Positions 1 to 39,303 of a stretch of DNA of 39,303 nucleotides are shown here, piece after piece. A program made the position numbers and the translations under genes. Positions within the stretch are counted from its first letter, which is position 1. Each line of letters opens with the position of its first letter. Below the pieces are notes generated by a model, which worked only from the letters and a program-made list of their open reading frames with translations, was not told the origin of the DNA and made no database searches. Source of the DNA: a virus; IMG/VR virus record IMGVR_UViG_3300045974_000183, positions 1 to 39,303 of that record. One strand, given 5' to 3'.

Positions 1-74
1 GGCCCGCCGATGACCACGCGCGGCGGAATCATGGAGCCCGGCTCTGTCTGGTCCTTCGACCTCGCGGACGGGTT
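1..74. repeat. Terminal direct repeat, left copy
   Basis: The first 74 bases are identical to bases 39230-39303. This means the contig is circular as assembled, or the genome has redundant ends. Unique length is therefore 39229 bases. The repeat covers the start of the small gene at position 10 and the end of the upstream secreted gene. The exact length may reflect the assembler's overlap rather than a biological terminal repeat. Confidence 0.97.
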
Positions 75-219
75 CATCCCGCAGGTCCCTGAGTCTGTCC
101 TCCTCTTGACCATCGCGGCGGACGGGAAGTCATGCACGCTCCAGCCGCGTGACCCGGCGACCTGGGAGCCGCGCAGCGTCTACATCTGGATCGAGGGTCC
201 GCCGGAGCCCACGCCGTGA
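10..219 (+). CDS. Small hypothetical protein linking fibre and lysis genes (69 aa)
   Basis: No family is recognised. The 69-aa product has no membrane segment, is proline- and tryptophan-containing and acidic, and ends in a PPEPTP tail. When the window is closed into a circle, its ATG overlaps the stop of the upstream 356-aa secreted protein (ATGA at 39239-39242). Its own stop overlaps the GTG of the next gene (GTGA at 216-219). Such double translational coupling argues that it is real and belongs to the late operon. A second in-frame ATG lies at 31. The gene's first 65 bases occur again at 39239-39303, where the copy is cut by the window end. It could be a small virion or chaperone-like accessory protein, but this is a guess from position only. 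Confidence 0.7.
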   Translation: MTTRGGIMEPGSVWSFDLADGFIPQVPESVLLLTIAADGKSCTLQPRDPATWEPRSVYIWIEGPPEPTP

Positions 220-617
220 GGCTCCTCGGCTACATCTGGGCCTCACCGCTGGTCCTCGTGGCACTGCTCGCGCTCCTGCCGCTGTGGGCTCTCGGGCAGG
301 TGGCTCCGCTGCGGTGGGACGGCCAGATCGCGTGGGCGTGGCAGGTCCGCGCGGGCTCGTGGCTCGACCGGCGCACGAGCGGGTGGAGTGGGTTCACCGC
401 AGGCTGGCTGATTCTGTACATGCCGGCCTGGGACGTGTTCCTGGTGGTGAGCCACCACGAGCGGGAGCACGTTCGGCAGGCGTTCCGGTGGGGGCCCCTG
501 ATGCCGTTCGCGTACCTCGTGTGCCTCGCGGTGTACGGCTACTGGAGCAATCCGTTCGAGAAGGCCGCGCGCGCCGCGGCTGCTGATGGCTACCTACCTG
601 GGACGGCGCCTCAATGA
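216..617 (+). CDS. Membrane protein with HEREH gluzincin-like zinc motif (133 aa)
   Basis: The GTG start overlaps the preceding stop. The N-terminus has a hydrophobic segment (about residues 8-27). A second hydrophobic stretch (about 62-79) leads straight into H81-E-R-E-H85, followed by a third hydrophobic stretch (about 94-108) and then NPFEKAAR with E115. HExxH followed about 30 residues later by an Asn-Pro-x-Glu segment resembles the zinc site of small gluzincin-type metallopeptidases (two His plus a distal Glu). The protein would sit in the inner membrane. It is the first gene of the lysis cassette and is coupled by ATGA overlap to the holin-like gene. It might process a host envelope protein or another lysis protein. 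The family assignment rests on the motif only, and it could be an inactive membrane protein. Confidence 0.75.
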   Translation: MRLLGYIWASPLVLVALLALLPLWALGQVAPLRWDGQIAWAWQVRAGSWLDRRTSGWSGFTAGWLILYMPAWDVFLVVSHHEREHVRQAFRWGPLMPFAYLVCLAVYGYWSNPFEKAARAAAADGYLPGTAPQ

Positions 618-877
618 ACCAGCCTGCGTATCGAACCGTCATCACCTCCCTGGCCGTGGTCGCGATGCAGCTCGCCGCGTTCATCGTGGGCACGCGCCAC
701 GGCTGGACCGGGGACGCCTCCCACTCCTTCGACTCGCTCTGTATGTGGAGTTGCATCGCAGCCATCGGGCAGGCCGGCAAGAGCGCGGTGGAGTCGCTTG
801 CCCAGGGCTCGGGGCTCAAGGGGGCCGCCGCTGCCATCCTCACCGACGCAAAGCCCGGCGACCCGGTGAAGCCGTGA
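614..877 (+). CDS. Holin-like small membrane protein (87 aa)
   Basis: The ATG overlaps the upstream stop (ATGA at 614-617), and its TGA overlaps the GTG of the next gene. The 87-aa protein has one clear hydrophobic segment (about residues 8-26, SLAVVAMQLAAFIVGT). A weaker one follows near residues 40-55 (SLCMWSCIAAIGQAG), then a soluble charged C-terminus. Size, topology and position two genes ahead of an M15 endolysin fit a holin that forms inner-membrane lesions and times lysis. No sequence family is recognised, so the call is positional. The neighbouring 115-aa protein could be the holin instead, or the two could work as a holin/antiholin pair. Confidence 0.7.
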   Translation: MNQPAYRTVITSLAVVAMQLAAFIVGTRHGWTGDASHSFDSLCMWSCIAAIGQAGKSAVESLAQGSGLKGAAAAILTDAKPGDPVKP

Positions 878-1221
878 ACGTCTACAACCTAGTCTCGGCG
901 GTCGGAGCGGTCACCCTCCCGGCGGTCCTCGTGGGACAGACCGTCCCGCACGGGCTCGCGGACCAGTTGCCGGTCATCTTGTGGACGGTGGGCGCGATTG
1001 GCGCGGTCCTACTCGGCTACCGGCGAGCCATCGAGGAGGTCGAGTCCCAGGTCAGCAAGAAGTTGGACCTCCACACGAGGGACGAGGAGCTTCGCTTCAA
1101 CGCGATCTTGGAAGAGACGAGGGTCATCAAGCTGCAAGTCGCGTTGATCGTGGAAGCCCTCAACATCCACGCGGTGAAGCACCCGTCCTCCCCCTCCGTC
1201 CCGAAGATCCAGACCCCGTGA
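874..1221 (+). CDS. Membrane protein with cytoplasmic helix, second holin-like candidate (115 aa)
   Basis: I chose the GTG at 874, which overlaps the upstream TGA (GTGA); the open frame extends further upstream, but only through the holin gene. Two hydrophobic segments are visible (about residues 5-22 and 33-50). A long charged amphipathic helix rich in Glu/Lys/Arg follows (about 51-90), then a proline-rich end. This two-TM-plus-helix layout is seen in several holin or antiholin families and also in small phage membrane proteins that pair with an endolysin. The stop overlaps the endolysin start. Role in lysis is inferred from the cassette position. Confidence 0.7.
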   Translation: MNVYNLVSAVGAVTLPAVLVGQTVPHGLADQLPVILWTVGAIGAVLLGYRRAIEEVESQVSKKLDLHTRDEELRFNAILEETRVIKLQVALIVEALNIHAVKHPSSPSVPKIQTP

Positions 1222-1646
1222 CCCAGGACGAGAAGTCATCAGCGGTCCTCGCCTCCGTGCGGCCCGAACTCCGCAAGGTCGCTGAGTACGTCCAAAAGTA
1301 CGTCGGGGACAACCACAGCATCCGTCTCATCTGGGTGCAGGGCTTGCGGACGGAGGAGGAGCAGGCGAAGCTCTACGCTCAGGGGCGAACCGCGCCAGGC
1401 CCCATCGTGACGCAGGCTGAGAGTGCCGCCACATCTCCGCATGGGCGCGGGGCCGCGCTTGACTTCGCCGTCCTCGACCAGTTGCGCCGGCCCACCTGGG
1501 ACTATGGCGCGGTGGGGATGTACAACGTGGTCGGGAACATCGCGAAGACGCAGGGGCTCGTCTGGGGAGGGGACTTCCGGCACCCCGACAGGCCGCACAT
1601 CGAACTGGCATCTTGGAAGGAGCTACCCTTCCCGTGGTCACCCTAA
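1218..1646 (+). CDS. Endolysin, M15-family L-alanyl-D-glutamate-type peptidase (142 aa)
   Basis: The GTG at 1218 overlaps the preceding TGA. The protein shows the M15C/VanY-like zinc peptidase signature: QGLRTEEEQAKLYAQGRT (residues 41-58), then SPHGRGAALDF with H75 and D82 as zinc ligands, then DRPHIEL with D124, H127 and E129. This is the arrangement of phage L-alanyl-D-glutamate endopeptidases such as the T5 lysin, which cut the peptide stem of peptidoglycan. There is no signal peptide or SAR helix, so export through a holin lesion is expected. There is no separate cell-wall-binding domain, usual for lysins of Gram-negative phages. The spanin-like gene starts inside its 3' end. Confidence 0.92.
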   Translation: MTQDEKSSAVLASVRPELRKVAEYVQKYVGDNHSIRLIWVQGLRTEEEQAKLYAQGRTAPGPIVTQAESAATSPHGRGAALDFAVLDQLRRPTWDYGAVGMYNVVGNIAKTQGLVWGGDFRHPDRPHIELASWKELPFPWSP

Positions 1647-2143
1647 CGTGGCGGCTCGCCACCCTGCTTGGCTTGCTTGGATTCGTTGCGGGTGGTGCCC
1701 TCGGCTGGCGGCTTGCGGGTGCCCCGCCCCCGGTGGAGAGACGGGTAGAGGAACGGATTGTCTACCGGGACCGCACTACGACGAACACCGTGGCTGGCCC
1801 GGTGCGGATACAGACGCGCACGGTAACTGTGCAGGTCCCGGTGACAACTTCGACGGGAACTGTGTTGTACGTTCCACGAACTGAGACGGTCGTCAACGAG
1901 GTCCGCGGGGAGATAAAGACTTTTACCTTCCGCGACACGAACGAAAAATTGAGCTTCAAAGTTTACGAGATGCCGAAGCCCCCACCCACTTGGTCAGTGG
2001 ACTGGAGGCCCCGGCTTCTCCCCACGCAAGACCTCGTGGGCACGCTGGCGGTGGGCTACCGCGCCATCGGCCCCGCTTGGGTGGAGGTCTGGGTTTCCCC
2101 CCTCGCCCCTTCCGCCGGGGTGGGGCTAAGGGTGGAGTTCTGA
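1634..2143 (+). CDS. Membrane-anchored spanin-like protein (169 aa)
   Basis: I chose GTG 1634 because AAGGAG lies about 11 bases upstream; an in-frame ATG at 1613 would lengthen it by seven residues. A single N-terminal transmembrane segment (about residues 6-25, with ATLLGLLGFVAGGALGW) is followed by a Glu/Arg-rich and Thr/Val-rich beta-like region. The C-terminus (about 120-169) has aromatic and glycine-rich strands and ends in VGLRVEF, reminiscent of an outer-membrane-like strand. Placement directly after the endolysin and overlapping it is where spanins sit. It lacks a lipobox and a long coiled coil, so a classical i-/o-spanin pair is not evident. It might be a unimolecular-type or unrelated envelope protein. 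Its 3' end overlaps the convergent helicase gene by 88 bases. Confidence 0.7.
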   Translation: MVTLTWRLATLLGLLGFVAGGALGWRLAGAPPPVERRVEERIVYRDRTTTNTVAGPVRIQTRTVTVQVPVTTSTGTVLYVPRTETVVNEVRGEIKTFTFRDTNEKLSFKVYEMPKPPPTWSVDWRPRLLPTQDLVGTLAVGYRAIGPAWVEVWVSPLAPSAGVGLRVEF

Positions 2144-3474
2144 GCGTAGTCCCTCAGAGCGTCCAGTAGAGCCGTCTGCGTGATGTCCTTGCGGGCGATA
2201 GCGCGCATCACCAGCTCGTCCACCGTCTTCTCTGCGACGATGTGGTGGACGATGACCCGCTGCCTCTGCCCCTGCCTCCAGACGCGCCGGATGAACTGCT
2301 CGTAAGTCTCCAGGCTCCAGGGGACGGAGTAGAAGCACACCGCTGCGTGCGTGCCCTGGAGGTTCAGCCCGTGCGCGACCGCTGCGGTCTGGGCGAGGAG
2401 GACGGGGATTTCCCCCTTGTTCCACCGCTGCTCGATGTCGGAGAACTCGCGGGTGGACACCCCTCCCCCGATGTAGGGGGCGCCTGGAAAAGCCTCCTGT
2501 AAGCGGAGTCGATCGTGGTCGAAGTCGTAGCCGATGAGGACTGGCGTCCCTTGAAGCTCGTCCACAAGATCACGCACCGCATCGGTCTTGGCATCGTGGA
2601 TATGGTTCGCCTCCTCGTCGTTGATGTAGATGCCGCCGTTCGCGATCTGCCTGCACTTCCCGCTTGCCGTAGCTGCGTTCGCAGCCGTCACCGACCGGGA
2701 CATCACCTCGGTCACCATCGCAGCCTCCATCTGCCGGTAGATGGTGCGCGCCTCCGGCGGGAGGGTGACGGTGATCGTGTTCATCACAAGATCGGGGAGG
2801 TCCACGCAAGCGCCCTCATCGATGCGGAGGACGATGGGTGCGATCCGCTTGTAGATGATGTCAGCGGCCCCAGGACGCAGCGTCCAGTCGAACCCGTTGA
2901 ACGACTGAGTGAAGTAGTTCTGCCGAAAGTGGGTGATGTACTGCCCGAGGCTGGCCCCCTGGTCCAGAATGTACATCTGCCCGAACAGGTCCCCCAGCCC
3001 GTTCGGAGCGGGCGTGCCGGTGAGCCCGTAGCGCCGCTTGAACCTGCCCAGCATGGGCTTGATCATCTTGAACCGCTGCGTGTTTGTGTGCTTGAGCTTC
3101 GTCAACTCATCCACGATCAGCACGTCGAACGTTGCCCTGATGCCGTAGAGCCAGCGGAGCCCCTCGTAGTTGATGACGTACACGTCGGCCTCCTCCTCCA
3201 GCCGCTTGAGCTTGTCAGGGCCGTGGAGGACGACGACGCGGAGGTGGGAGAGGTGGTCCCACTTGAGGGCTTCCGGTGCCCAGGTGGAGTACGCTGGGCG
3301 CAGGGGGGCGATGACGAGCGCCGTCTTCGCAAGTCCCTTCTTCTGGAGGGTGGAGAAGACTGTCAGGCTGATGCTGGTCTTGCCCAGACCGGGGGCGGCG
3401 AACAGACCCGCCGCGCCTCGGTCCAGCATGAACTGAATCGCGTCCTTCTGGTACTGGTGCGGGGTCCATTTCAT
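2056..3474 (-). CDS. SNF2-type DEAD/DEAH helicase (472 aa)
   Basis: The start ATG overlaps the upstream TGA (ATGA). Superfamily 2 motifs appear in order: Walker A APGLGKTS (K32), motif II VDELTKLKH (D122-E123), motif III RYGLTGTPAPN (about 148-158), and a C-terminal RecA-like domain. That domain has AQTAAVAHGLNLQG (motif V) and QFIRRVWRQGQRQRV (motif VI). The ordering and the NGLGDLF stretch are typical of the SNF2-like helicases common in phages. These translocate on double-stranded DNA during replication, recombination or host-DNA takeover. It is the last gene of the leftward arm and its 3' end overlaps the end of the convergent late arm. Confidence 0.93.
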   Translation of the reverse strand: MKWTPHQYQKDAIQFMLDRGAAGLFAAPGLGKTSISLTVFSTLQKKGLAKTALVIAPLRPAYSTWAPEALKWDHLSHLRVVVLHGPDKLKRLEEEADVYVINYEGLRWLYGIRATFDVLIVDELTKLKHTNTQRFKMIKPMLGRFKRRYGLTGTPAPNGLGDLFGQMYILDQGASLGQYITHFRQNYFTQSFNGFDWTLRPGAADIIYKRIAPIVLRIDEGACVDLPDLVMNTITVTLPPEARTIYRQMEAAMVTEVMSRSVTAANAATASGKCRQIANGGIYINDEEANHIHDAKTDAVRDLVDELQGTPVLIGYDFDHDRLRLQEAFPGAPYIGGGVSTREFSDIEQRWNKGEIPVLLAQTAAVAHGLNLQGTHAAVCFYSVPWSLETYEQFIRRVWRQGQRQRVIVHHIVAEKTVDELVMRAIARKDITQTALLDALRDYAQNSTLSPTPAEGARGETQTSTQAGPMAR

Positions 3475-3785
3475 TTGCCCTCCACCTTCGCCAGCGCCGC
3501 CCGGGCCTGCTCGACCAGCGTGTGTGCGGCCTCAAGCTCATCCTCCAGTGCGAGCGGAGCCCAGGCCCTGATTCCCTCCTCGGCCAGGGGGATCAGCGCC
3601 AGCAGGGCGGCGGCGAGATCCGGCGCGGCGGCGATGAGGCGGGCGTCGGCCTCCATGACTCCGATCTGTGCCGACCACGCGTCAACTGTCGCCACCAGCG
3701 AGTCCTCTGGCACCGACTCGATGGAGTAGCCGCCGCCGCCAGTCAGGACCGCCACCCGCCAGGGCGATCTCGAGTGCCTACTCAT
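3471..3785 (-). CDS. Small phage protein with ADARLIAAAPDL motif (104 aa)
   Basis: The ATG overlaps the upstream stop and its own stop overlaps the helicase start. The protein is predominantly helical and Ala/Leu-rich. The stretch ADARLIAAAPDLAAALLALI (about residues 46-65) is a recurrent hallmark of small early phage proteins of unknown function. The C-terminus, with VEQARAALAKVEGK, is again helical. The N-terminal 30 residues are glycine- and valine-rich and may form a small beta sheet. No enzyme motif is visible. Confidence 0.8.
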   Translation of the reverse strand: MSRHSRSPWRVAVLTGGGGYSIESVPEDSLVATVDAWSAQIGVMEADARLIAAAPDLAAALLALIPLAEEGIRAWAPLALEDELEAAHTLVEQARAALAKVEGK

Positions 3786-4420
3786 CGCTCACCTCCCCAG
3801 TGCGCCGGGCTGTGCATGTGCTCGCAGAAGCTACAGTACGGCTCGCCGTTGCTGTCGGGCTCGGGGTACTCATCCATGCAGGTGCAGCGCCACGTCCCGT
3901 GGTCGCCGTCGCACGGCTCCATCTGGTCGATCGCTGCGATCACATCCTCGACCGGCGTGCCGATGGCCGGCTCTCCGCGCAGGGCGGTGTCGAACCCACA
4001 ATTGCAACGCCCACCAGCTTCGTAGTACAGTTCGCAGCCGACTTTGTGGCTGCCGTACTTCAGCAGCGCCGCCTCCAGCCTCGTGGCGCGGGACTCTGCG
4101 TTCTCCAACCTCGACGCCAGTTCCCTGTAGCCGTCGAGATGTTGGTCAGCAGCCTGCTCGACCATGAAGCGGTAGTTGGCTTCCGCCACCTCGGCCCGTG
4201 CTACCGCTGCATTCTCAGATTCGGCATACGCGCGCACTGCATCACGTCCATACTGTTCAGCAGCCTCTGCCAACTCTGCACGCTTTTTCTGAAGCTCATA
4301 ACCGATCTCATAACAGATAGAATTCCCGTCATCGGACCACCCACGGTTGCAGTGGTCCTGGGTCAGCTTCTTTGGGTATTTAGTGCTCTCTTTGCCGCAG
4401 ACTTCACAGACTTCAGTCAT
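3782..4420 (-). CDS. Cys-rich coiled-coil protein carrying the repeated small-gene module (212 aa)
   Basis: I chose ATG 4420 (MTEVCEVCGKE) because AAGGGGAT lies upstream and the preceding gene stops one base before it. The N-terminus has a CxxC knuckle (CEVCGKE). The middle (about residues 35-110) is a long Ala/Glu/Arg coiled coil ending in RLEAALLKYG, followed by CELYYEAGGRCNCGF and then DTALRGEP. The C-terminus is rich in Cys and His (CDGDHGTWRCTCMD and YCSFCEHMH), suggesting one or two more metal sites. The LEAAL and ALRGE parts are encoded by the same DNA motifs found in the neighbouring mini-genes (4063-4080 and 3971-3989). This looks like a longer member of the same family fused to zinc knuckles. 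Function unknown. Confidence 0.8.
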   Translation of the reverse strand: MTEVCEVCGKESTKYPKKLTQDHCNRGWSDDGNSICYEIGYELQKKRAELAEAAEQYGRDAVRAYAESENAAVARAEVAEANYRFMVEQAADQHLDGYRELASRLENAESRATRLEAALLKYGSHKVGCELYYEAGGRCNCGFDTALRGEPAIGTPVEDVIAAIDQMEPCDGDHGTWRCTCMDEYPEPDSNGEPYCSFCEHMHSPAHWGGER

Positions 4421-4421
4421 G

Positions 4422-4646
4422 TTAAGTATCCCCTTCGCTGACAACAGCCTCAATTTCTTCAACAACATCTTGAGAACGAAATGCTACGACGCGGTTACGA
4501 ACCCGCTCTAGTACACAGACCATCTCTGCACACTTCTTGCGAAGACGCTCTGCTTCCTTCTCTGCCACCTCGGCCCTGGCTTTCCGGCTCTCTACCTCGG
4601 ACTCTAGTGTGGACAACTCCTCAATCTGTTCGCGTGTGTAAGTCAC
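4422..4646 (-). CDS. Small coiled-coil protein (74 aa)
   Basis: Starts at GTG 4646, overlapping the upstream TGA (GTGA). The frame stays open further upstream, but that part lies over the neighbouring gene. The product is nearly all charged helix: EQIEELSTLESEVESRKARAEVAEKEAERLRKK shows heptad spacing. Its C-terminal half (VLERVRNRVVAFRSQDVVEEIEAVVSEGDT) resembles the LEAALR...AALSGE layout of the neighbours but lacks the conserved DNA repeat. One base separates it from the next gene. Function unknown. Confidence 0.75.
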   Translation of the reverse strand: MTYTREQIEELSTLESEVESRKARAEVAEKEAERLRKKCAEMVCVLERVRNRVVAFRSQDVVEEIEAVVSEGDT

Positions 4647-4843
4647 GGCTTCTCCTCTCCGCGCAGGGCGGCGCGGGCGGCCACCTTGGCGTTGTCGTAC
4701 TTGGATCCAGGCAGACCGTGCGGCAGGACGCTCAAGCACTGCCGCAGCGCCGCCTCCAGCCGGGCCACACGCTCCTGTAGCCTCGCGCAGTGCGCCGACG
4801 ATTCGGCCAGCGCGACGCAGGCGCGGGTCAACGGGTCGCTCAT
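4643..4843 (-). CDS. Mini-gene, LEAALR/AALRGEE module protein (66 aa)
   Basis: The start ATG overlaps the upstream TGA. The protein is a short coiled coil (ARLQERVARLEAALRQCLSVL) followed by a glycine/asparagine linker and the C-terminal tag RAALRGEEKP. Both the helix end and the tag are encoded by DNA repeats shared with neighbouring genes (4744-4761 and 4653-4673). Proteins of this layout are common early phage products of unknown function. An oligomeric helical adaptor is plausible. Confidence 0.8.
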   Translation of the reverse strand: MSDPLTRACVALAESSAHCARLQERVARLEAALRQCLSVLPHGLPGSKYDNAKVAARAALRGEEKP

Positions 4844-5070
4844 TTGATCTCCTCTCCGCTCAGGGCGGCGCCACCAATAGACAGCGCAGCTTCGATTCCT
4901 TTACGAATGGCGGTGGGCATCTTGTAAGACCAATCCAGTATGGTTCTCAGGATGGCATCATCCTTCCGCAGCGCCGCCTCCAGCGCCTTCACCCGCTCAC
5001 GGAGGGCTTCGTCCTCCGCCCTGGCGGCGTTGATGGGCGCGCACATTGCGCACTCACACTGGTCGCTCAC
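4840..5070 (-). CDS. Mini-gene, LEAALR/AALSGEE module protein (76 aa)
   Basis: I chose GTG 5070 because AGAGGAAGGG lies just upstream and the codon overlaps the previous stop. The N-terminus has three cysteines (CECAMC). A coiled coil follows (EDEALRERVKALEAALRKDD), then a short helix (ILRTILDWSYKMPTAIRKGI) and the tag GAALSGEEIK. It is a clear paralogue of the 66-aa neighbour, sharing the DNA repeats at 4968-4984 and 4850-4870. Function unknown. Confidence 0.8.
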   Translation of the reverse strand: MSDQCECAMCAPINAARAEDEALRERVKALEAALRKDDAILRTILDWSYKMPTAIRKGIEAALSIGGAALSGEEIK

Positions 5071-5168
5071 GGCCCTTCCTCTCCGCTCAGGGCGGCGTGG
5101 ACACCAGCGCTGTACGTCCGGGCGACCACGTACGCCGCCTCTGCCTTCTTCTTCGCCTTCACGGACAT
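5067..5168 (-). CDS. Micro-gene ending in AALSGEEGP (33 aa)
   Basis: This 33-codon frame begins at ATG 5168 behind an AGGGAGAGATC ribosome site and ends with a TGA overlapping the next GTG. It encodes a lysine-rich start (MSVKAKKKAEAAY) and the same C-terminal tag (HAALSGEEGP) as the larger paralogues. It carries the tag-encoding DNA repeat at 5077-5097 but not the LEAALR repeat. It may be a minimal or remnant copy of the module. The ribosome site and coupling support translation. Confidence 0.65.
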   Translation of the reverse strand: MSVKAKKKAEAAYVVARTYSAGVHAALSGEEGP

Positions 5169-5191
5169 GATCTCTCCCTGGTTGGTCCTGC

Positions 5192-5524
5192 TCACCGCGT
5201 CCTCCTGAAAGTTGCCTCTGCAAGCTCCTGCGCCTCGATCTCGTCCTTCCCATCCAACACGCTAGAGACGACGTGGACCGCCACTCCGCGCCCCCACAAC
5301 TCCTTCATGCGGGACGCCTGGAGAGCGGTCAACTGGCCCCCCTCCCGCTTGAACTCGAAGAAGAAGACACACCCATTCGGGGTGATGAACAGGTAGTCGG
5401 GCCAGCCCGCGCTACCCCGAGCCCCGCCGCCCCCCTGCTTGATGGCGAGGAACCCCCTCGACCGAGCGTACTCCACCACCGAACGCTGGATGCTGGCCTC
5501 TGACCGCTTCACGCTACGGGGCAT
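5192..5524 (-). CDS. VRR-NUC domain nuclease (110 aa)
   Basis: ATG 5524 is preceded by GAGGTGGGCC, and the gene overlaps the end of the RecB-like nuclease gene by 16 bases. The whole protein is one VRR-NUC domain of the PD-(D/E)xK superfamily. It has ASIQRSVVEYARSRGF (N-terminal helix), GSAGWPDYLFI with D43, FFEFKREGGQLTALQ with E57 and K59, and the following Q-x-x-L helix. Standalone phage VRR-NUC proteins are structure-specific nucleases that act on branched DNA, so a Holliday-junction or flap-processing role is likely. It follows polymerase and Cas4-like genes, consistent with a replication/recombination module. Confidence 0.92.
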   Translation of the reverse strand: MPRSVKRSEASIQRSVVEYARSRGFLAIKQGGGGARGSAGWPDYLFITPNGCVFFFEFKREGGQLTALQASRMKELWGRGVAVHVVSSVLDGKDEIEAQELAEATFRRTR

Positions 5525-6276
5525 GGCCCACCTCGATCCTTGGAGAACTCGCAGAACCGGCACAGCCCGTTCGGGCGGGGAACGTGGTCCTCGTCCGAGA
5601 GGAGCGGGAGGACTCTCCCCATCCACTTCTTCTGGAGCCCCGGTAGCTCGTCCCGCTCAACCACAGGACCCATCACCTCGGGATCCTTGTCGGGACGCGC
5701 GTCGAGGAAGATGAGGGAGGATGACACGGCCTTGGCGCTCTGGTACTTCGACAGGACCGCCACGCAGTACAGCTCCAACTGGTCCAGGTACTTCGGGGAG
5801 TCGCGCACCTCGCCCGTCTTCTTGTCGATGCCACCACTCTTCCAGTCGATGACCGACCAGAGCCCCGAGCCCTCGTCCTCCAGCACGTCCAACTTGGTAC
5901 GGAGCCACGCCTTCGGGTCGAACTTGCCCACCGGCTTCCACTGGGCATCCAAGCAGATGTCCTCCTCCGTCCGCGCGCCGCGCTCCCGCAGGGAGTTGAC
6001 CAACTGGAGGATGGACGGGTGCCTGATAGTGGGGACGTGGGTCCCACCGTCGATGTAGACCTCCAACTCGGCGTGCATCTCGGTCCCCCGCTTGAGCGGC
6101 GGGGCGGGCTCGATGCTGGCCTTGCAGGTGTCGCAGACGGCGGGCGCGTCGTAGCCCCCCGACAGTCGCCCCTTGAAGCACCTCGGGCAGAGCTTGTCGA
6201 GGCTGACCAGCCGACACTTGCGCGGGCACTCCTCGTAGGAGGCGAGGCGGGAAGGACTCCAGGTGGTGTGTCTCAT
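5509..6276 (-). CDS. Cas4/RecB-like PD-(D/E)xK exonuclease with Cys clusters (255 aa)
   Basis: The ATG overlaps the polymerase stop (ATGA). RecB-family nuclease motifs appear in order: SRLASYEECPRKC (residues 9-21), GTEMHAELE with H68, LDVLEDE with D130, VIDWKSG with D144 and K146, and LDQLELY (Q166, Y170). The C-terminus has CRFCEFSKDRGGPC (C239, C242, C252), which with C17 or C21 could hold an iron-sulphur cluster as in Cas4/AddB-type nucleases. An extra CPRC...CDTC zinc-ribbon-like insert lies at about 30-51. It probably processes double-strand ends during replication and recombination. There is no CRISPR locus nearby, so it is not adaptation-related. Confidence 0.92.
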   Translation of the reverse strand: MRHTTWSPSRLASYEECPRKCRLVSLDKLCPRCFKGRLSGGYDAPAVCDTCKASIEPAPPLKRGTEMHAELEVYIDGGTHVPTIRHPSILQLVNSLRERGARTEEDICLDAQWKPVGKFDPKAWLRTKLDVLEDEGSGLWSVIDWKSGGIDKKTGEVRDSPKYLDQLELYCVAVLSKYQSAKAVSSSLIFLDARPDKDPEVMGPVVERDELPGLQKKWMGRVLPLLSDEDHVPRPNGLCRFCEFSKDRGGPCPVA

Positions 6277-8057
6277 TTCAGTTCTCCCCAGTTAGGGCCA
6301 GTCTTGGGCGACGATTGCAGCGGCACGTCCAGCGGCACACCCTCCATCGCTTCCCGAAGGACCTCCAGCTCCTCCGGCGGGCCGGAGACGTTGATCTCGT
6401 CATGCACGGTGGAGAGGAGCCTGCCCCGCCGGGAACCCGACTCCCAGTACCGGCACACTGCTTCCTTGGTGATGTCGGCGCTGCTCCCCTGCACCAGCAC
6501 GTTTAGAGCCTTGTACTCAAACGTCCTGTTTTCCTTGGCTGGCTCGCAGGAGTAGACACGCCCGCCCCAGGTGCGGATCGTCTGCCCGTTCTGGAACCGG
6601 CGCTTCGCCTCCCGGTCCAGAGCGTTCACGTCCGGCATCGCTGCGCGGAGCGCGTCGGTGAAGCTCCGCGCCTTCACCTGGGACACCCCCAGCGTGTCTC
6701 CTAGCTTGCTCGATCCCATGCCGTAGAGGAGCCCGAACCCGACGACCTTCGCCTGCTCGCGGGTGATGGTGATGCCAAGCTGCGCGACCCGCGCGACAAC
6801 CATGTCATGCTGGTCCATCTCAGGGTTGGCTGTGTACATCTGCGCCAACTGGCCCGATGCCATGTGCGCTGTGACGAACCACTCCTGCTGCCTGTAGTCT
6901 CTGTGAAGCCAGCGGTGCCCTTCATCTGGAAGGAGGTAGCGACGTACACGGGGGAGCGGCGGGAAGCCGGTCGGGAGGTCCTCGGGCTTCGGCATCCTCT
7001 TGTTGATGTTCTGCACCCGGCTGGCCGACAGACGCCCCGTGCGCGTTCCCCGGTTGTCGTCACCGTGGCTCTGGCGCACTTGGTTCCACTCGGTTGAGAT
7101 GCGGCCCCGGTTCCTGCACGCCTGATCTAGCCACGGCTCCATCGACTGGGAGAGCAGGGTCTGTAGCATGTTCCTGTAGTTGAGGAGCTTGAAGACCTCG
7201 GGGTCGCGGAAGCGGTCCTGCGTCAACGTCTTCTTGGAGATGGAGTCCTTCCCCGTCTCGGTCTGCGCGAACCGGGTAACGACTCCAGAGGAGCGAAGCG
7301 CCCTCGCGAGGTCCTGGTCCGCGTCCACGTTCAGCGTCGGAGTGGAGAGCATGTGCCGCAGGAGGGCATCGCAGAGGATGAGCCGCTTGCGCGCCTCCTC
7401 GATGTCGCGGGCCAGGGTGTCCACATCCACGCGGATCCCCCGCCGCTCGTTGTCCAGCAGGCAGGGCATCAGACGACGCTCCCGGTCGTAGGCCGCTTGC
7501 ATCCCCGCAGCCTGGATGCGGGGGTAGAGAAGCGCATGCAGGCGAAGAGTGCGGGACACATCCCCACAAGCGTAGGGAGCCACCACGTCGCCGGGGGCCT
7601 TGGAGATGAAGGCCCCAGGTCGCTGCGCGGAGGTGATGACCTTGTGCTCCACCAGCCAGTCCCTGACCGCATCGCGCTCGGTGGGCTTCTCCCCCAGCAG
7701 CCGCTCCGCGCTCTCCTTGAGCCCGAGGCTCAGGGCGTGCGGGTCGGTCAGGAACAACTGGAACAACGTATCGTGCGTGTTCTGCCAATCCGGCATCGGG
7801 ATGGAGAAGTGAGTCTCCAGCACGTCCAGATCGAACTTGCTGTTGTGGCAGAGGACCGACACGCCGGGGGTGATGACGCGGAGCAGGGCCGCTTCCGCCT
7901 GCCCCCGCGTGCAGTTGTTGCCGGTGGGGTGCCCCCAGGCGAGGTAGGTGGGAAGCTCGCCCAGCCCGCCGATTGCCACGCCCACCGGGACCGGCGGGTG
8001 ATGGGGCCGCTCTTGGATCGCCTCTGTCTCGAAGTCAATGCAGATGATTCTTTCCAT
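6273..8057 (-). CDS. Family A DNA polymerase with 3'-5' exonuclease domain (594 aa)
   Basis: I chose ATG 8057 because GAGG lies about eight bases upstream; an ATG at 8069 would add four residues. Exonuclease motifs: CIDFETE (D8, E10), VLCHNSKFD (H71-N72, D76) and PYACGDVSRT (Y162, D166). Polymerase motifs: A (LHRDYRQQEWF, conserved Asp and Glu), B (REQAKVVGFGLLYG) and C (STVHDEINV). It is the replicative polymerase. Motif A has Arg-Gln-Gln where many family members have Ser-Gln-Ile. Length is short for family A because there is no 5' nuclease domain. It is coupled by overlap to the nuclease gene. Confidence 0.97.
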   Translation of the reverse strand: MERIICIDFETEAIQERPHHPPVPVGVAIGGLGELPTYLAWGHPTGNNCTRGQAEAALLRVITPGVSVLCHNSKFDLDVLETHFSIPMPDWQNTHDTLFQLFLTDPHALSLGLKESAERLLGEKPTERDAVRDWLVEHKVITSAQRPGAFISKAPGDVVAPYACGDVSRTLRLHALLYPRIQAAGMQAAYDRERRLMPCLLDNERRGIRVDVDTLARDIEEARKRLILCDALLRHMLSTPTLNVDADQDLARALRSSGVVTRFAQTETGKDSISKKTLTQDRFRDPEVFKLLNYRNMLQTLLSQSMEPWLDQACRNRGRISTEWNQVRQSHGDDNRGTRTGRLSASRVQNINKRMPKPEDLPTGFPPLPRVRRYLLPDEGHRWLHRDYRQQEWFVTAHMASGQLAQMYTANPEMDQHDMVVARVAQLGITITREQAKVVGFGLLYGMGSSKLGDTLGVSQVKARSFTDALRAAMPDVNALDREAKRRFQNGQTIRTWGGRVYSCEPAKENRTFEYKALNVLVQGSSADITKEAVCRYWESGSRRGRLLSTVHDEINVSGPPEELEVLREAMEGVPLDVPLQSSPKTGPNWGELK

Positions 8058-8084
8058 GTGAACCCTCATGGTGGGATGGTGGGA

Positions 8085-8315
8085 CTACTTGACGAACTGG
8101 TCAACCTTGCCCTTGTTCCAGTGGAACACGGCCGCGCTGATGCGGATCAGGATGGAGTGGTACTCAGACGTGGACCCCTCGGGGGCGCCGAACAGGAGGA
8201 GATCGGACACGGCGGCGAGGACCGTCCTCATCTGCTTGTTCTGCTCCTCCAGGCACTTCGACCCGCCCGCCCGGTGGATCGCCTGCTTGTCTCCGCACAC
8301 CTTGCACTCGTGCAT
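8085..8315 (-). CDS. Small CxxC protein (76 aa)
   Basis: I chose ATG 8315 because GGAGGCGAG lies immediately upstream; a start at 8336 has no such site. The protein begins MHECKVCGDKQAIHRAGGSKC, a single zinc-knuckle-like cluster (C4, C7, H14, C21). A helical region with hydrophobic faces follows (MRTVLAAVSDLLLFG and HSILIRISAAVFHW). Function unknown. It lies directly before the polymerase, so a replication accessory role is possible. Confidence 0.75.
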   Translation of the reverse strand: MHECKVCGDKQAIHRAGGSKCLEEQNKQMRTVLAAVSDLLLFGAPEGSTSEYHSILIRISAAVFHWNKGKVDQFVK

Positions 8316-8466
8316 CTCGCCTCCAGTAACGCACATAGGCTGTACGACAGATAGGGTCCGCGCAGATGAGTCGCGGCTTCGTGCGCGGGGGCGGTAGTCT
8401 GTCCCCGCACACGAGACACTCCCCGGCCTTCGCCGCTTGCCTCATCTGGCGCAGGCCGGGGGCCAC
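8164..8466 (-). CDS. Possible small zinc-knuckle protein (up to 100 aa)
   Basis: A GTG at 8466 directly follows the TAG of the 347-aa gene, in the same frame. The first 55 residues look real: ECLVCGDRLPPPRTKPRLICADPICRTAYVRYWRRD has the CxxC...CxxxxCR pattern of a small phage zinc protein. The last 50 residues overlap the next gene in another frame and are Arg/Gly/Pro-rich, as expected of an out-of-frame high-GC tail. No good ribosome site is seen. It may be a real short gene with a long overlapping end, or a remnant that lost its proper stop. Confidence 0.5.
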   Translation of the reverse strand: MAPGLRQMRQAAKAGECLVCGDRLPPPRTKPRLICADPICRTAYVRYWRRDARVQGVRRQAGDPPGGRVEVPGGAEQADEDGPRRRVRSPPVRRPRGVHV

Positions 8467-9510
8467 CTAGAACTTCTGCGAGGGGGCGGGGGCCTCGTCC
8501 CCGACCGGGGCCTCGTAGAGCGCGGAGGCGAACTCGCTCGCGCGGGCCTGGAGCGCCCGCACCTGGGCCTTCTCCAAGACCCCGACCGGCTTGAAGGTGA
8601 GCCCGTAGGCCCCGCCCTTCGTCGCGATCCCCACCTCGGTCAGCACGCCGAGCACGTTGAACGGGCTGTGCGCCTTGCACGCCGAGACGTAGTTCCCCCA
8701 CTCGGTCACCGATCCGCGCGGAACCGAGAACTGCCGGACCTCGGCAGCGGCGATGGACTCGGGGTCGTCCACCTCGACCACGGCCAGGACCCGGCGCGAG
8801 TCCTTGCACCGCTTGCCGCCGCGCCCCGAGGGGTCGGAGCCCCAGCGGTTGTGCGGGCAGACGGCGCAGGACTCGGCCTCCCGCTTCGGGCTCGCCGGGG
8901 AGGGGACGAGGGTCTTCTCATCCGGCCCCGTGGCGAAGCAGGTGGGGGAGCCGGGCTGCTGGTCGTTGTAGCTGCCGGGGAACAGTGCCTTGCTCGCGCT
9001 GTAGCTCAGGACCGCCAGCCGGATCTTGTTGCCCTCCACCGGCCTCCCATCGACCGACCACTGACCGGCCTTGTGGACCAGCCGTTGGACCTTGACTGAC
9101 TCGTGAGACGCGGCCTCGGTCGCCTTCGCAACCAGGGCCTTCTCCCAGTCCTCGGTGATAGTCACCCCCACCGGGGCCTGGACCACGATGTCAGCCTTGA
9201 ACTTCTGGCGCACCACGATGGGCTCGGTCTTCGGCGCGGGGGCCTGCTGGGCCATGAGGGGAGCGAGGACGGTCTCAGCCTGCTTGATGACCTGCGCCGC
9301 CTCCAAGACCACGTCGTGCGGGATGTCGGACGGCTTCACCACGATCGTCGTCTCCTGCACCGGGGCGGGCGGGATGATCACGGCGGGGGCGCGGCTCTTG
9401 AGGAATGCGTCGAATTCGCGCTGGAGGTCGGGCGGGAGCGCCGCCGGGACCTCGGGCTGTGCGCCCTCGATGCCGGGGAGGATCGTCTTGCGATTGTACT
9501 TGGTCGCCAT
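8467..9510 (-). CDS. Putative DNA-binding/replication protein with Cys motif (347 aa)
   Basis: The first half is proline-rich and low in complexity (IIPPAPVQETTIVVKPSD, MAQQAPAPKTEP). The second half is a folded domain. Notable is CAVCPHNRWGSDPSGRGGKRCKDSR (about residues 206-230), a cysteine/glycine motif I associate with uncharacterised proteins of phage replication modules. After it come beta-rich segments and a helical end. No catalytic motif is seen. A single-stranded DNA-binding or recombination-mediator role would fit the place between primase and polymerase, and no other SSB candidate is visible in the arm. This is inference. Confidence 0.8.
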   Translation of the reverse strand: MATKYNRKTILPGIEGAQPEVPAALPPDLQREFDAFLKSRAPAVIIPPAPVQETTIVVKPSDIPHDVVLEAAQVIKQAETVLAPLMAQQAPAPKTEPIVVRQKFKADIVVQAPVGVTITEDWEKALVAKATEAASHESVKVQRLVHKAGQWSVDGRPVEGNKIRLAVLSYSASKALFPGSYNDQQPGSPTCFATGPDEKTLVPSPASPKREAESCAVCPHNRWGSDPSGRGGKRCKDSRRVLAVVEVDDPESIAAAEVRQFSVPRGSVTEWGNYVSACKAHSPFNVLGVLTEVGIATKGGAYGLTFKPVGVLEKAQVRALQARASEFASALYEAPVGDEAPAPSQKF

Positions 9511-9534
9511 TGGGTTCTCGTTGTTTGAGGTGGA

Positions 9535-9915
9535 CTACTTCTCCCCGCGCTTGCGGAGGGAGAGCGAAACGCGGTTCATCTGCTCGACGCCGGGGATGGA
9601 CAACTTGTCGTCCCACCGGGCGCGGCACGCGCCGCTCGCGGGGCGACGCTCCAGCAGGTCGAAGGCGTCGTTCTGCTTGATGTACTCGTAGAAGCTGGGC
9701 CAGTCGGCCACGGTCGGGACCACGGTCAGCGACACGCTGGCGGTCGCCACGTCGCCCCTGCCTGAGTCGAGCCCCGCCTCGGTCAGAGCCGAGAGCACCT
9801 CTCCCTCCAGAGCGCGCTCCTGCGCCTGGATGGAGTCAACCTCCCGCTGCTTCTCCAGGCGGAAGTCGCGCAGCATCTTCAGATTGTCGATCATCTGTCC
9901 CAGGGTCTTTGCCAT
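9535..9915 (-). CDS. Conserved phage replication-module protein (126 aa)
   Basis: ATG 9915 follows GGAGACAAAC. The N-terminal half is helical with coiled-coil character (LKMLRDFRLEKQREVDSIQAQERALEGEV). The C-terminal half has the pattern VPTVADWPSFYEYIKQNDAFDLLERRP followed by ARWDDKLSIPGVEQMNRVSLSLRK. This resembles small phage proteins often found next to recombination or ssDNA-binding genes. Twenty-four bases separate it from the 347-aa gene, so the two are probably co-expressed partners. No enzymatic motif is present. Confidence 0.85.
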   Translation of the reverse strand: MAKTLGQMIDNLKMLRDFRLEKQREVDSIQAQERALEGEVLSALTEAGLDSGRGDVATASVSLTVVPTVADWPSFYEYIKQNDAFDLLERRPASGACRARWDDKLSIPGVEQMNRVSLSLRKRGEK

Positions 9916-10078
9916 TGTGTTTGTCTCCGTTTTCAGTGGTCTTGTTTTTCTTGTTCAGAGGCCAGAACTTTCGGTAGTGCCCAGCCTCGATCAGACGGCG
10001 AAGCGCCACCTCTTCTCGCAGCCCGGTCAGGTCTGCGTACTCCTTGACGAGCGCTTCGGTTGCTGCGTCGAGCTTCAT
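9836..10078 (-). CDS. Small possible DNA-binding protein (80 aa)
   Basis: The first 45 residues (KLDAATEALVKEYADLTGLREEVALRRLIEAGHYRKFW) look like a short helical, possibly ribbon-helix-helix or helix-turn-helix type segment. The rest is hydrophilic and overlaps the next gene by 80 bases in another frame. ATG 10078 sits 7 bases after a good -10 element, so the mRNA from that promoter would be leaderless. GAGGAG lies farther upstream. Possible regulator; function not recognised. Confidence 0.65.
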   Translation of the reverse strand: MKLDAATEALVKEYADLTGLREEVALRRLIEAGHYRKFWPLNKKNKTTENGDKHNGKDPGTDDRQSEDAARLPPGEAAGG

Positions 10079-10084
10079 AGGTGG

Positions 10085-10112
10085 AGTCTACTCCTCGCAC
10101 AGCTGTTGTCAA
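10085..10112 (-). promoter_or_regulatory. Sigma70-like promoter, possibly leaderless transcript
   Basis: Reading leftward, TTGACA (10112-10107) is followed after 16 bases by TAGACT (10090-10085). The predicted start of transcription falls at about 10078, the first base of the ATG of the 80-aa gene. The -10 lies within an interrupted inverted repeat GGAGT-CT-ACTCC (10083-10094), which could bind a regulator. The spacing and the TARWCTC-type -10 recur in front of two other leftward genes. Confidence 0.6.
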
Positions 10113-10114
10113 CT

Positions 10115-12151
10115 CTAAAACTTCCCACCCATCAAAGTCAGAGTCCTATCATATTCTTGCGCCGCCTCGGTCGGGAGGGCATCCGTCCACCTCTCAGGGC
10201 TACGGACGCAGACGAGCCGCAATACCCCAGCGGGCGTGCGCACTTGCCGCCCTCGGCAAGCGAACGCGATCCCAGCCTGCTTGACGGCCCTCCCGATGCC
10301 CTGAGCGCCCACCTTCGTTCGCTGGCTCGGGTCGTAGGCTCGGAGCATCTGCTCAGAGGTGAGCAGCTGCGCGCCCTGCGCCACCTCTTTACCCAGGGGT
10401 GCTAGGGCCTGCTCAGGGTCCGCCTGGAGTAGCGCGACCCACGCAGCAAGCTCGGAGCGGGAGGAGAGAATCATCTGCTCCTTCGCGTCGGACCGTGGCG
10501 CATGGGCGGTGGGGGAGTACCCGCTCACATCCCGCTTGAGAAGCTTGTCCATCCATATGGCCGGCCCATCCCCCTTGAGCCATGCGTCAAGCTCGACGTA
10601 CCGGGCCGGAGGGAGGGGTCGAAGCGGAGCCTCGTGGATAGCGAAGCGCCGGTCAGAGTCCTCTACATAGAAGGAGTCGTTGTGGTTGGACGTGAACCCC
10701 CATGACGCGAGGTCGGGCACCTCGTACTCCGGAACGTACTTGATCTTGACCACGCTGCGGTGAGACGTGATGCGCTGCTTGAGCTTGTCCGCTGTCTGTC
10801 TCGACTCGCCCGCCGTTACCTCATCTCCGTAGACGAATGTCTTGTTGACCATGTACCCGTTGAAGGGGGCCTTCAAGTCCTCGCTCCCCACCTCCACCCC
10901 ATTCGCGCCATGTATCTTGAGGAGCGCATAGAAGAAGAGGGTCTTGCCGGTGCCCTGGGTCGAACCCCAGATGATTGGGGCCGTGTAGGGCTTCGTCCTG
11001 GGATTCTGGATCTTGTGCGCCGCCCAGTCGAGGATCCACTCCTTGTAGGCTGGGTCGGAGGCGAAGAGGTAGTCCAAGAACTTGTCCCAGACTGAGTTAT
11101 CCCCTTCCTTGGGCTCGCACCCCCACCCAGTCCAGGTGTTCCAGTTATCCTCCACCTCTTGAGGCTGGCCCGGCGCGTAGGTCACATCGTACACCTCTGC
11201 GCGGGAAGGCCAGTCGAGCCACTCGCTCGCGGTCTTGAAGGTCCGGGTCCGGATACCCTGCTGGGTTGTGACCAGTCGGGTAAAACTCCGGTTAGAGAAC
11301 TGGTGCCCGGTGTAGTCGGCGGGGGAGATGAGCCGTCCATCCTCGCGCACGACCACGATGCCGCGCCTGCGGACATACAACACATCTGCGCTCATCTCCC
11401 AGAGGGCGCGAGCCTCCTGGTAGGCGGGGGATGAGAGGACTAGAGCCTCCACCTCTTCAGGGGTGTGGGTGAGCAGGTAATCATCCAGCCCCACCTTAGA
11501 GCCGTCGTCCGCGGTGGGTAGCGCCACCACTGAGGGCCTCGCACCTCGCGCCAGTAGCTCGTGCGCCAGTGCCGTCTGTGCGCGCACCACGTTCGGGTTC
11601 GTCGCCGCGTCTGAGTCGAAAATGATCACCACTTCCCGATTAGTCCAAACGAATTGTTCCAGCGCGGGAAGGAGTGCGATGCCGCGTTTAGCAGAACGCC
11701 AGGAGTCCACCCCGCCGAGACCTACGCACGGCAAGCCCCGCTCGCTTGCCGCGGAAGCCTTCTTCTCCCCTTCGGTCAGGTAGACCCGCTCAGTTGGGTC
11801 TTGGGAGAGACCCGCCCAGTCGATGAGCGGAGGCAGGTATACCTCAGGCTTGCTGTTGAGCGGGCAAGCGTAACGTTGGGGACGTGCTTGTGCAGCGCGC
11901 CAGCCGGTGGGGGGAGAGAGGTAGCGCACGCGGAAGTATGGGTCCGGTGAGCCGTCGAGCTTGAAGTAGGGGATCAGGAGCGCGCTGCGTGAGCCGTCGA
12001 ACGGCCGCCCGAGCTTGCCCACATCTTCGGGGGATAGGTGGCGGTAGCCTAGCAGGCTTGCCGCCTCGTCGGAGATGCCGGAAGAGCGCCAGCTTTCGCG
12101 CGCCAGGTCCTCTGGTGGAGCGGGGGAAGGGACTAGAGACAAGGCTGACAT
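10115..12151 (-). CDS. Primase-helicase: Toprim/DUF3854-like plus SF3/DUF5906-type helicase (678 aa)
   Basis: The N-terminal part carries a Toprim-like fold of the DUF3854 type: VYLTEGEKKASAAS (acidic E127), GLGGVDSW, and VVIIFDSDAATNP (D179, D181). The C-terminal part is an SF3-like helicase of the DUF5906/NrS-1 type: WGSTQGTGKTLF (Walker A 396-404, K403), FVYGDEVTAGE (Walker B, about 439-447) and WGFTSNHND (sensor-like). The fusion would prime and unwind DNA ahead of the family A polymerase. The Toprim-like part may act as primase or only regulate loading. This is the largest gene of the early arm and has its own upstream promoter candidate. Confidence 0.9.
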   Translation of the reverse strand: MSALSLVPSPAPPEDLARESWRSSGISDEAASLLGYRHLSPEDVGKLGRPFDGSRSALLIPYFKLDGSPDPYFRVRYLSPPTGWRAAQARPQRYACPLNSKPEVYLPPLIDWAGLSQDPTERVYLTEGEKKASAASERGLPCVGLGGVDSWRSAKRGIALLPALEQFVWTNREVVIIFDSDAATNPNVVRAQTALAHELLARGARPSVVALPTADDGSKVGLDDYLLTHTPEEVEALVLSSPAYQEARALWEMSADVLYVRRRGIVVVREDGRLISPADYTGHQFSNRSFTRLVTTQQGIRTRTFKTASEWLDWPSRAEVYDVTYAPGQPQEVEDNWNTWTGWGCEPKEGDNSVWDKFLDYLFASDPAYKEWILDWAAHKIQNPRTKPYTAPIIWGSTQGTGKTLFFYALLKIHGANGVEVGSEDLKAPFNGYMVNKTFVYGDEVTAGESRQTADKLKQRITSHRSVVKIKYVPEYEVPDLASWGFTSNHNDSFYVEDSDRRFAIHEAPLRPLPPARYVELDAWLKGDGPAIWMDKLLKRDVSGYSPTAHAPRSDAKEQMILSSRSELAAWVALLQADPEQALAPLGKEVAQGAQLLTSEQMLRAYDPSQRTKVGAQGIGRAVKQAGIAFACRGRQVRTPAGVLRLVCVRSPERWTDALPTEAAQEYDRTLTLMGGKF

Positions 12152-12184
12152 GGAGTCTCGTGGGACCGCGAGCGCAGGGGCGCG

Positions 12185-12214
12185 AGACTACTCCCCCACG
12201 CCCACGGGTGTCAA
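12185..12214 (-). promoter_or_regulatory. Sigma70-like promoter upstream of primase gene
   Basis: Leftward TTGACA (12214-12209), 18-base spacer and TAGTCT (12190-12185) would start transcription near 12178, 27 bases before the primase ATG. The flank GGAGTAGTCTC matches GGAGTAGACTC of the promoter at 10085-10112 at 10 of 11 positions. Confidence 0.5.
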
Positions 12215-12236
12215 CGGGTAGACAGAGTGTGTCGGG

Positions 12237-12428
12237 TTAGGCGTGCTCGGAGATCCAGTTTTTCGCCGCTTCCACACTGGTGAGGAACGGAGTCTGAGCG
12301 GGCGGCTTGAGGAGCCGGCCAGAGACTCCGACCAGCATCTTGATCGCCCGCCTCCGCTTCCCGAATACTGTGACAAACGAATCGGTTGTGTAGCCAGACA
12401 CCAGAATCGTGCAGCCTTTGTAGCGCAT
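12237..12428 (-). CDS. Small phage protein with SVEAAKNWISEH motif (63 aa)
   Basis: ATG 12428 is preceded by AGGAGGGTACCCC, a strong ribosome site, so the longer frame from 12449 is not used. The protein starts with a beta-rich region (MRYKGCTILVSGYTTDSFVTVFGK). It ends with the helix FLTSVEAAKNWISEHA, a layout typical of tiny uncharacterised phage proteins. It lies after a hairpin that could limit read-through from upstream. Function unknown. Confidence 0.8.
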   Translation of the reverse strand: MRYKGCTILVSGYTTDSFVTVFGKRRRAIKMLVGVSGRLLKPPAQTPFLTSVEAAKNWISEHA

Positions 12429-12451
12429 GGGGTACCCTCCTAACGCCAAAG

Positions 12452-12474
12452 GCCCGCCCCTTGTGAGGGCGGGC
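12452..12474 (-). terminator. GC-rich hairpin, possible terminator or attenuator
   Basis: GCCCGCCC (12452-12459), a 7-base loop and GGGCGGGC (12467-12474) form a perfect 8-bp stem. Leftward, the stem is followed by C and TTT, a very short U tract. It sits between the coiled-coil gene ending at 12501 and the ribosome site of the 63-aa gene, so it may partly terminate or attenuate early transcription. Confidence 0.6.
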
Positions 12475-12500
12475 AGGTCGCGCGGGTCTAGCGGTGGAGG

Positions 12501-13124
12501 CTAGGCGAGGCGCGCCTCGTCCAAGGGGCAGCGAGAGTAGATGTGGAGTGTGACCGCTTCTCCGCACACATCACAATACCCGCTACGCTTCTCTTGGGGG
12601 ATCCGGTGCGGCTCCAGGGGGGTCTTCTCAGCCTGGTGCGCGTCCGCCTCGGCTTCCTTCAAGCTCTCGACCACCCCTTCGAGGGCTTCCACCCTGTCGG
12701 CGAGTGAGTCGCGCTCGGTGGCGAGTGAGTCGCGCTCGGTGGCGAGGCGGGTCACTCCGCGCACGAGGTCCTGGTAGGTGCAGAAGAAAGGAAGGGAGTC
12801 GGCTGCCTCTTCCAGCAGAGCTTGCAGGTACACATCAGGCGAGGGAGCCGGACGGGCGCTCTTGATGTCGGCCAGTTCCTTCTCCATCCGGAAGGCTCGC
12901 TCATAGACCAGCTTCCGATCTTCGGACAGGTCCTTGATCTCCGCGGCGCGCTTCTCCAGTTCCACCTCGACGCGGGCCATATCGGCCGTTCGCGCGGCTT
13001 GCAGCTTGGCTGTAGCCTTCCGCTCGTTGTCCAGGATGCTGCGAGTCCGATCCAGCTCCGCTTGCGTGGTGTTCAGATCGGACTGAAGGGACTTGATCCA
13101 GTCGATAACCTTGTCGGTGTTCAT
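12501..13124 (-). CDS. Coiled-coil protein with C-terminal zinc knuckle (207 aa)
   Basis: ATG 13124 follows GGAGAATGCCAG. Residues about 8-95 form a long charged coiled coil (KSLQSDLNTTQAELDRTRSI and ELEKRAAEIKDLSEDRKLV). A non-coiled segment follows (PDVYLQALLEEAADSLPFFC), then a second coil containing the duplicated heptad LATERDSLATERDSLADR. The C-terminus has YCDVCGEAVTLHIYSRCP, a CxxC...C zinc knuckle. It may be a scaffold or nucleic-acid-binding oligomer in early replication. Family not recognised. Flanked on both sides by strong hairpins. Confidence 0.85.
   Translation of the reverse strand: MNTDKVIDWIKSLQSDLNTTQAELDRTRSILDNERKATAKLQAARTADMARVEVELEKRAAEIKDLSEDRKLVYERAFRMEKELADIKSARPAPSPDVYLQALLEEAADSLPFFCTYQDLVRGVTRLATERDSLATERDSLADRVEALEGVVESLKEAEADAHQAEKTPLEPHRIPQEKRSGYCDVCGEAVTLHIYSRCPLDEARLA
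12700..12741. repeat. Two perfect tandem 21-bp repeats inside the coiled-coil gene
   Basis: GCGAGTGAGTCGCGCTCGGTG occurs at 12700-12720 and again at 12721-12741. Being 21 bases long it keeps the reading frame and adds exactly one heptad to the coiled coil. This is a likely slippage duplication and a site for length variation among relatives. Confidence 0.95.
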
Positions 13125-13162
13125 CTGGCATTCTCCATTTGTGGTTTCGGTAAAGCGGGGGG

Positions 13163-13204
13163 CTACCCAAGAGAGCCGCTCCCGCGAGCGGCTCCAGAGG
13201 GTAG
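13163..13204 (-). terminator. Two-tier hairpin between DUF932 and coiled-coil genes
   Basis: An inner perfect stem GAGCCGCTC (13173-13181) / GAGCGGCTC (13186-13194) with a CCGC loop is enclosed by CTACCC (13163-13168) / GGGTAG (13199-13204). A symmetric 4-base interior loop separates the tiers. Reading leftward, no strong U tract follows. It lies 9 bases after the DUF932 stop, so it may act as a terminator, RNA-processing site or mRNA 3'-end stabiliser. Confidence 0.7.
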
Positions 13205-13212
13205 GCTCCCAC

Positions 13213-14481
13213 CTACAGCGCGCGGCGGATGACCTGGAGCTTCTCCTGTCCTTCCTCGGTGTCGAGGTGATACCACATAGACTCCTGGACCTTGGGGCCT
13301 GCGCCGACCCCGAGGGCCAGATTCGCGGCCCGGTTGTCCTCCGTCCCCCGCACCCCGATCTCGTGGCTCGTGTAGTACGTCACGGCCTGCGCCGCTCCCC
13401 ACTGGGTGCCGGGCGCCGCGCCAGGCGCGCTGTACCACGCGCGCATGAGCGTCTGCCTCGTGTTCTCCGAGCGGGTCGCCTCGCCGGGGATGAGGGCCAT
13501 GGAGAGCGCCAGCATATCCTTATCGCCGAAGGGCTTGGAGAGGAGCGAGAGGATGCGCTGATCCGTCTCGAGAGCCGCGGCCTCGAGGGACTGTGCCGCG
13601 CGGAGCGCGGTAGCCGCCATCTCTGCGCCCGTGGCGGTGTGCCGAAGGCGGGTAGCGGCCAAGGAGTGGGCCGCGCGGAAGGTATTCGCGCAGACGATGA
13701 CGACAAACTGCCCGACGCCGAACGCATAGACGAGCGAGCCGTCGTGAGCGGAGGTGAGGGACGCGACGTCCTCACGCTCGGCCGCGTCACCGAGGGCGGC
13801 CGGGCCCTTGTGCCGGCGCTTGAGCTGCAAGAAGACTTGGGCCCCGCCGCGCAGGTGTCCGGCGTTGCCCCACGCGATGTCGCCGTGGCTCGCGCCCACG
13901 ATCGCGGACCCCATATCGAAGATGAGATCGTTGCTGATTGTCTTGTAGTTGGCCCCAACCGCGCCGAGGGAGCGCTTGTTGTCCGAGCGGCGGACGATAC
14001 GGGCGATATCGGGATCCACGTCGATTCCGTCGGCGGACTTGAGGGCCACGATCTCGGGGTTCCACGCCAGATCCGCGCTCTGCCGGAGGGCGGAGAGGGT
14101 GACATTGACTCCCTCCGTCTTGCTGGTGAGGGAGGACAGCCCCATCCGGCCGACAGCCTCTTCGCGCGGAGCCACGATCTGCTGGATGCCGCTAGAATCG
14201 CCGGAAACGGGGCTAGGCGCGACGATAGGGGTCAAGTGGGGGGTCGGCCTGGGTTCGGCCTGGATCGCGCTCAGCGGGGCGGTTCCGTTCGTCAGGGCGG
14301 CCAGCCGGGCCTTGTAGGCCGCGCGGAGGGAGTCCGATCCGGCGCTGGCCGCCGCGATCTCCTGGCCGATGGCGCGGAGCTGGGTCGGGGTGCAGGCGGC
14401 GCTCACGCGGGCGAGCCAGTCGGGCTGGCCGAACGCATCCACGGCGGAGGAGGGATAGACAATTTCGATGTCGGGGATCAT
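13213..14481 (-). CDS. DUF932-family phage protein (422 aa)
   Basis: ATG 14481 follows AAGGAAAATCCC. The N-terminal 130 residues are alanine/proline-rich. The central region has the DUF932 / plasmid-related TIGR03299 pattern: VGANYKTISNDLIFDMGSAI (about 180-199), LRGGAQVFLQLKRR, SAHDGSLVYAFGVGQFVVIVCANTF, and RLRHTAT. The C-terminus includes WGAAQAVTYYTSHEIG and repeated Arg/Asp helices. Members of this family are early genes of phages and mobile elements with no settled activity. As first gene after the major leftward promoter it should be among the earliest expressed, which suggests a host-takeover or replication-initiation role (inference). Confidence 0.9.
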   Translation of the reverse strand: MIPDIEIVYPSSAVDAFGQPDWLARVSAACTPTQLRAIGQEIAAASAGSDSLRAAYKARLAALTNGTAPLSAIQAEPRPTPHLTPIVAPSPVSGDSSGIQQIVAPREEAVGRMGLSSLTSKTEGVNVTLSALRQSADLAWNPEIVALKSADGIDVDPDIARIVRRSDNKRSLGAVGANYKTISNDLIFDMGSAIVGASHGDIAWGNAGHLRGGAQVFLQLKRRHKGPAALGDAAEREDVASLTSAHDGSLVYAFGVGQFVVIVCANTFRAAHSLAATRLRHTATGAEMAATALRAAQSLEAAALETDQRILSLLSKPFGDKDMLALSMALIPGEATRSENTRQTLMRAWYSAPGAAPGTQWGAAQAVTYYTSHEIGVRGTEDNRAANLALGVGAGPKVQESMWYHLDTEEGQEKLQVIRRAL

Positions 14482-14609
14482 GGGATTTTCCTTGGGCTAG
14501 CAGAGGCAGGAGGGAGAGAGGGATTCGAAGAGGCTGGCCAGGAGGAGGAGGGAGTAATCTGAGAGGGCGGGGGAGGAGAAGTCCATCGGGGTCTCGTTAT
14601 CTGGTCTGG

Positions 14610-14637
14610 AGTTTAGCGGGTCTGAAGTCAGTGTCAA
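14610..14637 (-). promoter_or_regulatory. Main leftward early promoter
   Basis: Perfect TTGACA (14637-14632) with a 16-base spacer and TAAACT (14615-14610) reading leftward. Predicted transcription start near 14603, giving a leader of about 122 bases before the DUF932 gene. The -10 belongs to the same TARWCT group as the two other leftward promoters. Confidence 0.65.
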
Positions 14638-14727
14638 GTGAAAGTCGATGACTGGTCCTTATGCAGACATTAGGCCAAATGCGCTGAGAGAGGGGGAGGA
14701 CACGGGACCGCGCAGGGTTTGCGCGGG

Positions 14728-14745
14728 ACGCAGAAATTTCTGCGT
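14728..14745. promoter_or_regulatory. Perfect 18-bp palindrome, operator-like
   Basis: ACGCAGAAATTTCTGCGT is its own reverse complement over 18 bases. Immediately to the left, CCGCGCA-GGGTT-TGCGCGG (14708-14726) is a second perfect inverted repeat. A 12-bp palindrome TGCCGGCCGGCA follows at 14804-14815. The 18-bp site, about 90 bases upstream of the leftward promoter, looks like a binding site for a dimeric regulator or initiator. No repressor gene is identified. Confidence 0.7.
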
Positions 14746-14838
14746 TTGGGGGCGCGGGAAGGGCCGCGCGAGGCCTGGAGGGTGGAAAAGATACTGAGTA
14801 CCGTGCCGGCCGGCAGGGGGGCCGAAAAAGGGGTAGAG

Positions 14839-15127
14839 CTGTGACACGCCAAGTACTCGTAATCAGGCGATTCCGCGATTTTGTAGTCATAAGTAAGGGT
14901 CAAACGCATTTCTCTTCTTTTTCTATTTTTTTATCCTACCTTTCCCTACATTTTCTCTCTTTTTCATTCAATGAAAGACTAGACCCTGACATCTATTACA
15001 ACCAGAGGCCCTGCGCCTTGTCGCGGGGGTGTCATCCCCACCGAAAAGGGGCGCGGCGCGCTGTGACAGGCCCCCCTTCCCCATAAGTTTAATGTGATGT
15101 GCCCGGTGCTGTGACGAGTCCTGTGAC
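14839..15127 (+). repeat. Four iteron-like CTGTGAC copies
   Basis: CTGTGAC occurs in the same orientation at 14839-14845, 15061-15067, 15109-15115 and 15121-15127; the last two are 12 bases apart. Three of the four are preceded by G and all are followed by A or G. Clustered same-strand copies in a noncoding control region suggest protein-binding iterons, though the copies are short. Confidence 0.55.
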
Positions 15128-15151
15128 GCCCGCCCCCTGGTTTAATTGGAA

Positions 15152-15221
15152 CTGGGTTAACTGAGGTAGGGCAGGGTTCAGTGTATCTGGGTTAAGAGGT
15201 TGGAGCGGGGGTCAGTGTAGG
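15152..15221 (+). repeat. Imperfect tandem repeats of about 35 bp
   Basis: Two adjacent units begin with CTGGGTTAA (15152 and 15187) and end in GGGTTCAGTGTA or GGGGTCAGTGTA. A third, weaker unit (GTGAGTTGACTGAAGCTGGGGTC, about 15221-15243) follows. They are GT-rich on this strand. They may be iterons of the origin or upstream control sites for the late promoter. Confidence 0.65.
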
Positions 15222-15266
15222 TGAGTTGACTGAAGCTGGGGTCGATGGGCCAGTCTCGCAGAACGG

Positions 15267-15318
15267 AGCGCATGGCTCATGGCATCTGGAAGAGCGCACG
15301 GCTCACGGCGTCTAGTGG
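15267..15318 (+). repeat. Imperfect tandem repeats of 26 bp
   Basis: AGCGCATGGCTCATGGCATC (15267-15286) is followed 26 bases later by AGCGCACGGCTCACGGCGTC (15293-15312), differing mainly by T/C changes. A shortened third copy may follow at 15321-15330. This set is distinct from the 35-bp repeats just upstream. Confidence 0.65.
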
Positions 15319-15361
15319 AACGCGCGCGGTCCTTAGAGCAGATGGTGGGGGCGCTGCGCGA

Positions 15362-15386
15362 TGAACCGGCCCCCGGTTCCGGTTCA
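15362..15386. promoter_or_regulatory. Inverted repeat upstream of late promoter
   Basis: TGAACCGG (15362-15369) pairs with CCGGTTCA (15379-15386). Alternatively GAACCGG (15363-15369) pairs with CCGGTTC (15373-15379), with a CCC loop. Two overlapping ways to pair the same left arm could mark an operator or a small RNA switch upstream of the rightward promoter. Confidence 0.5.
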
Positions 15387-15476
15387 CGGGTCCCATCCGA
15401 GGAGTCTCCATACGCGCTCAGAGGGCAGGGCCTCTAGATTTTTGTCAATCCCGCATAATACACTCAGTATCTCTCC

Positions 15477-15505
15477 TTGACAGATTCAAGCCAACCCTGT
15501 ATCCC
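15477..15505 (+). promoter_or_regulatory. Rightward late promoter
   Basis: TTGACA (15477-15482), a 17-base spacer and TATCCC (15500-15505) lie just ahead of the ribosome site GGGAGG (15517-15522) of the first late gene. The -35 is perfect but the -10 is weak, so an activator may be needed. A second -35-like TTGTCA is at 15442-15447, followed by AT-rich CATAATACAC. Confidence 0.5.
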
Positions 15506-15528
15506 CTTCCCACCGTGGGAGGTCCCGC

Positions 15529-15816
15529 ATGGGGAAGTACACGACGTTCAAAAACAAGGTGGCACCGGAGCCCGTTCGGCTCCCCGCGCCTGCTCCTCCC
15601 CCGCCAGAGGAGGAAGATGCCGTCCCGATGGAGACGGACAGGGACATCATGGCCGCATCGCGCATCGCTTTGGCGCGAATGATCACAGACCCCAAGGGAA
15701 ATGCCCTAGCCAAGATCCGCGCAATCGAATTGCTGACCTCCAAGAACAAGCTCGCGCTCCTGACCGACGAAGACCTGATTGCTGAGTTGACTAGAAGGAC
15801 GCCGAAGGATGGCTGA
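15529..15816 (+). CDS. Putative small terminase subunit (95 aa)
   Basis: ATG 15529 has GGGAGG six bases upstream. The N-terminus is proline- and glutamate-rich (PEPVRLPAPAPPPPEEED). The C-terminal half is helical (ASRIALARMITDPKGNALAKIRAIELLTSKNKLALLTDEDLIAELTR). First gene of the late arm and overlapping the large terminase by 8 bases, it sits where the DNA-recognition subunit TerS normally lies. No helix-turn-helix is evident and no clear TerS family match is recognised, so the call is from position and helical character. Confidence 0.7.
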   Translation: MGKYTTFKNKVAPEPVRLPAPAPPPPEEEDAVPMETDRDIMAASRIALARMITDPKGNALAKIRAIELLTSKNKLALLTDEDLIAELTRRTPKDG

Positions 15817-17278
15817 CCCGACGATGGACGCCCTCCTCCGCGCGGGGGCTGCGTTCCTGGCCCGGCGTCCCGCGCAGAAGCCCCCTCCCGACCTGTTCGC
15901 GACCTGTTTTCCCGAGCAACTCGCGTTCATTCGAGATCCCTCTCTCCGCAAGGTCGCGTTTTGCACCCGCCGCGCAGCGAAGTCCTACTCAGTCGGGCTA
16001 ATCTGCGTGGACTCGATGCTGAAGTTCCCGGCGAAGCACCTGATCGTGGGGCACACCCGCGAGTCCGTGCGCGGAGCGTTCTGGGTAGACGTTCTGAAGG
16101 ACATCGCCCTCCGGTACTCGCTGGACCTGACGTTCAACGAGACACGCCTGGAGGTCATGCACTCGGGTGGGGGCTCCATCCGGCTACTGGGGATGGACTC
16201 CAACGAGGGCGAGCAGCGGAAAGCCCTCGGCCAGAAGTACAGGGTGGTCGCGATTGACGAGGCGCAGGACTTCCGCACCGACATCACCCAGTTGGTCCTG
16301 GGAACGCTCCAGCCCGCCCTGGCCGACTGGCGCGGAACGCTCATCCTTGCGGGCACGCCGGGTAACCTGCCCTCCGGCCTCTTCTACGAGGCGTCGGCGG
16401 GTAAGACAGCCGGGTGGACGGTACACAGGTGGGACGCCTACAAGAACACCTCCGTCCCGACTGGTTTGAAAAAGAGACTGTGTGACCAGTGGGCCGAGGA
16501 GATCAACACACTCATCTCGAACAACCCGCGCGTGATAGAGGTCCCCTGGTTCCGGCAGAACTACATGGGCGAGTGGGTGATCGAGGAGGACAAGCTTGTC
16601 TACCGCTACTCCCCCGAGCGCAACTCCTACGCCTCTCTCCCCGAGCACCCCCACGGCAAGTGGCACTACGTCCTCGGCTGCGACCTCGGCTTCAACGACG
16701 CCACAGCCTTCGTGGTCTGCGCCTATCACGACCACGACCGCACCCTCTACCTGCTCGACTGTTACGCCCGCGGAAACATGGACATCACCGAGGTAGCGGC
16801 GAAGGTGAAGGAGTTCTCCTCCCGCTACGACTTCTCGGCGCTCGTCGTCGATAACGCGAACAAGCAGGCGGTCGAGGAGATGCGCCGCAGGCACGAGATC
16901 GGGTGGACCCCCGCCGATAAAGTTGGTAAGAGCGACTTTATCGAATTGATGAATGGCGATCTCATCCAAGGGAACATCAAGCTCTCCCCCGCGTGCAAGG
17001 CTCTCGCGACAGAGTGGCAGAAGCTCATCTGGGATGACCGGGACAAGGGGCAGAAGCGGAAGGAGCATCCCGCTTGCGACAACCACCTCTCGGACGCAGC
17101 CCTTTACGCATGGCGTCATGCTTACGCCTACTTCTCCACCCCCAGAAGCCCTGACCTCCAGCCGTACACGCCGGAGTGGTTTGAGCAGGAGGCTGATCGG
17201 ATGGAAGCCGCCGAGGAGCGGTATCAGAAGGAGCTTGAGGCCGAGCGCAACGGGGAGGACGCCACATGGTTGAGTTGA
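15809..17278 (+). CDS. terL: Terminase large subunit (489 aa)
   Basis: The ATP-driven DNA packaging motor and headful or cos nuclease. Walker A-like CTRRAAKS (residues 52-59) replaces the classical GxxxxGKS, a known terminase variant with an Arg-rich loop. Walker B with catalytic Glu is VVAIDEAQD (146-154). Then come ILAGTPGN (coupling motif) and an RNase H-like nuclease with CDLGFND (D292), LVVDNAN (D348) and HLSDAALYAW (D429). All catalytic acids are present. It overlaps TerS by 8 bases and the GNAT-like gene by 13. The sequence type gives no firm packaging mechanism. Confidence 0.96.
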   Translation: MADPTMDALLRAGAAFLARRPAQKPPPDLFATCFPEQLAFIRDPSLRKVAFCTRRAAKSYSVGLICVDSMLKFPAKHLIVGHTRESVRGAFWVDVLKDIALRYSLDLTFNETRLEVMHSGGGSIRLLGMDSNEGEQRKALGQKYRVVAIDEAQDFRTDITQLVLGTLQPALADWRGTLILAGTPGNLPSGLFYEASAGKTAGWTVHRWDAYKNTSVPTGLKKRLCDQWAEEINTLISNNPRVIEVPWFRQNYMGEWVIEEDKLVYRYSPERNSYASLPEHPHGKWHYVLGCDLGFNDATAFVVCAYHDHDRTLYLLDCYARGNMDITEVAAKVKEFSSRYDFSALVVDNANKQAVEEMRRRHEIGWTPADKVGKSDFIELMNGDLIQGNIKLSPACKALATEWQKLIWDDRDKGQKRKEHPACDNHLSDAALYAWRHAYAYFSTPRSPDLQPYTPEWFEQEADRMEAAEERYQKELEAERNGEDATWLS

Positions 17279-17691
17279 ACAACATCGGCTTCCGACCGCT
17301 CCGGCCCTACGAGCAGTCGTTCGTCGTCGCGAGCATGGTCAAGAGCTACCGCGCATCCCAAGCGGCGGAGTCCATCCCCCAGCACGTCTTCTCAGCCCTC
17401 CACTCCCGCGTGGCGGCGCTGCTCGCGCAGCGGGCGCTCTGTATCGTCGCCACCCCCGACGACACCACGCTGCTCGGGTTCGCTATCGCAGCGGGGAGCG
17501 TCTTCCACTACGTCTACGTCAAGCCCGACTTCCGGCAGTATGGGCTCGGGGCGCGGCTCATGCGTGAAGTGGATGGCGACAAGGCTCGGGTGTACAGTCA
17601 CAGGACTCCTTTGGGCGAGCACATGGTGAAGCACCTCGCCCCGCAGGCGCAGTTCTACCCTTACTCGGTGGTGTTGTATGGCGAAGAGTGA
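17266..17691 (+). CDS. GNAT-like acetyltransferase fold protein (141 aa)
   Basis: ATG 17266 follows GGGGAGG and overlaps terL. The C-terminal half has the acetyl-CoA loop signature of GNAT proteins: FHYVYVKPDFRQYGLGARLMREV, with R90-Q-Y-G-L-G-A96 as the Q/RxxGxG/A motif. The preceding strands (LCIVATPDDTTLLGFAIAAGS) fit the GNAT beta sheet. Its location between terminase and portal suggests a morphogenesis or early-virion role. It could acetylate a host or phage protein, or keep only the fold. The substrate cannot be inferred. Confidence 0.8.
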   Translation: MVELNNIGFRPLRPYEQSFVVASMVKSYRASQAAESIPQHVFSALHSRVAALLAQRALCIVATPDDTTLLGFAIAAGSVFHYVYVKPDFRQYGLGARLMREVDGDKARVYSHRTPLGEHMVKHLAPQAQFYPYSVVLYGEE

Positions 17692-17911
17692 CGACGTGGT
17701 GGAGATCCAGGAGCTTCGGATGGTGGATGGGACCCACATGGGCGGCGAGGTGCTCGTGACCGTCCACGCCGACCGGGCCAAGACCCCGTTCGCCGCGTTC
17801 AAGGAGACGGACCGGGGTGTTCTCGTGCGGGTGCTCAAGCTCACGTCCCCTGGACCGAAACTGTTCCTCATCCCGTGGGCGAACATCAAGGCGGTGGTCT
17901 ATGCTGACTGA
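17678..17911 (+). CDS. Small beta-rich hypothetical protein (77 aa)
   Basis: Overlaps the previous gene's end by 14 bases and the next gene by 11. The 77 residues alternate in a way that suggests a small beta barrel or Sm-like strand pattern (VEIQELRMVDGTHMGGEVLVTVHAD, GVLVRVLKL, KLFLIPWANIKAVVYA). No known family is recognised. Tight coupling supports it being real. Confidence 0.8.
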   Translation: MAKSDDVVEIQELRMVDGTHMGGEVLVTVHADRAKTPFAAFKETDRGVLVRVLKLTSPGPKLFLIPWANIKAVVYAD

Positions 17912-18182
17912 CATCGACCCCGCCTTCATCGACATCCTCAAGGCGAAGGGGGTGAAGCTCTACTCCCGCCATGAGAGTGGCTTCACCGTCGAGTTCTTCA
18001 TCTCCGGCCACGCCCCCCTGCCCGACTCCTGGCTCCCGATCGTGGGGAGGGTCGCAGACCCCGAGGTGTGCCGGTGCGGGCACTCCCTGCACGTCGAACA
18101 CTCGGAGGCTGGGTGCCTGCGCGGGTGCCCGCTCGCCGTCTGCGCTCCGCACGACAACGAGGTGCCTGACGATGCTCCATAG
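17901..18182 (+). CDS. Small protein with C-terminal Cys/His cluster (93 aa)
   Basis: ATG 17901 lies inside the end of the upstream gene; upstream codons in the same frame are unlikely to be used. The N-terminal half is beta-like (GVKLYSRHESGFTVEFFISGH). The C-terminal half has CRCGHSLHVEHSEAGC, then LRGCPLAVC. This provides at least five Cys and three His and resembles a zinc ribbon seen in small proteins of phages. A metal-binding or nucleic-acid role is plausible. Confidence 0.8.
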   Translation: MLTDIDPAFIDILKAKGVKLYSRHESGFTVEFFISGHAPLPDSWLPIVGRVADPEVCRCGHSLHVEHSEAGCLRGCPLAVCAPHDNEVPDDAP

Positions 18183-18381
18183 GAGTTTGATCGACAGGCT
18201 GTGCAAGGAGTGGTGGTGCCAGTTGTTCGGCCACCGAGGGATGGTCTGCCACCACATCAGTCACAAGACCCTCAAGGACATCAAGTTGGGGTCCACATTT
18301 AGGCACGGCATCGTACACGGCATCGACAAGGAGAACGCCGTGGTGATCTGCGAGCCGCTGTCGGAGCGCACCGATGGGTGA
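18172..18381 (+). CDS. Small hypothetical protein (69 aa)
   Basis: ATG 18172 is chosen because it overlaps the upstream stop by 11 bases and begins a basic helical start (MLHRSLIDRLCKEWWCQLFGH). Several His and Cys residues (CQLFGHRGMVCHHISHK) could bind a metal. The second half is beta-like (GIVHGIDKENAVVICEPL). Its stop overlaps the next gene. Function unknown. Confidence 0.7.
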   Translation: MLHRSLIDRLCKEWWCQLFGHRGMVCHHISHKTLKDIKLGSTFRHGIVHGIDKENAVVICEPLSERTDG

Positions 18382-18700
18382 CCTGTTCGAGAAGACGCGG
18401 GAGGCTTACGCGCGCAAGCGCAGCCTCGTGATCAAGAAGGCTCTGAACGAGGCCCTCTACACCGACAGGTCCAAGGACATCTACCTCGCCCTCAAGGCGC
18501 AGACCTCACCCAACTGGCCGCCAGGGGTCCCGCGTCCAGGGCTCAACTGGCCTGCGCTGCACGCGCTCGACGCGCGGGAGCGGACGGAACTCATCAACAT
18601 CGTGCGGGGCGTGTTCGACCTCCCTCCCGACAAGCGCATGACGACGGACCTCGGGCCGATGCCCAAGGACGACAAGCCAGACCTCAAGAGGCCCGACTAG
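18374..18700 (+). CDS. Hypothetical protein before portal (108 aa)
   Basis: Overlaps the preceding stop by 8 bases and ends one base before the portal ATG. A helical, basic N-terminus (EKTREAYARKRSLVIKKALN) is followed by a proline-rich middle (PNWPPGVPRPGLNWP) and a charged end with LTELINIVRGVF-like helix (ELINIVRGVFDLPPDKR). Could be a portal or packaging accessory protein. No family recognised. Confidence 0.8.
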   Translation: MGDLFEKTREAYARKRSLVIKKALNEALYTDRSKDIYLALKAQTSPNWPPGVPRPGLNWPALHALDARERTELINIVRGVFDLPPDKRMTTDLGPMPKDDKPDLKRPD

Positions 18701-18701
18701 C

Positions 18702-20612
18702 ATGGCAACCATCGACTTCCGCAGCTTCTCCAACGGCAAGACTCCCCCTGAGCAGAACAAGTCGGGGGTGGACCTCCGCTGGTGGGACAGGACGGGTGGC
18801 GAGCTTGCCGACTCGGTGAGCCAGACCCTTCTTGCGCTGGACCGCGCGCAGGCGGCGCGCATCTCACAACTCATCACAGCGGCCCGGTTGTACGGGAACC
18901 TGCCCATGCTGGGCATGACCGGGATGACCTACTCCCGCTACGGGGCCATCCAGAACGTGATGCGGGAGCGGCTCACGTTCAACGTCATCCAGTCGGTCAT
19001 CGACACGGTGACGGCAAAGATCGCCAAGAACAAGCCGAAGCCATTCTTCCTCACCTCGGGGGCAGACTACAAGACCCAGCGGAAGGCGAAGCGGCTCAAC
19101 ATGTTCGTGGAGGGCCTGTTCTACGAGAACGACGCCTACAAGCTCGGAGAACTCATCTTCCGAGACTCGTGCATCTGGGGAGATGGGCTCGCGCACGTCT
19201 TCGTGGACGAGAACGGGCGGATCAAGTTCGAGCGGGTCGCGTCGTCGGAGATGTACGTCGATGAGATCGAGGCGTTCTACGGTCAGCCCCGGCAGATGCA
19301 CCGGGTGGTGAATGTGGACCGGCACGTCCTCATCGACCGCTTCCCTGGCAAGAAGAAGCTCATCGTGGACGCGAACGCAGCCCCGATGGAGGACGCCCGC
19401 GCGCCGAACGTCGCGGACGTGGTGATGGTGCGGGAGTCCTGGCACCTCCCCTCGTCCAAGGGTGCGAAGGACGGCAGGCACGCGATCACCATCGCGGGTG
19501 AGACGCTGCTCTCGGAGAAGTGGGTCTACGACTTCTTCCCCTTCGCTCGGATGCAGTGGTGCCCGAAGCTCTATGGGTACTGGAGCCAGGGGCTTGCGGA
19601 GCAGGTCCAGAACATCCAGATGGAGATCAACAAGGTCCTCTGGATCGTCCAGCGGTCCTACCAACTCGGCGGGAGCTTCAAGGTTCTGGTCGAGAACGGC
19701 AGCAAGGTGGTCAAGTCCCACCTCGACAACGAGGTGGGGTCCATCATCACCTACACGGGCAGACCGCCGGAGTACATCGTCCCTCCCATCCTCCCGCCGG
19801 AAATCTACGGGCACCTGGAGAAGCTCAAGCAATCGGCCTACGAGCAGGCGGGCATCTCCATGCTGTCGGCGGCGAGCAAGAAGCCGGAGGGGCTCGACTC
19901 GGGCCGCGCGCTCCGAGAGATGAACGACATCGAGTCAGATCGCTTCGTCATGGTGGGGCACGCCTACGAGCGGTTCTTCCTCGACCTCGCTCGCATCGGC
20001 ATCGCGCTCGCGCGCGAGGAGGCGAGGGAGTCTGGGAGCTACGACGTGAACGTGCCGGGGCGCATGGCGCTCCGCAAGTTCGACTGGAAGGAGATCGACC
20101 TCGAAGAAGACTCCTACGTCATGCAGTGCTTCCCCGTCTCATCCCTGCCGAACCAGCCCGAAGGCCGGTTCCAGACCGTGCAGGAGTGGGTGCAGGCGGG
20201 CTGGTACACAGTACGGCAGGCGAAGAAGTTGATGAACTTCCCCGACACCGAGCAGATCGACTCGCTCCAACAGGCGGCGGAAGACGTGATCACCGAGGAC
20301 CTCGACAAGATCGTGGACGAGGGGATCCAGACCGCGCCGGAAGCCCTCGACAACCTGGAGGTCGCGGCGGAACTGGCCCTGGAGTACTACCAGATCGGGA
20401 AGGTGAACGGCCTGGAGGACGAGCGGCTTGAGATGCTGCGCGTCTACATCCAGCAGGTCAACGCTCTGATGAACCCGCCGCCGCCTCCCGGTGCGCCGCC
20501 CCCGGCTCCTCCCATGATGGCACCTCCTCCTCCTGGCGCTCTCCCGCCCGGTCCCCCGCAGCCCCAGATGGCACCTCCCCCTAGCGCGCCTCCTGCGCCT
20601 GGAGTTCAGTGA
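18702..20612 (+). CDS. Portal protein (636 aa)
   Basis: Position directly after the terminase block, length, and the pattern of a long mixed alpha/beta protein identify the dodecameric portal through which DNA enters the head. Visible hallmarks include FNVIQSVIDTVTAKIAKNKPKPFF (wing region), IFRDSCIWGDGLAHVFVDENG, MEINKVLWIVQRSYQLGG, EYIVPPILPPEIYGHLEKLKQSAYEQAGIS, and GRALREMNDIESDRF, all typical of podophage portals. The last 45 residues are proline-rich (PPPPPGAPPPAPPMM), a disordered tail. The next gene overlaps its stop by one base. Confidence 0.92.
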   Translation: MATIDFRSFSNGKTPPEQNKSGVDLRWWDRTGGELADSVSQTLLALDRAQAARISQLITAARLYGNLPMLGMTGMTYSRYGAIQNVMRERLTFNVIQSVIDTVTAKIAKNKPKPFFLTSGADYKTQRKAKRLNMFVEGLFYENDAYKLGELIFRDSCIWGDGLAHVFVDENGRIKFERVASSEMYVDEIEAFYGQPRQMHRVVNVDRHVLIDRFPGKKKLIVDANAAPMEDARAPNVADVVMVRESWHLPSSKGAKDGRHAITIAGETLLSEKWVYDFFPFARMQWCPKLYGYWSQGLAEQVQNIQMEINKVLWIVQRSYQLGGSFKVLVENGSKVVKSHLDNEVGSIITYTGRPPEYIVPPILPPEIYGHLEKLKQSAYEQAGISMLSAASKKPEGLDSGRALREMNDIESDRFVMVGHAYERFFLDLARIGIALAREEARESGSYDVNVPGRMALRKFDWKEIDLEEDSYVMQCFPVSSLPNQPEGRFQTVQEWVQAGWYTVRQAKKLMNFPDTEQIDSLQQAAEDVITEDLDKIVDEGIQTAPEALDNLEVAAELALEYYQIGKVNGLEDERLEMLRVYIQQVNALMNPPPPPGAPPPAPPMMAPPPPGALPPGPPQPQMAPPPSAPPAPGVQ

Positions 20613-21013
20613 TGGTCTTCGCGCCACACTACGATCAGATCGCCAACGCACTCAAGTACACACCACTTCGGCCTAGCGCGTCGACCGTGTTTACGAAGAT
20701 TGAGGCTCGGCTCGGCACGCTGGCGCCTCCGAAGAATCTCAAGGAACTGGAGAACCTGATGGAGCTTCTCCGAATGATGTCAGAGTTGGGGGGACGGATC
20801 CAGGCGGAACTGGGTGCACCGGAATCCATCATGGGCCAGACCCTTGAGTTCCAGAACGCATACAGGGATATCCGTGAGGTAGTGCTCATGCTTCGTGAGG
20901 GGAGCCGTGAGAATCAAAAACTCGCGTTCACGTCTCTGAAGACCATTCTTCGGTGCAGGCGGGCTGAAGACCGAAACTACCCAACCTACAAAGCTCGTGT
21001 GGAGATGAACTGA
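20612..21013 (+). CDS. Small helical protein between portal and scaffold (133 aa)
   Basis: ATG 20612 overlaps the portal stop (TGATG), with GGAG just upstream; GTG 20609 is an alternative. The protein is mainly helical (LKELENLMELLRMMSELGGRIQAELG, DIREVVLMLREGSRENQKL). Its stop overlaps the scaffold start. It could be a portal-associated or head assembly factor. No family recognised. Confidence 0.8.
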   Translation: MVFAPHYDQIANALKYTPLRPSASTVFTKIEARLGTLAPPKNLKELENLMELLRMMSELGGRIQAELGAPESIMGQTLEFQNAYRDIREVVLMLREGSRENQKLAFTSLKTILRCRRAEDRNYPTYKARVEMN

Positions 21014-21900
21014 TGGACACCCCGACCACCCCTTCCACGCCTGCGCCGCAGGCTCCCCCGTCTACCCCCGAGCCGAAGGCCGCGCCCGAGGCCCCCGCAA
21101 CTCCTGACCCGAAGGCTCTGGAGTTCCAACTCAAGACCCGCTTCGAGGCCGAGAAGCGGCAGATGGAGGCTCGCTACAAGAAGGAGATCGAGCAGGAGCG
21201 CGGCAAGTTCTCCGAGGTCGAGAAGGTCAAGCGGGAACTGGAGTCCTTGCTGGAGCAGGGCAAGCGGGATCCGGCGAGCCTCGGCAAGAAGCTCTGGGGC
21301 GGCGACAAGTGGTACGAGAACCTGACTGAGTACCAGTTGAACGGGGGCAAGATCACCCCTGAGATGCTCCAGTCGGCCCTGGACGAGAAGACCGAGACGA
21401 TCAAGCGGGAGTTCCAGACCGAGCGCGAGAAAGAGAAGCAGGCTGAGATGGAGCGGCTGCGCGGCGAGCAGGAGAGCCAGAAGCAGCAGGCGCGTCAGGA
21501 CTGGGTGGAGGAGGTCCAGTCTGAGTTGAAGGAGAACGCGACCAAGTTCCGGCTTGTCGCCAAGCACAACGCGCTCCCGGCGGTCGTCTCGTACATCGAG
21601 AACCACTACACCCAGACCGGCACACTCCTCTCCAACGAGGCTGGACTGAAGGCTGTCGAAGATCAGCTGCGGAAGGCTGTGTTTGACAGCATCGATGATG
21701 ACCTGTATACCGAATGGCAGAAGTCTCGGCAGGCTGCCAAACCTGCCCCCGTGCGGGAAACTCGCACACGGGAGCCCGAGGTCCGAACGCTCCACAACGG
21801 CTTGACGCGGAGCAGCACGGAACCGGCAAAGCGTCTGACCCGTGATGAGCGCATCCAGCGTGCCCTCACCCGGTTGGAGGAGCTTACGGGACCCCGATAG
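21013..21900 (+). CDS. Putative scaffolding protein (295 aa)
   Basis: A proline-rich N-terminus (TPSTPAPQAPPSTPEPK) leads to a long charged coiled coil (about residues 35-180, rich in Glu, Lys and Gln). A short folded segment follows (VAKHNALPAVVSYIENHYTQTG), then a basic C-terminus (TRSSTEPAKRLTRDERIQRALTRLEELTG). This helical, acidic-to-basic arrangement directly before the capsid gene is the usual layout of a scaffold that guides procapsid assembly and binds capsid through its basic end. The antisense frame over this region is a shadow. Confidence 0.88.
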   Translation: MDTPTTPSTPAPQAPPSTPEPKAAPEAPATPDPKALEFQLKTRFEAEKRQMEARYKKEIEQERGKFSEVEKVKRELESLLEQGKRDPASLGKKLWGGDKWYENLTEYQLNGGKITPEMLQSALDEKTETIKREFQTEREKEKQAEMERLRGEQESQKQQARQDWVEEVQSELKENATKFRLVAKHNALPAVVSYIENHYTQTGTLLSNEAGLKAVEDQLRKAVFDSIDDDLYTEWQKSRQAAKPAPVRETRTREPEVRTLHNGLTRSSTEPAKRLTRDERIQRALTRLEELTGPR

Positions 21901-21942
21901 TAGCGCGCCGAGGGCGCTCCACCCCAACCCAGGAGTGCCCTC

Positions 21943-23175
21943 GTGTCCGCTTACTTCGACCTCCCCGCAGCGACCGCCATCCTCAAGGAACTCTACGACG
22001 GACAGATCGTCGAGGATGAGGTCTACAAAGAGAATCCGTTCTACACGATGGTCCCGAAGAAGACGAACTTCTTCGGCAAGAACCGTCCGATCCCGCTCGC
22101 CTACGGCGTGAGCCAGGGCCGGTCGAGCCAGTTCGCGAACGCGCAGGCGAATCAGGCCCCGGCGCAGCTCGCGGAGTTCCTGCTCACCCGCAAGCGCGAC
22201 TACTCGCTCGCCACCCTCGACAACGAGACGCGCGAGGCGTCGTCCAACGACAAGGGCGCGTTCATCGACGCGATCACGAACGTGGTGGACTGGGCGATCC
22301 AGTCGATCACGATGTCGCTCGCCTCGGCCCTCTTCCGACCCGGCACTGGCACCATCGGCCAGGTCAACGCCTCGGGCCTCTCGACCGGCGTGATCACCCT
22401 CACGGACCCCTCCTCGGTGGTCCAGTTCGAGGTCAACCAGACCCTCCAGGCGTCCAGCCTCGACGGTGGCGGCACGACCCGCGCGGGCATCGGCTACGTC
22501 ATCGCTGTGGACCGCTTCGCGGGCACCGTCACCGTGGCCTCCTCGGGCTTCGGCGGCGCGGCGGCGACCCCGACCGCATGGGCGGCGAGCGACTTCCTGT
22601 TCGTCCAGGGCGACCAGAACCAGAAGATCAGCGGACTCCCGGCGTGGCTCCTCAACGCGGCCCCCTCGGGCTCGGACAACTTCTACGGGGTGAACCGCTC
22701 CGTGGACCGCTGGAGGCTCGCGGGTGGCTACTACGACGGCTCGGCGCAGAGCATCGAGGAAGCCGTGGTCGATGCCGCGATGCTCCTCGGTCGAGAAGGC
22801 GGAACGCCGAACATGTTCTGGGTTGGCTTCGCCTCCTACGGTGCGCTGGAGAAGGCACTCGGGAGCAAGGTGCAATACGTCGAGATGAAGGGTCCCGGCG
22901 AGATCGCGTTCGAGGGCATCAAGATCAACGGCCCGAAGGGCATGATCACGGTCCTCCCCGACCGCAACTGCCCCGCCTTCACCGGCTACCTGCTCAAGAT
23001 GTCCACCTGGACGCTGCACAGCCTCGGTGAGTGCCCGAAGATCCTCCGCTACGAGGACAACAACGAGATGCTCCGCATCACGAACGCCGATGCGATGGAA
23101 CTCCGCACCGGCTACTACGCGAACCTCGCGTGCGTGGCCCCGGCCTGGAACGCCCAGGTCAAGCTGTCCGCGTAA
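21943..23175 (+). CDS. Major capsid protein (410 aa)
   Basis: Starts at GTG 21943 with AGGAG about 8 bases upstream. The HK97-fold pattern is suggested by an N-terminal arm (FDLPAATAILKELYDGQIVEDEVYKENPFYTMVPKKTNFFG), a P-domain with long helix (SIEEAVVDAAMLLGREGG) and beta strands towards the C-terminus. The middle (VVQFEVNQTLQASSLDGGG and GTVTVASSGFGGAA) may be an inserted domain. It follows the scaffold gene and precedes small decoration-type genes. An 11-bp spaced inverted repeat (AGCGC...GCGCT, 21902-21918) lies before the ribosome site. Confidence 0.95.
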   Translation: MSAYFDLPAATAILKELYDGQIVEDEVYKENPFYTMVPKKTNFFGKNRPIPLAYGVSQGRSSQFANAQANQAPAQLAEFLLTRKRDYSLATLDNETREASSNDKGAFIDAITNVVDWAIQSITMSLASALFRPGTGTIGQVNASGLSTGVITLTDPSSVVQFEVNQTLQASSLDGGGTTRAGIGYVIAVDRFAGTVTVASSGFGGAAATPTAWAASDFLFVQGDQNQKISGLPAWLLNAAPSGSDNFYGVNRSVDRWRLAGGYYDGSAQSIEEAVVDAAMLLGREGGTPNMFWVGFASYGALEKALGSKVQYVEMKGPGEIAFEGIKINGPKGMITVLPDRNCPAFTGYLLKMSTWTLHSLGECPKILRYEDNNEMLRITNADAMELRTGYYANLACVAPAWNAQVKLSA

Positions 23176-23184
23176 GGGGACATC

Positions 23185-23625
23185 ATGGCGAATCGCAACT
23201 ACAGCCAGTTCCAACTTTCCCACGAGAAGTCCACGGTCACGATCTACGCGACCGTGGATCTCGTCTCGGGAGTGCCGGTTCTGAAAGCGTTCACGGCTCC
23301 CGCCACGGGCGGGGCCGGGAGCTACTCGACGGTCACGTCGTACAAGGGGATCAAGTCCATCTCCTACGCTGCGGTCGGCCTCCTGACGGTGAACCTCACC
23401 GACAACTTCGTGAGGCTCCTCGACGTGGAGATCACCGCAACGAACACGGACGGAGCCACCACTCCGACGATCCGAGGTGGGTTCGTCGTCTCGGAGCAGG
23501 TGGTCAACTCGACCACTCCCAAGTTCGTTCTCGGGATGACCAACGCTGCCGGGGCCCTCGCGCTTCCCGCTGCCACGGATCGCCTGCTCCTCGCAATCGT
23601 CCTCTCCAACTCGTCGGCTCAGTAA
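23185..23625 (+). CDS. Capsid decoration-type protein (146 aa)
   Basis: ATG 23185 follows AAGGGGAC. The protein is beta-rich with Ser/Thr/Val alternation (STVTIYATVDLVSGVPVLKAF, FVRLLDVEITATNTDG, GGFVVSEQVVNSTTPKFVLGM). No enzymatic motif. Directly after the capsid gene it is most likely a cement or decoration protein on the head surface. The family was not recognised. Confidence 0.8.
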   Translation: MANRNYSQFQLSHEKSTVTIYATVDLVSGVPVLKAFTAPATGGAGSYSTVTSYKGIKSISYAAVGLLTVNLTDNFVRLLDVEITATNTDGATTPTIRGGFVVSEQVVNSTTPKFVLGMTNAAGALALPAATDRLLLAIVLSNSSAQ

Positions 23626-23634
23626 GAGGGACAC

Positions 23635-24072
23635 ATGGCAATCACGGCATCCATCGCACTGTCCCCCTCTTCGACCACGGCTCCGACCGACGTGAACGCG
23701 CAGGTCACGGTGAACAACTCGGCGGGCGCGTCGGTCACGGTCACGAGCATCATCCCGACCGCTGTCGCCAAGACCTCGGGAACGCCTACGACCCCGACGC
23801 TGCTCGGCATCTGCACGGCGGGTTACCCCGGCCAGAACAACACGGTTCCGGCCACGGGCTCGGCGGTGTTCAGCTTCTCGCTGGCTCCCACGAGCCCGCA
23901 GACGAACACCTACTCGGTGAACCCGTTCCCGGTGGGTGTGACCCCGCTGGTTCCGCTCGCGATGCCCTCGTCCCAGGTCATCACGGTGGGCGCGACGGTC
24001 TTCACAAGCGACGGAGCCATCACGAACGCAACGACGGCTGACCTCACGGTCACGGGCTTCACCCCCGGCTAG
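23635..24072 (+). CDS. Ig-like decoration or head protein (145 aa)
   Basis: ATG 23635 follows AGAGGG. Composition is Thr/Ser/Pro/Val-rich with beta alternation (DVNAQVTVNNSAGASVTVTSI and ADLTVTGF), suggesting an immunoglobulin-like or beta-sandwich domain of the kind that decorates heads. Two cysteines are absent, except C in LLGICTAG. It is followed by GC-rich hairpins rather than another coupled gene, marking the end of a head sub-block. Confidence 0.75.
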   Translation: MAITASIALSPSSTTAPTDVNAQVTVNNSAGASVTVTSIIPTAVAKTSGTPTTPTLLGICTAGYPGQNNTVPATGSAVFSFSLAPTSPQTNTYSVNPFPVGVTPLVPLAMPSSQVITVGATVFTSDGAITNATTADLTVTGFTPG

Positions 24073-24100
24073 TCGTAGCCTCAGAAGTGAGGTAACCTGG

Positions 24101-24133
24101 AGCCCTCATCCCCACCCTCCGGGGGTGGGGGCT
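24101..24133 (+). terminator. GC-rich hairpin after head genes
   Basis: CCCCACCC (24110-24117) and GGGTGGGG (24123-24130) form a perfect 8-bp stem with a TCCGG loop. AGCC (24101) and GGCT (24130-24133) can extend it if the stem shifts. No U tract follows. A smaller CCTCA-GAAG-TGAGG hairpin (24079-24092) precedes it. It may attenuate transcription, lowering tail gene expression relative to capsid. Confidence 0.6.
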
Positions 24134-24149
24134 TCGTGCTGGAGGCAAG

Positions 24150-24926
24150 ATGCCGGCTGGACAGACGACACTCCTGGCCGTCCGTACCGCCGCTCGCCAG
24201 CGGTCGGACATGGTGAACTCCCTCTTCCTCACGGATGCGGAGTTCAACGCGAACATCGCGGCGAGCCACCAGGAACTCTATGACCTCCTGGTCGAAGCCT
24301 ACGGCAACGACTACTTCGTCGCTGGCACACCCGACAACTGGTATCAGTTCGCCTTCAACGGCACGAGCGCGGGCTTCCTGCTCCCCGATGGGACGGCGAC
24401 CTATCTCCTCAAGGACGGGCTGACGACCGCGCCCGCGTTCTACAAGCTCCTTGGGGTAGACCTCCAGCTTTCGGGCGCACCGGATGGCTGGCTCACGCTC
24501 AAGCCGTTCACGTTCATGGAGCGCAACCGCTTCTCCTTCCCGAACACCCAAGCGGCCTACGGGCGGCGCACGAACCTGCGCTACCGCATCCAGGGCAACT
24601 CGCTCTGGTTCACTCCGCTTCCATCGGGGAATCAGAACTGCCGCATCTGGTACGTTCCAAGGCTCACAGTTGCGTCCGCAGACTCCGACGTGATCGATGG
24701 GGTGAACGGCTGGGAGGAGTACATCGTGGTGGACGCTGCGATCAAGGCTCTCCAGAAGGAGGAGTCGGACGTGAGCGTCCTCATGGCGCAGAAGCAGGCT
24801 CTCATCCAGCGCATCAACTCAATCGCAGAGAACCGGGATGCAGGCTCCCCGGCCCGCGTGAGCGACTCCCGCCGGTCAGATGGCTTTGCCTCCACAGGCG
24901 GGTACGGTGGGGAGGAGTACAACTAG
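24150..24926 (+). CDS. Head-tail adaptor (neck) protein (258 aa)
   Basis: GGAGG lies upstream of ATG 24150. The N-terminal helices (AVRTAARQRSDMVNSLFLTDAEFNANI) and central beta-rich segment (WYQFAFNGTSAGFLLPDG, FMERNRFSFPN, LRYRIQGNSLWFTPLPSGN) are typical of the adaptor that fits under the portal in podophages. So is the WYV region with a C-terminal helix (ALIQRINSIAENRD). It is the usual bridge between portal and tail hub. It ends directly before the next gene's ATG. Confidence 0.85.
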   Translation: MPAGQTTLLAVRTAARQRSDMVNSLFLTDAEFNANIAASHQELYDLLVEAYGNDYFVAGTPDNWYQFAFNGTSAGFLLPDGTATYLLKDGLTTAPAFYKLLGVDLQLSGAPDGWLTLKPFTFMERNRFSFPNTQAAYGRRTNLRYRIQGNSLWFTPLPSGNQNCRIWYVPRLTVASADSDVIDGVNGWEEYIVVDAAIKALQKEESDVSVLMAQKQALIQRINSIAENRDAGSPARVSDSRRSDGFASTGGYGGEEYN

Positions 24927-25358
24927 ATGCAGGCCCCCACTACACTTCTGACGACGGACGCGATGCTGAACCGCGTCCAAGGTCTCATCGTGCCCGTGAT
25001 TCGTCAGATAGTGACCGCTCTCACGGTCCCTGGGGGCGTCGAACAGCAGGCGTGGCAGCCGCTCCCACTGTCGGGGGGCTGGGCGTCTTACGGTGGGGTC
25101 ACGAGTCCTCCAGGGTACTTCATGGACTCGCTGGGGCGCGTGCTGCTCCGGGGCGCGGTGGTGAAGTCTGGAGGGACGAGTACCATCTGCGTGCTCCCTG
25201 AGATGTACCGGCCCAAGTACATCGTGTCCCTCCCTACCGTGGGAGACGGGTTGTTCGCCTGTGTTCACGTCGATTCGGCGGGACTCGTGACGCTTGCTCT
25301 GGGTGCCGCTGCAACCTACATCCACCTGGATAGTGTCCAGTTTGATACGAGGGTGTGA
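24927..25358 (+). CDS. Short fibre-tip / receptor-binding-like protein (143 aa)
   Basis: A short helical N-terminus precedes a domain of the phage-fibre C-terminal type: WQPLPLSGGWASYGG, then PPGYFMDSLGRVLLRGAVVKSGG, LPEMYRPKYIVSLPT, and a final VTLALGAAATYIHLDSVQF. This W-x-GW...G-V-L-x-G pattern is common at tips of tail or neck fibres and receptor-binding proteins. Its place between adaptor and hub instead of in the fibre block suggests a neck or whisker appendage. The next gene overlaps its stop (TGATG). Confidence 0.75.
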   Translation: MQAPTTLLTTDAMLNRVQGLIVPVIRQIVTALTVPGGVEQQAWQPLPLSGGWASYGGVTSPPGYFMDSLGRVLLRGAVVKSGGTSTICVLPEMYRPKYIVSLPTVGDGLFACVHVDSAGLVTLALGAAATYIHLDSVQFDTRV

Positions 25359-28300
25359 TGGACACGCAGATCATCAACATCCCGTTCGCGCAGGGTGTCG
25401 ATACCAAGAGTGACCCGAAGCAGCTCCCGCCTGGGAAGCTCACGCTTCTGGAGAATGGGACGTTCGTCAGCCCCACCAGCATTACAGCCCGAAATGGGTT
25501 CACCACGGTGTCTGCCGCGGCTACCATACCCGATCAACTGTTCACGGATGGATCGGGCAGTAAGCTCTACGGGCTTAAGACGGGAACCCCATCAGTCTTC
25601 GGGCTCGTCGCAGGCACGCTCGCCCAGAACTCCGGGAACGTCGACTCAGGTGCGGGGGTGCGCGGGGCTTTCTATACGCCCGTGGCCCCAGCGCATGTAC
25701 AGAGGAGCGTGATCGGGGCCACTCCTCCTGTGGCGCTCCCAGTGGCGGGGTACATCGGCGGGGTCACGCACCCCTCGGATGGACTCGGACCGTATCTCCA
25801 GGTCTCGGCTTACCCTGACACAACGACATCTGTGCTCGTGACTGTGGCAGATGGGTACACGGGAGAGGTCTATTCCACGGGGATCATCACAGGTGTGCCG
25901 TTCACGAATTTGATGTTGTGGACCTACAACGTGGGCTTGACTGGCGCAGCCGTCATCGTCTTCTGCAATGGTACGACTAACGCAAAGGGGTTGGTGGTTT
26001 CAACAGGCTCCCTTGGTTCTTGGACACCTACGTCGGCTAGTGTGTTCTCGTTTGGCGCGCCGATTATGTCAGCCCGGGTCACCAACTCGCAGACTGCCGT
26101 GGTAGCGTCGTTCAACGGAGTCAATGTAACCTACAGTGAGGTCAACCCCTTTTCGGGGGCCGTACTCCACACTCAAACCACCGTGTCCGCTGTGGCGGTA
26201 GAGAAGGTGGCTATTGGGCCTGGGTACGGCTCGCCCTATGGGCTCGTGTATGAGTACAATGTTGCAGGTGTCGAGACCATCATCTATGTTGGACTGCTGC
26301 TTGACTTGACGACCGCTTACACGGGCGCTCCGCAGCCACTTACCACGGCTGCATCTGGAGCGGGTGTCACAGGCAGTATCTATGTCTCAGGCCAGTACAT
26401 CTACACAGATTGCATCGCTGCTGACACCTTCCCGGTCCAGATCAATGGGATGCGTCTCGTGACCGTGGCCTACGGGACTGGCGCGCTCTCGTTCACGCAC
26501 GTTAGGTCCCCCGGTGTGTATCTAGCGGGTGGCCCCGTCACCACGGCCTATGGGAGGGAGTTGATCCCCTGCTACTACGCAGGCCCTACGCAGGGGTGTT
26601 ACCTCCTGCTCGACGCGATCAACACCTACCTTCCGGCTGGGGGTTACAGTACACCAGGGATTGGGATCGAGTCGCCATCTCCCATCGCTCAGATTGCGCT
26701 AGGGTACGGCCCTACTACTGCCGCAGTCACCACCGCACACCCCTTCTTCTCCAACGTCGCAGGCACTCTCGTAGCCCCTACCCCGATGCCATTCCCCGAT
26801 GGGACGGGACTGTCCTGGGCTGCGTTCGAGATCTCCAATACGGAGATCGACTCCGGGGTGACGGTGCGGTCGCTTGTGCCCGTGCTGTACACCATCTGGC
26901 TTAGGTCATCCACCAATGCGGCCATCCCATCCTCTGGCAAGCTTGTCTTCACGGGTGGAAAGGCTTCTGGAGCGGGGAGTGTGATCTTTGGAATGGGTGT
27001 GGGGATGCAGTTCGATGGGCAGGGTTTCAACGAGAACAACTTTCTGTTCTACCCCGAGCCTCCCAAGTTCACCCCTGCGTCTGTGGGGGCTGTGTACACC
27101 TACCAGTATGTACAGGTCTGGGAGTACACAGACGGAACTGGAGTAGTGCAGCGCAGTGCGCCTAGCGTGCCTGTGACGGTGACCACGCTCCTCCCCATCG
27201 ACAACGCAGGGGGGCATGGAGTGACCGTAGCAGCGAGCACGATCCCCATCACGGGGCACGCGCCATACGGTGCGATCTACAGGACTACAAACAACGGGAC
27301 TGTCTTCTACAAGGTGGGCCAGCTCATCACAGACGGTGCCTGGTCCGGCCGATATTTGAAGTACACCGACGTGACAACTGACGCGCTCCTGCTCGGGAGC
27401 ACGCTTCTCTACACTACGGGTGGGGTGGTTGAGAATGCCCCACTCCCTCCGAGTCACGGGCTCACGAATCACCGCTCGCGCATCTTCGCCATCGACAGCA
27501 CGCACCCAGAGAACATCTGGTATTCTCGAGTTCTCTCTCAGGGGGCACCTGTTGAGTTCAGTGCCTCATTCATCTTTGGGACTCCGCAGGCTGGAGGCGG
27601 GTGTACGGCCCTCGCGTCGATGGATGACAAGCTCGTCATCTTCAAGGCTGATCGCATCTTCTACCTGTCTGGGCAGGGACCGGATGCGACGGGCGGAAAC
27701 AACGACTTCATCGAGGCGATCCCCATCGTCACCGACGTGGGGTGCATCAACCCGCGGTCAGTGGTGGTCACACCTTTCGGTGTGATGTTCCAGTCCCGCA
27801 AGGGCATCTGCCTCCTCGACCGCGCTCTCCAGATCTCCTACAAGGGATCCCCAGTGGAGGCCTATCTGACGGGGGCCATCACCCCTCTCATCTCCTCGGC
27901 AGTGTGTCTGCCGAAGGTGAGTCAAGTTCGGTTCACGATCCCCGGCTCCACGATCCTGGTCTACGACTACTTCGTGGACCAGTGGAGCGTATTCACGAAC
28001 CTCGCTGTCATCGATGCCTCCGTGGCTGATGGGGTCTACTACATCAGTACGGGCTCATCTCTCCAGGTGGAGTCCACATCGGAGATCTTAGATACCGGAA
28101 ACCTCTTCGGGAACCTCCGAGTCATCCTCGGGGCCGTCGCGATGGGGGGGCTTCCTGGGGTACAGCGCATCCGCAGGGCCATCGTAGAAGGGACCTGGGG
28201 GCCGCTCACCCGTCTGGACTGTTCCTACACATACGGCTTCGGCCCGGCGGGCAGCAAGGGCACCGTGTCTCTTTACGGGCCTCTTACAGCTGCACGGGTC

Positions 28301-28456
28301 CACCTACCTCTCCAGAAGGCATCTGCGGTAGCCCTCAGCCTCTCCTTCACCTGGACTACAGGGGAGAGTGCCCTACCCAGGCTCAGTTCCCTCGGTCTTG
28401 AAGTTGGTGTAAAGAAGGGTGGGGCCAAGATCCCCGCCGCTTTCAGCACGGGGTAA
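25358..28456 (+). CDS. Tail hub / gp10-like structural protein (1032 aa)
   Basis: I chose ATG 25358 (the upstream GTG gives only one extra residue). The start INIPFAQGVDTKSDPKQLPPG and LLENGTFVSPTSITARNGF is characteristic of the large tail-stabilisation or hub proteins of podophages (P22 gp10 functional class). The whole length is beta-rich, with many Gly/Thr/Ser stretches and repeated aromatic-Gly turns, suggesting propeller or sandwich domains. It should form the tail tube or hub closing the portal. Base composition appears slightly less GC-rich than its neighbours in the 25.9-27.4 kb part. Confidence 0.85.
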   Translation: MDTQIINIPFAQGVDTKSDPKQLPPGKLTLLENGTFVSPTSITARNGFTTVSAAATIPDQLFTDGSGSKLYGLKTGTPSVFGLVAGTLAQNSGNVDSGAGVRGAFYTPVAPAHVQRSVIGATPPVALPVAGYIGGVTHPSDGLGPYLQVSAYPDTTTSVLVTVADGYTGEVYSTGIITGVPFTNLMLWTYNVGLTGAAVIVFCNGTTNAKGLVVSTGSLGSWTPTSASVFSFGAPIMSARVTNSQTAVVASFNGVNVTYSEVNPFSGAVLHTQTTVSAVAVEKVAIGPGYGSPYGLVYEYNVAGVETIIYVGLLLDLTTAYTGAPQPLTTAASGAGVTGSIYVSGQYIYTDCIAADTFPVQINGMRLVTVAYGTGALSFTHVRSPGVYLAGGPVTTAYGRELIPCYYAGPTQGCYLLLDAINTYLPAGGYSTPGIGIESPSPIAQIALGYGPTTAAVTTAHPFFSNVAGTLVAPTPMPFPDGTGLSWAAFEISNTEIDSGVTVRSLVPVLYTIWLRSSTNAAIPSSGKLVFTGGKASGAGSVIFGMGVGMQFDGQGFNENNFLFYPEPPKFTPASVGAVYTYQYVQVWEYTDGTGVVQRSAPSVPVTVTTLLPIDNAGGHGVTVAASTIPITGHAPYGAIYRTTNNGTVFYKVGQLITDGAWSGRYLKYTDVTTDALLLGSTLLYTTGGVVENAPLPPSHGLTNHRSRIFAIDSTHPENIWYSRVLSQGAPVEFSASFIFGTPQAGGGCTALASMDDKLVIFKADRIFYLSGQGPDATGGNNDFIEAIPIVTDVGCINPRSVVVTPFGVMFQSRKGICLLDRALQISYKGSPVEAYLTGAITPLISSAVCLPKVSQVRFTIPGSTILVYDYFVDQWSVFTNLAVIDASVADGVYYISTGSSLQVESTSEILDTGNLFGNLRVILGAVAMGGLPGVQRIRRAIVEGTWGPLTRLDCSYTYGFGPAGSKGTVSLYGPLTAARVHLPLQKASAVALSLSFTWTTGESALPRLSSLGLEVGVKKGGAKIPAAFSTG

Positions 28457-28458
28457 CC

Positions 28459-30168
28459 ATGAGAATGAGTCCTTTCGCCTCTGCGCTGTTTCCCCAGCAC
28501 TTCGCCTTCGGGGGCATCCCTGCATCCGAGAACACCGGGGCGCCTACCACTCGGAATACCGCTACTGGGCAAGCCCTCAATCCCTGGGACTCCCCTAATG
28601 ACCCTGCTCCGGCCCCCATCGAGGCCGGTAGGGTTGGCACTACCCCCGGCACCCCGAGCAACGTGATGGGGACCCGAGACGCCGCCATTGACGCGGCAGG
28701 CAACACGCAGGGTGGCATCAGCCAGCAGCAGTTGATCCAGAACTACCAGAACAACCCAGCCGCCTTCCAGGCAAACGCCCCTCCCCCACAGGCCACTATC
28801 CAGGGCATCTCAGCCCAGATGAACGGCACCGGCATGGTAGGAGACCTGCGCGACATCCAGAACAGCGGGCTACTGCCCACCCAGAGCGCCGGGGCCGCTC
28901 AACAGGCGCAGGCATCGAGCGCCGGGCAGGCCACGCTTGCCAGCTCGAGCAATGCCCAGAACCAGTTCAACGCGCAGGGCTACAAGGACTGGACCCCGAC
29001 CGGCGCGGTAGGGTCTACCTACGGCGGACAGATGACCCAGGGTGCGATGGGTCAGATGGGCCAGCAAGACGCCCAACAGTCCCAGCTTGCGAACACGCTC
29101 CTTGCCCAGTCGCAGGGCCAGGGTCCATCGCTCGCGCAGGGGCAACTCCAGGCTGCGACGGAGCAGAACCAGAAGCAGATTGCCGGGATGATGGCAAGCC
29201 AGCGGGGGCTCAACCCCGGCATGGCTCAGAAGCAGGTTCTCGAGCAGCAGGCGGCTGCGGGTCAGCAGGCGGCGCAGCAGAGCGCGCAGATCAGGAACCA
29301 GGAGCAGTTCCAGGCCCAGTCCCAGTACGGGAACCTGCTCGGCCAGCAGCAGCAGCAGAACCTCGCGCAAGGGCAACTTGGCGCAGGGCTCTACGGCACC
29401 CAGGCAGGCATCGGCCTCGGCCAGCAGCAGATGCAGATGCAGAACACGCTTCAGAGCCAGAACGTCAACGCCCAGGTCGCCCAGCAGAACGCAGCGATGC
29501 AGGGGCAGTATGGTCTCCAGAACGCTGCGGCTCAGAATCAAATGGCGCAGTACAACGCCGCAAATCAACAGCAGTCTGCACTTGCCAATGCCCAGATGGG
29601 GAACCAGCAGAGCCAGTACAACGCAGGGCTTGGGCTCCAGGGGCAGCAACTCCAGGTCGGAGCTGCGGGCCAGCAGTTGGGGTCCGACACGAGCCGGTAT
29701 AATGCTCAACTCGGGTCAGATACCCAGCGTTACCTGGGGCAACTCCAGCAGCAGACGGCGGCGGCTGGGCGGCAGCAGCAGAGCGATGCGGGCTGGCTCG
29801 GGGCTCTGGGCTCTCTTACAGGCGGCATCTTCGGAGGCCCCATCGGAACTGCCCTTGGCGGAGTCGCCGGGAAAGCGCTGACCAAGCTGCTCGAAGGCAA
29901 CTCCAACTCCTGGGGCGGTTCGGCTTCCAGTTACGCGGATGTTAGCGCAAATCCGACGCAGTTCGTCGCCAAGGGTGGCTACGTCCACGGTGGCAAGGTG
30001 AACGCTCCCGGCGACTCGCTCGCGAACGACACCGTGCCTGCGATGCTGTCGCCGGGGGAGATCATCCTCCCGCGCTCGGTCGCGCAGCATCCCGACGCAC
30101 CGGAGAAGGCAGAAGCGTTCGTGCAAGCCATCAAGAAGCGCAAGGGCAAGAAGCGGAAGGTGGCCTAA
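28459..30168 (+). CDS. Gln-rich virion/ejection protein with MLSPGEI motif (569 aa)
   Basis: The central 400 residues are low-complexity Gln/Ala/Asn/Gly (QQAAQQSAQIRNQEQFQAQS, NLAQGQLGAGLYGTQAGIGL), likely helical or disordered. A short hydrophobic Gly-rich stretch near residue 450 (LGALGSLTGGIFGGPIGTAL) could insert in membranes. The C-terminus has GDSLANDTVPAMLSPGEIILPRSVAQ, a motif recurrent in phage tape-measure and ejection proteins, and a Lys/Arg tail. First of three large ejection-type proteins. ATG 28465 is an alternative start. Confidence 0.85.
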   Translation: MRMSPFASALFPQHFAFGGIPASENTGAPTTRNTATGQALNPWDSPNDPAPAPIEAGRVGTTPGTPSNVMGTRDAAIDAAGNTQGGISQQQLIQNYQNNPAAFQANAPPPQATIQGISAQMNGTGMVGDLRDIQNSGLLPTQSAGAAQQAQASSAGQATLASSSNAQNQFNAQGYKDWTPTGAVGSTYGGQMTQGAMGQMGQQDAQQSQLANTLLAQSQGQGPSLAQGQLQAATEQNQKQIAGMMASQRGLNPGMAQKQVLEQQAAAGQQAAQQSAQIRNQEQFQAQSQYGNLLGQQQQQNLAQGQLGAGLYGTQAGIGLGQQQMQMQNTLQSQNVNAQVAQQNAAMQGQYGLQNAAAQNQMAQYNAANQQQSALANAQMGNQQSQYNAGLGLQGQQLQVGAAGQQLGSDTSRYNAQLGSDTQRYLGQLQQQTAAAGRQQQSDAGWLGALGSLTGGIFGGPIGTALGGVAGKALTKLLEGNSNSWGGSASSYADVSANPTQFVAKGGYVHGGKVNAPGDSLANDTVPAMLSPGEIILPRSVAQHPDAPEKAEAFVQAIKKRKGKKRKVA

Positions 30169-30169
30169 G

Positions 30170-32086
30170 ATGGGAAAGAGTCTCCTCGACGTGATCGGAG
30201 AAGAGGGCTCCCACTTCCGCGTGTACAACGGGAAGAAGGAGTTCAAGGTCGCCAAGCACGGTCTTAGCGATTCCACGATCAAGCACCTCCGCGAGTCGGT
30301 GCGGCCCAAGGTCATGCCGAAAATGCAGCACTTCGCGCAGGGTGGCGGGGTGTATGACCCCGACACGATGGAAGCCTGGGGGCCGCGCGACCTCCCGGCA
30401 CCCGAGATCCTTGGTGACCCAGGCTACCCTGTCCTGACACCGGGACAGATGGAGGCTGAGAAGGCCGCGCAGGATGCGGCTGGGATGGGCGCGGACGTGG
30501 GTCGCGCAGCCTACGTCGGGGATGACAACCTACTCCCGCCGACGCAGCCTGCGCCACCCCCCGAAGTGACTCCCATCCAGAACCCTGATCAAGCTCTGAT
30601 GGACCGACACGATCCATTCAAGAGCCCGAATGACCGCTATGGGAAGAAGCCGGGACCGAACGACGGCTGGGTCGATTCCGTGGTGCCGGAGAAGTCGCCT
30701 CCGCTCGGCCGACCGGAGAAGCCTCCGTCCACGACCGTCAACCCGAACAATTCGGAGGTCGATAGCCTGTCTGGTGGGCTCATGGGACTCTCGGGCAAGA
30801 GCTACGGAGCCCACGACTACGGTAAGGAATACAGGGCTGCTGAGGAGAAGGCTGCGAAGGCTGCTGAGAAGCAGGGCGCGGACCTGGAGGTTGCGCGCAA
30901 CCACTTCGTGGGTCTCGGAAACGATATCCGACTCCAGCATGAAAACGACCTTGCCACGATGGATGCCGGATTCAAGAAGGACCAGGAGGAGTTGAAGGGA
31001 GCAATCGAGGAGTACAAGGCCGGGAAGCTTGACCCCAACCGCATCTGGGGAACGGGGGCTTCTGCCGTGGTCAGCCGCATCGGCGGGGCGCTCTCGATGG
31101 CTCTCGGGGCCTATGGAGCAGCCATCACCAAGAGCCCCAACTTCGCGAAGGAGATCATCGACGACGCGATTGCGCGGGACATGAAGGCGCAGGAGTTCGA
31201 CCAGAAGAGGAAGGGCGAACTCATCGGCATGATGACGACCAACTTCCGAGATACCCAGTCCAAGCGCATGGCGGAACTGGGGATGAAGAATCTCTTCGCC
31301 GCCGAGGAGATCGACAGGTTCGGCAAGTCAGTCCAGATGGGACAGGACGCTGATAAGCTCAAGACCCTCGCCAATCAGTACCGGGTGGAGGGAGTGAAGG
31401 GCATGATGGAGGCCCAGCAGAGTGCCTCGTCCGTCGCGCTCGCGAAGGCGCAGACCGCGAAGGTCGCCCAGGAGACGGCTCTCCAGCAGTCCATCTTCCA
31501 GCAAGTCAGCACGATGGTGCAGAAGGCACCTCGCAATCCAGATAACTCCCTCGCGCTCTCCCCCTCTGTTGCAGCCGACTACAACACCTACGCCCCGATG
31601 GTGAAGCGCGCTCCCAACATGGCAACAGTCACCCGGCTGGACGGGTCCACCGCTGCGACCCAGGTGTCGAATCCGAAGGACATTCCGCTCATCTCGGGGC
31701 TCACGCAGACGACCGCCACCATCGTGAAGCTGGCAGAAGAGATCAACAAGGACCTCACTTCAAACAACAGGGGGGAGGCGAACATCCCCTTCGTGGACAA
31801 TGAGGCGATCCTCAAGAAGCAGGCGAACCTTGAGAGACTGAAGGAGGAACTGCAGAAGCTCGGCTCCATTGGCTCGGGGAGGCTCACCACTTCAGCCCAG
31901 TCTATTCAGAAACTCATCGGGGACGTGTCCAACTGGCGGCTATGGTCGGGGGCCGCCCCTTACACGGGGAGGATCCAGACCGAGGTCAGGAACATCGTCC
32001 GCGAGACGGGTGCCATCATGGACCAGAAGACCGACATGAAGTGGCTCCACCCCTCGACCGCTCGACGGGAGGAGCCGGGTGGATAA
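30170..32086 (+). CDS. Ejection/internal virion protein (638 aa)
   Basis: Starts one base after the previous stop. The N-terminus is basic, then proline-rich (PPTQPAPPPEVTPIQNPDQ). A hydrophobic Gly/Ala segment (VSRIGGALSMALGAYGAAI, about residues 300-318) is followed by long helices (EIIDDAIARDMKAQEFDQKRK; AEEIDRFGKSVQMGQDADKL). This fits DNA-ejection proteins that form a channel across the envelope. No lytic enzyme motif is evident. The next gene overlaps its end by 8 bases. Confidence 0.85.
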   Translation: MGKSLLDVIGEEGSHFRVYNGKKEFKVAKHGLSDSTIKHLRESVRPKVMPKMQHFAQGGGVYDPDTMEAWGPRDLPAPEILGDPGYPVLTPGQMEAEKAAQDAAGMGADVGRAAYVGDDNLLPPTQPAPPPEVTPIQNPDQALMDRHDPFKSPNDRYGKKPGPNDGWVDSVVPEKSPPLGRPEKPPSTTVNPNNSEVDSLSGGLMGLSGKSYGAHDYGKEYRAAEEKAAKAAEKQGADLEVARNHFVGLGNDIRLQHENDLATMDAGFKKDQEELKGAIEEYKAGKLDPNRIWGTGASAVVSRIGGALSMALGAYGAAITKSPNFAKEIIDDAIARDMKAQEFDQKRKGELIGMMTTNFRDTQSKRMAELGMKNLFAAEEIDRFGKSVQMGQDADKLKTLANQYRVEGVKGMMEAQQSASSVALAKAQTAKVAQETALQQSIFQQVSTMVQKAPRNPDNSLALSPSVAADYNTYAPMVKRAPNMATVTRLDGSTAATQVSNPKDIPLISGLTQTTATIVKLAEEINKDLTSNNRGEANIPFVDNEAILKKQANLERLKEELQKLGSIGSGRLTTSAQSIQKLIGDVSNWRLWSGAAPYTGRIQTEVRNIVRETGAIMDQKTDMKWLHPSTARREEPGG

Positions 32087-35000
32087 CGCCTACTTCATCA
32101 ACCAGAACGGTGAAGTGGTCCAGGCCCCGATGCAGCAGGGGCTTGAGAACGGCTGGCGACTCGCGTCCAGCGAGACGGTCAAACAGTCTGAGTACGAGAC
32201 GACCCCCTCCATCCTGGCGGGCCTCGCAGAGCGCGCAGCCTCCACCGCATCGTTCGGAGCGTCCACCTGGGCAGAGAAGCAAGTCTTCGACCCCGAGGGC
32301 ATCAAGCGGCGCGAGGCTGCGGTCGAGAAGCACGCCCCTATCTCCGGCTACGCAGCCGACATGGGCGGCATCCTCGCATCCTCCCTGCTCCTCCCCGGTG
32401 GAGGGCTCACGGGGCTCGTGGAGAAGGGTGCGGCGGGAGTCGGTGAGGCTGCGACCAGAGCGATCACAGGAGGCGCGGCCCGCACAGCCCTCCAGGGCTA
32501 CGCGGGCAGCGCAGCCCGCTACGCTGCCCGTGGCGCGGTCGAGGGCGCGGCCTACACGGGCGGGAGCCTCGTCCACGAGGCGGCGCTAGGCGACCCGTCC
32601 GACGTGGCAGAGCACGCGCTCGCGAGCCTCGGGCAGGGTGCCGTTCTCGGGGCGGGCATCTCCTCCGCGCTCGGGCTCGTGGGCGGGGCGAGTCAGTCTG
32701 TTCTGCGGAAAGCGTCCGACTGGCTCGGGCGCGCCTCCCCCGCTGGCGAGGGGGCCGCTGGCGACATCGCGAAGGCTGCGGAGGCTATGGTGGAGGTCCC
32801 GCGCATCGGCGGGGACCAGATCGCCGCCGCTCGCGCCGCCGCAGAGGAGTCGCGCAGTATCTATGCGGAAGCGGTCCAGACCGCAAAGGATGCGAAGATC
32901 GCCCTTCAGTCGGAGCGCGACACCGCGAAGGCCGCGCTCGCGAACGACACGCTTGAGCAAGCGTTCAAGAAGGAGGCGGAAGCGAAGGCCACGCACGAGG
33001 CTGCGCTCCAGAGGTTGACCGACGCAGCCACCCCCGCCGCGCAGAAGCCGGTGATGGTCCCGCAGCCCGTCGCTGACGCGATGCTGATCCTTGAGAAGCG
33101 GTACGGCTCGTGGGCTGCAATGGCGGTCCAGAACGCCAGCCCCGAGATGCAGAGTTGGTTTGCGGCAAACTCCAACCGCATCGCGGGGCACCCGAACCCG
33201 TCTGCGTTCATCGACTTCGCCGCCAGTCTCAAGAGCCCAAAGAACGCATCCTATGTCCTCGACGCAGCCGTCGCGGGGCTGGAGGGGAAGTCCGAGAAGG
33301 TCACCCTCGACGCTGCGATGAAGCACGTCAAAGAGGTGGATGACCTCGCGCACGAGATGCGGAACATCGATGCAGGCCACCTCCCCATCTCGGCTGGTGG
33401 GCTGACGGTGGGGAAGCCTACGGTCCCCATCGTAGCTGCGTTCAAGGATGCTGTGGATGGACTCCGCACGTCCCTTGACAAGTTCGGCGCGTCTGACGTG
33501 CTTCCCGGTGGGCGGGAGATCCACACCCCGTATGGCGCGCAGGCCCGTGCGATCCAAGAGAAGGTCCTCGTCCCGCTTGAGGCGGCACAGGCGAGGATGT
33601 CACGGGCGCTCGGCATCCCAGCAGAGACGCCCCCCCACGCCCCCCTAAGCTCGAACGGGCTCATCGAGAGGATGCAGGGTCTCGTCAACAAGAACGTGGG
33701 GCTCACCCCGATTGCGAAGCTAGTGGACGCGATGGAGGCTGAAGGACTCGACCGCGCGAGCATCCACTCTGCATTGTTGGACGCCGCCAAGGCAGGGGAC
33801 ATCGAGCTTCAGCCAGGGTCAGGGGTTGGGGGGCGTGTGCTCCGGGGAGAGGCTGCGTCAAAGCTCCCGCCGGGTCCGCAGGGGACGTTCCTTGAGTATG
33901 GAAGACCACTTCGAGAACTGCCGACCCCTGAGGTCATGAAGTCGGGCGAGCACCCCAACCCGATTGCTTTCGACGCGCTCTACAAGGCCCAGCGTGACTT
34001 GAAGAAGGTCATCCCCGAGATGGGATCCGACGCCTACCAACTCGCCGCCCCACTCTACGATGAGATGCTGAAGAACCTCGCCCCCGGTGTCCGAGAACTG
34101 GTTGGCAACAAGGAGCTGTTCGGGGCCGGGGCCGTGGTGCAACAGAAGTGGGCGGGCAACTACGCTCAGTTGGCCGATGCGATTGCTCGGTTCCGACAGG
34201 AGTTCATGGTCGAAAAACCCGTCGAGTACGGGAAGAAGGGGCTCGTCAAAGAGTCCTCCATCGAGAAGATCGGAACCCTGTTCAACAAGCCGAACGACTA
34301 CGCATCCACGTTCAATAAGGTCCGCGCTCTGGACGAGATGGAGGCGGCTCTCAAGGAGTATATCCCCGCGTTCCAAGAGCGGATGGCGACCGTGCAGGAG
34401 AGCGCCGCAGGGCTCGACAAGGCGCACCTCGATGAACTCATCGGGAAGACGAACCAACTGCCGAAGGATCTCCTGGAGAACCTCGGGGGGCTGACGCTCT
34501 CCCACGAGACGGCGAAGGCTGCGGAGATGGCAAAGGCCCTCCTGAACGTGAACTCAAAAGTCCAGATGGAGGAAGCCCGAGCCGCTGCCGCGCAGATGAA
34601 GAAGGCGGAAGCTGCGGCGCGCATCGATGCGCTCCTCAAGGAACGGATCGCGATGCAGGAAGCCGCGGCCGAGCGGGCTAGCATGAGGGCTACCTCCGCA
34701 CGGGAGGGGGTCGAGTTCAAGCAGGCGACTGCTGCCCCGGTGGATGAGGCTGCGTCTACCGCCCGCACCGCTTCCTCCGTTGCGGACAAGGCGCGCATGG
34801 CGATGAAGGAGCCCGCTGAGGAGCTTCGCCGCCTGGAGCGCGAGCTTGCCGTCGCCCAGAACGACCTCAAGTCCGCGACGACCGAGGTCGCGGGCGTCGA
34901 GAACGCTCGCGCGCTCCGTACCGCGTTCCCTCAGATGGCGGTACTTGGGGAGAGCATGAGGATCCCCATCCTACCACGCGCCGTTCGGGGCGTAGCTGCT

Positions 35001-35795
35001 CTGGCGAAGCTCGTCAACCTCGTCTCTGCCGGGGATGCCTTCAAGACCCGCCTCTACTCCGCAGCGCAGGCGGGCAAGGGTGCGGTCGAGTCTGCCGCCA
35101 ACAACACGCTCGCGGGCAAGCTCGCCCCGGCGGCGCGCGCGGCTTACGTCACCTCGTCCAACTACGCAGATGCGGTGAAGCAGCACGAGGCTGACCGCAA
35201 GAAACTCCAGATGGACCCGAAGCAGATGCTCGATGCCGCCTCGCAGGCTATCGAGGGCGGGGTGCCGCACGCACCCCAGGTGTCGAACGCGATGCAGAAG
35301 GTCATCCTCGACGGGCAGAACTACCTCATCACCCACCTCCCGCAGCAACCGAAGGACTGGCCTGCGTTCGGCGCGCCCTGGCAGGCTCCTCCCGACCAGT
35401 TGAATGACTTCAACCAGCGCAAGTGGGCGATTGAGCATCCACGACAACTGTTGGGTGCTCTCTCCTCGGGTGGGGTCTCGGCCCCCGCGCTCGACGCCTT
35501 CGCCACCGTCTACCCCACCGTCTGGAAGGGACTCCAGACCCAGATGGGCTCTCGCGTGTCGGCGCAGATGGTCATCCCCAACATGAGGACTCGGACGCTG
35601 GTGATGAACGTCCTCCAGTACGGGGCTCCCCCCGGCATGGTTCCGTTCGGGTCGAAGGTCTACACGACCTCCAACCCCCCGCAGCCCGCTCCGCAGAGTG
35701 GTGGGGGGAAGGCCCCCGCTCCTGGGGACACGGCTCGCACCCTTGATCCCATGAATGCCGCCATACAACGTGGCGCAGACCCAAAGAGGTGGTAG
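32079..35795 (+). CDS. Very large ejection-type virion protein (1238 aa)
   Basis: Starts with GTG 32079 overlapping the previous stop. The first 200 residues include Gly/Ala-rich membrane-active-looking stretches (GILASSLLLPGGGLTGLVEKG; GAGISSALGLVGGASQSVL). Long Ala/Glu coiled coils follow (about 230-310 and 820-940) with alternating mixed domains. The C-terminus is proline-rich with NPPQPAPQSGGGKAPAPGD. No transglycosylase or other peptidoglycan-cleaving motif is visible, which is notable because large ejection proteins often carry one. It likely works with the two preceding proteins to move DNA through the periplasm. Confidence 0.87.
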   Translation: MDNAYFINQNGEVVQAPMQQGLENGWRLASSETVKQSEYETTPSILAGLAERAASTASFGASTWAEKQVFDPEGIKRREAAVEKHAPISGYAADMGGILASSLLLPGGGLTGLVEKGAAGVGEAATRAITGGAARTALQGYAGSAARYAARGAVEGAAYTGGSLVHEAALGDPSDVAEHALASLGQGAVLGAGISSALGLVGGASQSVLRKASDWLGRASPAGEGAAGDIAKAAEAMVEVPRIGGDQIAAARAAAEESRSIYAEAVQTAKDAKIALQSERDTAKAALANDTLEQAFKKEAEAKATHEAALQRLTDAATPAAQKPVMVPQPVADAMLILEKRYGSWAAMAVQNASPEMQSWFAANSNRIAGHPNPSAFIDFAASLKSPKNASYVLDAAVAGLEGKSEKVTLDAAMKHVKEVDDLAHEMRNIDAGHLPISAGGLTVGKPTVPIVAAFKDAVDGLRTSLDKFGASDVLPGGREIHTPYGAQARAIQEKVLVPLEAAQARMSRALGIPAETPPHAPLSSNGLIERMQGLVNKNVGLTPIAKLVDAMEAEGLDRASIHSALLDAAKAGDIELQPGSGVGGRVLRGEAASKLPPGPQGTFLEYGRPLRELPTPEVMKSGEHPNPIAFDALYKAQRDLKKVIPEMGSDAYQLAAPLYDEMLKNLAPGVRELVGNKELFGAGAVVQQKWAGNYAQLADAIARFRQEFMVEKPVEYGKKGLVKESSIEKIGTLFNKPNDYASTFNKVRALDEMEAALKEYIPAFQERMATVQESAAGLDKAHLDELIGKTNQLPKDLLENLGGLTLSHETAKAAEMAKALLNVNSKVQMEEARAAAAQMKKAEAAARIDALLKERIAMQEAAAERASMRATSAREGVEFKQATAAPVDEAASTARTASSVADKARMAMKEPAEELRRLERELAVAQNDLKSATTEVAGVENARALRTAFPQMAVLGESMRIPILPRAVRGVAALAKLVNLVSAGDAFKTRLYSAAQAGKGAVESAANNTLAGKLAPAARAAYVTSSNYADAVKQHEADRKKLQMDPKQMLDAASQAIEGGVPHAPQVSNAMQKVILDGQNYLITHLPQQPKDWPAFGAPWQAPPDQLNDFNQRKWAIEHPRQLLGALSSGGVSAPALDAFATVYPTVWKGLQTQMGSRVSAQMVIPNMRTRTLVMNVLQYGAPPGMVPFGSKVYTTSNPPQPAPQSGGGKAPAPGDTARTLDPMNAAIQRGADPKRW

Positions 35796-36095
35796 ATGGC
35801 AACCAAAAGTGACGCGCAGAAGCGGTACTTCCATCTGGCCGAGGGGCGTGGCAAGGCTCCCCCAGGTGTGGTAAGAGAGCACTCGGAGAAGACGGCTGAC
35901 AAGGAGCTTCCCGAGCACGCGACGATGGTGGAGGGCGGCGAGGTCGAGGCTTCCTGCCCCCACTGTGGGAAGTTCCCCTCCGAGCCGCAGGAGGAGGCCG
36001 ACGAAGTTCCGAAGTCTGGACACACGCAGGGTGAGGACTTCGCAGCCGAACTGATCAAGCGCCGGGGCAACAGGGGCGCGAACGGAGTGGACTGA
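35796..36095 (+). CDS. Small CxxC protein (99 aa)
   Basis: AGAGGTGG precedes ATG 35796. Hydrophilic, with SDAQKRYFHLAEGRGKAPPGVV at the start and a single CPHC zinc-knuckle half-site (ASCPHCGKFPSEP). No family recognised. The ATG of the next gene overlaps its stop, so it is part of the virion/appendage block. Confidence 0.8.
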   Translation: MATKSDAQKRYFHLAEGRGKAPPGVVREHSEKTADKELPEHATMVEGGEVEASCPHCGKFPSEPQEEADEVPKSGHTQGEDFAAELIKRRGNRGANGVD

Positions 36096-36337
36096 TGACA
36101 CCGGGTCGCGAGACGAGCGAGTGGGTGAAGTCGCTGCGGGCCGAGGCCCTCGGGGCCGCGCTCGTGGTGTTCGGCTCCGTCATGTCCGTCCTGCGTGATA
36201 CTAGCTGGCCGACTGTCCTGGTCGCAGCGGGCGTGTACCTCGTGGGGCACTCGGCAAGCTCCTACTCCCACGGTCGAGCCAGTATCAAGGCTGCGGCTCT
36301 CAGGCCGCGCGTGCAGAACGCGCCTCCGAGCGTCTAA
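36095..36337 (+). CDS. Small membrane protein (80 aa)
   Basis: TGATG overlap with the upstream gene. Two hydrophobic stretches (about residues 15-32, LRAEALGAALVVFGSVMSVL, and 38-54, WPTVLVAAGVYLVGHSA) separated by a short charged turn make a two-TM hairpin with basic C-terminus. It could be a further holin-like or membrane-anchoring protein, or a superinfection-immunity factor. It is far upstream of the main lysis genes in transcription order but in the same late operon. Confidence 0.75.
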   Translation: MTPGRETSEWVKSLRAEALGAALVVFGSVMSVLRDTSWPTVLVAAGVYLVGHSASSYSHGRASIKAAALRPRVQNAPPSV

Positions 36338-36757
36338 GTGGGCACCTGGACCGACACAGGCACGCGCTCCCGCCGCGCGGTCCAGCTTCTCACGGAGGCG
36401 GCTCCCACCCTCTCTACAGATGGGGTGGTCCTCTGGCTCCCCACATGGACCCCGCGCCTCGCACCGCTGCGGTCCATCACCTGTGTCCTGAGTGCCGAGC
36501 CCGCGCAGACGTTCACCGGCACGGGCACGTTCCTCGGCTACATCTGGAACACGAAGACCTCCTCGTGGCTCCGCAACCCTCAGTCTGACCTCGACGCCGC
36601 GCCGCTCGCGGGGCTCTCCACCGGGGCTCTGCCCGTCCTGGCTGTGATTGCCTCGAATGGCCGGTTCCTCATCTCCCCGTTCGGCATCGGGGTGAGCGGC
36701 GGGGCGACGGTGACGACCGACTACCTCTGCACAACCCAGTCAGGTGAACCCGCGTGA
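36338..36757 (+). CDS. Beta-rich appendage protein (139 aa)
   Basis: GTG 36338 directly follows the TAA of the previous gene. No signal peptide. Composition is Thr/Ser/Leu/Gly with many short strands (LRSITCVLSAEPAQTFTGTGTFLGYIWN; GALPVLAVIASNGRFLISPFGIGVSGG). It resembles small beta-sandwich virion appendage proteins but no family is recognised. The GTG of the next gene overlaps its stop. Confidence 0.75.
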   Translation: MGTWTDTGTRSRRAVQLLTEAAPTLSTDGVVLWLPTWTPRLAPLRSITCVLSAEPAQTFTGTGTFLGYIWNTKTSSWLRNPQSDLDAAPLAGLSTGALPVLAVIASNGRFLISPFGIGVSGGATVTTDYLCTTQSGEPA

Positions 36758-38160
36758 AGCGACTTCTGCTCGTCCTGCTTGTCTCAGGTGCCGCCGAGGC
36801 TCAGGTGTCCCGTGTGGACCAGGGGCGTGGGACCGCGTCTAGCTCGACCCCGTGGTGGGTGACGGTCACGAACCCCGGTGGGGGTGGGGGCGGCGGAGGG
36901 TCGGTCACTCAGGGGACCAGCCCCTGGGTGATGAGCAGCACGGCCCCGCTTGGTGTGTACGTCACGAACCCTGGTGGGGGTGGGGGAGGCGGCCCTGCTA
37001 CGCAGTCTGGGCAGTGGAGCGTCTCTAGTTCCCAGATGGGGTCCTGGGTTGTCAGCGTCAGCGGGACTGTGGCGACGACGGGCGGCAGTTCGGCTGCGAC
37101 ATCTACGGTCTGGCAGGGTGGGAACTGGTACATGGCGCAGTCCTCCACCCCGTGGGCTGTGACCGGCACCTTCTGGCCCCAGGTTCAGACGAGCACAATC
37201 CCTGGGGTGGTCTCGGTCACATCCAGCGCCCCTGCGTGGCCCGTGAGCGTGACAGGGTCGCTCCCGGCGGGGTCTAATGTCCTCGGGGTTACTTGGGCGC
37301 TCCAGAGCACAAGCCCTTGGGTGGTGTCGATGACCTCGACCACGGTCACCTCCACGAGCCCTCTCGGCGTCTACATCACGAACCCATACCCCTGGATCGT
37401 CTCCTCCACGAATCCTGGCGGGGGTGGGGGCGGCGGAGGGACCGTCACGCAGGGCACAAGCCCATGGGTCGTCTCGTCTACAGCCCCCTTGGGCGTTGCG
37501 ATCATCTCCGGCGGTACAGGGGGTGGGACTGTTACGCAGGGAAGTTACCCCTGGTATGTGAACGTCTCGGGCACCGTCGCCACAACTGGCGGATCCGGCG
37601 CAGCGGCTTCCACCTCCACCGTGTGGCAGGGACCCGGCACCTCGACGCTCGCCTCTGCGTGGGCTGTGACCGGTACGGTCGCTATCATCGGCACCCCCGT
37701 CGTTGCCGTGACCACGACGGTCCAGGCGTGGGACGCAGCGCAGCCGACGACCAGCACGAGCGGCGGCTACCGTGAGCCCATTTCTACTCTGGACGGGATG
37801 CAGTACGTCCGGTTCGGCGGGCCGGTGACGTTCTCGTTCTCGGCCTCCACAACCCTGACGACGATCCTCACCGTGCAAGGCACTCTGCCGGGTGCGAATC
37901 TGAGATACTTCGTCTCCGACTTCAGCGTGATTGCCACGTCCTCCACCGTAGCCGCGCCTGCGCTGCTTCAGTCCTGCACCTCCGCGTCCTGCGCGGGCAC
38001 CTGCACAACGGTCTGGGCAGATATGCCGCCCACCGTGAACTCCGCGACCGACCAGCACTTCAGCCAGCCGCTCAAGCTGCCGCTCAACACATCTCTCTGT
38101 TTCTTGGAAACCGTGGCCGGTACGAAGTGGGTTTCCGTCAACGGCTTCACAGCCCCGTAA
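36754..38160 (+). CDS. Secreted, repeat-rich fibre-like protein (468 aa)
   Basis: GTG 36754 overlaps the previous stop. Residues 1-17 (MKRLLLVLLVSGAAEAQ) form a typical Sec signal peptide with an AEA|Q cleavage site. The rest is built from degenerate repeats: poly-Gly (up to eight), TVTQGTSPWVVSSTAPLGV, SGTVATTGGSSAA-STVWQG. A more compact C-terminal domain (from about residue 345) follows, with two Cys pairs (LQSCTSASCAGTC). This looks like a flexible fibre or surface adhesin. A signal peptide is unusual for a virion protein, so it might act from the host periplasm or surface instead. The long antisense frame is a shadow. Confidence 0.8.
   Translation: MKRLLLVLLVSGAAEAQVSRVDQGRGTASSSTPWWVTVTNPGGGGGGGGSVTQGTSPWVMSSTAPLGVYVTNPGGGGGGGPATQSGQWSVSSSQMGSWVVSVSGTVATTGGSSAATSTVWQGGNWYMAQSSTPWAVTGTFWPQVQTSTIPGVVSVTSSAPAWPVSVTGSLPAGSNVLGVTWALQSTSPWVVSMTSTTVTSTSPLGVYITNPYPWIVSSTNPGGGGGGGGTVTQGTSPWVVSSTAPLGVAIISGGTGGGTVTQGSYPWYVNVSGTVATTGGSGAAASTSTVWQGPGTSTLASAWAVTGTVAIIGTPVVAVTTTVQAWDAAQPTTSTSGGYREPISTLDGMQYVRFGGPVTFSFSASTTLTTILTVQGTLPGANLRYFVSDFSVIATSSTVAAPALLQSCTSASCAGTCTTVWADMPPTVNSATDQHFSQPLKLPLNTSLCFLETVAGTKWVSVNGFTAP
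36877..37440 (+). repeat. G-rich repeats in the fibre-like gene
   Basis: GGTGGGGGTGGGGGCGGCGG (36877-36896) recurs with one change at 37417-37436; a shorter copy is at 36973-36992. Each encodes a Pro-(Gly)7-8 hinge. Flanking sequences (VTQGTSPWV) are also duplicated about 540 bases apart, so whole segments were duplicated. The G runs could form quadruplexes and are prone to recombination. Confidence 0.85.
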
Positions 38161-38171
38161 GGAGAACGAAC

Positions 38172-39242
38172 ATGAAATGGACTCTGGCAGCACTTCTTCT
38201 GGCAGGGGCGGCAAGCGCGGCCCCCATCACCCCCGTCGTCTCGGGCCAGTTGTCGGCCACGAGTAGTGCGGTCAGCCTGCCCGTGGATGGGCAGAATGGC
38301 TTCTCAGTCTCCATCACCGCCGGGCTCGTTGGCACGGTGAAGGTGCAGACGAGCTTCGACCGTGGTGTGACGTGGATGGATGAGCCCGCTGCGGGGCCTC
38401 TCTTCCTCGCCACCACGTCCACCGTGGTGACCGTCTCGGCTCCGCTTCCCGGAGGCGCGACGAACGTGCAGGCAATCGTGACGACCTGGAACCAGGGCCG
38501 TTCGACCGCCACCCTCCGCGCCTCCGCCTCCGCCGGCCCCCCGCGCGCCACCGCGAGCGGGACGCTGGCGGCGACGGGCGATACCGTCACGCTCCCGGTG
38601 GACCCGTCGAGGTGGGCGGGGGTCCAGTTTGCTGAATTGTCCGGCACGTTCATCGGGCAGGTCGCATTTGAGTACAGCATCGACAACGGCACCAACTGGC
38701 TGCTCGGCCCCTACATCCAGCAGACCTATCTCGTCAGCGCCAACTTTTCTGTCTACACCAGCCTGCTGGGAAGTGGTGGCACCGTGGCCGGAACCGCGTA
38801 CACCCAGCCGCTGCCGGGGAACGCCACCCACGTCCGGATCAGGGGCGCATCCGTCACAGGCGGACCCAGTGCGTGGTCCCTCACCCCCGGCCGCCCCCTC
38901 GTGCCCGGCGTGCCGGTGTTGGCGGTGCTGTACGACGTGACCTCTGCGGTGAACACGGCAATCGACACTGGAGTATTTGAAACCAGTGGATGGAACCAGC
39001 TACTCTGGTATGCGTCGTCTAGCGGCACCCCGGCTATCTCAACCTCCCAAGTCGATGATGCAGGTGTAGGTGCGCTTAACTTTACGTCAGACGCCTCGCT
39101 GTCCGCCGGAAACCTGGGCATCGGCACTCTCAAGACCGCTGCCGGGAACACCTCCGGTTCGATGCTCCCGCGCCGATGGAAGCTCACCTCTGGGGCCATC
39201 GTCGCTGGCACCTCCCGCATCCGCATCGAGGCCCGCCGATGA
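38172..39242 (+). CDS. Secreted beta-rich fibre-like protein (356 aa)
   Basis: AAGGAG (38159-38164) precedes ATG 38172; the longer frame from 38127 overlaps the previous gene and lacks a site. Residues 1-17 (MKWTLAALLLAGAASAA) are a Sec signal peptide with an ASA|A cleavage site. Two similar beta-sandwich-like segments follow: QLSATSSAVSLPVDGQNGFSV...TVKVQTSFDRGVTW and GTLAATGDTVTLPVDPSRWAGV...QVAFEYSIDNGTNW, an evident internal duplication. The C-terminus is Ser/Gly/Leu-rich. It ends with the ATGA overlap to the first gene of the window. As with the previous gene, export across the inner membrane by Sec is predicted. Confidence 0.85.
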   Translation: MKWTLAALLLAGAASAAPITPVVSGQLSATSSAVSLPVDGQNGFSVSITAGLVGTVKVQTSFDRGVTWMDEPAAGPLFLATTSTVVTVSAPLPGGATNVQAIVTTWNQGRSTATLRASASAGPPRATASGTLAATGDTVTLPVDPSRWAGVQFAELSGTFIGQVAFEYSIDNGTNWLLGPYIQQTYLVSANFSVYTSLLGSGGTVAGTAYTQPLPGNATHVRIRGASVTGGPSAWSLTPGRPLVPGVPVLAVLYDVTSAVNTAIDTGVFETSGWNQLLWYASSSGTPAISTSQVDDAGVGALNFTSDASLSAGNLGIGTLKTAAGNTSGSMLPRRWKLTSGAIVAGTSRIRIEARR

Positions 39243-39303
39243 CCACGCGCGGCGGAATCATGGAGCCCGGCTCTGTCTGGTCCTTCGACCTCGCGGACGG
39301 GTT
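39230..39303. repeat. Terminal direct repeat, right copy
   Basis: Identical to bases 1-74. The truncated small gene beginning at 39239 is the same gene as at 10-219, not a second copy. Confidence 0.97.

Follow-up and report, generated by a model that had tools for sequence, protein, structure and literature searches.

Phage lysis is usually described in terms of holins, endolysins and spanins. Among proteins whose phenotype has been studied by experiment, the one nearest to that reported here is the C-terminal domain of VgrG2b, a DUF4157-class metallopeptidase in which zinc is held by two histidines and one glutamate (PMC6899460). In the periplasm this domain is toxic and causes midcell blebbing and lysis, for which the catalytic site is required; its substrate has not been identified (PMC6899460).

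The stretch of DNA analysed here (39,303 nucleotides, positions 1–39,303 of IMG/VR record IMGVR_UViG_3300045974_000183; below, the window) represents a podovirus-like genome of 39.3 kb, in which portal, terminase, DNA polymerase and primase are encoded. The lysis operon begins, upstream of the holin candidates, with a gene for a predicted membrane-anchored zincin, which may help lysis by cutting proteins and have been overlooked in that role. The preliminary description of this DNA stated that lysis cassettes do not normally contain a membrane protease, and the uniqueness which this implies is not supported: the family is widespread, lies also near terminase, portal and tail genes, and has members already annotated as proteases: crAss-like relatives as 'putative zincin superfamily protease' and the Riemerella phage RAP44 copy as 'protease'. 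The open literature, to which most subscription papers do not belong, yielded no description of such a protein in lysis cassettes.

The gene at 216–617 and its operon

The open reading frame at 216–617 encodes 133 residues. It is a real gene rather than a chance reading frame, because it has full-length homologues at 33–36% identity and the HExxHxxQ motif is kept in relatives. Its GC content by codon position (0.70/0.53/0.88) follows the same pattern as that of the neighbouring genes; an overlapping frame at 149–586 was excluded as the gene on account of codon-position GC unlike theirs. The GTG start at 216 overlaps the stop of the upstream gene and is preceded, 8 nt 5', by a Shine–Dalgarno GGAG (204–207). 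The TGA stop (615–617) overlaps the ATG at 614 of the next gene, and the overlaps at both ends are of 4 bp. Translation places HEREH at residues 81–85 (456–470) and E115 within NPFE, exactly where the preliminary description had put them. The same description called the protein multi-TM, whereas only one segment passes hydropathy. Residues 94–107 form a helix common to the family; in the better model, that of a compact relative (L084, pLDDT 91), it is part of the globular zincin fold. The charge rule gave no clear membrane topology for the protein.

The five genes in Table 1 overlap successively. The proposed lysis-cassette setting is borne out by the database match of the M15 endolysin; the holin and spanin candidates are assigned to the operon by position and hydrophobic segments. 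The TGA/ATG overlap with the holin-like gene downstream, which the preliminary description read as translational coupling, is present; the holin identity is assigned by position and hydropathy only, neither 614–877 nor 874–1221 having a Pfam or PHROG match. The product of 1634–2143, TM-anchored and encoded 3' of the endolysin, had no PHROG match and is a candidate for a new type of spanin.

Table 1. Features of the operon that contains the zincin-like gene (window coordinates).
Feature	Position	Strand	Basis
Membrane-anchored zincin-like protein gene	216..617	+	GTG start, Shine–Dalgarno sequence, overlaps at both ends, GC3 0.88, family alignments, phrog_37302
Predicted TM segment, residues ~12–30	249..305	+	Hydropathy 2.31 over 19 residues
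HEREHVRQ (HExxHxxQ), predicted zinc-binding/catalytic motif, H81 E82 H85 Q88	456..479	+	Invariant in alignments
NPFE, residues 112–115; E115 candidate third zinc ligand	549..560	+	Start of helix 113–125
Small hydrophobic protein, 87 aa, holin candidate	614..877	+	Position and hydropathy; ATG overlaps zincin-gene stop
Holin-like candidate, 115 aa, two hydrophobic segments and charged tail	874..1221	+	GTG overlaps preceding stop
Endolysin, peptidase M15 (VanY-like), 142 aa	1218..1646	+	PF13539 9.6e-10; phrog_6523 (lysis) 2.7e-21
Rz/spanin-like candidate, 169 aa, N-terminal TM and periplasmic-type domain	1634..2143	+	Position and TM only

Family, fold and bacterial kinship

The window protein was matched to phrog_37302 (E=3e-4, function unknown), and some of its relatives match phrog_15610. 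Searches against Pfam and NCBIfam returned no usable match, and PDB sequence searches no similar sequence. PF13699 did not match the window protein, and its relatives score weakly with that profile, L197 alone lying above the cut-off (23.3 versus 22 bits); judged from sequence, the relation is one of kinship and not of membership. Pattern scans of IMG/VR returned about 170 loci, forming 85 groups at 70% identity. The family is large, mostly nameless and spread over phages and bacteria. Its core, with which the window protein agrees (alignments A5, A7 and A9), consists of HExxHxxQ followed at conserved spacing by Y, GY and NPxExxA.

Conservation of the motif was examined with relatives retrieved by YGYxxNP[YF]E alone (12 genome and 80 viral loci), each of which was also required to match the window protein by tblastn. 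HExxHxxQ is kept in all 92 of these (79/79 non-identical), although the retrieval did not use it; the set addresses the HExxH end only, NP.E being part of the bait and E115 thus lying outside its reach. The motif is likewise invariant in the 61-row and 71-row family alignments. P113 and E115 are invariant in alignment A5, for which NP.E was in the retrieval patterns. In addition, 149 genomes belonging to the same phylum as a Nitriliruptorales relative were searched with a profile, and the family was present in 43. HExxHxxQ and the downstream Glu, here reading [NH]..E..A, are intact in 20/20 of the profile-found bacterial homologues examined.

Several candidates were removed from the family. 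The first relative (L001) is antisense to a 798-aa ORF and was judged a chance match. Ten loci whose motif lies in a different sequence frame (L047, L071, L074, L089, L112, L129, L150, L160, L162 and L179), as well as the long proteins L052, L076, L086, L128, L130 and L180, were not taken further, being either zincins of another kind or chance matches. L074, L089, L129, L150, L047, L112 and L179 form a separate phage group with HExxHxxQ...NP[FY]E and longer N-termini (130–155 aa), probably another small zincin family.

An AlphaFold model of the window protein was computed with 61 family sequences. The N-terminal half is poorly predicted; residues 81–120 have pLDDT 93–97. H81 and H85 are placed together, one turn apart on a single helix (76–107), and a second helix (113–125) begins just before E115. 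The model of L084 (pTM 0.79) runs from two short strands through the HExxH helix (42–58), a break and a further helix (60–74) to the Glu helix (80–88); the break between the helices would allow the Glu to reach the metal site. A Foldseek search of BFVD with the window model returned a DUF4157 protein (prob 1.00, TM 0.76 on target) and a SprT-like protein (prob 0.98). Against the PDB the window model had no match, and the best hits for L084 were BlaR1 (M56) and selecase, both gluzincins, at a non-significant E of 0.5–1. With the strict motif, the histidine pair on one helix and these DUF4157, SprT-like and weak gluzincin neighbours, the predicted fold class is well supported. Neither of the two outcomes that the preliminary description had named as refuting its proposal, a fold that separates the two His or loss of HExxH among homologues, was observed. 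The window protein is very probably a zincin-fold metallopeptidase, as first suggested, with presumed peptidase activity.

In the phylogenetic tree the window protein falls inside a clade that is otherwise purely bacterial chromosomal (support 97/92 and 99/95, with 99/97 when the tree was built again). The surrounding sequences belong to Actinomycetota and Chloroflexota, the nearest being from Chloroflexota, and the other phage members all lie outside this clade in both trees. The window branch is long (1.3–1.6 changes per column). Homologues in the bacterial clade share a TM segment (VWAxPLTxxG...) that precedes the first His by about 70 residues. In at least 8 of 20 bacterial loci the zincin gene lies behind ileS in the same orientation; the L297 copy faces divIVA, yggT, sepF, yggS, pgeF and ftsZ (Pfam-confirmed). 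These bacterial-locus genes are ordinary chromosomal genes and not prophage genes. The phage probably took the window gene from a bacterial chromosomal family.

Two side observations concern the bacterial members. In the Actinomycetota-type clade (L290–L299 and L305; L297, 4382–10299) the TM-zincin gene keeps its place next to ileS and converges with the genes divIVA-yggT-sepF-yggS-pgeF-ftsZ. Chromosomal relatives in Brachyspira MAGs (spirochaetes; L193 and L195) also have an N-terminal TM segment of their own.

Gene neighbourhoods in other phages

Relatives beside holins, which the preliminary description had proposed to look for in related phages, occur in several unrelated phage lineages, and adjacency to holins or endolysins exceeds that expected from random placement. 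In L148 a complete cassette consists of the zincin, a holin (phrog_785), an endolysin (phrog_669) and an Rz-like spanin (phrog_2466). In RAP44 the 'protease' gene overlaps that of a holin (phrog_14914), followed by an Rz-like protein (weak match) and then the endolysin. The order in L042 is M15 endolysin, zincin and a three-TM holin-like protein; in L166 the zincin lies directly behind an M15 endolysin, the two overlapping; and in L121 two TM proteins and a CHAP-like lysin (weak, E=0.004) precede the zincin and a further TM protein.

Near-neighbour tallies with PHROG and Pfam showed that many relatives adjoin terminase, portal/head–tail or tail genes (phrog_332, phrog_449 and phrog_2), which speaks against a general lysis role for the whole family. 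These tallies prompted a whole-record test, meant to remove the choice of loci, in which 46 contigs, mostly longer than 17 kb, were searched for M15_3, phage lysozyme and Amidase_2. Amidase_2 matches within proteins of about 1,200 aa (G193, G175 and G165) were left out of the endolysin count. A stand-alone endolysin was present in 16 of the 46 records. It lay less than 2 kb from the zincin gene in 7 of these (1.7 expected at random placement; p=0.0007, which is optimistic since several records are related), less than 5 kb away in 10 (4.1 expected, p=0.0016, again with related records) and more than 11 kb away in 6. The link between zincin and lysis genes is therefore recurrent and not universal.

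Most phage relatives have neither a TM segment nor a signal, and a single site of action for all of them is therefore doubtful. One compact clade (L084, L085, L158, L020, L029 and relatives), in podovirus-like phages, lies directly upstream of a large portal/head–tail protein (phrog_332), which suggests a second, non-lysis role.

Proposed role and comparison with known systems

The gene, its operon position, motif, fold class, bacterial kinship and recurrence by lysis genes are supported by sequence and model. The reading that we tentatively put forward for the whole chain of events is that of an anchored minimal zinc metallopeptidase (DUF4157/minigluzincin-like) of bacterial origin, acting as a late accessory of the lysis operon that cuts envelope proteins. 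The phage would have acquired it from a bacterial chromosomal family and would make it late, together with the lysis genes. H81, H85 and E115 would bind zinc, with E82 as the catalytic base. At the end of infection the enzyme may clip one or a few membrane or envelope proteins, the likeliest targets being host envelope proteins or proteins of division and cell-wall synthesis, and the cleavage could let endolysin and spanin complete lysis faster. The analogy with the VgrG2b C-terminal domain leads us to propose that, at the onset of lysis, a protein of the envelope or of division is cleaved by the anchored enzyme; zinc binding, cleavage, the side of the membrane, the target and the effect on lysis are inferred. 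A more far-reaching version, which we regard as doubtful, is that the minimal zinc peptidase family was recruited several times independently as a protein-cutting lysis factor, the TM-anchored window copy, from a bacterial family adjacent to division genes, hinting at divisome or septal targets.

Phages place many unrelated genes beside lysis genes. The late operon could conceivably be a hot spot for cargo, with the zincin a moron, superinfection-exclusion or host-takeover protease whose cleavage of a protein at the host surface or in the inner membrane blocks other phages, its lysis neighbours being incidental. The scatter of family members over terminase, portal, tail and lysis loci is in keeping with this, as are the 12 changes of lysis location on the tree of 90 columns (at least 7 of them forced) and the probable origin of the window gene from a bacterial chromosome. 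Incidental neighbours, however, do not account well for the enrichment of adjacent endolysins or for the complete cassettes that start with the zincin gene (L148, RAP44 and the window), and we consider this explanation rather unlikely. The stop/start overlap with a holin-like gene in both the window and RAP44 would also suit a regulatory protease that acts on the lysis proteins of the phage itself and would time lysis by cleaving holin, antiholin, endolysin or spanin precursors. The endolysins and holins beside zincin genes are, however, of unrelated types (M15, lysozyme, SLT and amidase) with no common phage substrate apparent, and such a regulator is quite improbable.

A protease of morphogenesis or of the virion is improbable to a still greater degree: many relatives adjoin portal and terminase genes of the PHROGs named above, or crAss-like capsid and tail genes (L288), but the window copy is TM-anchored, sits in the lysis operon and is far from its own portal (18702–20612) and terminase (15809–17278). 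We give equally little weight to the idea that the zincin fold persists as a remnant without catalysis or serves a structural purpose. The long window branch may reflect a drift in function, yet the protein still has its three presumed ligands, its catalytic Glu and Q88.

Should a protease that cuts envelope proteins recur in lysis operons, it would add an activity beyond those of the classical lysis proteins. It would also mean that a large family so far without a name (phrog_37302, eCIS_core-like) acquires a function, and might point to a protein that, once cut, leaves the envelope of the bacterium weaker.

In comparison to known systems, the window protein has in common with DUF4157/eCIS_core (PF13699; eCIS_core was formerly DUF4157) the HExxHxxQ signature and the BFVD fold match; it is smaller, and it is found in a lysis operon instead of in eCIS or T6SS. 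Minigluzincins (selecase and proabylysin) and the membrane gluzincins M56 BlaR1 and M48 resemble the family in size (about 100 aa) and in the order of HExxH helix and Glu helix, with the fold match to minigluzincins and BlaR1 remaining below significance and without sequence similarity in the PDB search. The HExxHxxQ...NPxExxA core is common to the window protein and the phrog_37302, phrog_15610 ('protease') and crAss-like zincins, which are compact, belong to other clades and lack the N-terminal membrane anchor that the window protein has. The closest counterpart in gene order is gp05 of RAP44, which shares both family and place, overlapping a holin gene with the endolysin 3'; it belongs to another clade, has no TM anchor and is accompanied by an amidase endolysin, whereas that of the window is of the M15 type.
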